Positions 1 to 64,000 of a DNA stretch of 64,000 nucleotides are shown here, piece after piece. Positions within the stretch are counted from its first letter, which is position 1, and each line of letters opens with the position of its first letter. Both the position numbers and the translations under genes were made by a program. The DNA is from Synechococcus sp. WH 8020 (GTDB lineage Bacteria; Cyanobacteriota; Cyanobacteriia; PCC-6307; Cyanobiaceae), in the NCBI RefSeq assembly GCF_001040845.1, contig NZ_CP011941.1:2018828-2082827 (forward strand), in the 5' to 3' direction. Under the pieces are notes generated by a model that was given only the letters and a program-made list of their open reading frames with translations, was not told the origin of the DNA and searched no databases.

Positions 1-5
1 TACCT

Positions 6-1364
6 ATGTCTTACCTCATCACCATCGGCCCTGGGCCCATTCTCAACGAGCTAGTGAGCTGGGGGGCGTATCTCAACCGGGGCACTGTTCTTCTTCAATT
101 ACTTGTGGTTGGCGTTGTGATGGTCGCGGAACAACGCGGTGCACTTCGAAGGAGTGTGAGACACAGGCTATTTCCTGAATACATCCGAGTGCTGATCGGC
201 CCTCTACTTCTCTTAATCAGTTCTGCCCTATTTCTCCTGGCAGGCCTGCCATGGGGACTACTGCGTTACTTCGGACTGCTCTGGCTGGGCTGGATGTCAT
301 TCACACCTCTAAAAACGTTACTTCTAAATATCAACAAAAAATTTCCGGTTAATGAATTAGAAAGCACATTTTTAAGGCCTGTTTACGTTATCGTGGCCTC
401 CCTTTCTTTTGTGAGGTTGATGGGAAGCACAGAAAACCTGTCGCAAACTCCTATCGCCAATCTGTTTGGAGTAGAGCTCACTCTTGGCCGAATTTACCTC
501 GCTGTAATCGCGATTTACGTGATCATCACCCTGGCGTCTAGGCCTGCAACCTTTTTAGCTTGGCTCAGTGGGGTGTTGTTTGGAGTCCGTCCACGCAATC
601 GAAGAGGTCTAGAGCTGTTATTCCGCTACAGCGTGATCATCGTTGGGGTCATCGCAGTTGCTTACTACATCGGTATCGACGGCACCGCCTTCATCGCCAT
701 TGCGGGCGGACTCTCTGTAGGAATCGGCTTCGGTGTCAAGGAAATCGTCTCGAACTTCATTAGCGGCATCTGGTTGTTGTTTGAGGGTTCAGTGCGGCCA
801 GGTGAAATTTTAATGATCAATGGTGACCCTTGCACAGTGCGAAATCTAAGACTGAGAGCCACGCAACTCAGACGAGGACGCGATGGGGCCGAACTATTAA
901 TACCCAATCAAACTTTTTTCACAACAGAAGCAACATCCTTCACCGCAACAGAAACATCAAGGCGCGACAGTGTAGTGGTTGGCGCGGCCTACGATCACGA
1001 CCCCGACATGATTGTGGAGCTATTAAAAACAATTGCCAAAGAGCACAAAAAAGTTTTGGAGTATCCACCAGTTAACGCATTCGTTATCGACTTTGCTGAT
1101 TCTTCGATCAATTACAAGTTGTGTTTCTGGGTGGCCAATCCCCTCGACTCCTTTGAAGTTGGCAGTGATCTACGCCGAACAATCTGGAAGCAATTTGAAC
1201 AGAAAGGAATCACCATTCCGTTCCCACAACGTCAGGTGTATCCAATGGAATGGCCACCAAACCTTCAACAAAGTCTGCACTCAGCTGGAGGCGGAGGTGT
1301 AATACCTCAAGGCATACAACCAGAACTGACGGGCAGCGACGAAAAACCCAACAGCGAGGCCTAA
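6..1364 (+). CDS. MscS-family mechanosensitive ion channel (copy 1)
   Basis: This is a 452-residue inner-membrane channel of the MscS family, which releases solutes on hypo-osmotic shock. About five or six hydrophobic helices fill residues 26-225. The pore-lining helix and start of the beta domain follow at about 230-300, with the glycine-rich GGLSVGIGFGVKEI, then RPGEILMI and LLIPNQTFF. The rest is the cytoplasmic alpha/beta domain. The protein is longer than E. coli MscS (286 aa) because of extra N-terminal helices. It is a close paralogue of the gene at 5326-6600: both end in PQRQVYPMEWPPN. Its last 84 nt overlap the convergent permease gene at 1281-2069. Family is certain; gating stimulus is unknown. 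Confidence 0.9.
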   Translation: MSYLITIGPGPILNELVSWGAYLNRGTVLLQLLVVGVVMVAEQRGALRRSVRHRLFPEYIRVLIGPLLLLISSALFLLAGLPWGLLRYFGLLWLGWMSFTPLKTLLLNINKKFPVNELESTFLRPVYVIVASLSFVRLMGSTENLSQTPIANLFGVELTLGRIYLAVIAIYVIITLASRPATFLAWLSGVLFGVRPRNRRGLELLFRYSVIIVGVIAVAYYIGIDGTAFIAIAGGLSVGIGFGVKEIVSNFISGIWLLFEGSVRPGEILMINGDPCTVRNLRLRATQLRRGRDGAELLIPNQTFFTTEATSFTATETSRRDSVVVGAAYDHDPDMIVELLKTIAKEHKKVLEYPPVNAFVIDFADSSINYKLCFWVANPLDSFEVGSDLRRTIWKQFEQKGITIPFPQRQVYPMEWPPNLQQSLHSAGGGGVIPQGIQPELTGSDEKPNSEA

Positions 1365-2069
1365 CCCAAGCCAGAGCATGGGGGCGTTAGCCCGCCCCAG
1401 CACGACTTCAGCCGGAACAGTCGTCAGAAATGCCACTGGAATCACCAAGGTGAAGAGCAAACGCAAGGGCGCTGGATAGGCTGCTACGGGATAGCGACCA
1501 GATGCCAACACAGCCCGCAAAACCTCAGTGGCATTCCAGGTTTTCACAAACCAAATGCTGGTCGCGGCAATTAAAAACCAGAGTGAATAGAGGATCAACC
1601 CAGCAGCGAAAAGCATCACCAACACCACCGCAATGCCGAGAGGTGTCAAAGCAGCACCAGCCTGATGCCCGCCCCAAATCACCAATAACAAGCCAAGAAC
1701 AATCTCCGGCAACCCTGCTGGTGAGATGGTCCGCAATGACAACCAGAACTGACTATCAATCGGCTTCAGCAGTACAAAATCAAGCGTTCCTTCACGCACA
1801 TGGGTCACGATCGAAGACAGGTTGGGGCGTAACCAGGTGCTGGCCACCCCATCGAGAACCGTATAAAAACCCTGAACAATCAAGGCTTCGTGCCAGCTCC
1901 ACCCACCCAACTCACGGCCTGGTCCAAAAAAGAGAGAGAGCATGAACAGGCTGCCTAGCAAGCTCAAGCCAACCGCAATCAACTCAATCACAACATTGAA
2001 TTGATACTCCAACTGTGAGGCCACGGCTGTTCCCCAAAATCGCCGGAGACTTTTGAAGTAACGCCCCAT
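1281..2069 (-). CDS. ABC-2 type exporter permease, second subunit (DUF990/COG3694-like)
   Basis: A 262-residue integral membrane protein with about six hydrophobic segments. It has the character of the COG3694/DUF990 permeases that pair with a COG4587 permease and a COG4586 ATPase. It is the last gene of a three-gene minus-strand operon: its ATG abuts the stop of the preceding permease with no gap. The substrate of this exporter type is generally unknown. The 3' end overlaps the convergent MscS gene by 84 nt, so no separate terminator fits between them. Confidence 0.85.
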   Translation of the reverse strand: MGRYFKSLRRFWGTAVASQLEYQFNVVIELIAVGLSLLGSLFMLSLFFGPGRELGGWSWHEALIVQGFYTVLDGVASTWLRPNLSSIVTHVREGTLDFVLLKPIDSQFWLSLRTISPAGLPEIVLGLLLVIWGGHQAGAALTPLGIAVVLVMLFAAGLILYSLWFLIAATSIWFVKTWNATEVLRAVLASGRYPVAAYPAPLRLLFTLVIPVAFLTTVPAEVVLGRANAPMLWLGLGLAVGFFVAARQFWLYALRYYTSASS

Positions 2070-2867
2070 TCAGGCCCCCATCGCGCTGTACCGCCGAACC
2101 CCAGCGCGCCAAAGCAGAAGCACAAGCGGCAAAAGCAGCGCAATCCAGGCGAACTGGATTGCAAATCCAGCCAACAAGTCAACAGGTTGTTCCGCTAAAA
2201 CACGCGCCGGAAAGTCAATCAGATAGGGGAAGGGCGTCCACTGAGCCAACGCACGAACGAGGGGTGGAAAAGCGGTGAGAGGAGCAAGCAGACCAGACAA
2301 GAAAAGGAAGGGAATGAACAACAACCTCTCCAGAGCACTGGCCTTTTCACTCCAAAAGCAAAGTGAAGCAATCAGGCTTTGCAACAAAAAAGCAATCGAG
2401 AAGGCCATCCATGTGGCCAACCAAGCCAGAACAAAATGACCCAAGGATGGCAACCAGAAGGCCTTGGGCTGAATCAGAAAGAAAATCGCGGTGATGGCCG
2501 CAGCAAAAGGCAAACGCGTGAGCTGCTCGCCAAGATGACTTGCGACATATCGCCAGAGCGGATGGAGTGGCTGAAGAAGATATGGAGACAATCTGCCAGT
2601 GAGAGCATCCTCTTCAAAGTCGTAAACCATCCAAACAACAGAAAACTGTCGCACCAAAAAGGCACTCAAAAAATAACGATCAAGGCCTACACCATCCATC
2701 CCCAACACACCGCGAGCATCACTGCCATTCCAAAGGCTGAGCATGATAAACGGGAGAACACCCGAAAGAGCCCACAGGGCGATTTCGGCTCGATATTCCA
2801 ACATATGAGCGTATTCCGTGCCCAATAAAACTCTAATAATCTTGCGATTCAATCCAAAAATCCGCAT
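2070..2867 (-). CDS. ABC-2 type exporter permease, first subunit (COG4587-like)
   Basis: A 265-residue polytopic membrane protein (MRIFGLNRKIIRVLLGTEYA...) with six predicted helices, of the ABC-2/COG4587 type. The ATG at 2865-2867 overlaps the TGA of the upstream ATPase gene by one base (TGATG), which supports this start. A TTG one codon earlier is also possible. It forms a heterodimeric permease with the next gene. Typical ABC-2 exporters pump hydrophobic compounds, lipids or glycans; the cargo here cannot be read from sequence. Confidence 0.85.
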   Translation of the reverse strand: MRIFGLNRKIIRVLLGTEYAHMLEYRAEIALWALSGVLPFIMLSLWNGSDARGVLGMDGVGLDRYFLSAFLVRQFSVVWMVYDFEEDALTGRLSPYLLQPLHPLWRYVASHLGEQLTRLPFAAAITAIFFLIQPKAFWLPSLGHFVLAWLATWMAFSIAFLLQSLIASLCFWSEKASALERLLFIPFLFLSGLLAPLTAFPPLVRALAQWTPFPYLIDFPARVLAEQPVDLLAGFAIQFAWIALLLPLVLLLWRAGVRRYSAMGA

Positions 2868-3841
2868 CAAACACCTCCCTGGCGAAACAGATCACCGATC
2901 AGCTGGTCAATCGGGGGATCATTCACCTCCAGATCACGCACGTCAAAGCGTTCCAAAAGTTGTGCCACAACGGCAGTGAGCTGATCAGGCTGTACTCGCA
3001 AGTTCACCTCGCAGTCGCGACAACTGTCGAGCCTGCCAAGGCCAGAAAATGCCTCAGCCCCAACGGGAGCAGCAAGTTCGAGGCGAACATGGCGCTCGGG
3101 CGCAAGCCGACTTGCCAAGCGATCAAGCGGTCCATCGTGGAACAAATGCCCCTGATGAATCAACAACACACGCGGACATAAGGCCGTGATATCTGCCATG
3201 TAATGACTCGTGAGCAGCACAGTGGCACCAGTCCTTTGGTTGTAATCCGACAAAAACTTCCGAACCCGGGCTTGCGCATTCACATCCAAGCCAAGGGTGG
3301 GCTCATCAAGGAACAACACCTCAGGCTGATGAAGCAAAGCCGCGAGCAGCTCGGCTTTCATGCGCTGGCCTAACGACAACTTACGAACAGGTCGGGTGAG
3401 CTCCTCTCCCAACTCCAACAAATCCGACAGCTCGGAAATACGGCGATTGGCATCCCGATCGTTAATGCCGTACACCGCAGCATTCACCCTCAAGGAATCC
3501 ATCGGTGGCAGATCCCACAGCAACTGCTGCTTCTGCCCCATCACCAACGTGATCCGGCGCAAAAAGTCTGGATGACGCTTTTGCGGTTGATGACCTGCAA
3601 CGACCACCTGGCCCGCACTCGGATTGATCAAGCCACACAACATTTTCAAGGTGGTGGTTTTGCCCGCGCCATTGGCACCAAGAAATCCCACCATCTCCCC
3701 AGGTTCAATGACAAAGGAAACGTCTCGTACCGCAGACACATCGCGATAACGACGATTCACAAAATGCTGGAGGGTGCCAGCCAGGCCAGGCTGCTTATCA
3801 GCAACCCGATAGATCTTGCTCAGCTGTTCAACCGTGATCAG
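2867..3841 (-). CDS. ABC exporter ATP-binding protein (COG4586-like), non-standard start
   Basis: Cytoplasmic ATPase of the ABC-2 exporter. Visible motifs are Walker A GANGAGKTT, signature LSLGQRMK, Walker B VLFLDEPTLGLD and the switch His in LLTSHY. The first standard start is a GTG at 3760 (297 aa, NRRYRDVSAV). The frame stays open for 27 more codons back to 3841 and reads ITVEQLSKIYRVADKQPGL, which is the normal first strand of this family. No ATG, GTG or TTG lies between the upstream TGA (3863-3865) and 3760. I therefore infer a CTG start at 3839-3841 (or ATC at 3836-3838). It heads the three-gene exporter operon. Confidence 0.85.
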   Translation of the reverse strand: MITVEQLSKIYRVADKQPGLAGTLQHFVNRRYRDVSAVRDVSFVIEPGEMVGFLGANGAGKTTTLKMLCGLINPSAGQVVVAGHQPQKRHPDFLRRITLVMGQKQQLLWDLPPMDSLRVNAAVYGINDRDANRRISELSDLLELGEELTRPVRKLSLGQRMKAELLAALLHQPEVLFLDEPTLGLDVNAQARVRKFLSDYNQRTGATVLLTSHYMADITALCPRVLLIHQGHLFHDGPLDRLASRLAPERHVRLELAAPVGAEAFSGLGRLDSCRDCEVNLRVQPDQLTAVVAQLLERFDVRDLEVNDPPIDQLIGDLFRQGGV

Positions 3842-4078
3842 TGAAGATGAAGGGTTCAGGGATCACACCAGACTCTGAGAGAAGAGTAGAAGCTTCAAAC
3901 CTATATGCGCAAAATCTGAAGTTAATTCCAGTCAAGATGGAATCTGCACAAATCAACTCAATCATCGCAAACAAAGCTGATTGATAAAGACTGCACACTC
4001 ATGCGCTGAACTCAACTCCCGTCTACAATGATAAGCATCATCAAAGACAATTAGCTAATCCTGGACAGAATCCCTGGC

Positions 4079-5317
4079 ATGCCAACAAGAGCTGGATTAA
4101 TCAACACCATCACAACCGCAACAATGATGTTGCCGCTCTTGCTTGCGGGCTGCTCATCAGCCAACAAGCCAGCCAGCACTCTTTATATTGCCTACCCAAT
4201 TCCAGACAACGAATTCACACAGACCTCTAAACAGCGCACGGAAAAGAGAATTCGCCTTTCGACTGAGCTATTCCTCAAAACAAATCCCAACACGCGTGTT
4301 GTCACAGTTGCCTACAGAGAGAATTCAATGAACGATCAGATCAGCGAAGATAGCAAACTCAACCTTGGACCAGACCTAATTTTAGGACCTGATTATGCAC
4401 TGCGAAATCTTTATCAAGACTCACTACTGAGCGCCTTTCCCAATAGCCTCCAGTGGAGACAACAGTACGACGAGGTCATCAAAAACATCTCTTTCGTTGA
4501 TGACAAACTTCTTTTCGCTCCCTATGCAATCCTTCCACAGATTTCTTGTTACAACAACAAGGCCGTAAAACAACCGCCTGAAACAATCCAAGAATTGGTA
4601 GAGCTTGGCGCCAGCGGCGTTCGAATCGGACTATCAACGCGCACCAATGAGATCTTTTGGACGGCTGGTTCTACCGGTGCAATCCCAGACATCAGCTCGC
4701 TGGTGAACAAGACAAGTCAAAACAAACTGCAAGCCAAAATCAAAGAGTGGATCACATGGTTACGACAAGCGGCTTATTACCAAAACATCTCCTTTTACAG
4801 CCAGCAATCTAAACTTATCAATGAATTGGCAGCGAATAATCTTGACTGGATATCCTGCCATTCTTATCAAGTACTGGAACTCAAAGAGAAAATGGGGGAA
4901 CACCTCGGCATTGCCATCCTTCCGAATGGAGTTCAAACTAAAGCTTTTGCTTGGCCGTTCTTGCTTGCTTTTGGCCTGGGCACTGATTCAAGCCCGTCAC
5001 AAAGGGAGATTGCTCTAAGTTATGTGAAATCGAATACCAATGCGGTAGGACAAAGGCAACTGATGCTTCGAACAGAGGATTTCCTACCAGCGAACAAGGA
5101 TGTTGATATTCCAAATCAAAGCTCACAAACACTCAAGGCCTACAACGAATCCTGGAACAAACAATCACTCAGCTATCTCAAGGAGTGGCCCATGATCCTT
5201 CAATACCTAGGAACACCCGAGAACTATCTTAAAGTCGACACAACACTAGCAAAATTAACCAGTGGGATCATCAGCGTTGACGAAGCAGTTCAGACTTTAA
5301 CCAACTTGGGCAAATAA
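4079..5317 (+). CDS. orphan extracellular solute-binding lipoprotein (family 1-like)
   Basis: A 412-residue periplasmic binding protein. The N-terminus is a lipoprotein signal: hydrophobic segment MMLPLLLAGCSS with lipobox LAGC, so the mature protein should be anchored at about Cys24. The remainder looks like family 1 (sugar/oligosaccharide-type) binding proteins, with an early DLILGPDYALRNLYQ segment and a mixed alpha/beta pattern. No ABC permease or ATPase of the importer type is adjacent. Instead an MscS gene starts 8 nt downstream with its own Shine-Dalgarno, so the two are very probably co-transcribed. Ligand unknown. Confidence 0.75.
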   Translation: MPTRAGLINTITTATMMLPLLLAGCSSANKPASTLYIAYPIPDNEFTQTSKQRTEKRIRLSTELFLKTNPNTRVVTVAYRENSMNDQISEDSKLNLGPDLILGPDYALRNLYQDSLLSAFPNSLQWRQQYDEVIKNISFVDDKLLFAPYAILPQISCYNNKAVKQPPETIQELVELGASGVRIGLSTRTNEIFWTAGSTGAIPDISSLVNKTSQNKLQAKIKEWITWLRQAAYYQNISFYSQQSKLINELAANNLDWISCHSYQVLELKEKMGEHLGIAILPNGVQTKAFAWPFLLAFGLGTDSSPSQREIALSYVKSNTNAVGQRQLMLRTEDFLPANKDVDIPNQSSQTLKAYNESWNKQSLSYLKEWPMILQYLGTPENYLKVDTTLAKLTSGIISVDEAVQTLTNLGK

Positions 5318-5325
5318 GGAAAATA

Positions 5326-6600
5326 ATGAATAACCTCCTTTTCGAGATTTCATCCTGGACTGGATACATTGATCGAGCAGCTGTTACATGGCAGTTGATC
5401 TTAATTCCCTGCGCACTGATCACTGACGGCTTCATTCGCAAACAGCTCAGCAGAAAAAATGCCTCACTCAGCACTTGTCTGGCCGTAGGTCCTCTGACAC
5501 TGATTGTCATCAGTATTTTGCTTGGGGTGGCATCCATTCCCACAGGAATCACAATCCGCTTTGGATCGATCTGGGCAGCATGGAACCTGCTGTTGTGGAT
5601 CGAACAGAAGCTAATCCAACGCAACCCGAAGGATCGAATAGCCCGATGGCTCAGGCGACTGGCAAGACCGGCCATCCTGGTTTTTGCACTGCTTTACTGC
5701 ATCGATCGACTCAGCAGCCTCTCATCCATCGGTCTCATTAATGTGGGCACATTGCTGGATTCCAAACTGGCGCTCGGCAAACTTTTTTCTTCCCTCATCG
5801 GCCTCTATCTGATTCTGATCGCCAGCGCACCGATCGCATTTCTGATCTCATGGTTATCACAAGCAGCCCTAAAATTCAGTGATCAAAGTCGCCATGCGAT
5901 TGAAATCATTGTTCGATATCTGCTCATCAGTTTTGGCCTCCTGGCTGTGGCCCTTCAGGCTGGTTTCAACGCAACAGCATTACTCACCATTTCAGCAGGA
6001 TTGTCGGTTGGCCTTGGTTTCGGAGTGAAAGAAATCTTTGCCAATATCTTCAGTGGAATCTGGCTCTTGTTCGAAGGATCCATCCGACCGGGAGAGATTC
6101 TGATGATCAAAGGCGAGCCTTGCCGAGTCAACAAATTATTACTTCGAGCCACACTCTTATCACGGGAACGGGATGACGCTGAACTGCTCATTCCCAACCA
6201 AACCTTGTTCAATCAAGATGCTGAATCATTCACCGCTGGCGAAAACTTCAGACGAGACGAAGTGGTTGTCGGTGCTGCCTATCACCATGAACCGCAGCAG
6301 GTGATGGCACTTCTCGAGCAGGTTGCCTGCCAACATCCAAGGGTCCTACTACATCCTGCACCCAAAGCTTTCGCGATCGACTTTGCAGAGTCGTCGATCA
6401 ACTACAAGCTCAAGTACTCGGTCCGTCATCCCCTCGAGGCTCTCACCGTGAGTAGTAACTTGCGTCAGGAGATCTGGACTGCGTTCAACGACCATGGGAT
6501 TGGCATCCCCTTCCCACAACGCCAGGTCTATCCGATGGAGTGGCCACCCAACAGTCAATCAAGCCTGCAATCCCAGCGAAACCCGCACGATCACTCCTAA
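5326..6600 (+). CDS. MscS-family mechanosensitive ion channel (copy 2)
   Basis: A 424-residue membrane protein paralogous to the channel at 6-1364. It shares SAGLSVGLGFGVKEIFANIFSG (pore helix), RPGEILMIKGEPC, ELLIPNQTLF and the same tail PQRQVYPMEWPPN. Five or so transmembrane helices precede the pore helix. A clear AGGA lies 9 nt before the ATG. It sits 8 nt after the orphan solute-binding lipoprotein, an unusual partnership that raises the idea of ligand-controlled channel activity (inference only). Confidence 0.9.
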   Translation: MNNLLFEISSWTGYIDRAAVTWQLILIPCALITDGFIRKQLSRKNASLSTCLAVGPLTLIVISILLGVASIPTGITIRFGSIWAAWNLLLWIEQKLIQRNPKDRIARWLRRLARPAILVFALLYCIDRLSSLSSIGLINVGTLLDSKLALGKLFSSLIGLYLILIASAPIAFLISWLSQAALKFSDQSRHAIEIIVRYLLISFGLLAVALQAGFNATALLTISAGLSVGLGFGVKEIFANIFSGIWLLFEGSIRPGEILMIKGEPCRVNKLLLRATLLSRERDDAELLIPNQTLFNQDAESFTAGENFRRDEVVVGAAYHHEPQQVMALLEQVACQHPRVLLHPAPKAFAIDFAESSINYKLKYSVRHPLEALTVSSNLRQEIWTAFNDHGIGIPFPQRQVYPMEWPPNSQSSLQSQRNPHDHS

Positions 6601-6986
6601 TCGTTTTCGGGCTAGCGCAGCTAGCACTGCAGTGTCTGCAGCTCACCGCCTACCCAAAGGCATCCCTGGATTGAATCTGACAAGACACAAAAAGTCGCAG
6701 AGTTCCTGCAAACAGGCTGCCTTTCACCAACTCAATCGATCTTTCTCAGTCCTTCACAACAGTGAGCAACTGAGTCGTCAAGGGACTGGGAACACGCCAG
6801 ACGAGTCATTGACAATGACATTACAAGCCTAAAATTAACTTAAAAGAGATCACGAACCCCAAGCTCAAGAGACAATACCAAATTAACAACCTATACTATT
6901 GATATCCACGGTTACATGATTACCACAAAAGATCAACGATAGGAACATTTTTGGCAAACACAAGCCTGTCCAAACCCTAACACTCA
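6601..6986. other. intergenic region, no gene seen
   Basis: These 386 bases are AT-rich toward the 3' end and hold no convincing reading frame. A TATACT hexamer at 6892-6897 could be the -10 element for the downstream lipoprotein gene, but I see no good -35 partner. A GCTAGC repeat pair lies near 6613-6627. Confidence 0.5.
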
Positions 6987-7898
6987 ATGCAATCAAGAAT
7001 GTCTATTTTAATGATAAAGCTCCTACTCATAGCATTTGCCGGAGTAATCGCTGGATGCAATTATAATCAATCAAAAAGAATTGAATCTAGCAACGAATCA
7101 AGGCTTGCGACAAATACGGTGAAAGATTGCGCGGGTGAGCATTCCGCAGATGCAAAACTTCGAACAGTTTCCATTGTCCCTCAATTCTCCGCCTCGAGAA
7201 TTCATTCTGATTACTGGCCTCTTCTTACAGAAATAGGAAAGCGCACAAATATATGCTTCAAGCTCGAACAACAAAAATCAATTCCGTCATTTGAAGTAGT
7301 GCTCAAATCAGGGTCTTACGATTATGCCTTTATGAACCCATACCATCAGGTGATGGTAAGCGATATCTATCAACCTATCATTAGGGACAAGCAACGTTTG
7401 CTCACAGGGATCATTGTGACCAACAAAGGCAGCAATATTAATTCCGTACAGCAAATCAATGGACGCACATTATTGCTGCCGGCACCCAATGCATTTGGCG
7501 CATCACTACTGACACGGGCATACCTTGACAAGAAGAATATCAAGTTCAATCCAAAATACGTGAAAACGCATCAAAATGTTTATCGCGGGGTCGCACGAGA
7601 TTCGGAGCTTATTGGGGGCGGGGTCAACAACACATTCAACCGCGAAAGCGACGAGCTTCGCTCCAATCTATCTGTCTTGGTTGAGACCCCTGGGTACCCA
7701 GCTCATCCCTTTTCAGCACTGAAAGAGCTACCCCCTGAAGAAATAAAGAACGTTCAAAATGCGTGGATCACGATTTCAAAAGATTCCAATTCAAAAAATC
7801 TATTTAGGCAAGTTCAGATAAAAATCCCTATCAAGGCTAACTACACTCAAGATTACGCCCCACTTAAAAATCTTAGGCTGGAAAAATACGTGCAATGA
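6987..7898 (+). CDS. PhnD-like phosphate/phosphonate-type solute-binding lipoprotein
   Basis: A 303-residue lipoprotein with signal segment LLLIAFAGVIAGC (lipobox IAGC, Cys about 23). The mature part fits the PF12974 (PhnD-like) fold: VSIVPQFSASRIHSDYWPLL, SYDYAFMNPYHQVM and GRTLLLPAPNAFGASL all match the family pattern. No phosphonate permease or ATPase is nearby. The stop overlaps the ATG of the GGDEF-EAL gene (ATGA), so translation is probably coupled. PF12974 proteins are known as sensor inputs as well as transport subunits; a sensor role is my inference here. Local base composition is AT-rich. Confidence 0.8.
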   Translation: MQSRMSILMIKLLLIAFAGVIAGCNYNQSKRIESSNESRLATNTVKDCAGEHSADAKLRTVSIVPQFSASRIHSDYWPLLTEIGKRTNICFKLEQQKSIPSFEVVLKSGSYDYAFMNPYHQVMVSDIYQPIIRDKQRLLTGIIVTNKGSNINSVQQINGRTLLLPAPNAFGASLLTRAYLDKKNIKFNPKYVKTHQNVYRGVARDSELIGGGVNNTFNRESDELRSNLSVLVETPGYPAHPFSALKELPPEEIKNVQNAWITISKDSNSKNLFRQVQIKIPIKANYTQDYAPLKNLRLEKYVQ

Positions 7899-10279
7899 AC
7901 TGGCACTTGAAAAGAAAATTTAATATTAAAAAAGCAGTCCTTGTCTTCCGCCATAACGCTGTTCCACTGACACTGATGGCATCCTGCGGCCTTATTGCTC
8001 TATTCGGAGCAGACCGATGGATTCTTCGAAATTTAGAAGAACAAAGAAATCTTAATTTCAAGCAAGCAATCAGCAGAATTGCATTACAACTTAGCGAAAA
8101 TGTCCTACTTGAAAACTACAACAATATTGATACACTTCTCCTACGAATTCTTGATGAAGACCTTCATGTGACATGCCTGTTGGTTTCGGATAACAACGGG
8201 AAAATATTGTCAATTGCGAGTCGTGAGCAGCCGGGTGCTCCTGCATCGATTAAATATGGCAAACCACCAAAAAAATGTCAGGCAAGCAGACAAGAGCCAA
8301 ATAACAAAACAATTTACAATGGAAACTTTTACGCAGAAAGAAGAATCGAAAACAACAATCTACCCCTTGGATATGTAACAGGACATGCAGTCAACGACGA
8401 GAATGACTTAGCACTAATTCGCAAAATTGAGATTATTCTCTTTGGAGCATTTGGAGTTGCCTTTCTACCGGCTTTTGGATTACTTAGCTGGTCGAGTCTC
8501 CGTCAACTAGAGATAGAGCAAGAAAAGACTGCACGAGTTTCAGGGTTAATTAAGCAGCTTCAGGAAGCCCAAGGTCGAACACATGCTGCTTTTGAAGGAA
8601 CCAATGACGGCTGGGTTGAGTGGAATCTACAAACAAATCAATGCTTACCATCACTTAAGATGAGACGACTATTAGGCATACACAAATATCACAGAATCGC
8701 GCAAAGAGCCAATCATTCACTAAGCGAAAACTGGAAATATTTTATCATCAAAGATGATTATCAAAAGTTTCATTTTTTCCTGGATACCATTAAACGCAAA
8801 ACCGGCAGACCTCACTTACCCGAAGTATCTGGAATTGAGGTTCGCATTAAACCAATCGGTTCAGAAAAAATTCAAACCCTGAAGGTTGAAGCGGTAGTCA
8901 CAAAAAGTGTCAATAATGAGCCTTCAGTGATAGCTCTTGTTGCGAATAATATTACACGGGCGAAAGAACAACAACAGCGAATTAACCATCTCGCTTTTTA
9001 TGACACCTTAACAGGCCTTCGAAATCGATTCTCCTTTGAGGAAGAACTCAAAAATGCTGTAAATGGCCTCAATAGAAATGAATATCGCTTAGCAATATTT
9101 GCTATTGATATTGATAATTTTAAATTCTTAAATGACTCTCATGGGCATGCGGCAGGTGATCAATTTCTAATCCAGGTTGCCAACCGAATCAAATCTTGCT
9201 TACGAGCCAATGACTTTGTAGCTCGTCTTGGAGGGGATGAATTCGTCATCATTTTTAGACTTCCATACAAAAGCAACAGCGAGATAGAAACCCTGACCAC
9301 ATCAATAGCGGAAAAACTCCTAGCCAAATTATCAAATGCCTTTAGCCTCACAAATTGTACTGTTTACAATACCTGCAGCATTGGAATTTGCATCGCCAAT
9401 ACTGAATCTAAGTCTACAGCAACATTATTAGACAAAGCGGACATGGCTTTATACAAAGCCAAAGGAATGGGGCGCAATTGTTTCTATATCTATCAAGCGG
9501 GAATGGCATCAGCTCTTATTTCAAAAGCCACTACCGCAGAAAGACTCAGAGCATTCATTGACGCAGGCGAAAGCGGACTTTTCTTGCAGCCAATTATAAG
9601 ACTAGACACCAATGACTCTTTAAATAACAAGGGACAACAACGGATCGCTGGATATGAAGCCCTTTTTCGTTGCCCTCGTCTTAAAAACAGTATTCAATAC
9701 TTAATATCATGCGCGGAAGAAGCGGGCATTATTAATTCCATTACAGAGTCCATACTCGACGGAATCAAAGATGAATTAAGCAAAATGCGTCATAACAAAA
9801 ATGCTTATATATCGATAAACATAAGTCCTATCCAATTTCTAGAAAACAAATTCCCCTCAAAGTTCTTGCATCAGCTTCGCGATAGAGACATTGATCCCGA
9901 AAGAATCTGCATAGAAATAACAGAAACCGCCGTCTTAGAAGACACCAATTGCGCACTAGATCATATTACCTCCCTTCAAAAGGAGGGAATTCGCTTCTCT
10001 CTAGATGATTTCGGCACTGGCTATGCCTCAATCGAACTCCTTAGAAAGCTACCATTTACCTATTTAAAAATAGATAGAACCTACATTCAAAACATCCATC
10101 AAGAATCAGAGATCAAGCTCATCAAATCTATTATCAGCATGGCCAAAGCGTTTAATATGGAACTCATAGGAGAAGGGGTAGAAACTATCGGACAAAAAAC
10201 CATCCTTGAATCCCTTGGCTGTGAATATGCCCAAGGATTTTTATTTAACAAAGATGGCAGTTACAACCATGTCAGTTAA
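7895..10279 (+). CDS. membrane GGDEF-EAL cyclic-di-GMP enzyme
   Basis: A 794-residue signalling protein. One transmembrane helix lies near residues 24-45, an extracytoplasmic domain follows to about 175, and a second helix spans about 180-200. A PAS-like segment starts near 228 (AAFEGTNDGWVEWN). The GGDEF domain has an intact active site at 446-450 and an RxxD inhibitory site five residues earlier (437-440). The EAL domain has its EAL at 588-590, then ITETAVLED, SLDDFGTGYAS, LKIDR, IGEGVE and AQGF, so all usual metal and catalytic residues appear present. It may make or break c-di-GMP. ATGA overlap with the PhnD-like lipoprotein suggests the lipoprotein feeds its periplasmic domain. Confidence 0.93.
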   Translation: MNWHLKRKFNIKKAVLVFRHNAVPLTLMASCGLIALFGADRWILRNLEEQRNLNFKQAISRIALQLSENVLLENYNNIDTLLLRILDEDLHVTCLLVSDNNGKILSIASREQPGAPASIKYGKPPKKCQASRQEPNNKTIYNGNFYAERRIENNNLPLGYVTGHAVNDENDLALIRKIEIILFGAFGVAFLPAFGLLSWSSLRQLEIEQEKTARVSGLIKQLQEAQGRTHAAFEGTNDGWVEWNLQTNQCLPSLKMRRLLGIHKYHRIAQRANHSLSENWKYFIIKDDYQKFHFFLDTIKRKTGRPHLPEVSGIEVRIKPIGSEKIQTLKVEAVVTKSVNNEPSVIALVANNITRAKEQQQRINHLAFYDTLTGLRNRFSFEEELKNAVNGLNRNEYRLAIFAIDIDNFKFLNDSHGHAAGDQFLIQVANRIKSCLRANDFVARLGGDEFVIIFRLPYKSNSEIETLTTSIAEKLLAKLSNAFSLTNCTVYNTCSIGICIANTESKSTATLLDKADMALYKAKGMGRNCFYIYQAGMASALISKATTAERLRAFIDAGESGLFLQPIIRLDTNDSLNNKGQQRIAGYEALFRCPRLKNSIQYLISCAEEAGIINSITESILDGIKDELSKMRHNKNAYISINISPIQFLENKFPSKFLHQLRDRDIDPERICIEITETAVLEDTNCALDHITSLQKEGIRFSLDDFGTGYASIELLRKLPFTYLKIDRTYIQNIHQESEIKLIKSIISMAKAFNMELIGEGVETIGQKTILESLGCEYAQGFLFNKDGSYNHVS

Positions 10280-10329
10280 TCAAGGAGCATTCCATCGAGA
10301 GTTGGTCAACCACTGATAACAACTGAGTT

Positions 10330-11015
10330 CAGATCGCACAGCCTTTTAGGTGCTAACTCTGCCCGCGCCTGCTTCTCTGCAAGGTTGGGATTGGTTCATC
10401 GGCCGGGGAAGCCCTTGATCTCCTTCTCGGGCTTGGCGATGTCTTTCGCTAGGCGGGCCTGAAGTGCTTCCAGATCAACCAGGCCTTCGATGGGTAGTAA
10501 CAGGGGCAGACTCGGCGTCCGCTGCGGTCATTAACTGGACGGATTTCGCTCGAGTCAAAGACGTGATATCAGACGTACCTTGCCCAAAGACTTCCACCAG
10601 AGCTGGGCGGTCAGTCACGAATCGCACGGGTAACGATTGGGATGGTGTTAAACCCGCAACGGCTCGCCAATGACGGACCAGGCGTATTACAGCGATCAAC
10701 GCAGCAAAGGACGTTTCCAATTCATCATCCAAAGCAACCTCGTCCACAACTGGCCAAGATTGAAGTGCCAAGACAAGGGGTTCGCTCTCCGCGGTAACGC
10801 TGTGCCAAAGCTCCTCTGGGAGATGCGTCATCAGGGGATACAGCATCAGAGGCATTGGACTGATCACGATTGCCAGCACCCTCCCGCACTAGAGCGCAGC
10901 GAAGGCCGTCGGTGCCATAGCTCAATCAGAAGCAGCGGATCAATACCAAACCAGCGCTCTTGCTCATCTTGCGGTTCTGCCCGTCCCGAACCAACCCGTG
11001 GATGTAGCGAACGCT
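10330..11015 (-). pseudogene. decayed 3' fragment of valS
   Basis: On the minus strand this stretch matches the C-terminal half of the intact valS at 12202-14946. It begins at the KMSKS region ([19 protein letters not shown]) and continues through YGTDGLRCALVRE. It then jumps across about 400 missing nt near 10883 to VISPMPLMLYPLMTHLPEEL and on to the extreme C-terminus. A second deletion of about 45 nt lies near 10500, and an in-frame TGA follows PGR near 10397. There are several frame breaks. Similarity to the live copy is roughly 70 percent at protein level by eye. It cannot encode a functional synthetase. Confidence 0.85.
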
Positions 11016-11117
11016 ATGACAAATCAGCCCAATGAAAGTTGATAGACCTCTGCATTCGGCCTGATCAAAGACGAAGGAGACGGCAGACTGCTTGAAGCAG
11101 ATCACCACGATGACGCA

Positions 11118-12191
11118 ATGAAAGAAAGGATCATTCAAGACGTGGATTTGATCCACTCCAACTCCGGGGTATTGATTGGTACTGCCGTTCTGATAGCGCT
11201 CTGGCTTGTCCTTGGACTCATGGAGCGGAGAGGGCAACATCTTGGAGGGATGATCGCGAAAGCAATCCGTCAGCCATTGCTCCTAGGGCTCAGCACCTCT
11301 CTTTACTTGGGCTGGCTCGGACGCCAAATCGCCAACAATGTGGGGTGGCTGGATGGCAGCAATGCTTTAAAGCTCTCCGCCACAATCACGATCCTGGCCG
11401 TCACGTGGGCGGTGAGCCGATTGGGCCACACCGTCATGGAGACCAGACGTTTTGAGCGATGGCTCCAGATGGACGACCCTAAGGATCGCGCGATGGCCAT
11501 CAGCTTTATTGGCCGCATCTACACAATCTTGATTCTGTTGATTGGTGCTAGCGCCTTGATGCTCACCTTCGGGGTTCCCGCCACAGCACTGGCGGCTCTA
11601 GGAGGAGGCGCGGGAGTCGGACTGGCATTCGGGACGCAGAACATCTCCCAAAACTTCTTCTCCGGCTTCATGCTGTTCTTTAACCGTCCCTTTAAGGAGG
11701 GGGACTGGATCAGCACCGACGGAATGGAAGGAACCGTTGAAAATATCGGCTGGTATCACACACGACTACGCACATTTGAGCGGCGACCAATGTATATCCC
11801 CAACGCAGTATTTGCAACGAATAGCATCGTCAATCCCGGACAAATGTATAACCGCCGGATCCTGGCAAATATTGGCTTGCGATACGAAGATATCCCCGCC
11901 ATGGATACCATTACCAAGCAAGTGCGCGAGCTCCTAAACAACCATAATGCGATTGACAACAATCAAATCATCCTGGTGCATTTCAACGCATGGGAGAGTT
12001 CTTCGCTCAATCTTCAGGTTTATTGCTTCACTAAAACCACAAACTGGCAAGACTACTTAGACATCCAGCAAGAAATATTTCTTGAGATTGCAAAAATTGT
12101 AAAAGCTAACAATGCCGACTTTGCTTTCGATTGCACCACCCTCTATCCAGCCCCCAATTTAAAACCAGAGCAGCTATTCCCCTCGACCTAA
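11118..12191 (+). CDS. MscS-family mechanosensitive ion channel (copy 3)
   Basis: A 357-residue small-conductance-type channel of a different subgroup from the other two here. Four hydrophobic helices precede the pore helix ALAALGGGAGVGLAFGTQNI (about 155-175). The beta-domain segment FKEGDWISTDGMEGTVENIG and MYIPNAVFATNSIVNPGQM follow. It lies between a decayed valS fragment and intact valS, both on the opposite strand, and ends 10 nt before the valS stop. That setting suggests it arrived with, or was trapped by, a duplication at valS. Confidence 0.9.
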   Translation: MKERIIQDVDLIHSNSGVLIGTAVLIALWLVLGLMERRGQHLGGMIAKAIRQPLLLGLSTSLYLGWLGRQIANNVGWLDGSNALKLSATITILAVTWAVSRLGHTVMETRRFERWLQMDDPKDRAMAISFIGRIYTILILLIGASALMLTFGVPATALAALGGGAGVGLAFGTQNISQNFFSGFMLFFNRPFKEGDWISTDGMEGTVENIGWYHTRLRTFERRPMYIPNAVFATNSIVNPGQMYNRRILANIGLRYEDIPAMDTITKQVRELLNNHNAIDNNQIILVHFNAWESSSLNLQVYCFTKTTNWQDYLDIQQEIFLEIAKIVKANNADFAFDCTTLYPAPNLKPEQLFPST

Positions 12192-12201
12192 CAGCCACTA
12201 T

Positions 12202-14946
12202 TTATCCCAAATCCGCCAACCGTCTGCGCGCAAGGTCAGCCTGAGACTCCGCTTCAGCAAGCTTGACCTTACATTCAGCGACCACATTCGCTGGTGCCTT
12301 ATCCGCAAAATTCGGATTACTGAGGCGTCCCGCCAATCCCTTGATCTCCTTGTCAGCTTTGGCGATGTCTTTTTCAAGACGGCCCTGAAGTGCTTCAAGG
12401 TCAACCAGGCCTTCGATGGGCAGCAACACCTGTAACTCACCGCTGACACCAGCGAGTGCTTTCGCAACAGGAGCCGCCTCGGCCTGAGCCTGCGTCATTA
12501 ACTCAACAGATTCAGCTCGAGTGAGCGCAGTGATGTCAGCCGTACCTTGCTCCAACACTGCCATCAGCTCAGGGCGGCTCGTCACGAAACGAACAGGCAC
12601 CGATTGGGACGGCTTCAAACCCGCAACGGCTCGTAAATTACGAACCACTCGAATGGCAGCAATCAGCTCGGCAAAAGAGGCTTCCAAACCATCATCCAAA
12701 GCACCCTCGTCTTGAGAAGGCCAAGGCTGAAGCGCTAAAAACGTGATTTCGGGCTCAGCAGTCACGCTGTGCCACAGCTCTTCGGTGAGATGGGGCATCA
12801 ACGGATGCAACATCAAATGCATTTGGCTGATCACCTTCGCGAGCACTTGTTTGGCCGTGTGCTGATCCGCCAAGGCTGCAGCGCTGGGATCCTCGCCTGG
12901 ATTTAAACGACGCTTGCTCAGTTCCAAGTACCAGTCACAAACATCGTTCCAAGCAAATTCATAGAGGCCCTTAGCGGCTTCACCAAGGGCATAACTGCTG
13001 TATCGCCCTGCCGTTTCCTGATTCACGCGCGCCAAGCGCGACAAAATCCAACGGTCGGCGAGCCGCAACGCGGAAACCTCTGGCTCACCCAGCTCTGCTG
13101 GTGTGGACCCACCCAGATTCATCAGCGCGAAACGGGTGGCATTCCAAAGCTTGTTCGCGAAGTTGCGAGAGGCCTCAACCGTGGCTGAGGTGTCCTTCTT
13201 ACGGTCGTAATCGAGGCGAATGTCCTGGCCAGCACCGGCCACCTCGCGCACCAGAGCAAAACGCAGGGCATCGGTGCCGTAGCGCTCAATCAACAACAGG
13301 GGATCGATCCCATTGCCAGCGCTTTTGCTCATCTTGCGGTTCTGCTCGTCCCGCACCAGACCATGGATATAGACGTCCTTAAAAGGCATCTCACCGGTGA
13401 AAGCACCGGCCATCATCGTCATCCGGGCGACCCAGAAAAAGATGATGTCGAAGCCTGTAATCAAGGTGCTAGTGGGGTACCAACGCTGAAGGTCAGCGGC
13501 ATTCGCATCGGGCCAACCCAGGGTTGAAAACGGCCAAAGTCCACTCGAGAACCAGGTGTCGAGCACGTCTTCATCCTGCTCAATACGGGCCTGAGCTCCA
13601 AACTGCTCTTGGGCTTTCGCCAGCGCTTCAGCCTCATCCCTAGCCACCACATAAGGCGTGGTGTCGGTGTATTTATCGCCGGTTTCACTAATGACAAACC
13701 AGGCGGGGATGCGATGGCCCCACCACAGCTGACGACTGATGCACCAGTCGCGGATATCTGTCAGCCAATCGCGGTAAACCTTTTCCCAGCGCTCGGGAAT
13801 AAAGCTGGGATCCTGTTGAGCCAGTGCTTCTCGACAGCGAGCAGCGAGAGGCTCGGTCTTGATAAACCACTGGGTGGAGAGCAGCGGCTCCACCGGCACC
13901 TTTCCCCGATCAGAGTGGGGAACGCTGTGCCGGTAGTCCTCGACCTTGACCAACAAGCCGTCTTCATCAAGGGCTGCCACCACAGCCTTACGCGCCTCAA
14001 AGCGATCCAAGCCTTCGAAGCGCCCGGCCTGGGCATTCATCGTGCCGTTCTTGCGCATCACCGTGATCTGAGCCAGACCATGACGCTGCCCAATCGCGAA
14101 GTCATTGGGGTCATGAGCTGGTGTGACCTTGACGCAGCCAGTGCCGAACTCCTTCTCCACGTGATCGTCGGCAACGATCGGGATCTGACGGCCCGTAAAA
14201 GGGAGGTCAAGGGTCTGACCCACTAGATGGGCATAACGCTCATCGCTGGGGTTCACCGCCACTGCCGAATCACCGAGCATCGTTTCGGGCCGCGTAGTGG
14301 CGACCTCAAGATGACCCTCACCACTACTGAGCGGATAGCGGAAATGCCAAAGATGGCCATCCACCTCCTTCATCTCCACCTCCAGGTCACTCACCGCGGA
14401 GCCCGAAGCAGGACACCAATTCACCAAATATTCACCGCGATAAATGAGGCCCTGCTCATGCAGGCGAACAAAGGCCTCTTTCACCGCCTCGCTCAATCCC
14501 TCATCCAACGTGAATCGTTGGCGCTGCCAGTCGACGGAATACCCCAACCGACGCAACTGATCGACGATGCGACCTCCACTTTCTGCTTTCCACTGCCAGG
14601 CGCGCTCCAAAAAAGCCTCACGGCCAAGGTCATGGCGCGTCTTGCCCTCCTCCTTGAGCTGCTTCTCAAGAATGGTTTGGACTGCAATCGAAGCGTGATC
14701 CGTACCAGGGAGGCAAAGCACGTTTTTGCCCGCCAACCGTTGATAGCGCACGATCGTATCGATCAGAGCCGTATTAAAGGCATGCCCCATGTGCAGGCTG
14801 CCGGTGACATTGGGAGGCGGGATCACCACCGCAAACGGTTCGCCCTCAGCCGCAGGATCGGGATGAAAGGCCCCCACGTCCTCCCAGGCCTTCTGCCATC
14901 TGGCTTCCGTACCAACCGGGTCATAGGTCTTGGCCAGATCCGACAC
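12202..14946 (-). CDS. valS: valyl-tRNA synthetase
   Basis: Class I aminoacyl-tRNA synthetase charging tRNA-Val. The HIGH motif appears as HMGH in [15 protein letters not shown] near residue 50, KMSKS near 537, and a C-terminal arm of coiled-coil character covers about the last 65 residues. I chose the GTG at 14944-14946, giving 914 aa beginning [17 protein letters not shown], because family members start just there. The frame remains open upstream to a TTG at 15015, which would add 23 residues with no family resemblance. The gene is convergent with mscS copy 3, and a decayed partial copy lies beyond that gene. Confidence 0.95.
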
Positions 14947-15038
14947 GGGTAGAGCCCATACACGCCATTCATGGTCGCAAAAGACGTTTTCAGTCGGCTT
15001 GACAGCGATGATCAAAGAGCATCAATACCAACCGATCC

Positions 15039-15320
15039 ATGGGCTCAACTTCTAACGATCTCAGCGCTGCAATCCAGCAGATGCTTGAAGCTGTGGCCCA
15101 GAACGATGATCTCAAAAGGGGCTTGAGGATGGCCACCACAGCGGCTGCCGTTAGTGAGGTAGCAGCACAGGCAGGGGTAGATCTCGACCCTGCTGCATTG
15201 GTGAAGCACTACGCCCAACGCCTGCTCGATGCTTCCGATGCGACCGCAATCCACAATTTCGATCTCTGCAGCTGGGATGCAGGCGAATTGCTATGGACGA
15301 TGAAAAACTGGAAACTCTGA
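15039..15320 (+). CDS. small Nif11-like helical protein
   Basis: A 93-residue protein. Residues 10-60 (IQQMLEAVAQNDDLKRGL... VAAQAGVDLDPAALVKHYA) have the helix pattern and AG-VDL turn of Nif11-type domains, which occur in cyanobacterial leader peptides and in stand-alone proteins. The tail (LCSWDAGELLWTMKNWKL) is rich in Trp. It is divergent from valS. No lanthipeptide or other maturation gene is adjacent, so a leader-peptide role is not supported. The Nif11 assignment is tentative. Confidence 0.6.
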   Translation: MGSTSNDLSAAIQQMLEAVAQNDDLKRGLRMATTAAAVSEVAAQAGVDLDPAALVKHYAQRLLDASDATAIHNFDLCSWDAGELLWTMKNWKL

Positions 15321-15487
15321 AAAACAGCCATCACTTCTCAGAAGAACAACAGCCCTTCCATAAACCAGAGCAATCCAACGTTGAACAACAAAACGAATCT
15401 CACATCAAGTTTCAACGACAATCCAAACAATCACAATTAAAAGCAAATAATGATGCAACTAAAATCTTCCAAAAGTAGCCCGTACCC

Positions 15488-16144
15488 CTAGACAGAGGGA
15501 GGGAGAATGTCGTCTCCCTGTGCCAGGCGCTGTAGATAACCCTGACGCGAACCAGCATTAATCCATCCTGTGGCAATCGTCTTACTCAAATCCGGATTCA
15601 CCCTCCCCCGGTGAATGTGAGATGGACCCGCTGGAAAAATAATTAACTTGCCGCGTTCGGCGGGTTCGTGATGGTTCTGCCAATGGAATTCCGTGCCTGC
15701 CTCTTCCACCGTGTCGCAATAGAGAATCCAAGCCAGCACACGATGCACTGGCTCAGTTGCTTCATCACTAATCGTCCAATCACAATGCCACTGCTTAAAA
15801 CCTTCGCCAGGGGCATACCGCTGAAGGTTGAAGATCGGCATCACGAACAACTCTTGATCAGGGCAGACCGAACGAAATAGAGGCCTTTCTTGCAAAAAGC
15901 GTTCGAGTCCAGCGGCAACGCCGCGCAAGATCACCTCAGATAATCCAAAGGCATCTGGATCACTCCGATCAATCGCGACCAGGCTGATATCCGTCGACAC
16001 CTTGGCCGGTTCTTCAGCACCGCCTGGCCCGAAGGCCACCCCGGCCCGCTGCAGATCAGTGCGGCGATCAAAAAAGGCGATAGCACCATCAGCCACCGCC
16101 TCAAAACCAGCGTTGCGATACCTGGCGATCAGGTCCATGGTCAT
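15488..16144 (-). CDS. 2-oxoglutarate/Fe(II)-dependent oxygenase
   Basis: A 218-residue enzyme of the prolyl-4-hydroxylase-like superfamily. The metal motif HxD is visible in KQWHCDW (near 120). The distal His is in AGPSHIHRGRV (near 175), and a basic residue for 2-oxoglutarate follows in LSKTIATGW. The double-stranded beta-helix core is about the last 120 residues. Its ATG overlaps the stop of the upstream gene (ATGA), so the pair forms an operon. The substrate is unknown; protein, peptide or small-molecule hydroxylation are all possible. Confidence 0.8.
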   Translation of the reverse strand: MTMDLIARYRNAGFEAVADGAIAFFDRRTDLQRAGVAFGPGGAEEPAKVSTDISLVAIDRSDPDAFGLSEVILRGVAAGLERFLQERPLFRSVCPDQELFVMPIFNLQRYAPGEGFKQWHCDWTISDEATEPVHRVLAWILYCDTVEEAGTEFHWQNHHEPAERGKLIIFPAGPSHIHRGRVNPDLSKTIATGWINAGSRQGYLQRLAQGDDILPPSV

Positions 16145-16611
16145 CAGGAGTCAGAACGTTTCCAAGGGATCGCGACGATGCCATCAAGAGCTTGCCACTG
16201 ACTTTGATCAGCAGTCACATGCTCGAGCAAATCAACCCGCTTTAAAGCACGAGTTAGACGTTCCGGTGCCAGCACTAGGGGATCTTGCGGGGCTTGAGAG
16301 AGCAGCAGCACTTCCGTATCAGCTGGATCTGCCAAGACATGGAGCTCCAGATCGGCCAACTCTCGTTCAAAAAATGTGCGTCGCATCCGCGTCGTGATCG
16401 TCTCCCCCAGCGACGTCGCGAAATGCTCAAGACTTTCGGTGTCCCCTGAAAGACCGCAATTCAAGGCAAGCCAGATCATCAATTTGGCCCAGCCATCAAC
16501 CGTCCAAAGCGGCTGAAAACTGAGACGGTGCTGTCGAATCAGCTCCAAAAGCGCAAAGTCCACAAGGGTTCCCTGCAGCTGGTCAGGATCCGGAAGGCTC
16601 ATATCAAACAT
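16144..16611 (-). CDS. conserved-looking hypothetical protein upstream of the 2OG oxygenase
   Basis: No family recognised. The reading frame runs from a TTG at 16644. I favour the ATG at 16609-16611 (155 aa, MFDMSLPDPDQLQG); an ATG three codons later is also possible. The protein is mostly helical and soluble, with an acidic N-terminal half and hydrophobic helices around VDGWAKLMIWLALNCGL. The stop overlaps the oxygenase start (ATGA), so the two products are probably made together and may act together. Confidence 0.7.
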   Translation of the reverse strand: MFDMSLPDPDQLQGTLVDFALLELIRQHRLSFQPLWTVDGWAKLMIWLALNCGLSGDTESLEHFATSLGETITTRMRRTFFERELADLELHVLADPADTEVLLLSQAPQDPLVLAPERLTRALKRVDLLEHVTADQSQWQALDGIVAIPWKRSDS

Positions 16612-16673
16612 CTTCTGCAAGACATCTTCCCTACCGGAGGTCAAAATGGTGGTGCTAATGATCGACTCTGGCC

Positions 16674-16931
16674 ATGACCCTGGATCTCAACGATCCCGAA
16701 CTCGAGTTCTCGGATCTGGTATTTGCCTATCAGAGCTGGGTGATGGCCGTCATCAACGACGAGAAGCTCGAAGGCGATGACCAACTCCTGACAGATGAGA
16801 TCGCCGAAGACGCACTCAATGCCATGAGATTCCTACCGGGCGAAGTCACCAGTGCGATTGAAACGTCTCTTGCCCGTGTCTACGACGTCGACGCCGACGA
16901 ATTAGCGGAATTGCTCTTCCCCGAAGACTGA
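16674..16931 (+). CDS. small acidic hypothetical protein
   Basis: An 85-residue protein, strongly acidic (MTLDLNDPELEFSDLVFAYQ...), predicted to be a helical bundle and soluble. No domain recognised. It precedes the short-chain dehydrogenase by 39 nt on the same strand and diverges from the oxygenase operon. Coherent codon use and low-complexity-free sequence support a real gene. Confidence 0.7.
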   Translation: MTLDLNDPELEFSDLVFAYQSWVMAVINDEKLEGDDQLLTDEIAEDALNAMRFLPGEVTSAIETSLARVYDVDADELAELLFPED

Positions 16932-16970
16932 TTCCAACCGCGAGACTGGATCTTCTCTGACGTCTGCTGC

Positions 16971-17891
16971 ATGGGCTGGACCCTGAAGGACATCCCAGAC
17001 CAAACTGGACGCGTGGCCCTCGTGACTGGGGCCAACAGCGGCCTGGGTTTGGAAACCAGTCGTGCGCTTTTACAAAAGGGCTCAACCGTACTGATGGCTT
17101 GCCGCAGCCAACGAAAAAGCGAAGCGGCACGCCGAGACTTGCTGGATCTCGGCACAACGGGCGTTGACCTGCTGGATCTTGATTTATCCGATCTCAACAG
17201 TGTTGAACGCTGCGCCAATGTTGTCCAAGAGCGTTATGGACGCCTGGACCTGTTGATGAACAACGCTGGCTTGATGGCCCCACCAAGACGGTTGAGCGTC
17301 CAAGGCTTCGAAATGCAGTTTGCAGTGAACCATCTAGGGCACATGGCACTCACCCAAAGGCTTCTTCCACTGATGGAAGGCCGAGAAGATGCCCGGGTGG
17401 TCACTGTGACGTCGGGAGCGCAATATTTCGGCAAAATGCAGTGGTCAGACCTGCAAGGTGAGCGGCGTTATGACCGATGGAAGGCCTACAGCCAAAGCAA
17501 ATTGGCCAACGTGATGTTTGCACTCGAGCTCAATCATCGACTTCACAAACAAAACAGCACGGTGATTTCACTCGCGGCCCATCCAGGCTTGGCCCGCACC
17601 AACCTTCAACCGGTCTCCGTGGCCGCGACAGGAGCCTGGCAAGAGTCTTTGGCCTACCGACTGATGGATCCCTTATTTCAAAGCGCAGCGATGGGCGCTC
17701 TCCCCCAACTCCATGCAGCAACAGCAAGCAGCGCTAAGGGTGGAGAACACTTTGGGCCAGGTGGGTTTGCATCGATGCGCGGAATGCCAACACGTCAGCC
17801 AGTAGCCCGTCCTGCCAGAGACGCCGAGCAACGCGAACGTCTTTGGAGGATCAGCGATGACATGATTCTATGCAATAAAAGCGAGGTCTGA
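16971..17891 (+). CDS. short-chain dehydrogenase/reductase (protochlorophyllide-reductase-like subgroup)
   Basis: A 306-residue NAD(P)-dependent oxidoreductase of the SDR family. The cofactor motif TGANSGLG lies near residues 19-26, NNAG near 91, the active-site Ser in VTSGAQ near 148, and YxxxK (YSQSK) near 173. The general pattern (VTGANSGLGLETSRAL, AVNHLGHMALTQRLLP) is that of the retinol-dehydrogenase/POR-like subgroup. It lacks features that would single out light-dependent protochlorophyllide reductase. The fur-type gene follows 5 nt downstream, suggesting co-transcription. Confidence 0.85.
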   Translation: MGWTLKDIPDQTGRVALVTGANSGLGLETSRALLQKGSTVLMACRSQRKSEAARRDLLDLGTTGVDLLDLDLSDLNSVERCANVVQERYGRLDLLMNNAGLMAPPRRLSVQGFEMQFAVNHLGHMALTQRLLPLMEGREDARVVTVTSGAQYFGKMQWSDLQGERRYDRWKAYSQSKLANVMFALELNHRLHKQNSTVISLAAHPGLARTNLQPVSVAATGAWQESLAYRLMDPLFQSAAMGALPQLHAATASSAKGGEHFGPGGFASMRGMPTRQPVARPARDAEQRERLWRISDDMILCNKSEV

Positions 17892-17896
17892 TCACC

Positions 17897-18295
17897 ATGA
17901 CGACCCAGCCGACAGCCAGCCGAACTCGACAGCAACGCCTTCTCGACGCCTTGCGTGACAGCGGTGACGAAATGAGTGGGCAACAGCTCCATCGACTCTT
18001 AGAGAGCGGATCCAACGCCATGGGACTCGCAACGGTGTACCGGAACCTCAGACAACTGCAACAGCAGGGTCTGGTGCGCTGCAGGCATCTGCCTACAGGA
18101 GAGGCCCTTTATGCCCCAATTGAGCAAGACCGCCATCACCTCACATGTGTGGACTGCGGAAGAACCAAAGCATTGGATCACTGCCCGATTCACGGACTCT
18201 CAATCTCCACCGAAGAGACATCCGGCTTCAAGATGTTGTTCCACACTTTGGAATTCTTCGGTATTTGCTCTGAGTGCCAACAAAATCACCCTTAA
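17897..18295 (+). CDS. Fur-family metalloregulator
   Basis: A 132-residue DNA-binding repressor of the Fur superfamily. The winged helix occupies about 1-80, with recognition segment GLATVYRNLRQLQQQGLV. The dimerisation part carries two CxxC pairs (CVDCG and CSEC) that should hold structural zinc, plus HH and an H-x-L-E-F-F segment for the sensing site. I cannot safely separate Fur, Zur and PerR types; the short length and the paired CxxC motifs would suit Zur or PerR. It lies directly behind the SDR gene. Confidence 0.9.
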   Translation: MTTQPTASRTRQQRLLDALRDSGDEMSGQQLHRLLESGSNAMGLATVYRNLRQLQQQGLVRCRHLPTGEALYAPIEQDRHHLTCVDCGRTKALDHCPIHGLSISTEETSGFKMLFHTLEFFGICSECQQNHP

Positions 18296-18313
18296 GCAGC
18301 CTGTCAGCAGTGA

Positions 18314-18517
18314 TCAGCTCCCAGTGCAGAGCTTGGCAGCAAAGGCTCGTTTCTCGGCAAAAATACCCTTCGCTTCCTTAATCACTTCATCCACGCAATG
18401 ATCGAAATATCGAGTCTGGTTTGCGATCGGAGCAATTTGAATCGCAAAATAAATAACTGAAAATGTTGCCAACACTGGATAGAGGTGGGCATTGATCAGA
18501 TCTCGAGCGTTCGGCAT
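18314..18517 (-). CDS. small membrane protein, unknown function
   Basis: A 67-residue product from the ATG at 18515-18517 (MPNARDLINAHLYPVLATFS). A frame extension to 18553 adds 12 weak residues. One transmembrane helix is likely near residues 12-32. The C-terminus is soluble (DEVIKEAKGIFAEKRAFAAK). It is convergent with the fur-type gene, 18 nt away. Unrecognised family; short length keeps confidence moderate. Confidence 0.45.
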   Translation of the reverse strand: MPNARDLINAHLYPVLATFSVIYFAIQIAPIANQTRYFDHCVDEVIKEAKGIFAEKRAFAAKLCTGS

Positions 18518-18553
18518 GGAAGGCACTAACAGTTGCCTCTCAATCATTACCAA

Positions 18554-18816
18554 TACTGCTATTTTAAGGAGATTTTAAATAAAAATCGTTTCGTTGCTCA
18601 ATACCCAGAATCCTGATTGCAGCTCACCAACAAAATCGTGGGAGCAAAACTGATCAGTACTGAGACTAGGAAGCGCTAGCAGCTAGGCGCTGACACAACA
18701 GAACATGAGGGATTCGCCAAAGCCGAAACACTGGCACCTAAGAGATTTGAACCGCAAGCTCATCCAAATCCCTCAGCGAATTCAAATAAGAATATGGAAG
18801 TGAAAGCAATAAAAAT
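18554..18816. other. intergenic region with one hairpin
   Basis: No reading frame here is convincing. An imperfect inverted repeat at 18672-18691 (AGCGCTAGC against GCTAGGCGCT, one bulge) could form a hairpin; it lacks a T-tract, so a terminator role is not clear. Confidence 0.4.
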
Positions 18817-18833
18817 CCCCGCCCAAGGCGGGG
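18817..18833 (-). terminator. rho-independent terminator for the secreted Cys-rich gene
   Basis: A perfect 7-bp stem CCCCGCC/GGCGGGG with a CAA loop. Read on the minus strand it is followed by ATTTTTATT. It lies 44 nt after the stop of the minus-strand gene at 18877-19224. Confidence 0.85.
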
Positions 18834-18876
18834 CATTAAAAGTTGCTAAATCAAAAAGTTTAGACTTGGGAAGATC

Positions 18877-19224
18877 TCACCATCTCACTCGAATGTTCCC
18901 ACCATTCGGGCCCTGAAACGTAACGCCGCCTTCTGGCCTCTGAGGCTCATAACGAGGCCCCCAGTTAATTGGCCTACGCCCTTGCCACCAGTCTCCATTG
19001 CGTCTACAAACACCACCACCTTCGTAGTGATAGCCGATTGCACAAACTTGATGATCCCTCCTGTGCTTGGGCTTGCAATATCCAGCGCCATAACCTTCAC
19101 CTGTCTGAACCCAGTGCCGATTAGGGCCACAATTTTGTGCTGCACTCACAGGCAAACCTGCAAAAGAGAGAGATTGCAACGCGGCACAGCATGCCATGGC
19201 CACATGCTTCACTTTCAGCATCAA
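18877..19224 (-). CDS. secreted cysteine-rich small protein with a GAGYCK motif
   Basis: A 115-residue product from the ATG at 19222-19224 (MLKVKHVAMACCAALQ...). It has a signal peptide, probably cleaved after VSA (about residue 28). The frame extends to 19320, but that would bury the signal peptide. The mature part has several Cys (NCGPNRHW, GAGYCKPK, VCAIGYHYEGGGVC) and a basic Trp/Arg-rich tail. The G-GAGYCK motif recurs in the secreted protein at 25047-25298. A strong terminator follows. Function unknown. Confidence 0.7.
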   Translation of the reverse strand: MMLKVKHVAMACCAALQSLSFAGLPVSAAQNCGPNRHWVQTGEGYGAGYCKPKHRRDHQVCAIGYHYEGGGVCRRNGDWWQGRRPINWGPRYEPQRPEGGVTFQGPNGGNIRVRW

Positions 19225-19528
19225 TTTCACCCGCAAATTCCAACCATGACCCTTGACGGGCTTGATGTCAGCTGATCTTTGCAATCTTTCCTTATCTCTA
19301 GCGAGCAAGTCAAAGGACAAAACAAATCAGATCAAGCCACCCAGGAGGAGGACTCCCCATCAAAGCGAACCAGACAGACCAATGGGCGCCTGATCAAGAC
19401 AGCCAGACGTGGAAGCAAATACTTATCAATCGTTCATAGGAAACGCGAGTTCGGCCGATGGGGGGATTTCACTGTCACGGACAGATCGGCTCACTAGCGA
19501 TTATTTGAGAGTTCTGAATTGAATTCAA

Positions 19529-19699
19529 ATGTCAACCGAAATTCGTAACTGGGATGTTGTTGCCAAAGCCATGGAGGCATCAGGTGCAACATCCAGTCAA
19601 ATGTATCAACGTGCCAAAGCATTAGCTCAAGGTAAACCTGACCCAATGCCAACAAGTTTCCCAGAAGCTCCATACAGCATCTCAGCTGTTTCTGGCTGA
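19529..19699 (+). CDS. short hypothetical protein (56 aa)
   Basis: A 56-residue frame, MSTEIRNWDVVAKAMEASGA, ending PYSISAVSG. It has a helical N-terminal half, a proline-rich tail and normal-looking composition. A frame on the opposite strand (19494-19703) covers the same DNA but reads as an unlikely Trp/Met/Leu mix. No family recognised; it lies upstream of another tiny gene on the same strand. Confidence 0.5.
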   Translation: MSTEIRNWDVVAKAMEASGATSSQMYQRAKALAQGKPDPMPTSFPEAPYSISAVSG

Positions 19700-19801
19700 T
19701 CACGACCCACCACTATTGCAATGCGACAACGTGTCCTTCCACCTTCACCGGGGGTTGGACACCTTGCGTCCCCCTATTAAAAGCAGACCGACAGAAGTTT
19801 T

Positions 19802-19984
19802 ATGTCAACCCATCAGGCCTTCAGACGCTATGCAATCCGATACCGAGACTCACTTGGAAACATCCACGAAGACAATGTTTACGCTTCAGATGCGATAGAG
19901 GCACAAAATTTAGCCATGGAATTCAACAACGAACTCAAGCGAAGGCCGCAAAGCATCACGGCCATTCTTCAAACTTTTGACTAA
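19802..19984 (+). CDS. short hypothetical protein (60 aa)
   Basis: A 60-residue protein, MSTHQAFRRYAIRYRDSLGN, continuing with EDNVYASDAIEAQNLAMEFN. The pattern of a two-strand start followed by an amphipathic helix looks like a folded domain, and the composition is natural. No function is recognised. It is the second small plus-strand gene in this gene-sparse stretch. Confidence 0.6.
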   Translation: MSTHQAFRRYAIRYRDSLGNIHEDNVYASDAIEAQNLAMEFNNELKRRPQSITAILQTFD

Positions 19985-20502
19985 ATTAGCTGAATCAATT
20001 ATTAGGAGCGGCATAAACCTGAGGACAAGACTAGTTGGCCAACTTAGCCAATAAATTTCGCAATTCTGGCAGCCTCTAGATCACACATCACATATCACAC
20101 GCATCGGATCATTGTTTATTTTCTAGCCCTTCACCGGACTGACAGTGGTAATCACTCAGGGAGCCTTCCATTTGAGCCGCCCCTTACAGGATGGCGAGTG
20201 GAGAAGAGGTTCCAGGGCTTGTTGTTGAGCGAGAGAATGATCTGAACGGTGGCGTTGTCGTGAGGGTTCTAACGGACGCCAATGTTGTGCGTGCAGTCAC
20301 CCTGGCAACGCTTCAGCATGGTGAAAGAGGAGCCTGACCTAAACACAGGGTCAAGGAGGAAGGAACGAACACAAACACCTCGTCAATACTCACGCTTAGA
20401 CCACACAGGTAGGTCCTGAAACCGAACCTTCTGGTGCGGCTGCCCCCCTTCCGAGTGCAGGGAAGCAGATCTAGACCGATCAGGTCCCAATCGGAGACAT
20501 TC
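19985..20502. other. gene-sparse region holding at most one tiny frame
   Basis: Apart from the 48-codon frame at 20191-20337 I see no supported gene in these 518 bases. The opposite-strand frames at 20313-20625 are Arg/Cys-rich and look non-coding. The promoter of hli must lie in the last part, but I see no clear hexamers. Confidence 0.4.
20191..20337 (+). CDS. possible 48-aa peptide
   Basis: A frame reading MASGEEVPGLVVERENDLNG and ending TLATLQHGERGA. Its composition is natural for a small beta/alpha peptide (VVVRVLTDANVVRAV). No ribosome-binding site is obvious and no family is recognised, so this remains a suggestion. Confidence 0.3.
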   Translation: MASGEEVPGLVVERENDLNGGVVVRVLTDANVVRAVTLATLQHGERGA

Positions 20503-20733
20503 ATGACCACAACACTCCGCGCTCCAACTGGCCTCGTCACCAGAGATGGCGAAGGTCACGGCAATGTGTATGCCAAAGAGCCCCGCATGGAATATGCAAC
20601 GGCGGATGCTGGCTGGGGCTTCCATTCACGAGCAGAAAAGCTCAATGGACGATTAGCAATGCTTGGATTCGTTGCTGCTATAGCCACAGAATTGCTGACT
20701 GGAGAAAGCTTGCTACGCGCCATTGGTCTTTGA
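20503..20733 (+). CDS. hli: high-light-inducible protein (Hli/ELIP-like)
   Basis: A 76-residue thylakoid protein of the Hli family, single-helix relatives of light-harvesting proteins that bind chlorophyll and carotenoid and protect photosystem assembly under stress. The helix carries the signature [16 protein letters not shown] (ExxNGRxAMxGF) at about residues 44-60. I take the ATG at 20503 ([12 protein letters not shown]); the open frame from 20434 adds an unlikely Arg-rich leader. A second small plus-strand gene follows 27 nt later. Confidence 0.92.
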
Positions 20734-20760
20734 CGAGATCAACCCATATCAATTTATTGG

Positions 20761-20949
20761 ATGACAAATATGAAATTTTTCTCGGCAATTGCTGCCCTCA
20801 CCCTATTGACAACTCCAGCCCAAGCAAACACTGGAATGAAGCCCCCAAATCTCCTCATGGAGAAGCTCTATTACGCTGAAGGACGTCAACATCCTGACCA
20901 TCCACTTCATGGATCGTTTTCGGGACTCTGTTGTGGTATAGATCGCTGA
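20761..20949 (+). CDS. small secreted protein
   Basis: A 62-residue product with an apparent signal peptide (MKFFSAIAALTLLTTPAQA, AxA cleavage near residue 22). The mature part of about 40 residues is rich in His and Gly with a CC pair (GLCCGIDR). It follows hli by 27 nt on the same strand and might share its transcript. Start is either 20761 or the ATG at 20770. No family recognised. Confidence 0.5.
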   Translation: MTNMKFFSAIAALTLLTTPAQANTGMKPPNLLMEKLYYAEGRQHPDHPLHGSFSGLCCGIDR

Positions 20950-21136
20950 AGCGATCAACAGCTCCAAAGCCACGTGTGAGTCACCGAGAACGCAGAAAGG
21001 ACAAAAGAATGGATGAATCAGCTAATGACTCTGATTCATCCAACAACACAATGATTAGCCTTACTTAGAGTATTGGGCCCACAAGTTAAAAACAAATCCT
21101 ATTCATTGGCACATGGCATGGAGCGACGCTAGCAAC

Positions 21137-21430
21137 TCAGTAAAGATCATCTTCCGCATTTGCAATCACAGAACAGTCACTAACGGGATACGAAACACAC
21201 AGAAGGGCAAAGCCTGCAGCAATCTGGTCGTCATCAAGAAAACTTTGATCGCTCTGATCGATTGATCCAGCAACTACCTTCGCGGCACAAGTCGAGCATG
21301 CGCCTGCACGACAGGAGTAAGGCATATCAATACCGTGCTCTTCTGCAGCATCAAGAATGTATTGATCATCTGGGCAGCTAACAACTGTCTCAGTTCCATT
21401 ACTAAGGATCGTTACCTTAAAATCAGCCAC
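21137..21430 (-). CDS. plant-type 2Fe-2S ferredoxin
   Basis: A 97-residue soluble electron carrier. Cluster ligands appear as CRAGACSTC followed by the fourth Cys in ALLCVSYP, in the usual spacing of photosynthetic ferredoxins. The C-terminus is acidic (NAEDDLY). It resembles PetF-type proteins but several picocyanobacterial paralogues exist, so I do not assign it as the main photosynthetic ferredoxin. Flanks of about 190 and 290 nt carry no other gene. Confidence 0.93.
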
Positions 21431-21720
21431 ATGAAGACTTGCAATTACTCAAAGTTTTAGCTGTTCCTGCTTAGCAAAGGAGAAAAATCAACAACCCCAC
21501 ACATAAACATGGCTACGAATCATAAGCTACGCAATAGCAAGTAAAAAATCGCTAACAGAATGGAAATATATTCATTTAGCTAAAGGGCCACGCCACCGTC
21601 ATCAAGACAAACCCAAACAGACTAAAACAAAGGCACTTAGCGTTTGGACATCAAAGAAGACGTTGATTAATTAGATCAATCCAATCAATTCAAGACTTAA
21701 ATCATCAAGCAAGACTAGAT

Positions 21721-21921
21721 TTACCCGGCTTCAAGCTCAAACGACTGCTCTAGTAAACAGCGAAAAAGCTGATCTTTGCTTTGCGCCAAAAATTGTTGCT
21801 CGAGTGGATCACCGCCAGGCCAATTCCGAAGCGCATCGCTAGTGGTTTTATACGCCAATCGCAACGCTTCAAGGCTCAGGTGGACAGTGGCGACGATTTC
21901 ATGGGAATGATCTGATGACAT
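21721..21921 (-). CDS. small hypothetical protein (66 aa)
   Basis: A soluble, helical 66-residue protein (MSSDHSHEIVATVHLSLEAL) with Leu/Glu-rich C-terminal helices. It lies 10 nt downstream of another tiny minus-strand gene, and the two likely form a transcript. Unrecognised family. Confidence 0.55.
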   Translation of the reverse strand: MSSDHSHEIVATVHLSLEALRLAYKTTSDALRNWPGGDPLEQQFLAQSKDQLFRCLLEQSFELEAG

Positions 21922-21931
21922 GGAAAACCCC

Positions 21932-22090
21932 TTATTTTTCGGAAATGACGCGTTCTGTAGCGACTTTTTGCATGAAGTAGAGGTCTAAAAGCTGTCCAGC
22001 TACTTCTTTGAGCTCATCCATATCACTGGCGTGCTGGATAGCCCCCTGAAGTCGAAGCTTCTCGAATTGAAAGTGGAGAGGCAAACTCAT
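21932..22090 (-). CDS. small hypothetical protein (52 aa)
   Basis: A 52-residue frame reading MSLPLHFQFEKLRLQGAIQH, then DELKEVAGQLLDLYFMQKVA. It has a clear amphipathic helical pattern typical of small conserved picocyanobacterial proteins. It is 10 nt upstream of the 66-aa gene on the same strand. No function is assigned. Confidence 0.6.
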   Translation of the reverse strand: MSLPLHFQFEKLRLQGAIQHASDMDELKEVAGQLLDLYFMQKVATERVISEK

Positions 22091-22259
22091 GGCAGGGTCG
22101 TTGCTCGAAACGAATGTAAAGAACTATCAAGATTCAATTGGTAGTCATTTCTACTCAAAACGAATCCGGCTCTCAGTGATCAGCGCTAACCGAGCGGTGA
22201 CACCGTAACCAACGGCATCGCACCAAAGCACACTGCTGGGCTTTTGGAGGTGATTGAGA

Positions 22260-22331
<72 letters not shown>

Positions 22332-22388
22332 TTAGACAGTGATTCTGCCTGAAGGTGGCAGGCTACCCCACTCTTTGCTTCAACCAGC

Positions 22389-22901
22389 ATGGCTTCCGGC
22401 CGGGAGCACGATCGCGCCACCTGTGTTCTGGCTTTGCTCTACGGGGTCATCTGGTGGCCATGGCTAGGACTCAGTGGTGCCTTCTGCAGTGCACTGGCCT
22501 TTTTATTCGGCGGACTCTTCCTTTCCCCTGACCTCGATATCAATTCCAGGCCCTATCAACGCTGGGGGGTGCTGCGCTGGATTTGGTGGCCTTACCAACG
22601 CCTGATCCGTCACCGCTCAGTGCTGTCGCACAGCCCAGTTCTAGGAACAGCGATTCGGATCGCCTATCTCAGCGGTTCAGTCGCAACGATCAGCTGGCTG
22701 GGCAGCCGTTGGGGCACCCCAACCCCAGAGCAATGGCGGAGCTGGCTCCAACACACATGGAACAACTCATCCAACTCCGTCCTCGTAATACTGATTGGCC
22801 TTGAAGCGAGCGCTTGGCTGCATCTGATTCAGGACGGTGACCCCATGCCAAAACCTCCCAGCAAGCGTCTGTCACCTCGCAAGCGAAGACACCGCCGATG
22901 A
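22389..22901 (+). CDS. DUF2227-like membrane metal-binding protein
   Basis: A 170-residue membrane protein. Three or four hydrophobic segments surround conserved-looking polar motifs: LSPDLDI (near 49), RHRSVLSHSP (near 77) and WLHLIQDG (near 144). This pattern of His/Asp motifs between helices matches the DUF2227 family described as putative metal-binding proteins. The C-terminus is very basic (KRLSPRKRRHRR). mazG follows on the same strand. Enzymatic role is unknown. Confidence 0.75.
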   Translation: MASGREHDRATCVLALLYGVIWWPWLGLSGAFCSALAFLFGGLFLSPDLDINSRPYQRWGVLRWIWWPYQRLIRHRSVLSHSPVLGTAIRIAYLSGSVATISWLGSRWGTPTPEQWRSWLQHTWNNSSNSVLVILIGLEASAWLHLIQDGDPMPKPPSKRLSPRKRRHRR

Positions 22902-22993
22902 CTACAGATGCGCATCCTCTCTGAAAGGCACTCAGGGGTGGTCAGTGCAAGTTGTCCTGACAACGAGACTGAGGATTCCTCGATCTGCCCCCC

Positions 22994-23836
22994 ATGAGCG
23001 ACGCCATGCACGATCTGGTCGAGGTGGTCGCGCAATTGCGCGACCCCAACCATGGTTGCCCTTGGGACCTCAAGCAAACCCATCAGACCTTGGTGCCCTA
23101 TGTCCTGGAGGAGGCTCACGAAGTCGTCGACGCGATCCGCCATGGCGATGATCAACATCTCAAAGAGGAGCTAGGGGATCTGCTCCTACAAGTCGTGCTG
23201 CACGCCCAACTCGCTCAGGAACAACAACGCTTCGATCTCGATGCGATTGCTCGTGGAATCACTCAGAAATTGATTCGCCGCCACCCTCATGTCTTTAGCG
23301 ATGCAGAGGCCCATGACTGCGAGACCGTCTCCGCGAATTGGGACGCCATCAAAGCCGCAGAACAAGCCGATCGAGGCGAAAGCCTCCCAGAATCAAGCAG
23401 CCCACTGAGTGATCAACTCACCAGAAAAGTTCGCGGACAACCAGCCCTGGCTGGAGCCATGACCATCTCACGCAAAGCCGCCAAAGCAGGTTTTGAGTGG
23501 GATGACATGAAGGGGGTTTGGGACAAGGTGCACGAGGAGCTTGATGAACTCAAGGAGGCCGTCTCCTCCGGTGATCGAAACCATGCTCAGGAAGAGCTCG
23601 GCGACCTGCTATTCACCCTTGTGAATGTGGCTCGCTGGTGTGACATCCAGCCGGAAGAAGGCCTCGCCGGCACCAACCAGCGCTTTCTCGATCGCTTCTC
23701 TCGCGTGGAAGCCGCCTTGGGGGGACAACTCCAAGAGCGCAGCATCCAGGAACTCGAAACGGTTTGGCAGCAAGCAAAGCTTGAAATCCGTGCCGCACAA
23801 GCCTCCACCCCCGCAGCTCACAACAACCATCCCTAA
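22994..23836 (+). CDS. mazG: nucleoside triphosphate pyrophosphohydrolase MazG
   Basis: A 280-residue all-helical NTP pyrophosphatase that hydrolyses (d)NTPs to monophosphates. Two MazG domains are visible. The first has CPWDLKQTHQTLVPYVLEEAHEVVDAI and ELGDLLLQVVLHA. The second has GFEWDDMKGVWDKVHEELDELKEA and ELGDLLFTLVNVARW. The metal-binding EExxE and ELGD pairs are intact in the first domain. Length is as expected for bacterial MazG (about 260-280). Confidence 0.95.
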   Translation: MSDAMHDLVEVVAQLRDPNHGCPWDLKQTHQTLVPYVLEEAHEVVDAIRHGDDQHLKEELGDLLLQVVLHAQLAQEQQRFDLDAIARGITQKLIRRHPHVFSDAEAHDCETVSANWDAIKAAEQADRGESLPESSSPLSDQLTRKVRGQPALAGAMTISRKAAKAGFEWDDMKGVWDKVHEELDELKEAVSSGDRNHAQEELGDLLFTLVNVARWCDIQPEEGLAGTNQRFLDRFSRVEAALGGQLQERSIQELETVWQQAKLEIRAAQASTPAAHNNHP

Positions 23837-24353
23837 GGGTGGGCAAGCTGCCCATCGTTCAATGACGGACGCCATTGGCGATTTTTTTAAACTGAACTCC
23901 ACGTCCATTGGCCGCTTAGCCCAGCGTTGTTGAGGCAGTAGTCGTTCCAGATGCAGCTGGCACTCAGTGCTTTTCGAATATTAAGAGAAAACTATCAATA
24001 GCAGACACTTGTTCAGTGTTTTTGCTTCATGGCAGCGTAGGGAACATTAACGAGCTAATTCGTTCTTGTGAACGCAAGAGTCCTTCCAGACTTCTCATTA
24101 ACCAAAGAACGAGAGGCGGTCAGAATTAGAGCAGCAAGCAGCAGTGACTTCCTTTTCACTGCTGTCTCTAAATGGCTCTTTAACAAACGTCGTATAATTG
24201 CAAAAAGTAGTTTAAAATACAGAAACTAAGACAACTTTGATTCGCACTCATCACCCACTCTTGCAATCCTTGAGTTCACTAGTTAAATTTCGAAGAACCT
24301 GGAGGCAAAAAATGCAACGCCACCTCTTCCGAAAGAGAAAGGAAAATCAACTG
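23837..24353. other. intergenic region, no supported gene
   Basis: About 517 AT-rich bases after mazG without a convincing frame on either strand. The end holds the ribosome-binding site AAGGA for the tiny frame at 24354. Confidence 0.4.
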
Positions 24354-24527
24354 ATGAAGTTCGTTTCACTTCCTTTTGCCCTCGTTGGCTGCGTTGTAGT
24401 TCTTGAGTTCTTAGGATCTGAAGCGCCAATAATTGGATTGAAGCCAGAGCAGGTTCCCCAGCAAGTCATGGAGACATTAAACTCAACTCTTGAGAATTTA
24501 GCTTCTTCTAGATTTGTGACCTTCTGA
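24354..24527 (+). CDS. possible small membrane-anchored protein (57 aa)
   Basis: A frame beginning MKFVSLPFALVGCVVVLEFL, preceded by AAGGA about 10 nt upstream. It has one N-terminal hydrophobic helix, then a short amphipathic tail (PQQVMETLNSTLENLASS). No family recognised; it is supported by the ribosome-binding site and by composition only. Confidence 0.4.
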   Translation: MKFVSLPFALVGCVVVLEFLGSEAPIIGLKPEQVPQQVMETLNSTLENLASSRFVTF

Positions 24528-25046
24528 ACCGCCTCTCCCATTCAACAGTGTTTAGCGTATCTGCACTGATTCAGAGGAGGTCGCATCCTTAAAAGGAAAA
24601 AATCAACCCGACATCTATACACACTAGAAGCGATCCCAATCAGAGACGGGCAGCGGATCCCAGATGTGGGTGTAGACAGAGACAAATCTCTTATCTCCAA
24701 TAACTTGTCAAAGGAAAGACGACAAAACTCATCGAATGGAATCACACCAAGGAATGGATGTCTCTGAATGCCAATTGGGTGTCAGTGAAAGACGCCAAAG
24801 TCTATTTTATTGATCGAGCCAACCACAACCTCAAGAATCAGATGGATCTATCAATCTGAATGCATATGAGAATTCAAAGTCGGCAGAAGACAACAGTGAA
24901 CCGCTCCAGCTATCAGCGCAAAAGGCTGTTAACGAGTGCCTCCGTTCAGTTGAGGCTGACTCCTGAGACAAGCTTCTGAATGAATAAACACCATATTCAG
25001 ACAATGAGATGCTCGAATTGCATCGCAACAATCGACATTAAAGGCA
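24528..25046. other. gene-poor region with a possible gene remnant
   Basis: No intact gene is supported in these 519 bases. A frame from 24736 to 24966 on the plus strand reads with protein-like composition but is broken by a TGA at 24811-24813. Confidence 0.35.
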
Positions 25047-25298
25047 TTAGAAAATCCCTAGGATAGTTTTTTTCTTGCAATAGCCAGCACCAATGTTCAT
25101 CCAACCTGACTCACAGGCTTCACCGTAGGTGGGTTCAACTTCATAGTAAATAGGTGAAACACATTTTGTACCGAGTGTATTAATGTATCCGAGAGGACAC
25201 TGATCATAACCCTCGGCTTTTGGTATTTCTTTTTGCGCATGAGCTGAAGAACCAACAACAAAAGAAATGCTAACGAGCACCCAGGCGAGCTTATTCAT
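25047..25298 (-). CDS. secreted cysteine-rich small protein with a GAGYCK motif
   Basis: An 83-residue product with a clear signal peptide (MNKLAWVLVSISFVVGSSAHA, cleavage after AHA). The mature protein has four Cys in QCPLGYINTLGTKC and ACESGWMNIGAGYCKKK. The GAGYCK segment is shared with the secreted protein at 18877-19224. It likely forms two disulfides in the periplasm or outside the cell. Unrecognised family. Confidence 0.7.
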   Translation of the reverse strand: MNKLAWVLVSISFVVGSSAHAQKEIPKAEGYDQCPLGYINTLGTKCVSPIYYEVEPTYGEACESGWMNIGAGYCKKKTILGIF

Positions 25299-25708
25299 CG
25301 GTATTTCGGCATTTGTTTAACTGCTATTAAAAATTACTACATATCTGATACGGAGGCTAGGGCAACAGAGGATCAATATGTTTGCAATTGTTACTGGGAG
25401 ATTACGATGGAAGCAAAGGCATTAAGCAGCTCACACCTCAATCTGAATAGCTGCAACTAGGTGACACTGTCGAGTTCACGGCTAACAAATTACCAGCCCT
25501 ACCAAGAAAGGAGTTTTTATTGCAGAAAAAGCTCGACCATCAGATTCACGATGACTTTAACCCTAGAAAAGACTGACATTAAAGGAGCATCATGACTATC
25601 TTAATGCCATGCCTTCCGACGAGCTTACAACGAAAACATCTACACACAAAATCCATACTTTGCCCGAGCTTAGATCTGCGTATAACCAACTCATATTGTT
25701 CCCATTTT
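25299..25708. other. intergenic region, no gene seen
   Basis: These 410 AT-rich bases contain only short frames without natural composition; I see no RNA gene or repeat. Confidence 0.4.
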
Positions 25709-26146
25709 TCAATCATCAAATGAGCTTCTGGACTGCCTACCTTTTTTTAACTCACCACGTTTCTTCTTGCTATCAACCCTTTTTCGTTGCGAGGATCGTG
25801 TTGGCCGAGTTTCTTTCCTTTTAGGTGGTGGTGACTTAATTCCTTCTCGAATCAAATCGCCCAAACGCTTGAGCGCAATCTGACGATTTTGATACTGTGA
25901 GCGTTCTTCAGAGACAGATATTCGTAAGCAACCATCAATAATCCTTGTTCTATAAAAATCAAGAAGTCGCTGCTTACGGAATGGCCCTAAAGACTCTGAA
26001 TCCTCAAGGTTCCACGACAAATCAACAGCTGTCTCAACCTTATTAACATTCTGCCCACCAGCACCAGAAGAACGAGAAAACTTCCAAGACAATTCAGATC
26101 GCTTAAGGGTGAGGCGAGAATTTATGACTAAATCAGAATCCAGCAT
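25709..26146 (-). CDS. arfB: peptidyl-tRNA hydrolase/ribosome rescue factor, ArfB (YaeJ) type
   Basis: A 145-residue release-factor-like protein. The catalytic GGQ lies in RSSGAGGQNVNKVET (near residue 32), and the C-terminal tail is strongly basic and flexible (PPPKRKETRPTRSSQRKRVD...), as needed to enter the empty mRNA channel of stalled ribosomes. There is no codon-recognition domain, and the length fits ArfB (about 140 aa) rather than RF1/RF2. It stands alone in a gene-poor area. Confidence 0.9.
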   Translation of the reverse strand: MLDSDLVINSRLTLKRSELSWKFSRSSGAGGQNVNKVETAVDLSWNLEDSESLGPFRKQRLLDFYRTRIIDGCLRISVSEERSQYQNRQIALKRLGDLIREGIKSPPPKRKETRPTRSSQRKRVDSKKKRGELKKGRQSRSSFDD

Positions 26147-26545
26147 TCATTTCTTGATTTCTTTTGTCATCAGAGTTTCAGGCGAGAGAACAAGAGCAAA
26201 GAATACTTCAAGAGCAACAAGGATAAAATCCTTGAGTGCCATAAGCAAATGAACAATCACCTTGCTGAGACACTTAGGCAGCAACTGTGAACAAGCGCAA
26301 CCTCATCAAGAAGCAACTGATGAACGCTATTTCAAGTTGCAACAAATTAACAACAGTACTAATCAGCCCCCCAAAGTAAACAAATACAGAAGCGACCAAC
26401 TCAACCGGAGCATCCGTGGTGTCAATGCCTTTCCCTGTTGGACCTGAGGCGCAAGACAACCGACTGACACCCCTGACCTTGGCATCACGCCATCCAACCG
26501 GTGCTGGTTTTAGCTGGATAGAGCGAACGTCCAGCGCCCCGCCAT
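26147..26545. other. intergenic region, no gene seen
   Basis: About 399 bases before speE with no supported frame. The frames at 26262-26447 (plus) and 26274-26558 (minus) overlap each other and lack family resemblance. Confidence 0.4.
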
Positions 26546-27409
26546 ATGACCACTGCACCTGAGACCAGTGGCAACTGGATCGATGAGCACCACAACGGTG
26601 TGCGCTACGGCCTGGAAGGCCGTGTGCTGGTTGAGGAGACCAGCCCGTTTCAGCGCATTACCGTGATCGATAGCCAGCGCTACGGGAAAGGACTCCTTTT
26701 GGATGGCTGCTGGATGACGGCAGAACACCAGGAACGCCATTACCACGAAGCATTGGTGCATCCTGCGCTCTGCTCGGCAGAGGCCATCGAGCGCGTGCTG
26801 GTGATTGGCGGTGGAGATGGCGGAACCGCCCGCGAATGCCTGCGCCACCCAGGGGTGAAGCACCTCGACATGGTGGAGATCGACGGCAGGGTTGTTGCTC
26901 TCAGCCAAGAACACCTTCCTTCACTCGGAGGCGGGTGTTGGCACGACCCTCGCTTTCACCTCAGTGTTGGTGATGGCATTGCTTGGGCCGCTGAAGCCGA
27001 AAACGCGACTTACGACGTCGTCTTAGTGGATGGATCAGACCCCACAGGACCTGCAGAAGGCCTGTTCAACCGTGCCTTCTTCAGCAACTGCTGCCGCATC
27101 CTCAAGCCAGGGGGGGTGTTTGCCACCCAAAGCGAATCACCCGAAGCCTTCCGCCAAGTGCACATCGACATGGTGAAGCTGATTCGGGAGCTGTTTGGCC
27201 ATGCTGATCCTCTCTACGGCTGGGTGCCGATGTATCCAAGTGGATGGTGGAGCTGGACCTTTGCAGCAAAGGATGCGCCCCGTTACCTCACCGTTCAAAG
27301 CGAGCGCGCCGCAGCCGTAACAGAAGGGTGTGCCATCTGGAGTCCCCGCTGGCAGCAAGGAGCCTTCAACACCATTCCAGCGTTTATTGAACGGGAACTG
27401 AATCCATGA
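26546..27409 (+). CDS. speE: spermidine synthase (polyamine aminopropyltransferase)
   Basis: A 287-residue soluble enzyme transferring the aminopropyl group of decarboxylated S-adenosylmethionine to putrescine. The Rossmann motif is [18 protein letters not shown] (near 90), then [26 protein letters not shown] and an N-terminal substrate strand [12 protein letters not shown]. Its stop overlaps the start of speB by the ATGA arrangement, giving a two-gene polyamine operon. Confidence 0.95.
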
Positions 27410-28302
27410 ACAATACCAAAAGTCCAACGATTGATCAGAGCCTGTTTGATGACGAAGGTGCCATTTTTATGGGAGGACGCCGCGATCCAGAGGGATGCCG
27501 GGTGGCCTTATTTGGTGTGCCCTATGACGGCACCACCTCGTTCCGCCCAGGCACCCGATTTGGCCCAGCCGCGATTCGGGAAGTGAGCACAGGTCTTGAG
27601 ACCTACTGTCCCCAGCTGAATCGAGACCTCGAAGACATCCCTTACGTCGACATTGGAGCCGTTGAGATTCCCTATGGCGACCCACAGCCCGTTGTGGATG
27701 CCGTGCGCCACGCCACTGACACCGTGCTGGCTGCAGACATGAAGCCGCTGATGCTTGGCGGTGAGCATTCCATCAGCTCTGGTGCGGTTGCTGCTGTGGC
27801 GGAGCGACACCCCGACCTCGTGCTGGTGCAACTCGATGCCCATGCCGACTTACGGGATGAGTGGCTTGGATCCCGTCACAGCCATGCCTGCGCCATGCGC
27901 CGCTGTTTGGAGGTGCTGCCCAGCCAACAGCTTTTACAGATTGCGATCCGCAGCGGCACCTTTGAAGAATTCAGAGAGCTACATCGCAGTGACCGACTGA
28001 TCTCAGTTCAAGACATCCCCGAGCGTATGACCCCACTCAGAGGACGGCCGATCTACCTCACCGTGGACCTGGACTGGTTTGACCCGGCCGTGATGCCGGG
28101 GACAGGGACTCCAGAGCCAGGTGGATTTATGTGGAACGATTTCGCAACTGTGATCAACGAGCTGCGCCACCACCGCCTCATCGGCGCAGACGTGGTGGAA
28201 CTCGCTCCTCAACTCGATTCGAGTGGGATCAGTAGCGTCTTGGCCGCCAAAGTCACCCGCAGCCTTCTGCTGTTGATGACTCAGGAACCAAGGGGAGCCT
28301 AA
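27406..28302 (+). CDS. speB: agmatinase / ureohydrolase
   Basis: A 298-residue member of the arginase/agmatinase family, which hydrolyses agmatine to putrescine and urea with a binuclear Mn site. Metal motifs are [17 protein letters not shown] and TVDLDWFDP. The association with speE supports agmatinase over arginase: putrescine made here is the SpeE substrate, and the urea released can be used by the urease encoded 30 kb away. Start overlaps the speE stop. Confidence 0.92.
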
Positions 28303-28446
28303 ACATCTACCTCAACTCAAGATTGACGCCGCAATTCACTCACTGCACAAAAGATCAAATGCTCAGGTCAAAAGTCCATATTCATCAATCTCTAAATCAA
28401 AATCTCCAATATTTTTAGAAGAGCCAAATCCACTCAAAGCTTTTAC

Positions 28447-28707
28447 TTACAGCCGAACTGTTACTTCGGAATCCTGATCAGACGTTTGCATCGAATCACA
28501 AAAATCCAACTGACGATCCAAAGGGATCAACAAAGGCTCCTGAAGATTGAGCTCAGGAAGGGATGGTGGACGACAGGTCCAGTGGTGACAAAACACCTGA
28601 TTCGCCAACTCCGCATGAACGGAGAGTCGCCGTAACCGACACCACCCAGATCCTGTTGCTGCAGGAGGAGTGCAATGCACGCAGGTTTGACAACTTGACT
28701 GAGTCAC
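28447..28707 (-). CDS. cysteine-rich small protein, possibly zinc-binding
   Basis: About 86 residues from the GTG at 28705-28707 (the frame is open to 28833, but that would leave only 26 nt before divergent gcvT). It carries CQTCVHC and WCRLRRLSVHAELANQVFCHH, a Cys/His spacing suited to metal binding, then a polar tail. No named family is recognised. The composition is too ordered to be random, yet the start is uncertain. Confidence 0.5.
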   Translation of the reverse strand: MTQSSCQTCVHCTPPAATGSGWCRLRRLSVHAELANQVFCHHWTCRPPSLPELNLQEPLLIPLDRQLDFCDSMQTSDQDSEVTVRL

Positions 28708-28859
28708 ATCACACCTGCTGAAACGCGAGCTCAGACTAAGGACGCTTGCCAAAGCGGACCACAAAACCACCGCAATCTGCTGCTTTACTTCCAATTCCAG
28801 GATTGATACCAATTCAAGTGCAAGTTGGTTCATAGGATTTGAGGGCTAGCACCTCGGTC

Positions 28860-29969
28860 ATGGACCAGAACTTCACACCGCTCCATGACCTCTGCATCGC
28901 GGCCGGAGGTCGAATGGTGTCCTTCGCTGGATGGGAAATGCCCGTTCAATTTTCAGGGCTCATGGCTGAACACAAGGCGGTACGCAGCAGCAGCGGCATG
29001 TTTGATATTTCTCACATGGGAGTTTTGCGACTTGAAGGCGCCAATCCCAAAGATGCTTTACAACAACTTGTACCGAGTGATCTGCACCGAATCGGTCCTG
29101 GCCAAGCCTGCTATTCCGTCTTGCTGAATGAACAGGGCGGAATCATTGATGACTTAATCATTTATGACCTAGGCCCATCCTTGGTGGACGCGAGTCACGA
29201 AACCTTGTTGGTTGTCATCAATGCAGCTTGCGCTGAAACCGACACAGCCTGGATTCGCCAACATCTTGAGCGAGCTGATCTGCAGGTCCTCGACGAGAAG
29301 AAGGATGGGGTGTTGCTTGCTCTCCAAGGGCCAAAGGCAATCGGCCTACTGGAGCGATTGAGTGGAAGCGATCTCAGCGAACTGCCGCGCTTTGGCCACT
29401 GCAGTCTCAACATTCAGGGGCTCAAAGCCCCTGTCTTCACAGCACGCACCGGCTACACCGGAGAGGATGGCGTAGAGCTGCTGCTCAACGCAGACGACGG
29501 CCGACAGCTATGGCAGCAATTGCTCCAGGAGGGCGTAACACCCTGCGGCCTCGGCGCTCGCGACACCCTGCGACTGGAGGCAGCCATGCATCTCTACGGC
29601 CAAGACATGGACGCTGCCACAACCCCCTTTGAAGCTGGCTTGGGGTGGCTGGTGCATCTGGAAATGCCCGCCACTTTCATCGGACGACAAGCCCTTGAGC
29701 AAGCAGCTGAACAGGGACCTTCCAAGCGTCTCGTGGGATTGAAACTGCAGGGCCGTTCGATTGCCCGCCACGATTACCCCGTCATCCACAACGGAGCGAC
29801 CGTGGGCGTGGTGACAAGCGGTAGCTGGTCTCCCACTCTCCAAGAGCCCATTGCCCTCGCCTCCCTACCGCCAGCCCTTGCCAAGCTCGGCACAGAGCTC
29901 AGCGTTGAGATCCGTGGACAGCTCCAACCGGCCACTGTTGTAAAACGCCCCTTCTATCGCCGTTCCTAG
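28860..29969 (+). CDS. gcvT: glycine cleavage system T protein (aminomethyltransferase)
   Basis: A 369-residue enzyme of the glycine cleavage complex that passes the methylene group to tetrahydrofolate and frees ammonia, important for photorespiratory glycine. Family motifs: [15 protein letters not shown] near the start, [33 protein letters not shown] and [13 protein letters not shown] use the ATG at 28860 ([12 protein letters not shown]); the frame opens at a TTG seven codons earlier. gcvP and gcvH are not in this window. Confidence 0.95.
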
Positions 29970-30030
29970 TCGGGGCATAGGCGTCTTGGCACCGGCTGTG
30001 GGAAACTCGCCTCTCTCCAGCGAAACTCCC

Positions 30031-31866
30031 ATGCGCAGCAACGGATGCGGCGACCTGCGCGACACGCACATCGACGAAACCGTGCAGCTCTGCGGCTGGG
30101 TGGATCGCCGCCGCGATCATGGCGGGGTGATCTTTATCGACCTGCGCGACCGCAGCGGCACGGTTCAAATCACCGTGGATCCCGACCTTGGCGCTGATGC
30201 TTTTGCCGTCGCCGAACACCTGCGTAGCGAGACCGTTTTGCAAGTCCAGGGAATGGTTCGGGCCCGTCCTGGGGAGTCGCTTAATGACCGGCTTGCCACC
30301 GGTGCGGTGGAGGTTTTAGCAAGCAGCATCCACGTGCTCAACAGCGTGAAAGGCACGCTTCCCTTCCCTGTATCTGTGCATGACGAGGAACACACGCGCG
30401 AAGAATTGCGCCTTCGCCACCGCTTTTTAGATCTGCGCCGCAAGCGCATGAACGACAACCTTCGCTTGCGTGCCCACACGATCCAAACGGCACGCCGATT
30501 CCTCGAAGACGAAGGGTTTATCGAAGTGGAAACTCCGGTACTGACCCGCTCAACCCCAGAAGGCGCCAGGGATTACATCCTGCCAAGCCGCGTCTGCGGT
30601 GGTGAATGGTTCGCACTTCCCCAATCGCCGCAGCTGTTTAAGCAACTGCTGATGGTGGGCGGCATTGAGCGTTACTACCAAGTAGCTCGCTGCTTCCGCG
30701 ATGAAGACCTTCGGGCAGATCGACAGCCTGAGTTCACGCAACTGGACATGGAGATGAGCTTCATGGGCCAGGAAGAGATCCTCGAGCTCAATGAGCGGCT
30801 GATTGCTGCTATTTGGAAAACGGCCAAAGGGATTGATCTTCCACTGCCGTTTCCACGCCTGACCTGGCACGAGGCGATGGAGCGCTACGGCACGGATCGC
30901 CCCGACACCCGTTACGGCATGGAGCTCACCAATGTGAGTGACATCGTGAAAGACATGGGTTTCAAGGTGTTTAGTGGAGCGGTGAAGTCCGGCGGCTCCG
31001 TGAAGTGCATTGCGGTAGCCGGAGGCAATGACGCTGTGTCCAACGTGCGGATCAAACCCGGTGGTGATGTGTTCAGCGAAGCCCAAGCAGCAGGCGCCGG
31101 TGGCCTCGCCTTCATCCGGGTGCGAGAGGGCGGCGAAATCGACACCATTGGAGCCATCAAGGACAACCTGTCGGACGAGCAGAAGCAAACCCTGCTGCAG
31201 CGCACCGAGGCTGAGCCCGGAACCCTGCTGCTCTTTGGTGCTGGAGACACCGCAACGGTGAACAAAGCTCTCGATCGTGTGCGCCAATATCTCGCCAAAG
31301 AGATGGGGCTCGTGAAGCCCGACAGGGAGAACGATCAGTGGAATTTTCTGTGGGTTGTCGATTTCCCGATGTTCGAATTCAACAAAGACGAAAATCGGCT
31401 CGAAGCCCTACACCATCCCTTCTGCGCCCCGAACACCACCGACCTGGGCGATAAGGCTGAGGAGTGGGCCAAAACCCTTCCCACAGCTCGCGCCCAGGCC
31501 TACGACCTAGTTCTCAACGGCCTGGAACTAGGAGGGGGCTCCCTGCGTATTCATGACTCCGCCCTGCAACGAGAGGTGCTGAACAGCATCGGGCTTGCTC
31601 CAGAGGAGGCCCAAGAGCAGTTCGGATTCTTGGTCGATGCGCTCGACATGGGTGCACCTCCCCACGGTGGGCTGGCGTTTGGCGTGGACCGAATGGTGAT
31701 GTTGCTCGCCGGAGAGGACTCAATCCGCGACACGATTGCGTTCCCGAAAACCCAGCAGGCACGCTGCCTGATGACGGCTGCGCCCGCAGGGGTCTCTGAA
31801 CGCCAACTCGACGATTTACATGTCGCCAGCACTTGGGTGGATCCCGTGACAGAAACCACTGACTAG
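30031..31866 (+). CDS. aspS: aspartyl-tRNA synthetase
   Basis: A 611-residue class II synthetase. The N-terminal OB fold ([21 protein letters not shown]) binds the anticodon. Motif 2 is in [20 protein letters not shown], the bacterial GAD insertion spans about 290-420, and motif 3 is [20 protein letters not shown]. Length is that of the bacterial type (about 590-610). The chosen start, [10 protein letters not shown], fits family N-termini; the frame opens 15 codons earlier. Confidence 0.96.
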
Positions 31867-31959
31867 TCGCAGCACAAAACCCGAACAGAAACCAACGTTT
31901 CTGCAGACCAACTGGCTTAAACCGAGACCCTTGAGAAAGCTCATCGACTTCTCAGCCTT

Positions 31960-33090
31960 TTGTCCGCCAGCTCCTCATCAACGGGATCAGCCCCGATCCG
32001 CTGGAGCGGCGGCAACGACTTGTTGCGTCTCTACCTGCAGGACATCGGTCGGGTGGACCTGCTCACCGCTGAAGACGAGGTGGTGTTATCTCGCCTCGTT
32101 CAGCAATACGAGGGCCTGAAGCGCGAAGAACGTCAATTCGCCAAAGAGCATCCTGCAATCGAACGATTGCTTTGTCTTGAGGAACTGCAGCTGAGAGAGG
32201 CCAACCATCTCTCTCACTGGCCCACAAGACAGGAGTGGGCTCGAGCCGCCGAGATGCCTTTACAAGAGCTGAACCAGGGCCTGAGCAAGGGCTATGAGAC
32301 CTGGGCCAACCTCATCAGCACCGACAGCAGGGAGCTGCAACTACGCCTGCGTCGAGGGCGGAAGGCCAGAGACCGGATGATTCAGGCCAATTTGCGTTTG
32401 GTGGTGGCTGTAGCGAAGAAGTACCAGCACCGAGGTATGGAGCTTCTCGACCTGGTGCAAGAGGGAACCTTGGGACTCGAACGGGCAGTCGAAAAATTCG
32501 ATTCCACCCGCGGTTTTCGCTTCAGCACCTACTCCTACTGGTGGATTCGCCAAGGGATCACTCGGGCGATTGCCACCCAGAGCCGCACCATTCGCCTCCC
32601 GGTTCACATCACTGAAAAGCTCAACCGAATCAAACGGGTGCAGCAAGAGATCGCCAGCAATGAGGGGCGTACCGCTTCGATGACAGATCTGGCGAGAGAG
32701 CTCAGCGTCAGCGAAGACACTGTGCGTCAAACGCTGGCTCGCGTTCCCCGCTCCGTATCACTGGAATCCAAGGTGGGCAAGGATCAAGACACCCAGCTCG
32801 GGGAGCTCTTAGAAGACGAACACGCCACACCAGAGCAGACCCTCACCCGCGATTCACTCCATGACGATCTCGAACACTTGCTCAATGAGCTAAGCCCGAG
32901 GGAAGCCACCGTGATTCGCTGTCGCTTTGGCCTTGAAGACGACACCCCCCGAACCCTCGCTCAAATCGGCGAAGACATGAACCTCTCCCGAGAAAGGGTG
33001 CGTCAGATCGAAACCCGAGCCCTTTTAAAATTGCGCCAGCCCCAGCGCAGAAACAAGGTGCGCGATTACATCCAATCCTTGGATTCTTAA
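31960..33090 (+). CDS. RpoD-like group 2 sigma factor
   Basis: A 376-residue sigma-70 family protein lacking region 1.1, as in the non-essential group 2 factors of cyanobacteria. Region 1.2 is [16 protein letters not shown], region 2 has [24 protein letters not shown] and [14 protein letters not shown], and region 4 ends with [18 protein letters not shown]. The only reasonable start is a TTG at 31960. dps follows 29 nt downstream, which may mean joint stress control. Which SigB-SigE type it represents cannot be settled here. Confidence 0.93.
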
Positions 33091-33119
33091 ACAACCAAGC
33101 ATTTCAACTCCCATCCACC

Positions 33120-33602
33120 ATGGCCCAAAACTCCGCCATCGACATCGGCATCACCAGCTCACAACGGGAGGAAATCGCTGCTGAACTCAGCCGCCTCCTC
33201 GCAGACACCTACGTGTTGTATGGCAAAACCCACGGTTTCCACTGGAACGTGACCGGGCCGATGTTCAACACATTGCACCTGATGTTCATGGACCAGTACA
33301 CCGAGTTGTGGAACGCCCTGGATGTGATCGCTGAGCGCATACGCGCCCTTGGCGTTTTGGCACCCCATGGAGGTTCAACCCTGGCCGCTTTGGCCTCGAT
33401 TCAAGAAGCAGAGCAACAACCTGCCGCGCTCGACATGGTGCGTGAGCTGGTCACCGGCCATGAGGCCGTAGCCCGTACGGCACGGAGCATCTTTCCTCTG
33501 GCAGAAGCTGCCAACGACGAACCCACTGCCGACCTGCTCACCCAACGGCTTCAGATCCACGAAAAAACAGCCTGGATGCTTCGCAGCCTGCTGGAACACT
33601 AA
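33120..33602 (+). CDS. dps: Dps-family ferritin-like protein
   Basis: A 160-residue member of the Dps family of dodecameric iron-storage and DNA-protecting proteins. Ferroxidase ligands are seen in [11 protein letters not shown] (His pair) and in [15 protein letters not shown] (Asp/Glu). Four helices plus the short helix between B and C are as expected. There is little basic N-terminal extension, so DNA binding is doubtful. It follows the group 2 sigma factor and is convergent with an SDR gene 3 nt away. Confidence 0.94.
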
Positions 33603-33605
33603 GCA

Positions 33606-34340
33606 TCACTCCAGGCTGGAGCTAACCGCAAGCTCAAAGGGCACCGCCCGATTGGGAAGTCTCAACAGTTCAGCACTCATCGAAGCAATGTCTTCGGGCT
33701 GAGTCATCGCTTCAGCTTCCATCGATTGCGTTGGCCAGCGGTCGCTCGGACCGCTACGCACTGCAGCCGCCATATCCGTATTGACCCAGCCAGGACAAAT
33801 CGCCGTGACCCGAATGCCGGCAGCCCAACCCTCATTTCGCATGGTTTGGCAGAGACCAAGCAGGGCAAATTTGCTGGCGCTATAAGCCGCCAGGCGACCT
33901 TTGCTGCGCTTCCCGCTCATCGAAACCAAAACCTGAATGCGACCCTCTCCGTGGGATGCCAACTGCGGCCATGCCGCGCGAGTCAGCCACCAAGGTCCCA
34001 TCAGGTTCACATCGATGATGTGAGCGATTTCTTGTTCTTCGCCCGACTCAAAGAGCAGCGGCACACGGCTGAAGATCCCGGCGTTATGGATCACGCTGTC
34101 GAAGCCGCCAAAATAGTTGGAGGTGGCCTCAACCCAGGCCTGGGCCGCCGCAGGGTCCTCAGCGGCATAGGGACAAAGCAACACCTTGTCGCTCCCAGCC
34201 AACGCAGGATCAAGGGGCGTCTGCTTCAACGCCTCCAGATCACGAAGCCCAAGGCTGAGGCGATGGCCGTCGGCAAGAGCTCGTTCAGCCACCGCACGAC
34301 CAATCCCACGACTTGCACCACTAATCAGGAGAGTGCGCAC
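33606..34340 (-). CDS. short-chain dehydrogenase/reductase
   Basis: A 244-residue classical SDR. Cofactor motif SGASRGIG near 7-14, HNAG near 87, Ser in VSMSGKR near 138, and YSASK near 151. The C-terminus has the usual CPGWVNTDMA substrate loop. Substrate unknown. It is divergent from pyrG. Confidence 0.88.
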   Translation of the reverse strand: MRTLLISGASRGIGRAVAERALADGHRLSLGLRDLEALKQTPLDPALAGSDKVLLCPYAAEDPAAAQAWVEATSNYFGGFDSVIHNAGIFSRVPLLFESGEEQEIAHIIDVNLMGPWWLTRAAWPQLASHGEGRIQVLVSMSGKRSKGRLAAYSASKFALLGLCQTMRNEGWAAGIRVTAICPGWVNTDMAAAVRSGPSDRWPTQSMEAEAMTQPEDIASMSAELLRLPNRAVPFELAVSSSLE

Positions 34341-34375
34341 GGATACCAGGGTGAGGGTCTACCGCAGTAAATTGA

Positions 34376-36672
<2,297 letters not shown>

Positions 36673-36679
36673 AAACCCA

Positions 36680-36753
36680 AAGGGCATCGTCTTCGTCTTC
36701 ACAGGAGAGCGCAAAACTTGCATTTGCGCAAATTGCCCTTAAGGTTTAAACCT
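36680..36753. promoter_or_regulatory. nested inverted repeats and a 12-bp palindrome between queE and the protease gene
   Basis: An outer stem AAGGGCA (36680-36686) with TGCCCTT (36734-36740) encloses an inner hairpin GCGCAAA (36709-36715) with TTTGCGC (36723-36729). Directly after it sits the perfect palindrome AGGTTTAAACCT (36742-36753). The stems could end queE transcription, though no T-tract follows; the palindrome could be an operator for the protease gene. Confidence 0.45.
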
Positions 36754-36856
36754 GCTGATTGGTAGTTAGTTCTTTTGAATAAAAAGACGCTGATAAGCAA
36801 GACGAGCTGGCTAACAGCTCAGGAACTCAACCATTGCATTTCGGCTTGAGAACCAA

Positions 36857-38905
36857 ATGAAGCTATTAACACCTGACCTATTCACCCTAATCAACAGCGA
36901 AAACTTCTCAAAGAGAAGGCAAAATTTTGAATACTTTAATACAGGAGAAACAAATCAACTCAGCCAAGAGCCAGTCGCCAACGACAAAAGATTATTTTAT
37001 GTTTCTCTTGAAGGCTCTGGCAACCTGCCAGTCCTTTCAAGCAGAATCAGAAATGTCCTTAAAGAAGCCAAGTTTCTGCTGCAAGATCCGACCATTCGCT
37101 GCGTCGAAGCAGATCAACCGTTCCCACTAACCCCGCCTATTGAGACAGAGACAGAAGCAAACCCAGAAACAAATAACCTAGGACTCGGAAAAACATATAC
37201 AGAGGCTATTGACAAACTCAATCAGCCAAAAGAAACAGATGCCGCAATTTCGCTCGACAATTATTTTATCGAAGACAGCATAAATCTCAATCCAAAAAGA
37301 AAAACATCAACAGAACTACCCAGACTAAGCTCTTTGAGCATTTTCAACGATGAAACCAAAAGCACCGGAGAGGTATTGCCATATGGGGTGAAAGCCGTCT
37401 GGGGAGGAATAGATATCTCCAAACAAGGGAACCTTGGAAAAGGAAGCTACGTATTCGTAATTGATTCCGGTGTTTCATCCAGCACTGATGATCTGAATCT
37501 GAACGAAGAATGGTCCAAAAGCTGGGTGCCAAATGAAAACGCATTCACTGATGGCGATGGCCACGGCACGCACGTGGCAGGCACCATAGCCGCACTCGCC
37601 AATGGCAAGGGAGTAATAGGCGTAGCAGCAGGAGCTGAAGTTATTTCACTGAAGGTATTCGACAGCAATGGCAGCGGAGCAAGTTACAGCATCATCATGG
37701 ATGCAGTGAACTACGCCACAACAATAATCAATGATAACAATCTCGATAAGTCTAAGGTTGTCATTAACATGAGCCTTGGCGGAGGTTACAGCGAAGGCAT
37801 GGATATTGCTATAAAAAATGCTGCCGATCAAGGGATTAAATTTGCAGTCGCAGCAGGAAATAGTGGTAGTGATGCCGATGGTTACTCTCCAGCAAGCGCT
37901 GGCGATCACCGCAACATTTACACAGTCTCTGCTGTTGACAACAACTATCAGATGCCATCTTGGTCAAACTGGGATGATCAAGCTGGAGGAGATGATGTCG
38001 ATGTCGCAGCCCCTGGCGTCGGAGTCTATTCCTACTACAAAAACGGGCAACTTACATACCTAAGTGGTACTTCGATGGCAGCACCTCATGTTGCTGGCGC
38101 GCTCCTTATTGGAGGCGTGAAAAATGGGGCGATGGTCGCCCCTAACCAGTCAGGTTATTCGGACCCATTCGCTCTAGCTAAATCTAGTGGAAGTATCAAC
38201 TCAGACCAACTAATTGATGTCGAATCAGCTGGCAATACATCACTCCTGAAAGCGAATGGATTTGGTTTTGCCCAATCCGGGACGAACGCACCTCAAGCGA
38301 TCAGGTCTTCCAACGGCACAGCATGGGGAGATGCCACCTGGTCAGGCTGGACTGCTGTGGGAGCTGAATCGATTGATGGGATTAATACCACGGCCTGGGA
38401 ATCGATTGAAGGCCAACTCTGGTTTGGGCAACACGATGCCAACTGGTTCTTCACAGGAGAGGGCGGTTATGCCGATCCAACTTCGTTTGCGTACTTCCAG
38501 GCAGAATCAAACTTCAACCAAGACTTCAATGAGGACGAAGTCACCGGGTTCTCCTTTGCACCCACCGAATCAGCTGGTGGGACATCACTCCTGAAAGCGA
38601 ATGGTTTTGGCTTTGCCCAATCTGGCAATAGCTCCCCTCTTGCCATCACGAGTGCCGATGGCACCCCATTGGGTGATAACACTTGGTCAGGTTGGACAGT
38701 TATTGGGGCTGAATCCATCAATGGCATCAACACCAGCGCATGGGAATCCAACTCAGGGCAGCTCTGGTTTGCACAACATGATGCCAACTGGATGTATGTA
38801 TCAAGTGGTGGTTATGCCGATCAAAACTCTCTCGAATACTTCCAAGCAGAATCAAACTTCAACCAGAACTTCAACCAAGACAACATCATAGGCATAGCTT
38901 ATTAA
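36857..38905 (+). CDS. leaderless subtilisin-like serine protease with C-terminal repeats
   Basis: A 682-residue S8-family protease. Residues 1-170 are a pro-region without a signal peptide. The catalytic domain has Asp203 (FVIDSGV), His236 (DGHGTHVAG), oxyanion Asn335 (AVAAGNSG) and Ser406 (SGTSMAAPHVAG), all intact. Two tandem repeats of about 115 residues follow from near 459 and 574 (SLLKANGFGFAQSG... GGYAD... FQAESNFNQ). Each closes with an Asp/Asn-rich segment; DFNEDEVTG in the first resembles a calcium loop. Absence of a leader plus repeats at the C-terminus and T1SS genes downstream suggest export by type I secretion (inference). Confidence 0.9.
   Translation: MKLLTPDLFTLINSENFSKRRQNFEYFNTGETNQLSQEPVANDKRLFYVSLEGSGNLPVLSSRIRNVLKEAKFLLQDPTIRCVEADQPFPLTPPIETETEANPETNNLGLGKTYTEAIDKLNQPKETDAAISLDNYFIEDSINLNPKRKTSTELPRLSSLSIFNDETKSTGEVLPYGVKAVWGGIDISKQGNLGKGSYVFVIDSGVSSSTDDLNLNEEWSKSWVPNENAFTDGDGHGTHVAGTIAALANGKGVIGVAAGAEVISLKVFDSNGSGASYSIIMDAVNYATTIINDNNLDKSKVVINMSLGGGYSEGMDIAIKNAADQGIKFAVAAGNSGSDADGYSPASAGDHRNIYTVSAVDNNYQMPSWSNWDDQAGGDDVDVAAPGVGVYSYYKNGQLTYLSGTSMAAPHVAGALLIGGVKNGAMVAPNQSGYSDPFALAKSSGSINSDQLIDVESAGNTSLLKANGFGFAQSGTNAPQAIRSSNGTAWGDATWSGWTAVGAESIDGINTTAWESIEGQLWFGQHDANWFFTGEGGYADPTSFAYFQAESNFNQDFNEDEVTGFSFAPTESAGGTSLLKANGFGFAQSGNSSPLAITSADGTPLGDNTWSGWTVIGAESINGINTSAWESNSGQLWFAQHDANWMYVSSGGYADQNSLEYFQAESNFNQNFNQDNIIGIAY
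38238..38880 (+). repeat. two tandem 345-bp coding repeats in the protease gene
   Basis: The DNA starting at 38238 (catcactcctgaaagcgaat) recurs at 38583, a period of 345 bp or 115 codons. Similarity is high at the start and around the GQLWF and QAESNFNQ segments and lower between them, which indicates a duplication that has since diverged. Confidence 0.85.
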
Positions 38906-39616
38906 ATCCATCCAAACAACAATTCCGAAGGAATGAGCAATTGACAGCCCTATTCACATTCACTTGAAGCACAAATTATTTCAGACGCCAAAAAGAATTT
39001 CGTGATCAATTAATTTCCTTAGAGAGACCAATTGCCGGCAACACAGCCTCTCAAGAAGTTCTTTTACCGGCAATCTGCGAAGATTCTCTCTATCTTCTTA
39101 GAGAGAGAGAGAGAGAGCTTATATACAAGCCCCAACAGTTCCTTAACCCGTTGAAAATGCAAAATCTCGCCTCGGCAGGACTAAAACCAAACAATTTTAT
39201 CCTTCCAATTGATCTTCAGAGCGGCTCATCAATGAATTAACGATCAAAGCCACATGCATCACTATCAATGATTCACGCCTTCATAACCTAAGCAGCCTCA
39301 TATCCATGAATCACAGAGCACAATTCTTGCATATCAATACCAATGAGGCCTACAACTAAGCAATTCCCACGAAAGATTAATTTCCCCACGATTCTCTGCA
39401 AATCGAATATATCTACAAACAGATCTACAAATCATAGCTTTAATGATCATTGCCAAGAGGCACGTGCCTAACTTTTACCACAAGCTCAATTCAAGTGGCT
39501 TGGAACCTACAGAAGATGACTCTCGGCTGCAACAGTACGAACCAGTCATAGACTGATTCAAGTTTAGTGCATTGCCATCGATGACTTTGACCAAAAGATA
39601 ACTTATGATCTAGATC
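38906..39616. other. 711-bp AT-rich intergenic region
   Basis: No gene is supported on either strand. It contains an (AG)9 run with an adjacent inverted repeat (39085-39117) and, at its end, a perfect palindrome over the start codon of the next gene. It separates the protease from its presumed secretion operon and probably holds that operon's promoter. Confidence 0.5.
39085..39117. repeat. (AG)9 dinucleotide repeat with hairpin potential
   Basis: Positions 39100-39117 are 18 nt of pure AG. The upstream TCTCTCTA (39085-39092) pairs with TAGAGAGA (39099-39106) across a 6-nt loop. Such tracts can vary in length by slippage. Confidence 0.8.
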
Positions 39617-39618
39617 AT
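39605..39618. promoter_or_regulatory. 14-bp palindrome resembling a CRP/FNR-family operator
   Basis: ATGATCTAGATCAT is a perfect palindrome. Its core TGAT-N4-ATCA matches the half-site layout of FNR-type regulators, relatives of NtcA and CRP in cyanobacteria. It overlaps the ATG (39617-39619) of the parvulin gene, so a bound protein could block the operon. Confidence 0.5.
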
Positions 39619-40375
39619 GATCGATTTTCAGCCAGATATCAAGGAAATCCTTTGTGGAGTCGACTCCAACACGATCGACTTACTGAGACGCACTGACCAA
39701 TTGAGGCCATTGACAAGGCGTTTACTGGTGGAAGAAATAACTAAAAACCTCACAGTTCCCGCTGATCTCCATCAGCAAGCACTCGCTACGCATTGCCGGA
39801 GAGAAAAAATTAACAACGAAGAAGCATTGGTTCGCTGGCTCGAAGAGCACTGCATCAGTCGAGACGAACTAATGCTCCAGGTCGGTCTTCCAATCAGGCT
39901 CAGCAAACTGGCCATCGATTCCTTCGGAATAAAGGCAGAGGCACGATTTCTACAGCGCAAAGAAGAACTCGATCAGGCAACCTACAACTTGCTGCGTGTG
40001 AAAGATTCAGGACTTGCTCACGAGCTTTATCTTCAACTGGAGGCTGGTGAAGCCAATTTTGAACACTTAGCTAGCCAATACAGCGAGGGACCAGAGCAAC
40101 GCAGTGGTGGCAGGGTCGGACCAGCCCCCTTAGTGCGTGCCCATCCCCAACTGCATCAGCAGTTAAAAGCGGCCACCCCTGGGGTCGTTCTCGAGCCCGT
40201 ATTGATTGAAGAGTGGTGGGTGGTATTGAGATTGGAGGAGCGAATCGAGGCTAACTTTGATGACCAAATGCTTGAGCGCATGGCGAGCGAGCTTCTTGAG
40301 CAATGGCTCAAGACCAAGACGAACGATCTTGTCAAAGCTCTCTGCTCCAACAAGAACAGTCACAGCAAAAAATGA
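39617..40375 (+). CDS. parvulin-type peptidylprolyl isomerase of the secretion operon
   Basis: A 252-residue protein with a helical N-terminal SurA-like part and a parvulin PPIase domain at about 120-225 (LRVKDSGLAHELYLQL, FEHLASQYSEGPEQRSGGRVGP). No signal peptide is visible, so it acts in the cytoplasm. Parvulins placed beside T1SS genes occur in cyanobacteria, and here it may keep the substrate export-competent (inference). Its stop overlaps the start of the ABC gene. Confidence 0.85.
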   Translation: MIDFQPDIKEILCGVDSNTIDLLRRTDQLRPLTRRLLVEEITKNLTVPADLHQQALATHCRREKINNEEALVRWLEEHCISRDELMLQVGLPIRLSKLAIDSFGIKAEARFLQRKEELDQATYNLLRVKDSGLAHELYLQLEAGEANFEHLASQYSEGPEQRSGGRVGPAPLVRAHPQLHQQLKAATPGVVLEPVLIEEWWVVLRLEERIEANFDDQMLERMASELLEQWLKTKTNDLVKALCSNKNSHSKK

Positions 40376-43335
40376 TGGGCCTGACTTCTTCCTCTTCCAA
40401 TAACCTCACAGCCCTCAAGCAGATCTTCTCTGAACGCGGCGAACGACTTCAATACAAGCTAGGCCAGCCTCTCTGTGAAGAGCAATTCATTCCTGGCCAA
40501 GTTTTGTTGATCGAACAAGGAAGTGCACGCCTTCTTGGGAAACAAGACGGTCGTTTGAGCACACTCGCGAAACTAGAGGCAGGCCAATTCGTAGGAGCGG
40601 CTTCGCTGCTGCGAGGTGCATCATGCGAAAACGTTCGTGCTGCATCTGAACTGATTGCACTTCGAATCAGTGACAAAGATTTTTTAGATCTTGTTCTTCA
40701 TAACAGTGATGTTGGCTCTGGCTGCCGAAACCACTTATGGAGCGCTGAACTGGCAGCACTATTGACGTACATACTGGGAAAAGCGCCCCAGCAAACCCGG
40801 CCTCTCAGCAGTTGGCTCGAAGAACTTCTTCCACAAGCTCATCTCGTTGATCCAACCGAGGAGGACGCGATTCAATCAGCCTTCACAGCAAGACGACGTT
40901 TATTTGTTGGTGGCGAACCAGGCGAAGACGGCCATGCCGAGATTGGCCAAGAACTCACGAACGTTGATCAGATTTCTGCCCTCCCAACAGACATCCATCA
41001 GCTACCGCTACGACTGATTTCCCTTCCAGATGCAGCCATCCAAGAGCTGAATAAGGAAATCCCTTCAGAACTCGTGGTAGCCGAAATGGTCGGTAACGCC
41101 TCTCAACACGATTCCGATTCCAGCAATGAAGACATCCCCAAGGCACCGCTGAGGCCTCCCGTTAGCCGGTTCAACAGCAGCAAATCAGACGACCGCGACT
41201 TTTTCGTCGGCGGAGAGGGACCGTTGCAAGAAACCCTCGCCTGCTTCCAGATGCTGGCAAAGCTGATGAAGCTGCCATTTCGGCGCGACGCGATTGAGAA
41301 GATTCTCCGTGAACAATTAAGCCGTGGCCAGACTCCGACCCTGCGCCTCTGTGGCCAGATCGCAGCAGGTCTTGGCTTGCATGTCTCGGGCGCCAAGGTT
41401 GCTGCGCGTTTCGGCACCCGCTTGCAGACACCCACCATGATCCCTTGGCAGGGCGGCTTCGCGCTCGTGACCCGTAGTGATGAACGCGGCGTCGTGCTCG
41501 CCTCACCTAGCCAGGGATTCGTCGATCTACCAGCCTCAGCACTGGAAGAAGTCTTCCCAGAAGGCATCGAATTATTGCTGCTCGATCGCACCAATACCAC
41601 TCCTGAACAAAAGTTTGGCCCAGGTTGGTTCTGGCCGGCGCTAAAGCGCTACCGCACCGTTTTAGTGCAAGTGCTGGCAGCCAGCTTTGTCATTCAGCTC
41701 TTCACACTGGCGAATCCGTTGCTGATTCAGGTCATCATCGACAAGGTGATTAATCAGCGCAGCTTGGACACCCTTCAAGTGCTCGGGATCGCCCTGGTTG
41801 CAGTGACCATTCTCGAAGGAGTGCTTGGAAGCCTCAAAACGTTCCTCTTCGCTGAAACAACCAATCGCATTGACCAGCGTCTCGGTGCAGAAGTCATCGA
41901 CCATCTTCTGCGCTTGCCCCTTGGCTATTTCGACAAGCGGCCCGTCGGTGAACTGGGCTCAAGGATCAGCGAGCTGGAGAAGATCCGCAACTTCCTAACT
42001 GGCCAAGCCCTCACCACAGTTCTTGATGCTGCTTTCTCAGTGATTTACATCGTGGTGATGCTCTTTTACAGCTGGTTGCTCACCCTTATCGCCCTCGCCG
42101 TACTCCCAATTCAGGTAGCGCTCACCCTGCTCGGAGCGCCCCTATTCCGGCGTCAGTATCGAAAAGCTGCAGAAGCCAATGCCAAAACGCAGAGTCACTT
42201 AGTAGAGGTGCTCACTGGTATCCAAACGGTGAAGAGTCAGAACGTGGAAATGGTCAGTCGTTATACCTGGCAAGAGCGCTATGCCGAATACATCAGCAGC
42301 ACCTTCGAGAAAACCATCAGCGGCACAGCACTAAGTCAGACGTCTCAAGTGCTGCAAAAAATTTCTCAGCTGCTGGTGCTTTGGGTCGGCGCCACATTGG
42401 TTCTCTCGGGAGAACTCACACTGGGACAATTGATCGCATTCCGGATCATTTCTGGTTACGTCACCCAGCCGCTCTTACGCCTTTCCACCATCTGGCAGAG
42501 CATCCAGGAGTTGAAAGTCAGTTTCGAACGTCTCGCTGATGTGATCGATACACCTCAGGAATCCAACGAACTTGATAAGGCCAAAGTTCCGCTTCCTTCT
42601 CTTCAGGGAGATGTGAGCTTCGAAAACCTCAGCTTCACATTCAGCAAAAGCTCACCACCTGTGCTGAATGACATTGATTTGCATGTGAAAGCTGGAACCT
42701 TCGTTGGAATCGTGGGGCAGAGCGGTAGTGGGAAAAGCACCTTGATGAAATTACTGCCCAGGCTCTATGCCCCTGATCAAGGCAGGATCCTGATCGATGG
42801 CTACGACATCGACAAAGTGGAGCTTTATTCGCTGCGACGCCAAATTGGCATCGTGCCCCAGGATCCACTTCTGTTCTCAGGAAGCGTGAGTGAAAATATC
42901 GCACTCACCCAGCCTGATGTTGCAAGCGACACGATCGTGACGGCTGCCAAGATCGCCTGCGCCCATGAATTCATCATGCAACTGCCAAGTGGTTACTCCA
43001 CGCCAGTTGGTGAGCGGGGCGCATCACTCAGTGGTGGCCAACGGCAACGGATTGCAATTGCAAGGACCCTGCTCGCCAATCCAAAACTTCTCGTGATGGA
43101 TGAAGCCACCAGCGCTCTTGACTACGAAACCGAACGCAAGGTTTGCGACAACTTGATCGATGCATTGCATGACTGCAGCGTTTTCTTCATTACCCATCGA
43201 CTCAGCACCGTGCGCCGGGCAGACCGAATTGTGGTGATGCACCAAGGGGCCGTTGTCGAACAGGGAACCCACGATCAATTGATGGAAAAACGTGGCCGCT
43301 ACTACGCCCTTTACCGCCAACAGGAGGCCAGCTGA
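40372..43335 (+). CDS. type I secretion ABC transporter with cyclic-nucleotide-binding-like and C39-like domains
   Basis: A 987-residue inner-membrane export ATPase. Residues 1-125 resemble a CAP_ED/cyclic-nucleotide-binding fold (PGQVLLIEQGSARLLGKQDG). Residues about 275-400 are a C39-peptidase-like domain; the usual catalytic His position reads QGGFALV, so it is probably inactive and serves in substrate docking. The membrane domain follows (about 410-700). The nucleotide-binding domain has Walker A GQSGSGKST near 781, LSGGQRQR near 888 and VMDEATSALD. The ATG at 40372 overlaps the parvulin stop; an earlier frame from 40303 is unlikely. Confidence 0.92.
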   Translation: MMGLTSSSSNNLTALKQIFSERGERLQYKLGQPLCEEQFIPGQVLLIEQGSARLLGKQDGRLSTLAKLEAGQFVGAASLLRGASCENVRAASELIALRISDKDFLDLVLHNSDVGSGCRNHLWSAELAALLTYILGKAPQQTRPLSSWLEELLPQAHLVDPTEEDAIQSAFTARRRLFVGGEPGEDGHAEIGQELTNVDQISALPTDIHQLPLRLISLPDAAIQELNKEIPSELVVAEMVGNASQHDSDSSNEDIPKAPLRPPVSRFNSSKSDDRDFFVGGEGPLQETLACFQMLAKLMKLPFRRDAIEKILREQLSRGQTPTLRLCGQIAAGLGLHVSGAKVAARFGTRLQTPTMIPWQGGFALVTRSDERGVVLASPSQGFVDLPASALEEVFPEGIELLLLDRTNTTPEQKFGPGWFWPALKRYRTVLVQVLAASFVIQLFTLANPLLIQVIIDKVINQRSLDTLQVLGIALVAVTILEGVLGSLKTFLFAETTNRIDQRLGAEVIDHLLRLPLGYFDKRPVGELGSRISELEKIRNFLTGQALTTVLDAAFSVIYIVVMLFYSWLLTLIALAVLPIQVALTLLGAPLFRRQYRKAAEANAKTQSHLVEVLTGIQTVKSQNVEMVSRYTWQERYAEYISSTFEKTISGTALSQTSQVLQKISQLLVLWVGATLVLSGELTLGQLIAFRIISGYVTQPLLRLSTIWQSIQELKVSFERLADVIDTPQESNELDKAKVPLPSLQGDVSFENLSFTFSKSSPPVLNDIDLHVKAGTFVGIVGQSGSGKSTLMKLLPRLYAPDQGRILIDGYDIDKVELYSLRRQIGIVPQDPLLFSGSVSENIALTQPDVASDTIVTAAKIACAHEFIMQLPSGYSTPVGERGASLSGGQRQRIAIARTLLANPKLLVMDEATSALDYETERKVCDNLIDALHDCSVFFITHRLSTVRRADRIVVMHQGAVVEQGTHDQLMEKRGRYYALYRQQEAS

Positions 43336-43337
43336 AG

Positions 43338-44597
43338 ATGACAGAACCAAACAAAAAGCTACCCCCAAAGAGCAGTAACACCGGTACCAATCCCATCGGC
43401 AATCTGGTCCGCCAAGCCCAGAACAAACTCGAAAGCAGCGTCGGGACTGGCATTCACAACGAAGCTGTCCTCCAGCAAAGTCAGGTTTGGGTCAAAGCGG
43501 TGACCTGGAGCTTGATCGGTACAACCGTCTTTTTCATCGGCTGGCTGGGCATTGCCCGTACCGAAGAGGTGGTCGTGGCCACAGGCAAACTCGAACCTGT
43601 GGGCAACGTCAAAGAAATAAGGATCCCCGTAGGCGCAGTCGTCGAAGAAATCCTGGTGAAAAGCGGTGAACGTGTGATCAAAGACCAGGCGCTGATTCGC
43701 CTTGATCAGGAGAGCACAGCCGAACAGCTGAAGTCTCTCGAACAAGGTGTCAAGGAGAAAACATCCCAAATCCTGCAGAAACAGGAGCAACTCTCCCTAA
43801 AAAAAATGGAGCGCAAACGCACGCTGGATCTCAATCGTGAGCAAATTTCAACCACCCGCAACAATTTGGATCTTGAAAGCCAGATTCTTGATCGACTTCA
43901 AGGCTTAGCAAGAGAAGGAGCCGCACCTGATATCCAGTACCTGCAGCAACGCAACAAAGTGGCTGGACTAAAGGGAGAGTTAACCCAGTTAAAGCTTGAA
44001 GGTGAACGCCAGATCAATCAGATCAATCAACAAATTGAACAATTAAATGCCGAACTGGCTGGACTCCGCAGTGAACGCGCACAGCTCAACGCAAACCTCA
44101 CCGAAGTAAGAGTAACCAACAAGAATCAAACTCTTCGAGCTCCAGTCAGTGGCATCGTTTTTGACTTAAAGCTGAACAATCCTGGGTATATCTCTCAGGC
44201 CCAATCATCCCAGGCCGTATTGAAGGTTGTGCCCTTCAATACGCTAGAAGCTGATGTTGAAATTCCGAGCAACAAAATCGGATTCGTGCGCATTGGGCAA
44301 CAAGCTGATATCAGCATTGACTCCTTCCCTGCAAGCGATTTTGGAGTGCTGGAGGGGAAAGTCCTTTCCGTAGGATCAGATGCTCTCCCACCTGATCAAC
44401 AACAAATGCGTCAGGGATATTCCTACCCTGCCGTAATTAAACTAGACAGCCAACAACTTAAGATTAAAAACGGCAAGACACTACCACTACAAGTTGGAAT
44501 GTCTCTCACGGCAAATATCAAATTACGCAGCGTTAGCTATCTGCAACTTCTTCTGAATACGTTTCGAAGCAAAACCGATTCCTTGAGAGAGCTCTAA
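43338..44597 (+). CDS. HlyD-family membrane fusion protein of the secretion system
   Basis: A 419-residue periplasmic adaptor. One transmembrane helix lies near 50-70 (VTWSLIGTTVFFIGWLGI), then a split lipoyl/barrel-sandwich domain (VATGKLEPVGNVKEIRIPVG and LRAPVSGIVFDLKL). A long coiled coil covers about 120-260, followed by a beta-barrel domain (LEADVEIPSNKIGFVRIGQQ). It links the ABC protein to an outer-membrane TolC, which is not encoded in this window. It starts 2 nt after the ABC gene. Confidence 0.93.
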   Translation: MTEPNKKLPPKSSNTGTNPIGNLVRQAQNKLESSVGTGIHNEAVLQQSQVWVKAVTWSLIGTTVFFIGWLGIARTEEVVVATGKLEPVGNVKEIRIPVGAVVEEILVKSGERVIKDQALIRLDQESTAEQLKSLEQGVKEKTSQILQKQEQLSLKKMERKRTLDLNREQISTTRNNLDLESQILDRLQGLAREGAAPDIQYLQQRNKVAGLKGELTQLKLEGERQINQINQQIEQLNAELAGLRSERAQLNANLTEVRVTNKNQTLRAPVSGIVFDLKLNNPGYISQAQSSQAVLKVVPFNTLEADVEIPSNKIGFVRIGQQADISIDSFPASDFGVLEGKVLSVGSDALPPDQQQMRQGYSYPAVIKLDSQQLKIKNGKTLPLQVGMSLTANIKLRSVSYLQLLLNTFRSKTDSLREL

Positions 44598-44601
44598 GAC
44601 A

Positions 44602-45129
44602 TCAAAGCTTCACGGCTTCCTGCTGACGCGTCTCAGCTTTCCAAACTCTCCAGCGCAACTCCACCCCATTGGGAAGATCCACCACAACCGGCCAAGACGC
44701 GTTGTAGGGAATCAAATAGGGCTGCTTACCAAGGGACAAAAAAGATTTGCCTTTGTTTTGTTCCGAATTGCAAGCCATGCGCGTACTCAGCACCAGCACT
44801 GGCCCACTCACTTCAAACAAGGCCTTTCCAGAGGCTTGAGGAAGTCGCTGCATTGATAAGGACGGACCCGACAAGCGTTTCAGATTGCAGTCCATCTCCA
44901 CCTCCTTCCCCACGATCAACTGGACGCGCCAATCGAGTGGATGGGCTGAAATCATCGGGTCGTTACTCTTCGGGAGAAGGCCCGAGGGCTGAATCACCCA
45001 ACGCTTCAGACCTGGCTTGGGTGCTGGATAACCACTCAGATCAAGACGGGGAATCGCAACAGCAGGGGCTGAAGCAGCAACCATCAGCAGAGGCAATACC
45101 AGCCTCAAGAATCCCAGGCCCATGGTCAT
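44602..45129 (-). CDS. eco: ecotin-family serine protease inhibitor
   Basis: A 175-residue secreted protein with a signal peptide ([20 protein letters not shown]..., cleavage near residue 25). The mature part follows E. coli ecotin: [15 protein letters not shown], the core [12 protein letters not shown], the reactive loop [10 protein letters not shown] and [11 protein letters not shown]. Cys81 and Cys120 would form the loop disulfide. The residue at the P1 position is Arg117 where E. coli has Met, which suggests preference for trypsin-like S1 proteases (inference). Start at 45129 is chosen so the signal peptide is N-terminal. It is convergent with the HlyD gene, 4 nt apart. Confidence 0.9.
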
Positions 45130-45154
45130 ACCCCTACGGCAACAGAATGCAAGC

Positions 45155-45835
45155 ATGACCGATTCCACCGCGATTGCCCTGCTCTCGGGAGGGCTTGATT
45201 CCGCAACGGCTGCTGCTTTGGCCATCCAGTCAGGCTTTCGCGTGATTGGCCTCTCTTTTGATTACGGCCAGCGCCATCGCAGGGAGCTTGATGCCGCCGT
45301 AGAGATCGCTAAGGCTCTGAACCTGGCTGAACATCACACCATCAACGTGGATTTGGCGATGTGGGGAGGCTCCTCACTCACCGATCACGCCCAAACCCTT
45401 CCCACCAGCGGCGTTGAGACGAGCATCATCCCGAACACGTATGTCCCAGGGCGAAACACCGTGTTCATTGCGATCGGACTCAGCCTCGCCGAAGCGCGGG
45501 GTGCCGATCGACTCGTGCTGGGGGTGAATGCCGTGGACTACTCGGGCTATCCCGACTGCCGGCCCGATTATCTAGAGGCATTTCAGGATCTCGCTAACCT
45601 CAGCAGCCGCGCTGGACGTGAAGGCCATGGTCCAACACTGTGGGCACCACTTGTGGAGTGGAGTAAACAGAAAATTGCAGAAGAAGCACTACATCTAGGG
45701 GTTCCCATCGAACGCACCTGGAGTTGCTACAGCGGAGGCGACGTGCCCTGTGGTGTCTGCGACAGCTGCCGCATCCGTGATGAAGCGTTGCTCGCCGCCG
45801 GACGGCCAGACCTATGCAGCCCAGGCCGTCCATGA
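45155..45835 (+). CDS. queC: 7-cyano-7-deazaguanine synthase
   Basis: A 226-residue ATP-dependent enzyme making preQ0 from 7-carboxy-7-deazaguanine. The PP-loop is [13 protein letters not shown] near residue 14. The zinc site is [15 protein letters not shown] near 190. I chose the ATG at 45155 ([10 protein letters not shown]). Its stop overlaps the pabB start (ATGA). It acts directly after QueE, whose gene is on the far side of the protease/T1SS block. Confidence 0.95.
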
Positions 45836-47175
45836 ACTCCAATCAAACCGGCAGCCAAAAACTGATTCGCAGCAAGCATCCCTGGATCGAACCGGATTCA
45901 GTCGCACAAGCGCTAGCCGAAGAGCATGGCGAGGCTGGCTTGATTTGGCTGGACGGGGATGCCAGCGACCTGGGGCGTTGGCTCACCTTGGCAGCTGAGC
46001 CTCTCGAGCAACGCTGTTGCCGAGGATTGCCAGGGGAGGTTGGAGCCACCAATCCATTTGAAGCTCTGCGCTCGCTCGATCCGGGGCACTGGACGGGCTG
46101 GCTTAGTTACGACGCCGCCGCCTGGCTCGAACCCACAAATTCCTGGCGAAGCGATGCCATGGCGAGTCTTTGGATCGGGCGGCACGACCCCGTTTTGCGC
46201 TTTGACCTACAACAACGGGAGGTGTGGATTGAGGGGCGTGATGCCAAACGCCATGCCGAAATGGAGCGCTGGATACTGGGACGACGTGACCGATTCAACC
46301 GAAGCCCGAAAGCACTCCCCAACCCCAAACCCCTGCATACAGCTTGGGTACGCCACAGCGACAGGCAGGCTTATGCCAAGGGCGTTGAGCGAATTCGCGA
46401 GCTGATCGGGATGGGAGATCTCTTTCAAGCCAATCTCACCAGTTGCTCCAGCACAACGTTGCAGGAATCGGTCAACAATCTGGAGCTCTTTCGGCGCTTG
46501 CGTCGAGCCTGCCCGGCACCCTTTGCCGGTCTCGTCGTTGCCAGCGGTGAAGCCAATGGCGAAGCCCTCCTATCCACATCGCCGGAACGCTTCATGGAAG
46601 TGCTGCCCAATGGTGCTGTTCAAACAAGGCCGATCAAGGGAACGCGCCCTCGAGATTCGGATCCACAACGGGATGCTGATCAAGCCGCTGCACTGGTTTG
46701 CAGCGAAAAAGACCGTGCCGAAAACGTGATGATCGTCGACTTGCTACGCAATGACCTTGGCAGGGTCTGCATCCCAGGCAGCGTCGATGTTCCTCAACTG
46801 GTCCATCTCGAAAGCTACGCCCGCGTCCACCACCTCACCTCGGTCGTGAACGGCAAACTCAAGGACGGACTGAACTGGGTGGATCTACTGGAAGCGAGCT
46901 GGCCAGGGGGTTCAATTAGTGGCGCACCAAAACTGAGAGCGTGCCAACGGCTTCAGGAACTAGAACCCAAAGGTCGAGGTCCCTACTGCGGCTCTTTGCT
47001 GACGCTGAATTGGGATGGGCGTTTTGACAGCAATATTTTGATTCGCACCGTTTTGCGCAAAAACAATGAGCTTCTGGTGCATGCAGGCTGCGGCATCGTT
47101 GCCGACTCGGATCCTCAAGCAGAAGCCGACGAACTGGACTGGAAACTGCTGCCACTTTTAGAGGCACTGGAGTGA
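45832..47175 (+). CDS. pabB: aminodeoxychorismate synthase component I
   Basis: A 447-residue enzyme of p-aminobenzoate (folate) synthesis, in the anthranilate synthase component I family. Visible chorismate-binding motifs are [21 protein letters not shown] (the Lys of PIKGT typical of PabB), [21 protein letters not shown] and [13 protein letters not shown]. Start overlaps the queC stop; the end overlaps the next gene (GTGA), giving a queC-pabB-pabC operon. Confidence 0.92.
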
Positions 47176-48038
47176 CAGCATCTCAGCCACAACACGCCAT
47201 CGCCTGGATCAACGGAACGTGGGGACGGCCTAAAGAGCTAAAGCTGCCACTCAGCGACAGAGGGCTACAGCTCGCCGATGGCCTGTTCGAAACGGTCCTT
47301 ATTCATCACCAACGTGCCTGCTTATTAGACGCACACCTCTGTCGATGGGAGCAAAGTTGTGAGCTATTAGGAATGGCATCACCTCCTACAAGGCCGTGGT
47401 TGGATCCATTGATTCAAGAAGCGATCGAACGACTTGGACTCGAACAGAGGGCAGGGGCGCTGCGCCTGAACTGGAGTCGAGGCGATGGAAGCGAACGAGG
47501 GATTGGGCTCGATCACAACTCAGCCGACCCCTCCAGGCATCGTTTTTGGATGACATTGCAAACTCATACGCCAACGTTCGAGTCCGTACGCACATGGATC
47601 AGTCGTCATGAATATCGGCAAGCATCAAGCCTGATGAGCCGATGCAAAACCTTTTCCTATGGACAAGCGATTCAAGTGCGCCGGGAGGCTCAACAGAGGG
47701 GAGCTGAGGATGGATTGATGCTCAGCACCAATGGCACTCTGTGCTGCGGAAGCAGCGCCAATCTTGTGATCGAACGCCATGGCCAGTGGCTCACACCACC
47801 CTTAAGCGATGGCTGCCTACCTGGAGTGATGAGGGGTGAAGCCCTCAAGCAGGGACTGGTGCAAGAGCAATCGCTTGCAGCAGAACCGCAACCGGATGAC
47901 CAATGGTTATTAATCAACAGTCTTGGCTGCAGGACGATCAGCCAAGTGAATGGCAAACCACTCACAAACAGAGGGAATGGAGAAGCCCTCTGGAGATCCT
48001 TAGTGCCATCTCATTCTGAGAAATCATTGCCATCCTGA
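47172..48038 (+). CDS. pabC: aminodeoxychorismate lyase-like PLP class IV enzyme
   Basis: A 288-residue PLP-dependent enzyme of the class IV aminotransferase fold. The PLP Lys is in SRCKTFSYGQA (near 159); DGLMLSTNGTLCCGSSANL and LPGVMRGEAL are family segments. The pabB partner upstream favours aminodeoxychorismate lyase, which releases p-aminobenzoate and pyruvate. A D-amino-acid or branched-chain aminotransferase cannot be excluded on sequence alone. Start is GTG, overlapping the pabB stop. Confidence 0.88.
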   Translation: MTASQPQHAIAWINGTWGRPKELKLPLSDRGLQLADGLFETVLIHHQRACLLDAHLCRWEQSCELLGMASPPTRPWLDPLIQEAIERLGLEQRAGALRLNWSRGDGSERGIGLDHNSADPSRHRFWMTLQTHTPTFESVRTWISRHEYRQASSLMSRCKTFSYGQAIQVRREAQQRGAEDGLMLSTNGTLCCGSSANLVIERHGQWLTPPLSDGCLPGVMRGEALKQGLVQEQSLAAEPQPDDQWLLINSLGCRTISQVNGKPLTNRGNGEALWRSLVPSHSEKSLPS

Positions 48039-48061
48039 GCCCAACAGGACCAATCGGCGTA

Positions 48062-49657
48062 ATGGAATTACGGCGTGACTTAAGCCTCACAAGCCTCACC
48101 CTGACCGTCGTCACCGGAACCATTGGCTCGGGATGGTTGTTTGCCTCCTATTACGCCGCCCGCATCGCTGGACCCGCCAGCCTGCCCGCATGGCTCTTGG
48201 GCGGTTCGATTTCCTTCCTTCTCGCTCTGGTGTTTGCGGAGTTGGGCTCACTCATCAACAGTTCCGGGGCACTAGCCCAGGTTCCACTCCTCAGTCATGG
48301 ACGCCTGTCTGGCTTCATCGGTGGCTGGAGCATCTGGATCAGCTACCTGTGCGTCCCAACCATCGAGCTGTTAGCCATGCTCGATTATCTCGACAGCAGT
48401 CTTCCCTGGCTCACGCAGGATCGGAACGGCACGCAAATTCTTAGCGGAGCCGGTCTGGCTGTCGCCATCGTGTTGATGGTGTTTTTCACCTGGATCAACC
48501 TCAACGGCGTTAAGGGGCTGGCCCGCTGGATCAACAACCTCACCATCTGGAAGTTGATCGTGCCCCTCCTTGTCGCGAGTGTGTTGATGCTGCTCAGTCA
48601 GCACTGGGGGAACCTGAGTATCCCGGTCACGATCGCCAGCGATCCAGCTGCAATCAAAGCTGACACCGGTACGGAACTTGTGAATGCCGTAGGAAGCGGA
48701 GGCATCCTGTTTTGCCTCCTTGGCTTTCGTACAGCCGTTGACCTCGCTGGAGAAGCGCGCAACCCCCAACGCAATGTGCCGCTAGCCATGGGACTAGGGC
48801 TAGGGATCAGCCTGCTGATTTACCTGGTTCTGCAATGGTCCTTCCTGGTGAGCGTGCCACCAGAAGCCCTACAACAAGGATGGTCCCAACTCAGCCTCAG
48901 CCAACATGGCGGCCCGCTCGCAGCCATTGCCCTTGGCCTTGGGCTCGGCTGGATGGTGGTGCTCCTACTCATCGACGCCGCACTCTCCCCCAGCACAACG
49001 GCGATGGCCTATTTAGGGGTCTCGGCTCGAGTGAGCTGGATGATGGGGCGCTGCAAACTGCTCCCTGAGTCCCTGGGTCGGGTCAATCGACATGGAGTAC
49101 CGGATATCGCTGTTATCAGCAGCTTGATCTTGGGATGCGCCCTGTTCTTCATTGGCCCAGGCTGGCAACAGGTTGTGGCTTTTCTCACGGCAGCCCAGAT
49201 GATCGCTCTAGCCATGGGACCAGCAAGTTTGTTGGCCCTACGCCAACAACTCCCCAAGGAGCGAGAACATTTTCGGATTCCTTGTCCCACCACACTCAGT
49301 GCCCTGGCTTTCGTGATGGCGACATGGGCGGCGAACTGGTGCGGACGCACAGCGTTGGAGGGAGCGGTGCTCGCCATCGGAATCCCAAGCCTGCTGTTTG
49401 CACTTCACAACTGGAGAAAACGCCAACCCATTGAAACCAAAGCAGGGCTTTGGTGGGGTCTCTATCTAGGACTTCTTGTATTAGATATGGAGTTATTCAG
49501 CAAGGGACGACCCTTCGAGCTCTCGAACCTGACCCATCTCGCAGTGTTAGCGGGAATGGCACTTTTGGTGCTGCCGATCGCGGTCAGCACCGCTTTGCCT
49601 GAAGTATCACCCCATGCACTCACACACTTAGGAAACGATCGACAACCTGCTGACTGA
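48062..49657 (+). CDS. APC-superfamily amino acid permease
   Basis: A 531-residue transporter with about twelve to fourteen hydrophobic helices. The first helix carries LTVVTGTIGSGWLFASYYAA, the substrate-binding GSGW motif of the APC family. Other features are LVFAELGSLI and the helix-loop GFRTAVDLAGEARNPQRNVP. Likely substrates are amino acids or polyamines. The 3' end overlaps urtE on the opposite strand by 38 nt. Confidence 0.88.
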   Translation: MELRRDLSLTSLTLTVVTGTIGSGWLFASYYAARIAGPASLPAWLLGGSISFLLALVFAELGSLINSSGALAQVPLLSHGRLSGFIGGWSIWISYLCVPTIELLAMLDYLDSSLPWLTQDRNGTQILSGAGLAVAIVLMVFFTWINLNGVKGLARWINNLTIWKLIVPLLVASVLMLLSQHWGNLSIPVTIASDPAAIKADTGTELVNAVGSGGILFCLLGFRTAVDLAGEARNPQRNVPLAMGLGLGISLLIYLVLQWSFLVSVPPEALQQGWSQLSLSQHGGPLAAIALGLGLGWMVVLLLIDAALSPSTTAMAYLGVSARVSWMMGRCKLLPESLGRVNRHGVPDIAVISSLILGCALFFIGPGWQQVVAFLTAAQMIALAMGPASLLALRQQLPKEREHFRIPCPTTLSALAFVMATWAANWCGRTALEGAVLAIGIPSLLFALHNWRKRQPIETKAGLWWGLYLGLLVLDMELFSKGRPFELSNLTHLAVLAGMALLVLPIAVSTALPEVSPHALTHLGNDRQPAD

Positions 49658-50327
49658 GCTCTGACGTAGAGCCACTGGCCACAATTCCACCTCGCTGCAT
49701 GGCGTAGTAACGATCTGCCTGGCGAACAAAATGCAAATGCTGCTCCACAAGCAATACACCAATCCCTTTTTCAGCAATAATTCGTTGAACGGCAGCCTCA
49801 ATATCCTGCACAATATTGGGTTGAATACCCTCTGTGGGCTCATCAAGAAGCAACAATTTAGGCTGACCTAAAAGTGCACGAGCAATGGCAAGCTGCTGCT
49901 GCTGACCACCAGAAAGATCACCACCTTTACGTGAAAGAAACTCCTGGAGAATTGGGAAAAGTTCATAGATAAAAGGGTCGATGCGACGATTTCGCGCAAG
50001 ACCTCCCGGAAGGGCCTCCATCCCCAACATCAAATTCTCTTCGACAGTCAATTGAGGGATGATTTCTCTGCCCTGAGGTACATAACCGATTCCTGACCTT
50101 GCTCTCCGATGAGGAGGCTGACGCTCCATTCCCTGGCCTTCGAAGACAATCTCACCGGACCGTGGCTTAAGCAAACCGATCAGAGACTTTAGGAGAGTGG
50201 TCTTACCCACACCATTCCGGCCAATCAGACAGACCATTTCCCCGGCACGAACTCTGAGGTCCACATCTCGAAGAATGTGGCTCTCGCCGTAATAAGTATT
50301 AAGGCCTCGAATTTCGAGCATTGTCAT
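49620..50327 (-). CDS. urtE: urea ABC transporter ATPase UrtE
   Basis: A 235-residue LivF-type ATPase. Walker A GRNGVGKTT, signature LSGGQQQQLA, Walker B LLLLDEPTEGIQPN and switch His in EQHLHF. It is the last gene of urtABCDE and overlaps urtD by ATGA. The EGIQPN segment is typical of UrtE in branched-chain/urea-type transporters. Confidence 0.93.
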   Translation of the reverse strand: MTMLEIRGLNTYYGESHILRDVDLRVRAGEMVCLIGRNGVGKTTLLKSLIGLLKPRSGEIVFEGQGMERQPPHRRARSGIGYVPQGREIIPQLTVEENLMLGMEALPGGLARNRRIDPFIYELFPILQEFLSRKGGDLSGGQQQQLAIARALLGQPKLLLLDEPTEGIQPNIVQDIEAAVQRIIAEKGIGVLLVEQHLHFVRQADRYYAMQRGGIVASGSTSELSQQVVDRFLSV

Positions 50328-51097
50328 AGAGCGTCGTCCTCCGTCGTTCCCAAATAAACTTCAATCACGCGGGGATCCTGTTGCACTTGGTCCATCGATC
50401 CCTCACAAAGAACATGGCCCTGATGCAACACCGACACAGGGCTATCAAGACGACGAATGAATTCCATATCGTGCTCAATCACTAAGACAGTGTGGTCACC
50501 AGCTAAAGACTTCAGCAAGTCAGCCGTAAGATCAGTTTCTTCATCCGTCAGACCAGCAACCGGTTCATCAACCAGCAAGAGGTCTGGGTCCTGGCCAACC
50601 AACATCGCAATTTCCAACCACTGCTTCTGTCCATGAGACAGAGATCCTGCTCTCCAGTCGGCACGAGACTGAAGATTAACAATGTTCATTAAATGATGAA
50701 TTTGGTCGCGCTGCTCAGCACGAATGCGACCAAACAGCAAAGACCAAGGCTGTTTAGACCGACTAACAGCCAATGCCAAGTTGTCCTGGACAGTTAAATC
50801 TTCAAACACTCGAGGGCTTTGGAATTTTCGTCCGATTCCAAGTCGAGCAATGCGGTGTTCTGGGATTCCAACCAGAGAGCGACCTTTGAAGAGCACGCCT
50901 CCTGAGCTAGGAGCAACCTTTCCAGTGATGACATCTAGAAACGTGGTCTTCCCAGCACCATTGGGACCAATTACCGCCCGCAGTTCTCCAGGTCGCAAGC
51001 TGAGATTAAGGTCACGAAGGGCAAGAAAACCATCGAAACTAACCGTGATGTCAGTGAGCTCCAGCAGTGGGCTGGATCCAGAAACGACTCTGCTCAT
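50324..51097 (-). CDS. urtD: urea ABC transporter ATPase UrtD
   Basis: A 257-residue LivG-type ATPase. Walker A GPNGAGKTTFLDVITGK, signature LSHGQKQWLEI, Walker B LLLVDEPVAGLTDEE and switch His in VIEHDMEF. The HGQKQ signature and position between urtC and urtE support UrtD. It overlaps both neighbours by 4 nt. Confidence 0.93.
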   Translation of the reverse strand: MSRVVSGSSPLLELTDITVSFDGFLALRDLNLSLRPGELRAVIGPNGAGKTTFLDVITGKVAPSSGGVLFKGRSLVGIPEHRIARLGIGRKFQSPRVFEDLTVQDNLALAVSRSKQPWSLLFGRIRAEQRDQIHHLMNIVNLQSRADWRAGSLSHGQKQWLEIAMLVGQDPDLLLVDEPVAGLTDEETDLTADLLKSLAGDHTVLVIEHDMEFIRRLDSPVSVLHQGHVLCEGSMDQVQQDPRVIEVYLGTTEDDAL

Positions 51098-52224
51098 GAC
51101 TGCACCTCCTCATTGCCATCAACTTCAAGTTGTGGATAAGTACCGATGGGGCGAGAAAAGCCCACACGAGACATCAGATTTCTTGGACCTGCTCCACGGA
51201 ACCAACCAATCACACCTTCCGGCAATGCCGTTACCACAAGGATGAACAAACCACCTTGAATAAAAAGCCAGGTTTCTGGCAAAGCCTCACTCACCAAACT
51301 TTTGGCATACATGATTGAAACGGATCCAAGAATCGCTCCGACTAATGTTCCACGACCACCAACAGCAACCCAAATCACCATTTCAATCGAAAACGGTACA
51401 GTCATAAACTGTGGCGAAACAATACCTGATTGCACTGTGTAGAGCGCACCACCAATACCCGCTAAGCCCCCAGCGATTGCAAACACAATGGTTTTAAACA
51501 ACGTTGGGTTGTAACCCGTAAAGCGGAGCCTTGGTTCATCATCACGGATTGCAATCAGAACATTTCCAAAGCGATCACGAACAACCCAACGTAAAAATAT
51601 CCACACTAAGATCACAATGACAGCAGTCAACCAAAAGAAACCGCGTTGCATCTCTGGCGAGCCCAATTCGAGCTGACCAAACAACACAGTGACATCGGTT
51701 TTGAGACCATTGGTGCCATTGATTAATTTTTGCTGACCATTGAAGAAATTGAAAAAGACCAACAGAGCAGCCTGGGTCAGAATCGAAAAATAAACCCCCT
51801 TAATCCGATTACGAAATACCAAGTTCCCTAACACACCTGCGAGCAACGCAGGGATCAGCCAAATTGCAATGAGCGTAAACAAAGGCGATCGAAAGGGCTC
51901 CCAAAATAAAGGCAACCGATCAACCCCATAAAGACTGAAAAATTCCGGAATAGAGTTGGGCATATCGATAGAACTCCTAAGTTGGAGATACATCGCAGCG
52001 GCATAACCTCCAAGCGCAAAGAAAATTCCCTGTCCAAGACTAAGAAGTCCGGTAAAGCCCCAAATCAAATCAATCCCAAGCGCCACAATCGCTAGAGATA
52101 AAAAGCGACCCAGCAGGTTCAAGCGAAAAACAGGCAGAACCGATGGTGCAGCAACGATTGCCGCAATGATCAACACCCAAACTGTCACGACGAGCCAGGG
52201 GCGTTGTTGAAAGGAACGCAACAT
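51094..52224 (-). CDS. urtC: urea ABC transporter permease UrtC
   Basis: A 376-residue LivM-type permease with about ten hydrophobic helices (LIWGFTGLLSLGQGIFFALGG is the family-typical segment). I choose the ATG at 52222-52224 (MLRSFQQRPW); the frame extends to 52296 within the urtB coding region. Gap to urtB is 4 nt and the stop overlaps urtD. Confidence 0.92.
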   Translation of the reverse strand: MLRSFQQRPWLVVTVWVLIIAAIVAAPSVLPVFRLNLLGRFLSLAIVALGIDLIWGFTGLLSLGQGIFFALGGYAAAMYLQLRSSIDMPNSIPEFFSLYGVDRLPLFWEPFRSPLFTLIAIWLIPALLAGVLGNLVFRNRIKGVYFSILTQAALLVFFNFFNGQQKLINGTNGLKTDVTVLFGQLELGSPEMQRGFFWLTAVIVILVWIFLRWVVRDRFGNVLIAIRDDEPRLRFTGYNPTLFKTIVFAIAGGLAGIGGALYTVQSGIVSPQFMTVPFSIEMVIWVAVGGRGTLVGAILGSVSIMYAKSLVSEALPETWLFIQGGLFILVVTALPEGVIGWFRGAGPRNLMSRVGFSRPIGTYPQLEVDGNEEVQS

Positions 52225-52228
52225 CAGT

Positions 52229-53383
52229 TCAAGCCTCCACCATGCGGCCTTTTTGCGGGAACAAACCTGCAGGACGGAACTGAAGGAACACCACAATCAG
52301 AGCAAACACCATGACCTGAGCCATGCTCGTGGTCGCAAAAAATTCAACACCGCTAGCCAGTGGTCCAGGCATATCGGGCCAAATCGTGAGCAGACGCCCT
52401 GCTCCAATGAGATCGGTTAACAAGCCGATCGCAAATGAGGCCAGCACGGTACCCAGCAGATTGCCAACACCACCGAGCACCACAACCATGAAACAGCCGA
52501 CGATGTAAGACGTGCCAACGTTGGGGCCCACCGAACCCAGCAACGACACGGCAACTCCCGCCACCCCGGCCAAACCTGAACCAATCCCAAAAGTGAGGAC
52601 ATCAACCGTGTCTGTGGGAATCCCAAGGCAATCGCTCATCGAACGGTTTTGCGTGACGGCCCTGATCCGGACCCCCCAAACGCTGCGGTTGAGGAACCAG
52701 ATCACCCCAACGACTGCGATGAAGGTCATCACAATGATCACAAGGCGTGGGACGGGAAAGGTGAGATCCATCCACTCCAGACCTCCGCGCATCCACTTCG
52801 GAGCGGTGACATCCACATTGCGGGATGTCGCCCTTGCAATACGACTGATTTGTGAGGCCAATCCACCAGCGCACAACACACCAATGAGAGCAGACACAGC
52901 CCAACCACCGGATCGCACAAGCCGAGATTGACGTCCCTCCAATAGAGGAGTCGGAAGAAACAACGGAAGACTGAATCCGAGCACTAAAAACACAACCATT
53001 CCAGCCGCATAAGCAAGCGGAACGCTGCGCACAAACTGCTGGAGGATCAAACTGACTCCCCACGTGGCCAGCAAAGTCTCAAGTGGGTTGCCATACAAAC
53101 GTCGTATGACTGTGCGCTCAAGCAAAATCCCAATCACACCGCTTACAGCAAAGGCGCATGGAATAGCAACCAGCACGTAGGCGTTGTAAACCGGCGCAAG
53201 AAAGGGAAGTTTGAAAATGAGCTGTACCACATACGTGGTGTAAGCACCAAGCATGATTAATTCGCCATGAGCGAGATTGATCACACCCATCAAGCCAAAC
53301 ACAATTGCCAGTCCAAGGGCAGCCATTAGCAATACAGAGCCAATGGCCACACCGTTAAACAGGCTTTCGAAAAGCAGTTCCAC
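52229..53383 (-). CDS. urtB: urea ABC transporter permease UrtB
   Basis: A 384-residue LivH-type permease with eight to ten helices. The segment VFGLMGVINLAHGELIMLGA matches the urea/branched-chain permease pattern. It follows urtA after an 89-nt gap containing stem-loops, which suits higher expression of the binding protein than of the membrane parts. Confidence 0.93.
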   Translation of the reverse strand: MELLFESLFNGVAIGSVLLMAALGLAIVFGLMGVINLAHGELIMLGAYTTYVVQLIFKLPFLAPVYNAYVLVAIPCAFAVSGVIGILLERTVIRRLYGNPLETLLATWGVSLILQQFVRSVPLAYAAGMVVFLVLGFSLPLFLPTPLLEGRQSRLVRSGGWAVSALIGVLCAGGLASQISRIARATSRNVDVTAPKWMRGGLEWMDLTFPVPRLVIIVMTFIAVVGVIWFLNRSVWGVRIRAVTQNRSMSDCLGIPTDTVDVLTFGIGSGLAGVAGVAVSLLGSVGPNVGTSYIVGCFMVVVLGGVGNLLGTVLASFAIGLLTDLIGAGRLLTIWPDMPGPLASGVEFFATTSMAQVMVFALIVVFLQFRPAGLFPQKGRMVEA

Positions 53384-53413
53384 GGGGGGTCTAGTAAGCG
53401 AAACAAATAAAAA

Positions 53414-53436
53414 GAGGAGCCCCCAAGGGGCCCCTC
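53414..53436 (-). terminator. stem-loop after urtA (partial terminator candidate)
   Basis: Stem GAGG-A-GCCCC / GGGGC-C-CCTC with loop CAA, one A/C mismatch. On the minus strand it is followed by TTTTTATTTG. A second weaker stem-loop lies at 53440-53464. Being inside the urt operon, it probably trims read-through from urtA into urtBCDE. Confidence 0.75.
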
Positions 53437-53472
53437 CAACAGCTACCCATTAATGGATGGGGCTATTCGTGA

Positions 53473-54768
53473 TCAGAGCTTGTACTTCTCTCCCTTGCTG
53501 GGGTCAGACCAATCGCAAGCAAAGCCCTTCGACGTGGGCTCAAACTGGTTCCATGTCTGAGGATCAATTGGATAATCAGACTCTTCTACAATCTTAAATT
53601 GACCGTCTGAAGTGATCTCACCAATCCGAACGATTTGAGAGATGTGGTGATTCGGACGAACCTCAATTGGGCCTTGAGGAGCATCGAATTTGATGCCAAT
53701 CAGAGCCTCACGTACTTTGTCATCATCGAAAGTACCTGCTTTCTCAACTGCCTTTTTCCATAGATAGACCATGTTGTACGCAGACTCTTGAGGGTCAGCA
53801 ACTACTCGGTCATCTCCATACTTGGCCTTAAAGTCAGCAGCAAACTTCTTAGAGGCCGGTGTATCAATGGACATCATGTAGTTCCAGGCTCCATAGTGAC
53901 CCTCAAGAAACTCTGGCCCAATCGTGCTGATTTCCTCCTCAGCAATTGAGTAGCTCATAACATAATAGCCATTCTCAGGGGTAATCCCTGCATCCTGGAT
54001 CTGCTTGAAGAAGGCAACATTTTGGTCGCCATTCAAGGTGTTGATAATAACCCCACCATCAGGAAGAGCAGCCTTGATCTTGGCAATGATCGGGGCGACC
54101 TCGGTGTTACCAAGAGGCAAGTAGTCTTCACCAACGACTTCTCCACCAAGAGACTTCACTTGCTCTTTGGTGATGGTGTTGGACGTACGAGGGAATACGT
54201 AGTCGGAACCCACTAAATAGAAAGGCTTTCCGGCAGCAGGCGACTTCTCGAACATGTAGCTGGTCGCCGGCTCAGACTGCTGATTAGGAGTAGCGCCGGT
54301 GTAAAAAATATTTTTCGAGCACTCCTGCCCTTCGTACTGAATCGGGTAGTAGAGGAAAGCTTCCTTAGACTCGTAAACCGGAAGCATGGCCTTACGACTG
54401 GCAGAAGTCCAGCCGCCAAAAACTACAGGAACTTTGTCCTGGTCGATGAGTTTTTTGGACTTCTCCGCGAAAGTTGGCCAATCAGAGGCACCATCTTCAA
54501 CGATATATTCGATTTTGTACTTCTTGCCGTCTACCTCAACACCGCCAGCTGCATTGATTTCATCAATGGCCATCTTTTCCGTATCCACCAAAGTGGACTC
54601 GGAGATCGCCATCGTTCCCGTCAGGGAATGCAGGATGCCAACAGTGACGCTGTCGTCATACTCAACGCTGGAGGCCTTCTCATCGCCACCGCCGCAAGCA
54701 GTGACGGCCAGACCCAGCGACGCTGCGGCCATGCCGGCAAACAGACGCTTGGACAATGATGAGCTCAT
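53473..54768 (-). CDS. urtA: urea ABC transporter substrate-binding protein UrtA
   Basis: A 431-residue periplasmic protein binding urea for import. The signal segment FAGMAAASLGLAVTACGGGD gives a lipobox VTAC, so the mature N-terminal Cys is near residue 24. TVGILHSLTGTMAISE and FGGWTSASRKAMLPVYE are characteristic of the UrtA/amide-binding family. Start chosen at 54768 (MSSSLSKRLF); an open frame to 54849 lacks signal character. It is the first gene of urtABCDE, downstream of ureG. Confidence 0.95.
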   Translation of the reverse strand: MSSSLSKRLFAGMAAASLGLAVTACGGGDEKASSVEYDDSVTVGILHSLTGTMAISESTLVDTEKMAIDEINAAGGVEVDGKKYKIEYIVEDGASDWPTFAEKSKKLIDQDKVPVVFGGWTSASRKAMLPVYESKEAFLYYPIQYEGQECSKNIFYTGATPNQQSEPATSYMFEKSPAAGKPFYLVGSDYVFPRTSNTITKEQVKSLGGEVVGEDYLPLGNTEVAPIIAKIKAALPDGGVIINTLNGDQNVAFFKQIQDAGITPENGYYVMSYSIAEEEISTIGPEFLEGHYGAWNYMMSIDTPASKKFAADFKAKYGDDRVVADPQESAYNMVYLWKKAVEKAGTFDDDKVREALIGIKFDAPQGPIEVRPNHHISQIVRIGEITSDGQFKIVEESDYPIDPQTWNQFEPTSKGFACDWSDPSKGEKYKL

Positions 54769-54814
54769 GAGTTCCAAAAACAAGTGAAACGACGCTTCAA
54801 CGCCGGGGCCCGAA

Positions 54815-54856
54815 AGGTACAGATCAAGTGAAAGAAATTCCTGTATCAATTAGAAC
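54815..54856 (-). promoter_or_regulatory. candidate NtcA-activated promoter of urtA
   Basis: On the minus strand GTT-N8-TAC (54856-54843), one base off the NtcA consensus GTA-N8-TAC, lies 23 nt before a TACCTT hexamer (54819-54814) that fits TAN3T. Such spacing is typical of NtcA-class promoters, and urt genes are nitrogen-controlled in cyanobacteria. The match is imperfect. Confidence 0.45.
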
Positions 54857-54885
54857 CATTTAGAAATTTCGAGGCCAAATACGCA

Positions 54886-55488
54886 TCAATTTGGTATCTG
54901 TTGCAACACAAATTCTTCCACGCGATCAAGTCCTTCTTCAGTACGAAGATTGGTAAAGCACCAGGGTCGATTCCTCCGCATCCTTAATGTGTCCTGTTCC
55001 ATGACTCCGAGGTCAGCACCAACGAAAGAGGCCAGATCGATCTTGTTAATGACTAATAAATCAGACCGTGTAATTCCAGGTCCACCTTTACGAGGAATCT
55101 TGTCTCCAGCCGCTACATCAATCACGTAGATACAAAGATCGACAAGTTCAGGACTAAAACTGGCCGCAAGATTGTCTCCACCGCTTTCAACCATCACCAG
55201 ATCAAGTCCAGGAAATTGATGCTCCAGTTCACTCACAGCAGCTCGATTGATGGAGCAGTCTTCTCGTATCGCCGTATGAGGGCACCCCCCGGTTTCAACC
55301 CCACGGATACGCTCAGGCTCCAATGCACCTGAGCGCGTGAGGAATTGAGCATCCTCTTGCGTGTAGATGTCATTGGTCACAACTGCTAATTGCAGGCGAT
55401 CGCGCAATCTCCTGCAAAGCGCTTCCACGAGCGCTGTCTTGCCTGAGCCCACCGGACCGGCGACTCCAAGCCTGAGTTTGCTGCTCAT
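54886..55488 (-). CDS. ureG: urease accessory GTPase UreG
   Basis: A 200-residue nickel-delivery GTPase. P-loop [14 protein letters not shown] near residue 10; [27 protein letters not shown] (Cys/His nickel site) and [16 protein letters not shown] follow. It receives nickel from UreE and, with UreF and UreD, inserts it in urease. Start at 55488 shares one base with the ureF stop (tgAtg arrangement), so they are one operon. Confidence 0.96.
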
Positions 55489-56156
55489 CAGCTCCGGAAC
55501 AAACGTGAATACAACTCAGCATGAGCCAACTGGGCGAGCCCTGCACCAACACCACCACACCAAAGCGTGTGCGGATCTTGATCCTTTAAAACACTCGCCT
55601 GATCACGAATCATCGGCAACAGTCGCTGCTGAATCCGTTGAGCCGTGGTGGGACCCAGCGGCACCAAGCGGACCGCCGCACTGAGCTGATTTGCAACCCA
55701 GCCATAGAGATAACCCTCAACCATCTCCAGCTCAGAAATCTTCCACGACAGGGCAGCCCAAGCCCAGGCCGCAGGCCACGCCAAAACCAATGGCTGAGGC
55801 AATGGATGTCCAAGATCAGCCATCAACTTCAGCAAAGAACCACCCATCTGTCCTTGCTGAGCACGCATCTCAGCCGACTCCCTCAAAGCCAGCAACCACC
55901 CATCGAGACTGATCAAGTCACTGGGCATTTCTAACCTTTTTTCCTCCCAGCTTTGAAGCTGAACACGCAACGGGGTTAGCGCCGCAGCCTCCAACCTCAA
56001 TGCACCCCTCTGAAGCTCAGCTTCAATCCACTGTTGGAGATCGAATTCGTTGATCAAAGAACCATCCTGGATCAAGACTTCAAGACCTTCGGAATAACTA
56101 AAAGCACCAACAGGCAAAGCAGGGCTTACCAACTGCAATAACGCAAGCGATGTCAT
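55488..56156 (-). CDS. ureF: urease accessory protein UreF
   Basis: A 222-residue helical protein bridging UreD and UreG during nickel insertion. [23 protein letters not shown] is the standard N-terminal pattern. I use the ATG at 56154-56156 ([10 protein letters not shown]), which overlaps the ureE stop by ATGA; the frame extends to 56210. Confidence 0.93.
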
Positions 56157-56632
56157 GCGTGCTGATGGGCGATATAAGCACCGCCTTCCGGCATGAATGA
56201 ACGACAACACCGTGTCAGCTTCAATCCACGACCCTTAAGCATGGTTTCGAGTACGGAGTCATTCAGTAACAACAGCTCATCCTCATGCAACTCAAGTGCC
56301 ACATGGCGATTCCCTAGGTGATAGGCAGCCTCCAGCAATGCCAGCGGCGTTGCTGCTTCCACCCGCAACAACTCCTCAAGAGCAGCGGTTACCAAAACAT
56401 GCACCTGCTCATGCGCATCGGTGAGGCGATCACCAGGCATCAAGGCTCGCTCGCGCGGCAGCTGCAACAACACGTCTCGACCACAAGCAGTTCGACGACG
56501 TCCACGCAGCACCGTGCGCTGATCCGCGCTCAACGGCAACTCCATCACAGCGAGGGAGCCGTTCGGCCACGGCTCTTCAGACAAGAGGCGATGGTCCAAC
56601 ACGGTCAAGCCAACATCCAAGGGTTCAGACAA
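56153..56632 (-). CDS. ureE: urease nickel metallochaperone UreE
   Basis: A 159-residue dimeric nickel carrier. The central metal region reads EAAYHLGNRHVALELHEDEL and the C-terminus ends IAHQHA, a short His-containing tail rather than the long His tract of some species. It is the first gene of the minus-strand ureEFG set, divergent from ureD. Confidence 0.92.
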   Translation of the reverse strand: MSEPLDVGLTVLDHRLLSEEPWPNGSLAVMELPLSADQRTVLRGRRRTACGRDVLLQLPRERALMPGDRLTDAHEQVHVLVTAALEELLRVEAATPLALLEAAYHLGNRHVALELHEDELLLLNDSVLETMLKGRGLKLTRCCRSFMPEGGAYIAHQHA

Positions 56633-56729
56633 CCAACGAGATCACGCCACAAAGACTGCCCAAACAGCACGCCATCATTTGGTAGTCCTTGTTACAGAGC
56701 TGAGGAGAGTTGGCGTCGAGCGTGCGTTG

Positions 56730-57620
56730 ATGCAACGACTTGATCCATGGCACGGCACCTGCAACCTGCAGTTTGTTGCGGGCAGCAGTGGCAGTCAATT
56801 TCAAGGGGGCTGCACCGCCCCCTTGAAATTAATGCGGGCCGAACGGGGCGAGAACGGGCGTTGCGAGCTGCCACTGCTTCATACCGCTGGTGGCCTTGTG
56901 GGGGGAGACCAATTGAGCATCAACATCGGCTTAAGACCAAACAGTCGCTGCTTACTCACAAGCGTGGCCGCGCAAAAGATCTATGGATCCATAGGTCGAA
57001 GCCAGCTCCATCCGCTGGGAACTTGGGCCCGCCAACAGGTCTCGGCAGAGCTTGATGCGGATAGTGATTTGGAATGGCTTCCGCAAGAACTTGTGCTCTA
57101 TGCCGATGCTTTGTTTGAACAAAACCTCAGCGTCACATTGCCCATGGATGGATCCTTTCTCAGCGCTGAAATTGTGCGTCTCGGACGCACTGCCGCAAAC
57201 GAAACATTGGGACAGGGATGCTGGAGATCAGACGTTCAAATCCAACGCCAAACGTCTGAGGGAAGGCGTTGGGAACTTGTTGACAGACTCGAAATCAGCG
57301 ACGACGCGCTGAAGGGGTTCCATGGACTCAATCAACAACCTGTCTTCGGCACCTTGGTTTGGGCTGCACCCTTCACTCTCCAAACAACCAAGATCAACAA
57401 CCTCCTCGATGACATTCGCCAAGATCGAAAGGCTCTCGAAGGACAGATGCATTGCGGCGCACTCCCTCAGGGACTGATCGCCCGATACAGCGGCTTCTCC
57501 AGTCGAGATGCCCGTTTCTGGTTCAGCAGGATTTGGGCTCGCACCCGTCAAGCGCGAAACCTGGCATCGCCAAAGATTCCCAGGGTCTGGCCTTTACAAG
57601 AAAATCCATTGAGGCCATAA
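56730..57620 (+). CDS. ureD: urease accessory protein UreD
   Basis: About 296 residues from the ATG at 56730 (MQRLDPWHGTCNLQF); the frame begins at a TTG 17 codons earlier. UreD (UreH) binds apo-urease and accepts nickel from UreG. Recognised segments are LPLLHTAGGLVGGDQLSI, SRCLLTSVAAQKIY and EWLPQELVLYADALFEQN. It opens the plus-strand ureDABC run. Confidence 0.92.
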   Translation: MQRLDPWHGTCNLQFVAGSSGSQFQGGCTAPLKLMRAERGENGRCELPLLHTAGGLVGGDQLSINIGLRPNSRCLLTSVAAQKIYGSIGRSQLHPLGTWARQQVSAELDADSDLEWLPQELVLYADALFEQNLSVTLPMDGSFLSAEIVRLGRTAANETLGQGCWRSDVQIQRQTSEGRRWELVDRLEISDDALKGFHGLNQQPVFGTLVWAAPFTLQTTKINNLLDDIRQDRKALEGQMHCGALPQGLIARYSGFSSRDARFWFSRIWARTRQARNLASPKIPRVWPLQENPLRP

Positions 57621-57683
57621 GGGTTCACATTGAACATTCCGCTGCCCAAGAGCGATAGAAACTAAGAGGAGTGCAAGGTCACC

Positions 57684-57986
57684 ATGCACCTCAGCCCCCA
57701 GGAAAAAGACAAGCTGCTGATCGTCACGGCTGCGCTCTTGGCAGAACGTCGTCTCCAGCGCGGCCTCAAGCTCAACCACCCTGAAGCTGTGGCATGGCTC
57801 AGTTTCTTGGTTCTAGAGGGAGCACGCGATGGGAAGAATGTGGCCGACCTTATGCAGGAAGGCAGCACATGGTTAAGCCGCGACCAGGTGATGGAGGGCA
57901 TTCCAGAGTTGGTCGATGAAGTCCAAATCGAGGCTGTATTTCCCGATGGGACCAAGCTCGTGACCCTGCATGACCCTATTCGCTAA
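57684..57986 (+). CDS. ureA: urease gamma subunit
   Basis: A 100-residue structural subunit of the trimeric urease heteromer. [20 protein letters not shown] and the tail [18 protein letters not shown] are the expected pattern. Length is exactly that of bacterial UreA. ureB follows after 11 nt. Confidence 0.97.
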
Positions 57987-57997
57987 GGCTTCTTCTG

Positions 57998-58318
57998 ATG
58001 GCACCCCTGATCCCCGGTGAATTGTTAGCGGAACCCGGCGAACTTGAACTCAACGCCAACAGAGAGGTCACGACCCTCACCGTTGCCAACAGCGGAGACC
58101 GCCCCGTGCAGGTGGGATCCCACTTCCATTTCCAAGAAGCCAATGCTGCCTTGATCTTTGACCGTGACGCTGCACGCGGTCAAAGGCTTGACATCCCAGC
58201 CGGTACGGCCATTCGCTTCGAGCCAGGTGACAACCGCGACGTGAGTTTGATCCCGTTTTCTGGAGCACGCCGCGTGGTCGGTTTTAACGGAAACATCAAC
58301 GGACCCCTCGACGCCTGA
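57998..58318 (+). CDS. ureB: urease beta subunit
   Basis: A 106-residue subunit. [35 protein letters not shown] and [18 protein letters not shown] are family segments. It sits 3 nt upstream of ureC. Together UreA, UreB and UreC form the active (ABC)3 enzyme in the cytoplasm. Confidence 0.97.
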
Positions 58319-58321
58319 TTC

Positions 58322-60031
58322 ATGCCCTATCGCATCTCCCGCCAGGCCTACGCCGAAACCTATGGGCCAACCACTGGAGACCGCATTCGTTTAGCGGACA
58401 CCGAACTCATCCTCGAAGTGGAAAAGGACTTCACCACCTACGGCGATGAGGTGAAATTTGGCGGCGGAAAGGTGATTCGCGATGGGATGGGCCAATCCCA
58501 AACCTCCCGGGCTGGAGGAGCCGTTGACACCGTGATCACCAATGCCCTCATCCTTGATTGGTGGGGCATCGTCAAGGCCGATATCGGCCTCAAAGATGGC
58601 CGCATCGTCGGCATCGGCAAGGCAGGGAACCCCGACATCCAGAGTGACGTCAGCATCGTGATCGGGCCAGGCACGGAGGCCATTGCCGGTGAAGGACACA
58701 TCCTCACGGCAGGTGGCATTGACACCCACATTCACTTCATCTGCCCCCAACAGATTGAAACAGCTCTGGCCAGCGGGGTGACCACACTCATGGGCGGTGG
58801 CACGGGACCCGCCACCGGAACTAATGCAACCACCTGCACCCCAGGTGCATTTCACATCGGCCGAATGCTGCAGGCAGCAGAAGGACTTCCCGTGAACCTG
58901 GGCTTTTTCGGCAAAGGAAACGCCAGCACTCCAGAAGCCTTGGAGGAACAAGTACGAGCGGGAGCCTGTGGCCTGAAGCTTCATGAGGATTGGGGCACCA
59001 CACCTGCCGCGATCGATGCCTGTCTGTCCGTTGCTGACCAGATGGATGTGCAGGTTTGCATCCACACCGACACGCTCAATGAAGCCGGTTTCGTGGAAGA
59101 CACCATCGCAGCCATCAAGGGACGCACGATTCATACCTTTCATACCGAAGGTGCCGGAGGCGGGCATGCGCCAGACATCATCAAAATCTGCGGAGAAGCG
59201 AACGTGCTGCCAAGCAGCACCAACCCAACCAGGCCCTACACCCGCAACACTCTCGAGGAACACCTCGACATGTTGATGGTGTGCCATCACCTTGATCCAA
59301 AAATCCCAGAGGACGTGGCCTTTGCAGAATCACGCATCCGCCGCGAAACCATTGCTGCTGAGGACATCCTTCACGACCTCGGCGCCTTCTCGATCATCGC
59401 TAGCGACTCCCAAGCAATGGGACGCGTGGGAGAGGTGATCACACGCACCTTCCAAACAGCCCACAAAATGAAGGTTCAACGCGGCGCCTTACCAGAAGAC
59501 TCAAGCCGAAACGACAACCACCGCCTCAAGCGCTACATCGCCAAAGTGACGATCAACCCAGCAATCGCCCATGGCATCAGCAGTCAGGTGGGTTCCGTGG
59601 AAACAGGCAAACTCGCCGACCTCGTGCTTTGGAAACCAGGATTCTTTGGAATACGACCTCAACTCGTTGTCAAAGGCGGGTCAATCGTCTGGGCCCAAAT
59701 GGGTGATGCCAATGCCTCAATCCCCACGCCTGGTCCAGTCCACGGCAGACCGATGTTTGCTGCCTTCGGCAAAGCGCTTGCACCCAGTTGCCTCACCTTC
59801 ATGAGCGATGCGGCCATGAACGACAACATCCAAAGCAAACTTGGACTGGAACGCACCTGTATTGCCGTAGAAAACACGCGTGACGTTGGCAAAAGTGCTC
59901 TGAAGCTCAACTCTGCACTACCAAGCATGAGCGTGGATCCACAGACCTATGAGGTGTTCGCCGATGGCGAGCTCCTAACCTGCGAACCAGCGGAGGTTTT
60001 GCCTCTAGCCCAACGCTATCTGCTGCTTTGA
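58322..60031 (+). CDS. ureC: urease alpha (catalytic) subunit
   Basis: A 569-residue nickel enzyme hydrolysing urea to ammonia and carbamate. Nickel ligands appear in [11 protein letters not shown], the carbamylated Lys219 in GLKLHEDWG, further His in [10 protein letters not shown] and [13 protein letters not shown], the flap Cys/His in LMVCHHLDP, and the last Asp in [12 protein letters not shown]. All catalytic residues are intact. Its stop overlaps a TTG start of the amidotransferase-like gene. Confidence 0.98.
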
Positions 60032-60795
60032 CAACACTTGCTCCCACGTTGCTGGTGGTGCAGCACATCGATCGCGAAGGTCCTGATTTAGTCGCAGAGA
60101 TAGCGCTAGAGCAGGGAATGAGCATTCAGACCATTCGCCCTGATCAGGGAGAGCCACTCCCCGACCCAATCAGTACTCAAAACACAATCGCTCTCTTGCT
60201 CGGAGGGCCCATGAGTGTCGAGGACCGACATCAAGATGCGCTGGCATGGATGCAACGGGAATTGGAATGGCTCACTTTTTGGCATCAACAACAAAAACCA
60301 GTTCTAGGAATCTGTCTGGGCGCACAACTCCTGGCGGTCGCTGCCGGTGGCTCCGTGAAACCGTTGCAAGTGGGACTGCCGCCTCAACCGTTGAAAGAGG
60401 TTGGCTTCGGAGCCATTCATTGGCAAACGGAACCGAGCCAAGAACCACTGTTAAGGGGATTACAACCCAGTGAAATGGTGCTGCATTGGCATGGTGATCG
60501 CATCCAGCTTCCTCCAGCAGCAACCTTGCTGGGCTCATCACTTCATTGCCCAGAACAAGTGTTCCGAATTGCCAAACATGCGGTTGGCTTGCAATGTCAC
60601 TTTGAACTGAGCAGGTCCAATCTCGAGCGCTGGATTGAAGAAGACCATGACACCATCGTGAGCGCCATGGGTCCGGAAGGACCCGAGCGATTACGACAAG
60701 GCCATGAGAGATTCGGTGAATCAGTGCAACAACAAGGACGCATCTTTATCAGAAATACCTTGAGACTCCTTTCTGCACGCACAACCAAACCATAA
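60028..60795 (+). CDS. class I glutamine amidotransferase-like protein
   Basis: A 255-residue protein of the GATase1 fold. The nucleophile elbow is [16 protein letters not shown] (Cys near 92) and the His/Glu pair appears in LQCHFELS. It lacks any synthase domain, so the acceptor is unknown; similar stand-alone proteins are often labelled GMP synthase-like. The TTG start overlaps the ureC stop (TTGA), so it is translated with urease. Confidence 0.82.
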
Positions 60796-61051
60796 ACAGG
60801 CCAAATGGGCCAACAATGAAGTGACCCTCACAAGGGCTTCACGCTGAAGCTAATACCACATGCAAATGACTCAGGCAACTCACGCTTAGGCCTAAAAAAG
60901 AAGAATTCGAGCCCAATTTATTCATACAATTGATCAGAAGCCAAGGTCAAAAATCAGCTCTACAGCAGCAATTTAGAAATCAGTAGCAAACAACACCGGC
61001 CAAGGTGGGCTCAAAGCGATTGGATAGGTATGACAAACAACGATTCATGCG

Positions 61052-62524
61052 ATGTTCAAGGAATACCAACCATCGCATGGATATGACGAGTATTTCTGCA
61101 AAAAGCAGGCTGCCCCACGTGCTGACTTGGAGCCTCTACTCAACTCGCTAGGCCAAATCGGCATGGCCGAGCTCCAACACAATCATGCCTGCGCCAGCAA
61201 TCTGTTAAGACGCCTGGGAGCCACGTTCCGAATCAACGGATCAGGAGCACATGCAGACGAACGAATCCTCCCTTTTGATCCGTTACCAAGGCTGATTCTC
61301 AAACGAGAGTGGGGGATTTTGGAAGAGGGTTTGCTGCAACGACTGGAAGCAATTGATCATTTTTTGGCCGATATTTATGGACCGCAACACATCCTCAATG
61401 ACAACGTCATTCCACGGGAAGACGTTGAAAGCTCACAAGGTTGGCGTCCAGAAATGCAAGGTATTTCATTACCACTGGGACGATGGTGTCACATTTCTGG
61501 ACTGGACTTGATCAGGGATGGAGATGGCAACTGGCGAGTACTGGAGGACAACTTACGATGCCCTTCAGGAGTTGCTTATTTCCTCGAAAATCGTCGTGTC
61601 ATGAAGCGATTATTTCCGAGTCTTTTTGAAGGGCGACAAATCCAAGCAATCGATGATTACCCTTCCCATTTACTACGAACATTGCAGGATCTAGCCCCAT
61701 GGAATGACGCTCCACGTGTGGCTCTTCTTACTCCAGGAGTCTTCAACAGTGCTTATTTCGAACACAGCTACCTCGCACAGCAAATGGGAGTCACGCTTGT
61801 GGAAGGCAGAGACTTGATCTGCGAAAACGAACATGTATGGATGCGCAGCACAGGAGGATTACAACATATCGATGTGATCTATCGACGCATTGATGATGAT
61901 TTTCTGGACCCCAAAGTGTTCCGCCGAGATTCCGTCCTTGGAGTTCCTGGCCTCATGGACGCAATGCGCAAGGGAAACGTAGCGATTGCCAATGCACCAG
62001 GCACAGGTGTTGCCGACGACAAGCTTATTTATGCCTACGTGCCCGAGATGATTCGCTACTACCTCGATCAGGAACCAATCATCGACAACGTGCCCACTTA
62101 CCTCTGTTCAAAGCCAAATGACTTGACCTACGTGCTGGAACACCTCAACTCACTCGTCGTGAAATCAGTCGCTGAAGCTGGTGGCTACGGGATGTTGATC
62201 GGCCCCCACTCCTCAACAAGCGAAATCGAGGCCTTTGCCGAGAAGATCAAGGCCCATCCACGCAATTTCATTGCACAGCCCACATTGCAACTCTCGACCG
62301 TTCCCTCTCTCAGTGAGGGTGAACTCTATCCATGTCATGTCGACTTACGTCCGTATGTTCTGCGCGGAAAAAGGAACTGGGTCAGTCCAGGTGGACTCAC
62401 CCGCGTCGCCTTAAGACGTGGATCTTTAGTCGTGAATTCATCCCAAGGTGGCGGTTGCAAAGACACCTGGGTGGTGAGCGATCATCACGGACCAGTTGAA
62501 CATCGGGAGGCCATGCCGTGTTGA
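61052..62524 (+). CDS. circularly permuted ATP-grasp protein (DUF404/DUF407 type)
   Basis: A 490-residue cytosolic protein of the circularly permuted ATP-grasp group. Typical segments are RINGSGAHADERILPFDPLP, WRVLEDNLRCPSGVAYFLENR, IGPHSSTSEIEAFAEKIKAHP and PSLSEGELYPCHVDLRPYVL. ATP-grasp enzymes join carboxylates to amines, but the acceptor of this subgroup is not established. Its end overlaps the alpha-E gene by 7 nt, and a transglutaminase-like gene follows. Confidence 0.88.
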   Translation: MFKEYQPSHGYDEYFCKKQAAPRADLEPLLNSLGQIGMAELQHNHACASNLLRRLGATFRINGSGAHADERILPFDPLPRLILKREWGILEEGLLQRLEAIDHFLADIYGPQHILNDNVIPREDVESSQGWRPEMQGISLPLGRWCHISGLDLIRDGDGNWRVLEDNLRCPSGVAYFLENRRVMKRLFPSLFEGRQIQAIDDYPSHLLRTLQDLAPWNDAPRVALLTPGVFNSAYFEHSYLAQQMGVTLVEGRDLICENEHVWMRSTGGLQHIDVIYRRIDDDFLDPKVFRRDSVLGVPGLMDAMRKGNVAIANAPGTGVADDKLIYAYVPEMIRYYLDQEPIIDNVPTYLCSKPNDLTYVLEHLNSLVVKSVAEAGGYGMLIGPHSSTSEIEAFAEKIKAHPRNFIAQPTLQLSTVPSLSEGELYPCHVDLRPYVLRGKRNWVSPGGLTRVALRRGSLVVNSSQGGGCKDTWVVSDHHGPVEHREAMPC

Positions 62525-63516
62525 GCCGGGTCGCGGACTCCCTCTATTGGATCAACCGTTTTGTGGAGCGCGCCGAAAACATCTCTCGCTTTCTTGAAGT
62601 AAGCGAAGCAATGTCTTTAGACAATCCCAGCAGCAATGCTGAACCCTGGTTGCCATTAATCGATGCAAGCGGTGATCGCCAGCTTTTCGATCAAAGCTAT
62701 CCACTTCGATCGCCACAGGATGTAAGGGGTTTTCTGCTCCTTGACCGCAACAACCCAAACAGCATTGTGAGCTGCATCTCGAATGCCCGTGAGAACGCCC
62801 GTCAGATCCGCGATGTGATCTCTACAGAGATGTGGGAACACATCAATGAGCTTTTTTGGAGTCTTCAGGATGGAGAAGTCCTTTGGAGAGAACCAGACCT
62901 AGAGCAACTGCGCACGATTCGTCGTGGTTGCCAACTTTTTTATGGCATCACTGACGTCACACTCAGCCGCGATCATGCCTGGTTGTTTAGCCGCCTAGGT
63001 CGGCTCATCGAAAGGGCTGATAAAACCTCGAGAATTCTTGATGTGAAGTACTTTCTGTTGCTGCCTGACCCGAGCGCAGTAGGTGGCGTGCTGGATGAGC
63101 TGCAATGGATTGCTCTTCTCCGTTCCGCTGGTGCTTATCAGATGTATCGGCAGAGCGTCCAACAAGCCATCAGTCCCACTTCGGTGGCCCATTTTCTTCT
63201 GCTTGATCCGATTTTTCCCAGATCCGTACGGTTTTGCGTACAGGAGATCAACGACACCCTTGAGTGCATTCAACACAACTCTATTCCAGGATCACCTGAC
63301 GAGCTCGAATGCCTACGCGGTCAACTTGTAGCCAAGTGGAGTTACGTTCGCATCGAACCACTCATCAACCGCGGATTGCATGAAGCGATTGATCAACTGC
63401 AGAACGATCTCAATCAACTGCATGGGCTGATTCATAACAACTATTTCACCACCCCAGCTCTCACACCTCAGGACCTCTCAACCATTTCGAAAGATCCCTC
63501 ATGCTCATTGAGCTAA
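62518..63516 (+). CDS. alpha-E domain protein
   Basis: A 332-residue all-helical protein. LSRVADSLYWINRFVERAEN is the characteristic start of alpha-E proteins, which almost always accompany DUF404/DUF407 ATP-grasp proteins. The GTG at 62518 overlaps the previous stop region, and the end overlaps the next start. Biochemical role is unknown. Confidence 0.88.
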   Translation: MLSRVADSLYWINRFVERAENISRFLEVSEAMSLDNPSSNAEPWLPLIDASGDRQLFDQSYPLRSPQDVRGFLLLDRNNPNSIVSCISNARENARQIRDVISTEMWEHINELFWSLQDGEVLWREPDLEQLRTIRRGCQLFYGITDVTLSRDHAWLFSRLGRLIERADKTSRILDVKYFLLLPDPSAVGGVLDELQWIALLRSAGAYQMYRQSVQQAISPTSVAHFLLLDPIFPRSVRFCVQEINDTLECIQHNSIPGSPDELECLRGQLVAKWSYVRIEPLINRGLHEAIDQLQNDLNQLHGLIHNNYFTTPALTPQDLSTISKDPSCSLS

Positions 63517-64000
63517 CTCACAACCTCACGTATCGATACGACGCACCGATCAGCCTTGGCGATCACCGACTGTGCCTCCAACCAAGAGGTCATGGTCATC
63601 AGCGGCTACTCGAGCACAGGCTGATCGTCTCTCCAGAACCAAGCCATCACCACGCGCTCGTAGCAGCAAGTGGAGACGAGATTCGACGGGTTCGCTTTCA
63701 AGGCACGACAAGTCATTTATGCATTGAAGCTCACAGCAAAGTGGAAACTCAAATGGCAATGCCCCTTGAAGAATGCTTCAACCCACTCAATCCTCCGCTC
63801 CCCTATCCTCGCGGACATCTCAATCGTGACCTGCACGGAGCCCTAGAGGGCTGGCTGCCTAACGGTCAGCACGATCCGTCAGCCGTCGCCCTAGCCCAAG
63901 ACGCATTAATGGGAGGGAACCAGCAAACCTTGCCGTTTTTGATCCAACTGATGGAAACCATTCAAGACAGGGTGAAATACACCGAGCGACATTTAGGTCC
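63501..64000 (+). CDS. transglutaminase-like protein, 3' end beyond window
   Basis: At least 166 residues, from the ATG at 63501 (MLIELTHNLTYRYDAPISLG), open to the window edge. The N-terminal beta-sandwich pattern (LTHNLTYRYDAPI, LCLQPR) is that of bacterial transglutaminase N-terminal domains; the catalytic Cys region should lie beyond 64000. It overlaps the alpha-E gene by 16 nt and completes the usual three-gene set. Confidence 0.82.
   Translation, partial: MLIELTHNLTYRYDAPISLGDHRLCLQPRGHGHQRLLEHRLIVSPEPSHHHALVAASGDEIRRVRFQGTTSHLCIEAHSKVETQMAMPLEECFNPLNPPLPYPRGHLNRDLHGALEGWLPNGQHDPSAVALAQDALMGGNQQTLPFLIQLMETIQDRVKYTERHLG

Follow-up and report, generated by a model that had tools for sequence, protein, structure and literature searches.

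Two overlapping genes on the forward strand of Synechococcus sp. WH 8020 encode a periplasmic binding lipoprotein and a membrane GGDEF-EAL enzyme, which are very probably an external sensor protein and a membrane enzyme under its control. Positions are given throughout in the coordinates of the window, the whole 64,000-nucleotide stretch of DNA that was analysed. We consider it likely that the two proteins constitute a bipartite transmembrane receptor, in which a PhnD-fold lipoprotein docks on the GGDEF-EAL enzyme and switches c-di-GMP synthesis and breakdown. The motifs, the gene overlap, the Pfam matches and the purifying selection are together far beyond chance, and the pair is real, conserved and probably functional; the parts that it combines are already known ones.

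The receptor subunit is a lipoprotein of 303 residues (6987-7898, +), assigned to the PhnD fold by Pfam, by its AF2 model (pLDDT 91.9) and by VIA structural comparison. PF12974 is the sole Pfam family that it matches (1.8e-39), and its N-terminus is hydrophobic (segment 2-27) up to a lipoprotein signal, the IAGC lipobox with Cys24 (7047-7058, +). The top VIA match of the model is XAC2383 (Z 24.3, 246 residues superposed at an rmsd of 2.7 Å, sequence identity 13% across the fold), with HtxB tied to within 1 of it and PtxB and ArrX close behind, while the best PDB profile match is ArrX (E 6.1e-21). Two cysteines, C48 and C90, are each found in 37 of 87 relatives and occur together in all 11 cyanobacterial relatives examined, and on this pattern may possibly form a disulfide.

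The output subunit, an enzyme of 794 residues (7895-10279, +), shares with the lipoprotein gene an ATGA stop/start overlap (7895-7898, +) indicative of translational coupling. Both open reading frames have exactly the coordinates given in the original prediction. Two hydrophobic segments (residues 21-40 and 172-200) enclose a loop of about 130 residues. Downstream, the enzyme matches PF00990 (6e-45) and PF00563 (5.9e-51). The GGDEF domain (residues 367-528; 8993-9478, +) carries the RxxD inhibitory site as RAND at residue 437 (9203-9214) and the GGDEF motif at 446 (9230-9244), and the EAL domain (residues 549-786; 9539-10252, +) retains all recognised catalytic residues, within EALFR (588), N642 (NISP), ITET (675), DDFGTG (704), KIDR (725), GEGVE (759) and QGFLF (780). 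Of the solved catalytic modules, MorA (4rnh, 1.3e-69) and PA0861 (5xgb, 6.9e-50) come closest, and the motifs checked align with matching residues of MorA 4rnh, except that the RxxD Arg is missing in MorA; motifs and alignment thus confirm the earlier claim that the GGDEF, RxxD and EAL sites are intact. For a PAS domain suspected by eye in residues 205-366, Pfam returned nothing. The full architecture was found nowhere else in 386 genomes of the phylum, where the matches listed begin at about residue 200 or later, and it is therefore known here from the window genome and its sister genome G201 only.

Pairing of the lipoprotein with a signalling enzyme extends well beyond these two genomes. A family-wide sample of 201 genomes contained seven others with strong lipoprotein relatives (36-48%). 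These seven genomes belong to the same genus and to three further ones, and in each the lipoprotein gene lies directly before a same-strand GGDEF membrane gene that lacks EAL. Among 31 genomes of the genus the lipoprotein gene is present in four, accompanied twice by GGDEF-EAL, once by GGDEF and once by a hybrid histidine kinase. The last case (G210, locus L030) is apparently the single-cell genome Synechococcus AG-679-C18, whose lipoprotein is the closest relative beyond the sister genome (49%) and whose kinase has an N-terminus similar to that of our enzyme, which argues that the output can be swapped. A scan of named genomes with the patterns NPYH and PNAF returned 475 relatives, the best 80 of which, mostly from Burkholderiales, were retained; the next gene among these 80 encodes a HisKA/HATPase kinase in 51-52 cases and a GGDEF protein in 17, and when the window is added to the best 80, one of 81 partners carries EAL, namely the window enzyme. 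An EAL-bearing output joined to a PhnD-fold receptor was thus seen in two genomes only among those examined. In a tree of 87 rows, the window and AG-679-C18 fall within a cyanobacterial set of five (support 100/97), and a second cyanobacterial set of six (99/92) joins the first at 84/90.

What the partners have in common is the periplasmic domain between TM1 and TM2, which in the window enzyme covers residues 41-171 (8015-8407, +) and is the proposed docking site for the lipoprotein. In the AF2 model of enzyme residues 1-230 (pLDDT 87.8), two TM helices, the first of them long, flank another helix and a small beta sheet. Foldseek gives this model a single PDB match below 0.001, to the periplasmic domain of CdgS9, a LapD ortholog (4u64, E 4.9e-5), and CACHE sensor domains follow as weak matches. 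Pfam found no match in the loop of the window enzyme, LapD_MoxY_N included; in the AG-679-C18 partner this family gives a weak, sub-threshold match. The loop of the window enzyme is divergent, its N-terminal 230 residues being only 6-21% identical to those of the partners. Over 75 partner N-termini, G102, P124 and G159 are at least 90% conserved in kinases and cyclases alike, as is W148 in the whole-protein alignment. Conservation across such differing outputs is our main argument that the domain receives the lipoprotein signal. Since kinase and GGDEF partners have this periplasmic domain in common, the pair is probably a modular two-protein receptor with exchangeable output, and the earlier proposal of a two-protein receptor is supported by the conserved pairing as well as by the domain.

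Both genes are under selective constraint. In G201, the nearest relative with the pair, they lie in the same place with 95% and 93% identity and no stops, every enzyme motif is identical, and the overlap reads GTGA instead of ATGA. The dN/dS values of 0.12 (lipoprotein) and 0.19 (enzyme) between the window and G201 indicate purifying selection on both, and synonymous divergence of the pair (0.19 and 0.165) matches that of valS (0.178), which implies inheritance from the common ancestor of the two genomes.

The earlier suggestion of a transferred origin also gains support, acquisition by transfer being the simplest reading and a likely one given the low GC of the genes, their patchy distribution and the empty sites in relatives. 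GC is 0.42 in the lipoprotein gene and 0.40 in the enzyme gene against 0.52 in the window, and since the pair of another genome (G181) has a GC of 0.65-0.66, the family is not characteristically poor in GC. At the same locus the pair is found in none of six relatives (L123-L128): in L124, L125 and L126 mscS directly adjoins valS with no insert, the gene block 1281-3760 directly adjoins valS in both L127 and L128, and in L123 (G101) a pair of binding-protein (SBP) and MscS genes is inserted at the 3' end of valS with a valS fragment beside it. The window itself has a decayed partial valS copy beside the pair (10327-11036, -; 54-71% amino acid identity to intact valS), an insertion or recombination scar. 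Decayed valS fragments thus lie near inserted genes both here and in L123 (L123:10403-10563), suggesting that insertion or recombination recurs at the valS 3' end.

Upstream of the pair, a lipoprotein resembling a solute-binding protein but lacking a Pfam match (4079-5317, +) is followed 8 bases on by an MscS-type channel (5326-6600, +). Paralogous binding-protein and MscS pairs (about 25-31% and 43% identity) lie upstream in L122-L126 and L128, suggesting that this pairing recurs in marine Synechococcus. Relative to the sister genome, the genes at 4079-6600 have dS values of 0.65 and 0.38, compared with about 0.18 for the receptor pair and valS, and this higher divergence points to a different history.

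The original prediction saw a phosphorus- or phosphonate-type input in this pair, a claim against which the ligand pocket now speaks. The lipoprotein carries a P-N-A-F-G-A-S motif at residues 167-173 (7485-7505, +), placed by profile alignments to PtxB, PhnD and ArrX and by column counts. In the alignments to PtxB and PhnD, its Ala169-Phe170-Gly171 falls on the Ser-Thr-Ser P-oxyanion loop, and Leu139 (7401-7403, +) takes the position of the pocket Tyr of PtxB and of ArrX Tyr138, which carries the mutation in 6x8w. Over 87 rows, Ala169 is kept in 83 and Phe170 in 84, with Gly or Ala at position 171, counts to be read in the knowledge that the NPYH and PNAF residues are enriched by construction because the scan selected on both motifs; Leu139 and the pocket His195, which lie outside the patterns, are present in 87 of 87. 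A role for the lipoprotein in coupling phosphorus status to c-di-GMP, through binding of phosphate, phosphite or a phosphonate, would agree with its membership of PF12974, with a fold closest to PtxB, HtxB, ArrX and XAC2383, and with the invariant His195, yet we regard it as unlikely in view of the near-invariant replacement of Ser-Thr-Ser and Tyr across the relatives. The Ser-Thr-Ser loop is moreover kept in the other PhnD gene of the genome (L029), which has an ABC ATPase beside it and a downstream gene read as a permease, and is likely the transport PhnD of this organism. Nor is there an outstanding Pho-box-like site upstream of the pair, where one site with 3 mismatches lies at 6826-6844; the window has 24 such sites where 21 would be expected, which is not significant. 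With the loop and Tyr replaced and a PhnD bearing Ser-Thr-Ser elsewhere in the genome, P-oxyanion binding in the known manner is unlikely, and judging from these residues the ligand is probably something other than phosphate, phosphite or a simple phosphonate bound classically.

The same fold serves transport as well as sensing, and the lipoprotein could be an orphan transport binding protein for a distant ABC transporter, its overlap with the enzyme incidental. It shares the bilobed fold and Pfam family of the transport proteins PhnD, PtxB and HtxB, orphan binding proteins exist, and the PhnD, ATPase and presumed permease genes of L029 are at hand. Unlike these proteins, however, it has lost the oxyanion loop and has no adjoining transporter genes, its neighbours being the MscS and GGDEF-EAL genes, and both the pairing of sensor and enzyme across phyla with exchanged outputs and the overlap conserved in G201 make an incidental arrangement highly improbable. 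We likewise give little credence to a LapD-like role, in which the enzyme would not catalyse but would sense c-di-GMP and signal inside-out to the lipoprotein, its periplasmic client. The resemblance to LapD and CdgS9 in periplasmic fold, with GGDEF-EAL behind, and the faint LapD_MoxY_N signal in the closest relative's partner would fit such a role, but the GGDEF and EAL domains of LapD are degenerate whereas the catalytic residues of the window enzyme are all intact, and the LapG protease (PF06035) is absent from the genome.

Sensing by the receptor pair that we favour has parallels in several known systems. AioX and ArrX are PF12974-fold binding proteins for sensing, not transport, and the AioX pocket is formed by Tyr131, Ser161, Ser163 and His192 (PMC5908839); the window lipoprotein keeps the pocket His as His195 but lacks the Tyr and the two Ser, and the output of AioX and ArrX is instead a sensor kinase, AioS or ArrS. 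The XAC2383-XAC2382 pair of Xanthomonas citri, by its title a bipartite receptor-diguanylate cyclase (Teixeira et al. 2018, J Biol Chem 293:10767; cited in PMC10380989), likewise joins a PhnD-fold periplasmic receptor to a membrane c-di-GMP enzyme, and differs in that the partner is, again by title, a diguanylate cyclase whereas the window enzyme has an intact EAL domain too. Because that pair is published, the principle is not new, contrary to what had been supposed for the window pair. In NspS-MbaA of Vibrio cholerae, a binding protein whose ligands are polyamines determines whether a GGDEF-EAL enzyme synthesises or degrades c-di-GMP (PMC8967002). The window pair has the same composition of periplasmic binding protein and GGDEF-EAL enzyme, with enzyme sites that are intact by sequence. 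The two binding proteins differ, NspS being PotD-like and the window lipoprotein matching PF12974 only, with no PotD-type match.

The genomic setting for such a receptor is sparse. The window genome has four GGDEF and three EAL matches, and no PilZ protein; its single MshEN match, in a PilB-like ATPase, looks degenerate and is without the RLG motif expected in MshEN. The same genome holds a second overlapping pair, in which a GGDEF protein accompanies an NMT1-like binding lipoprotein (L027:4784-7200; G000:C1:920783-923199); this pair is AT-rich and adjoins a GGDEF-EAL gene. Of the 31 genomes examined in the genus, only 7 have a GGDEF above the cut-off, in line with the expectation that c-di-GMP is scarce there and with a published survey (PMC7063779), according to which Prochlorococcus and some Synechococcus are without a c-di-GMP system and those possessing one inhabit richer waters.

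In the receptor model, the lipid-anchored lipoprotein would capture a small periplasmic ligand and dock on the enzyme at its LapD/CACHE-like periplasmic domain. By analogy with the action of NspS on MbaA, docking or undocking would decide whether the enzyme dimer makes c-di-GMP or breaks it down; physical docking, the direction of this switch and the output of the receptor are what we infer. Counting against the model are the divergence of the window loop, the confinement of EAL to one of 81 partners, and a genome with no PilZ protein and a single, degenerate-looking MshEN match. The module was probably acquired by a coastal Synechococcus lineage, and its relatives place the same input before GGDEF-only or hybrid-kinase outputs. 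A broader proposal, which we offer tentatively and hold to be possible though somewhat doubtful, is that a PNAF-marked family derived from PhnD abandoned P-oxyanions for a new ligand class and became a plug-in sensor for kinase, cyclase and GGDEF-EAL outputs, through which in coastal Synechococcus a dissolved compound switches c-di-GMP up and down.

The pair offers a tractable route from sensor to c-di-GMP in a group whose genomes are mostly without the messenger. It also draws attention to a widespread receptor family, with its hundreds of relatives in one scan, that sits in a phosphonate-binding Pfam family with a pocket lacking the phosphorus-binding residues. The unexplained pocket of this large family is the most valuable part, because identifying a single ligand would shed light on many kinase and cyclase pairs together.
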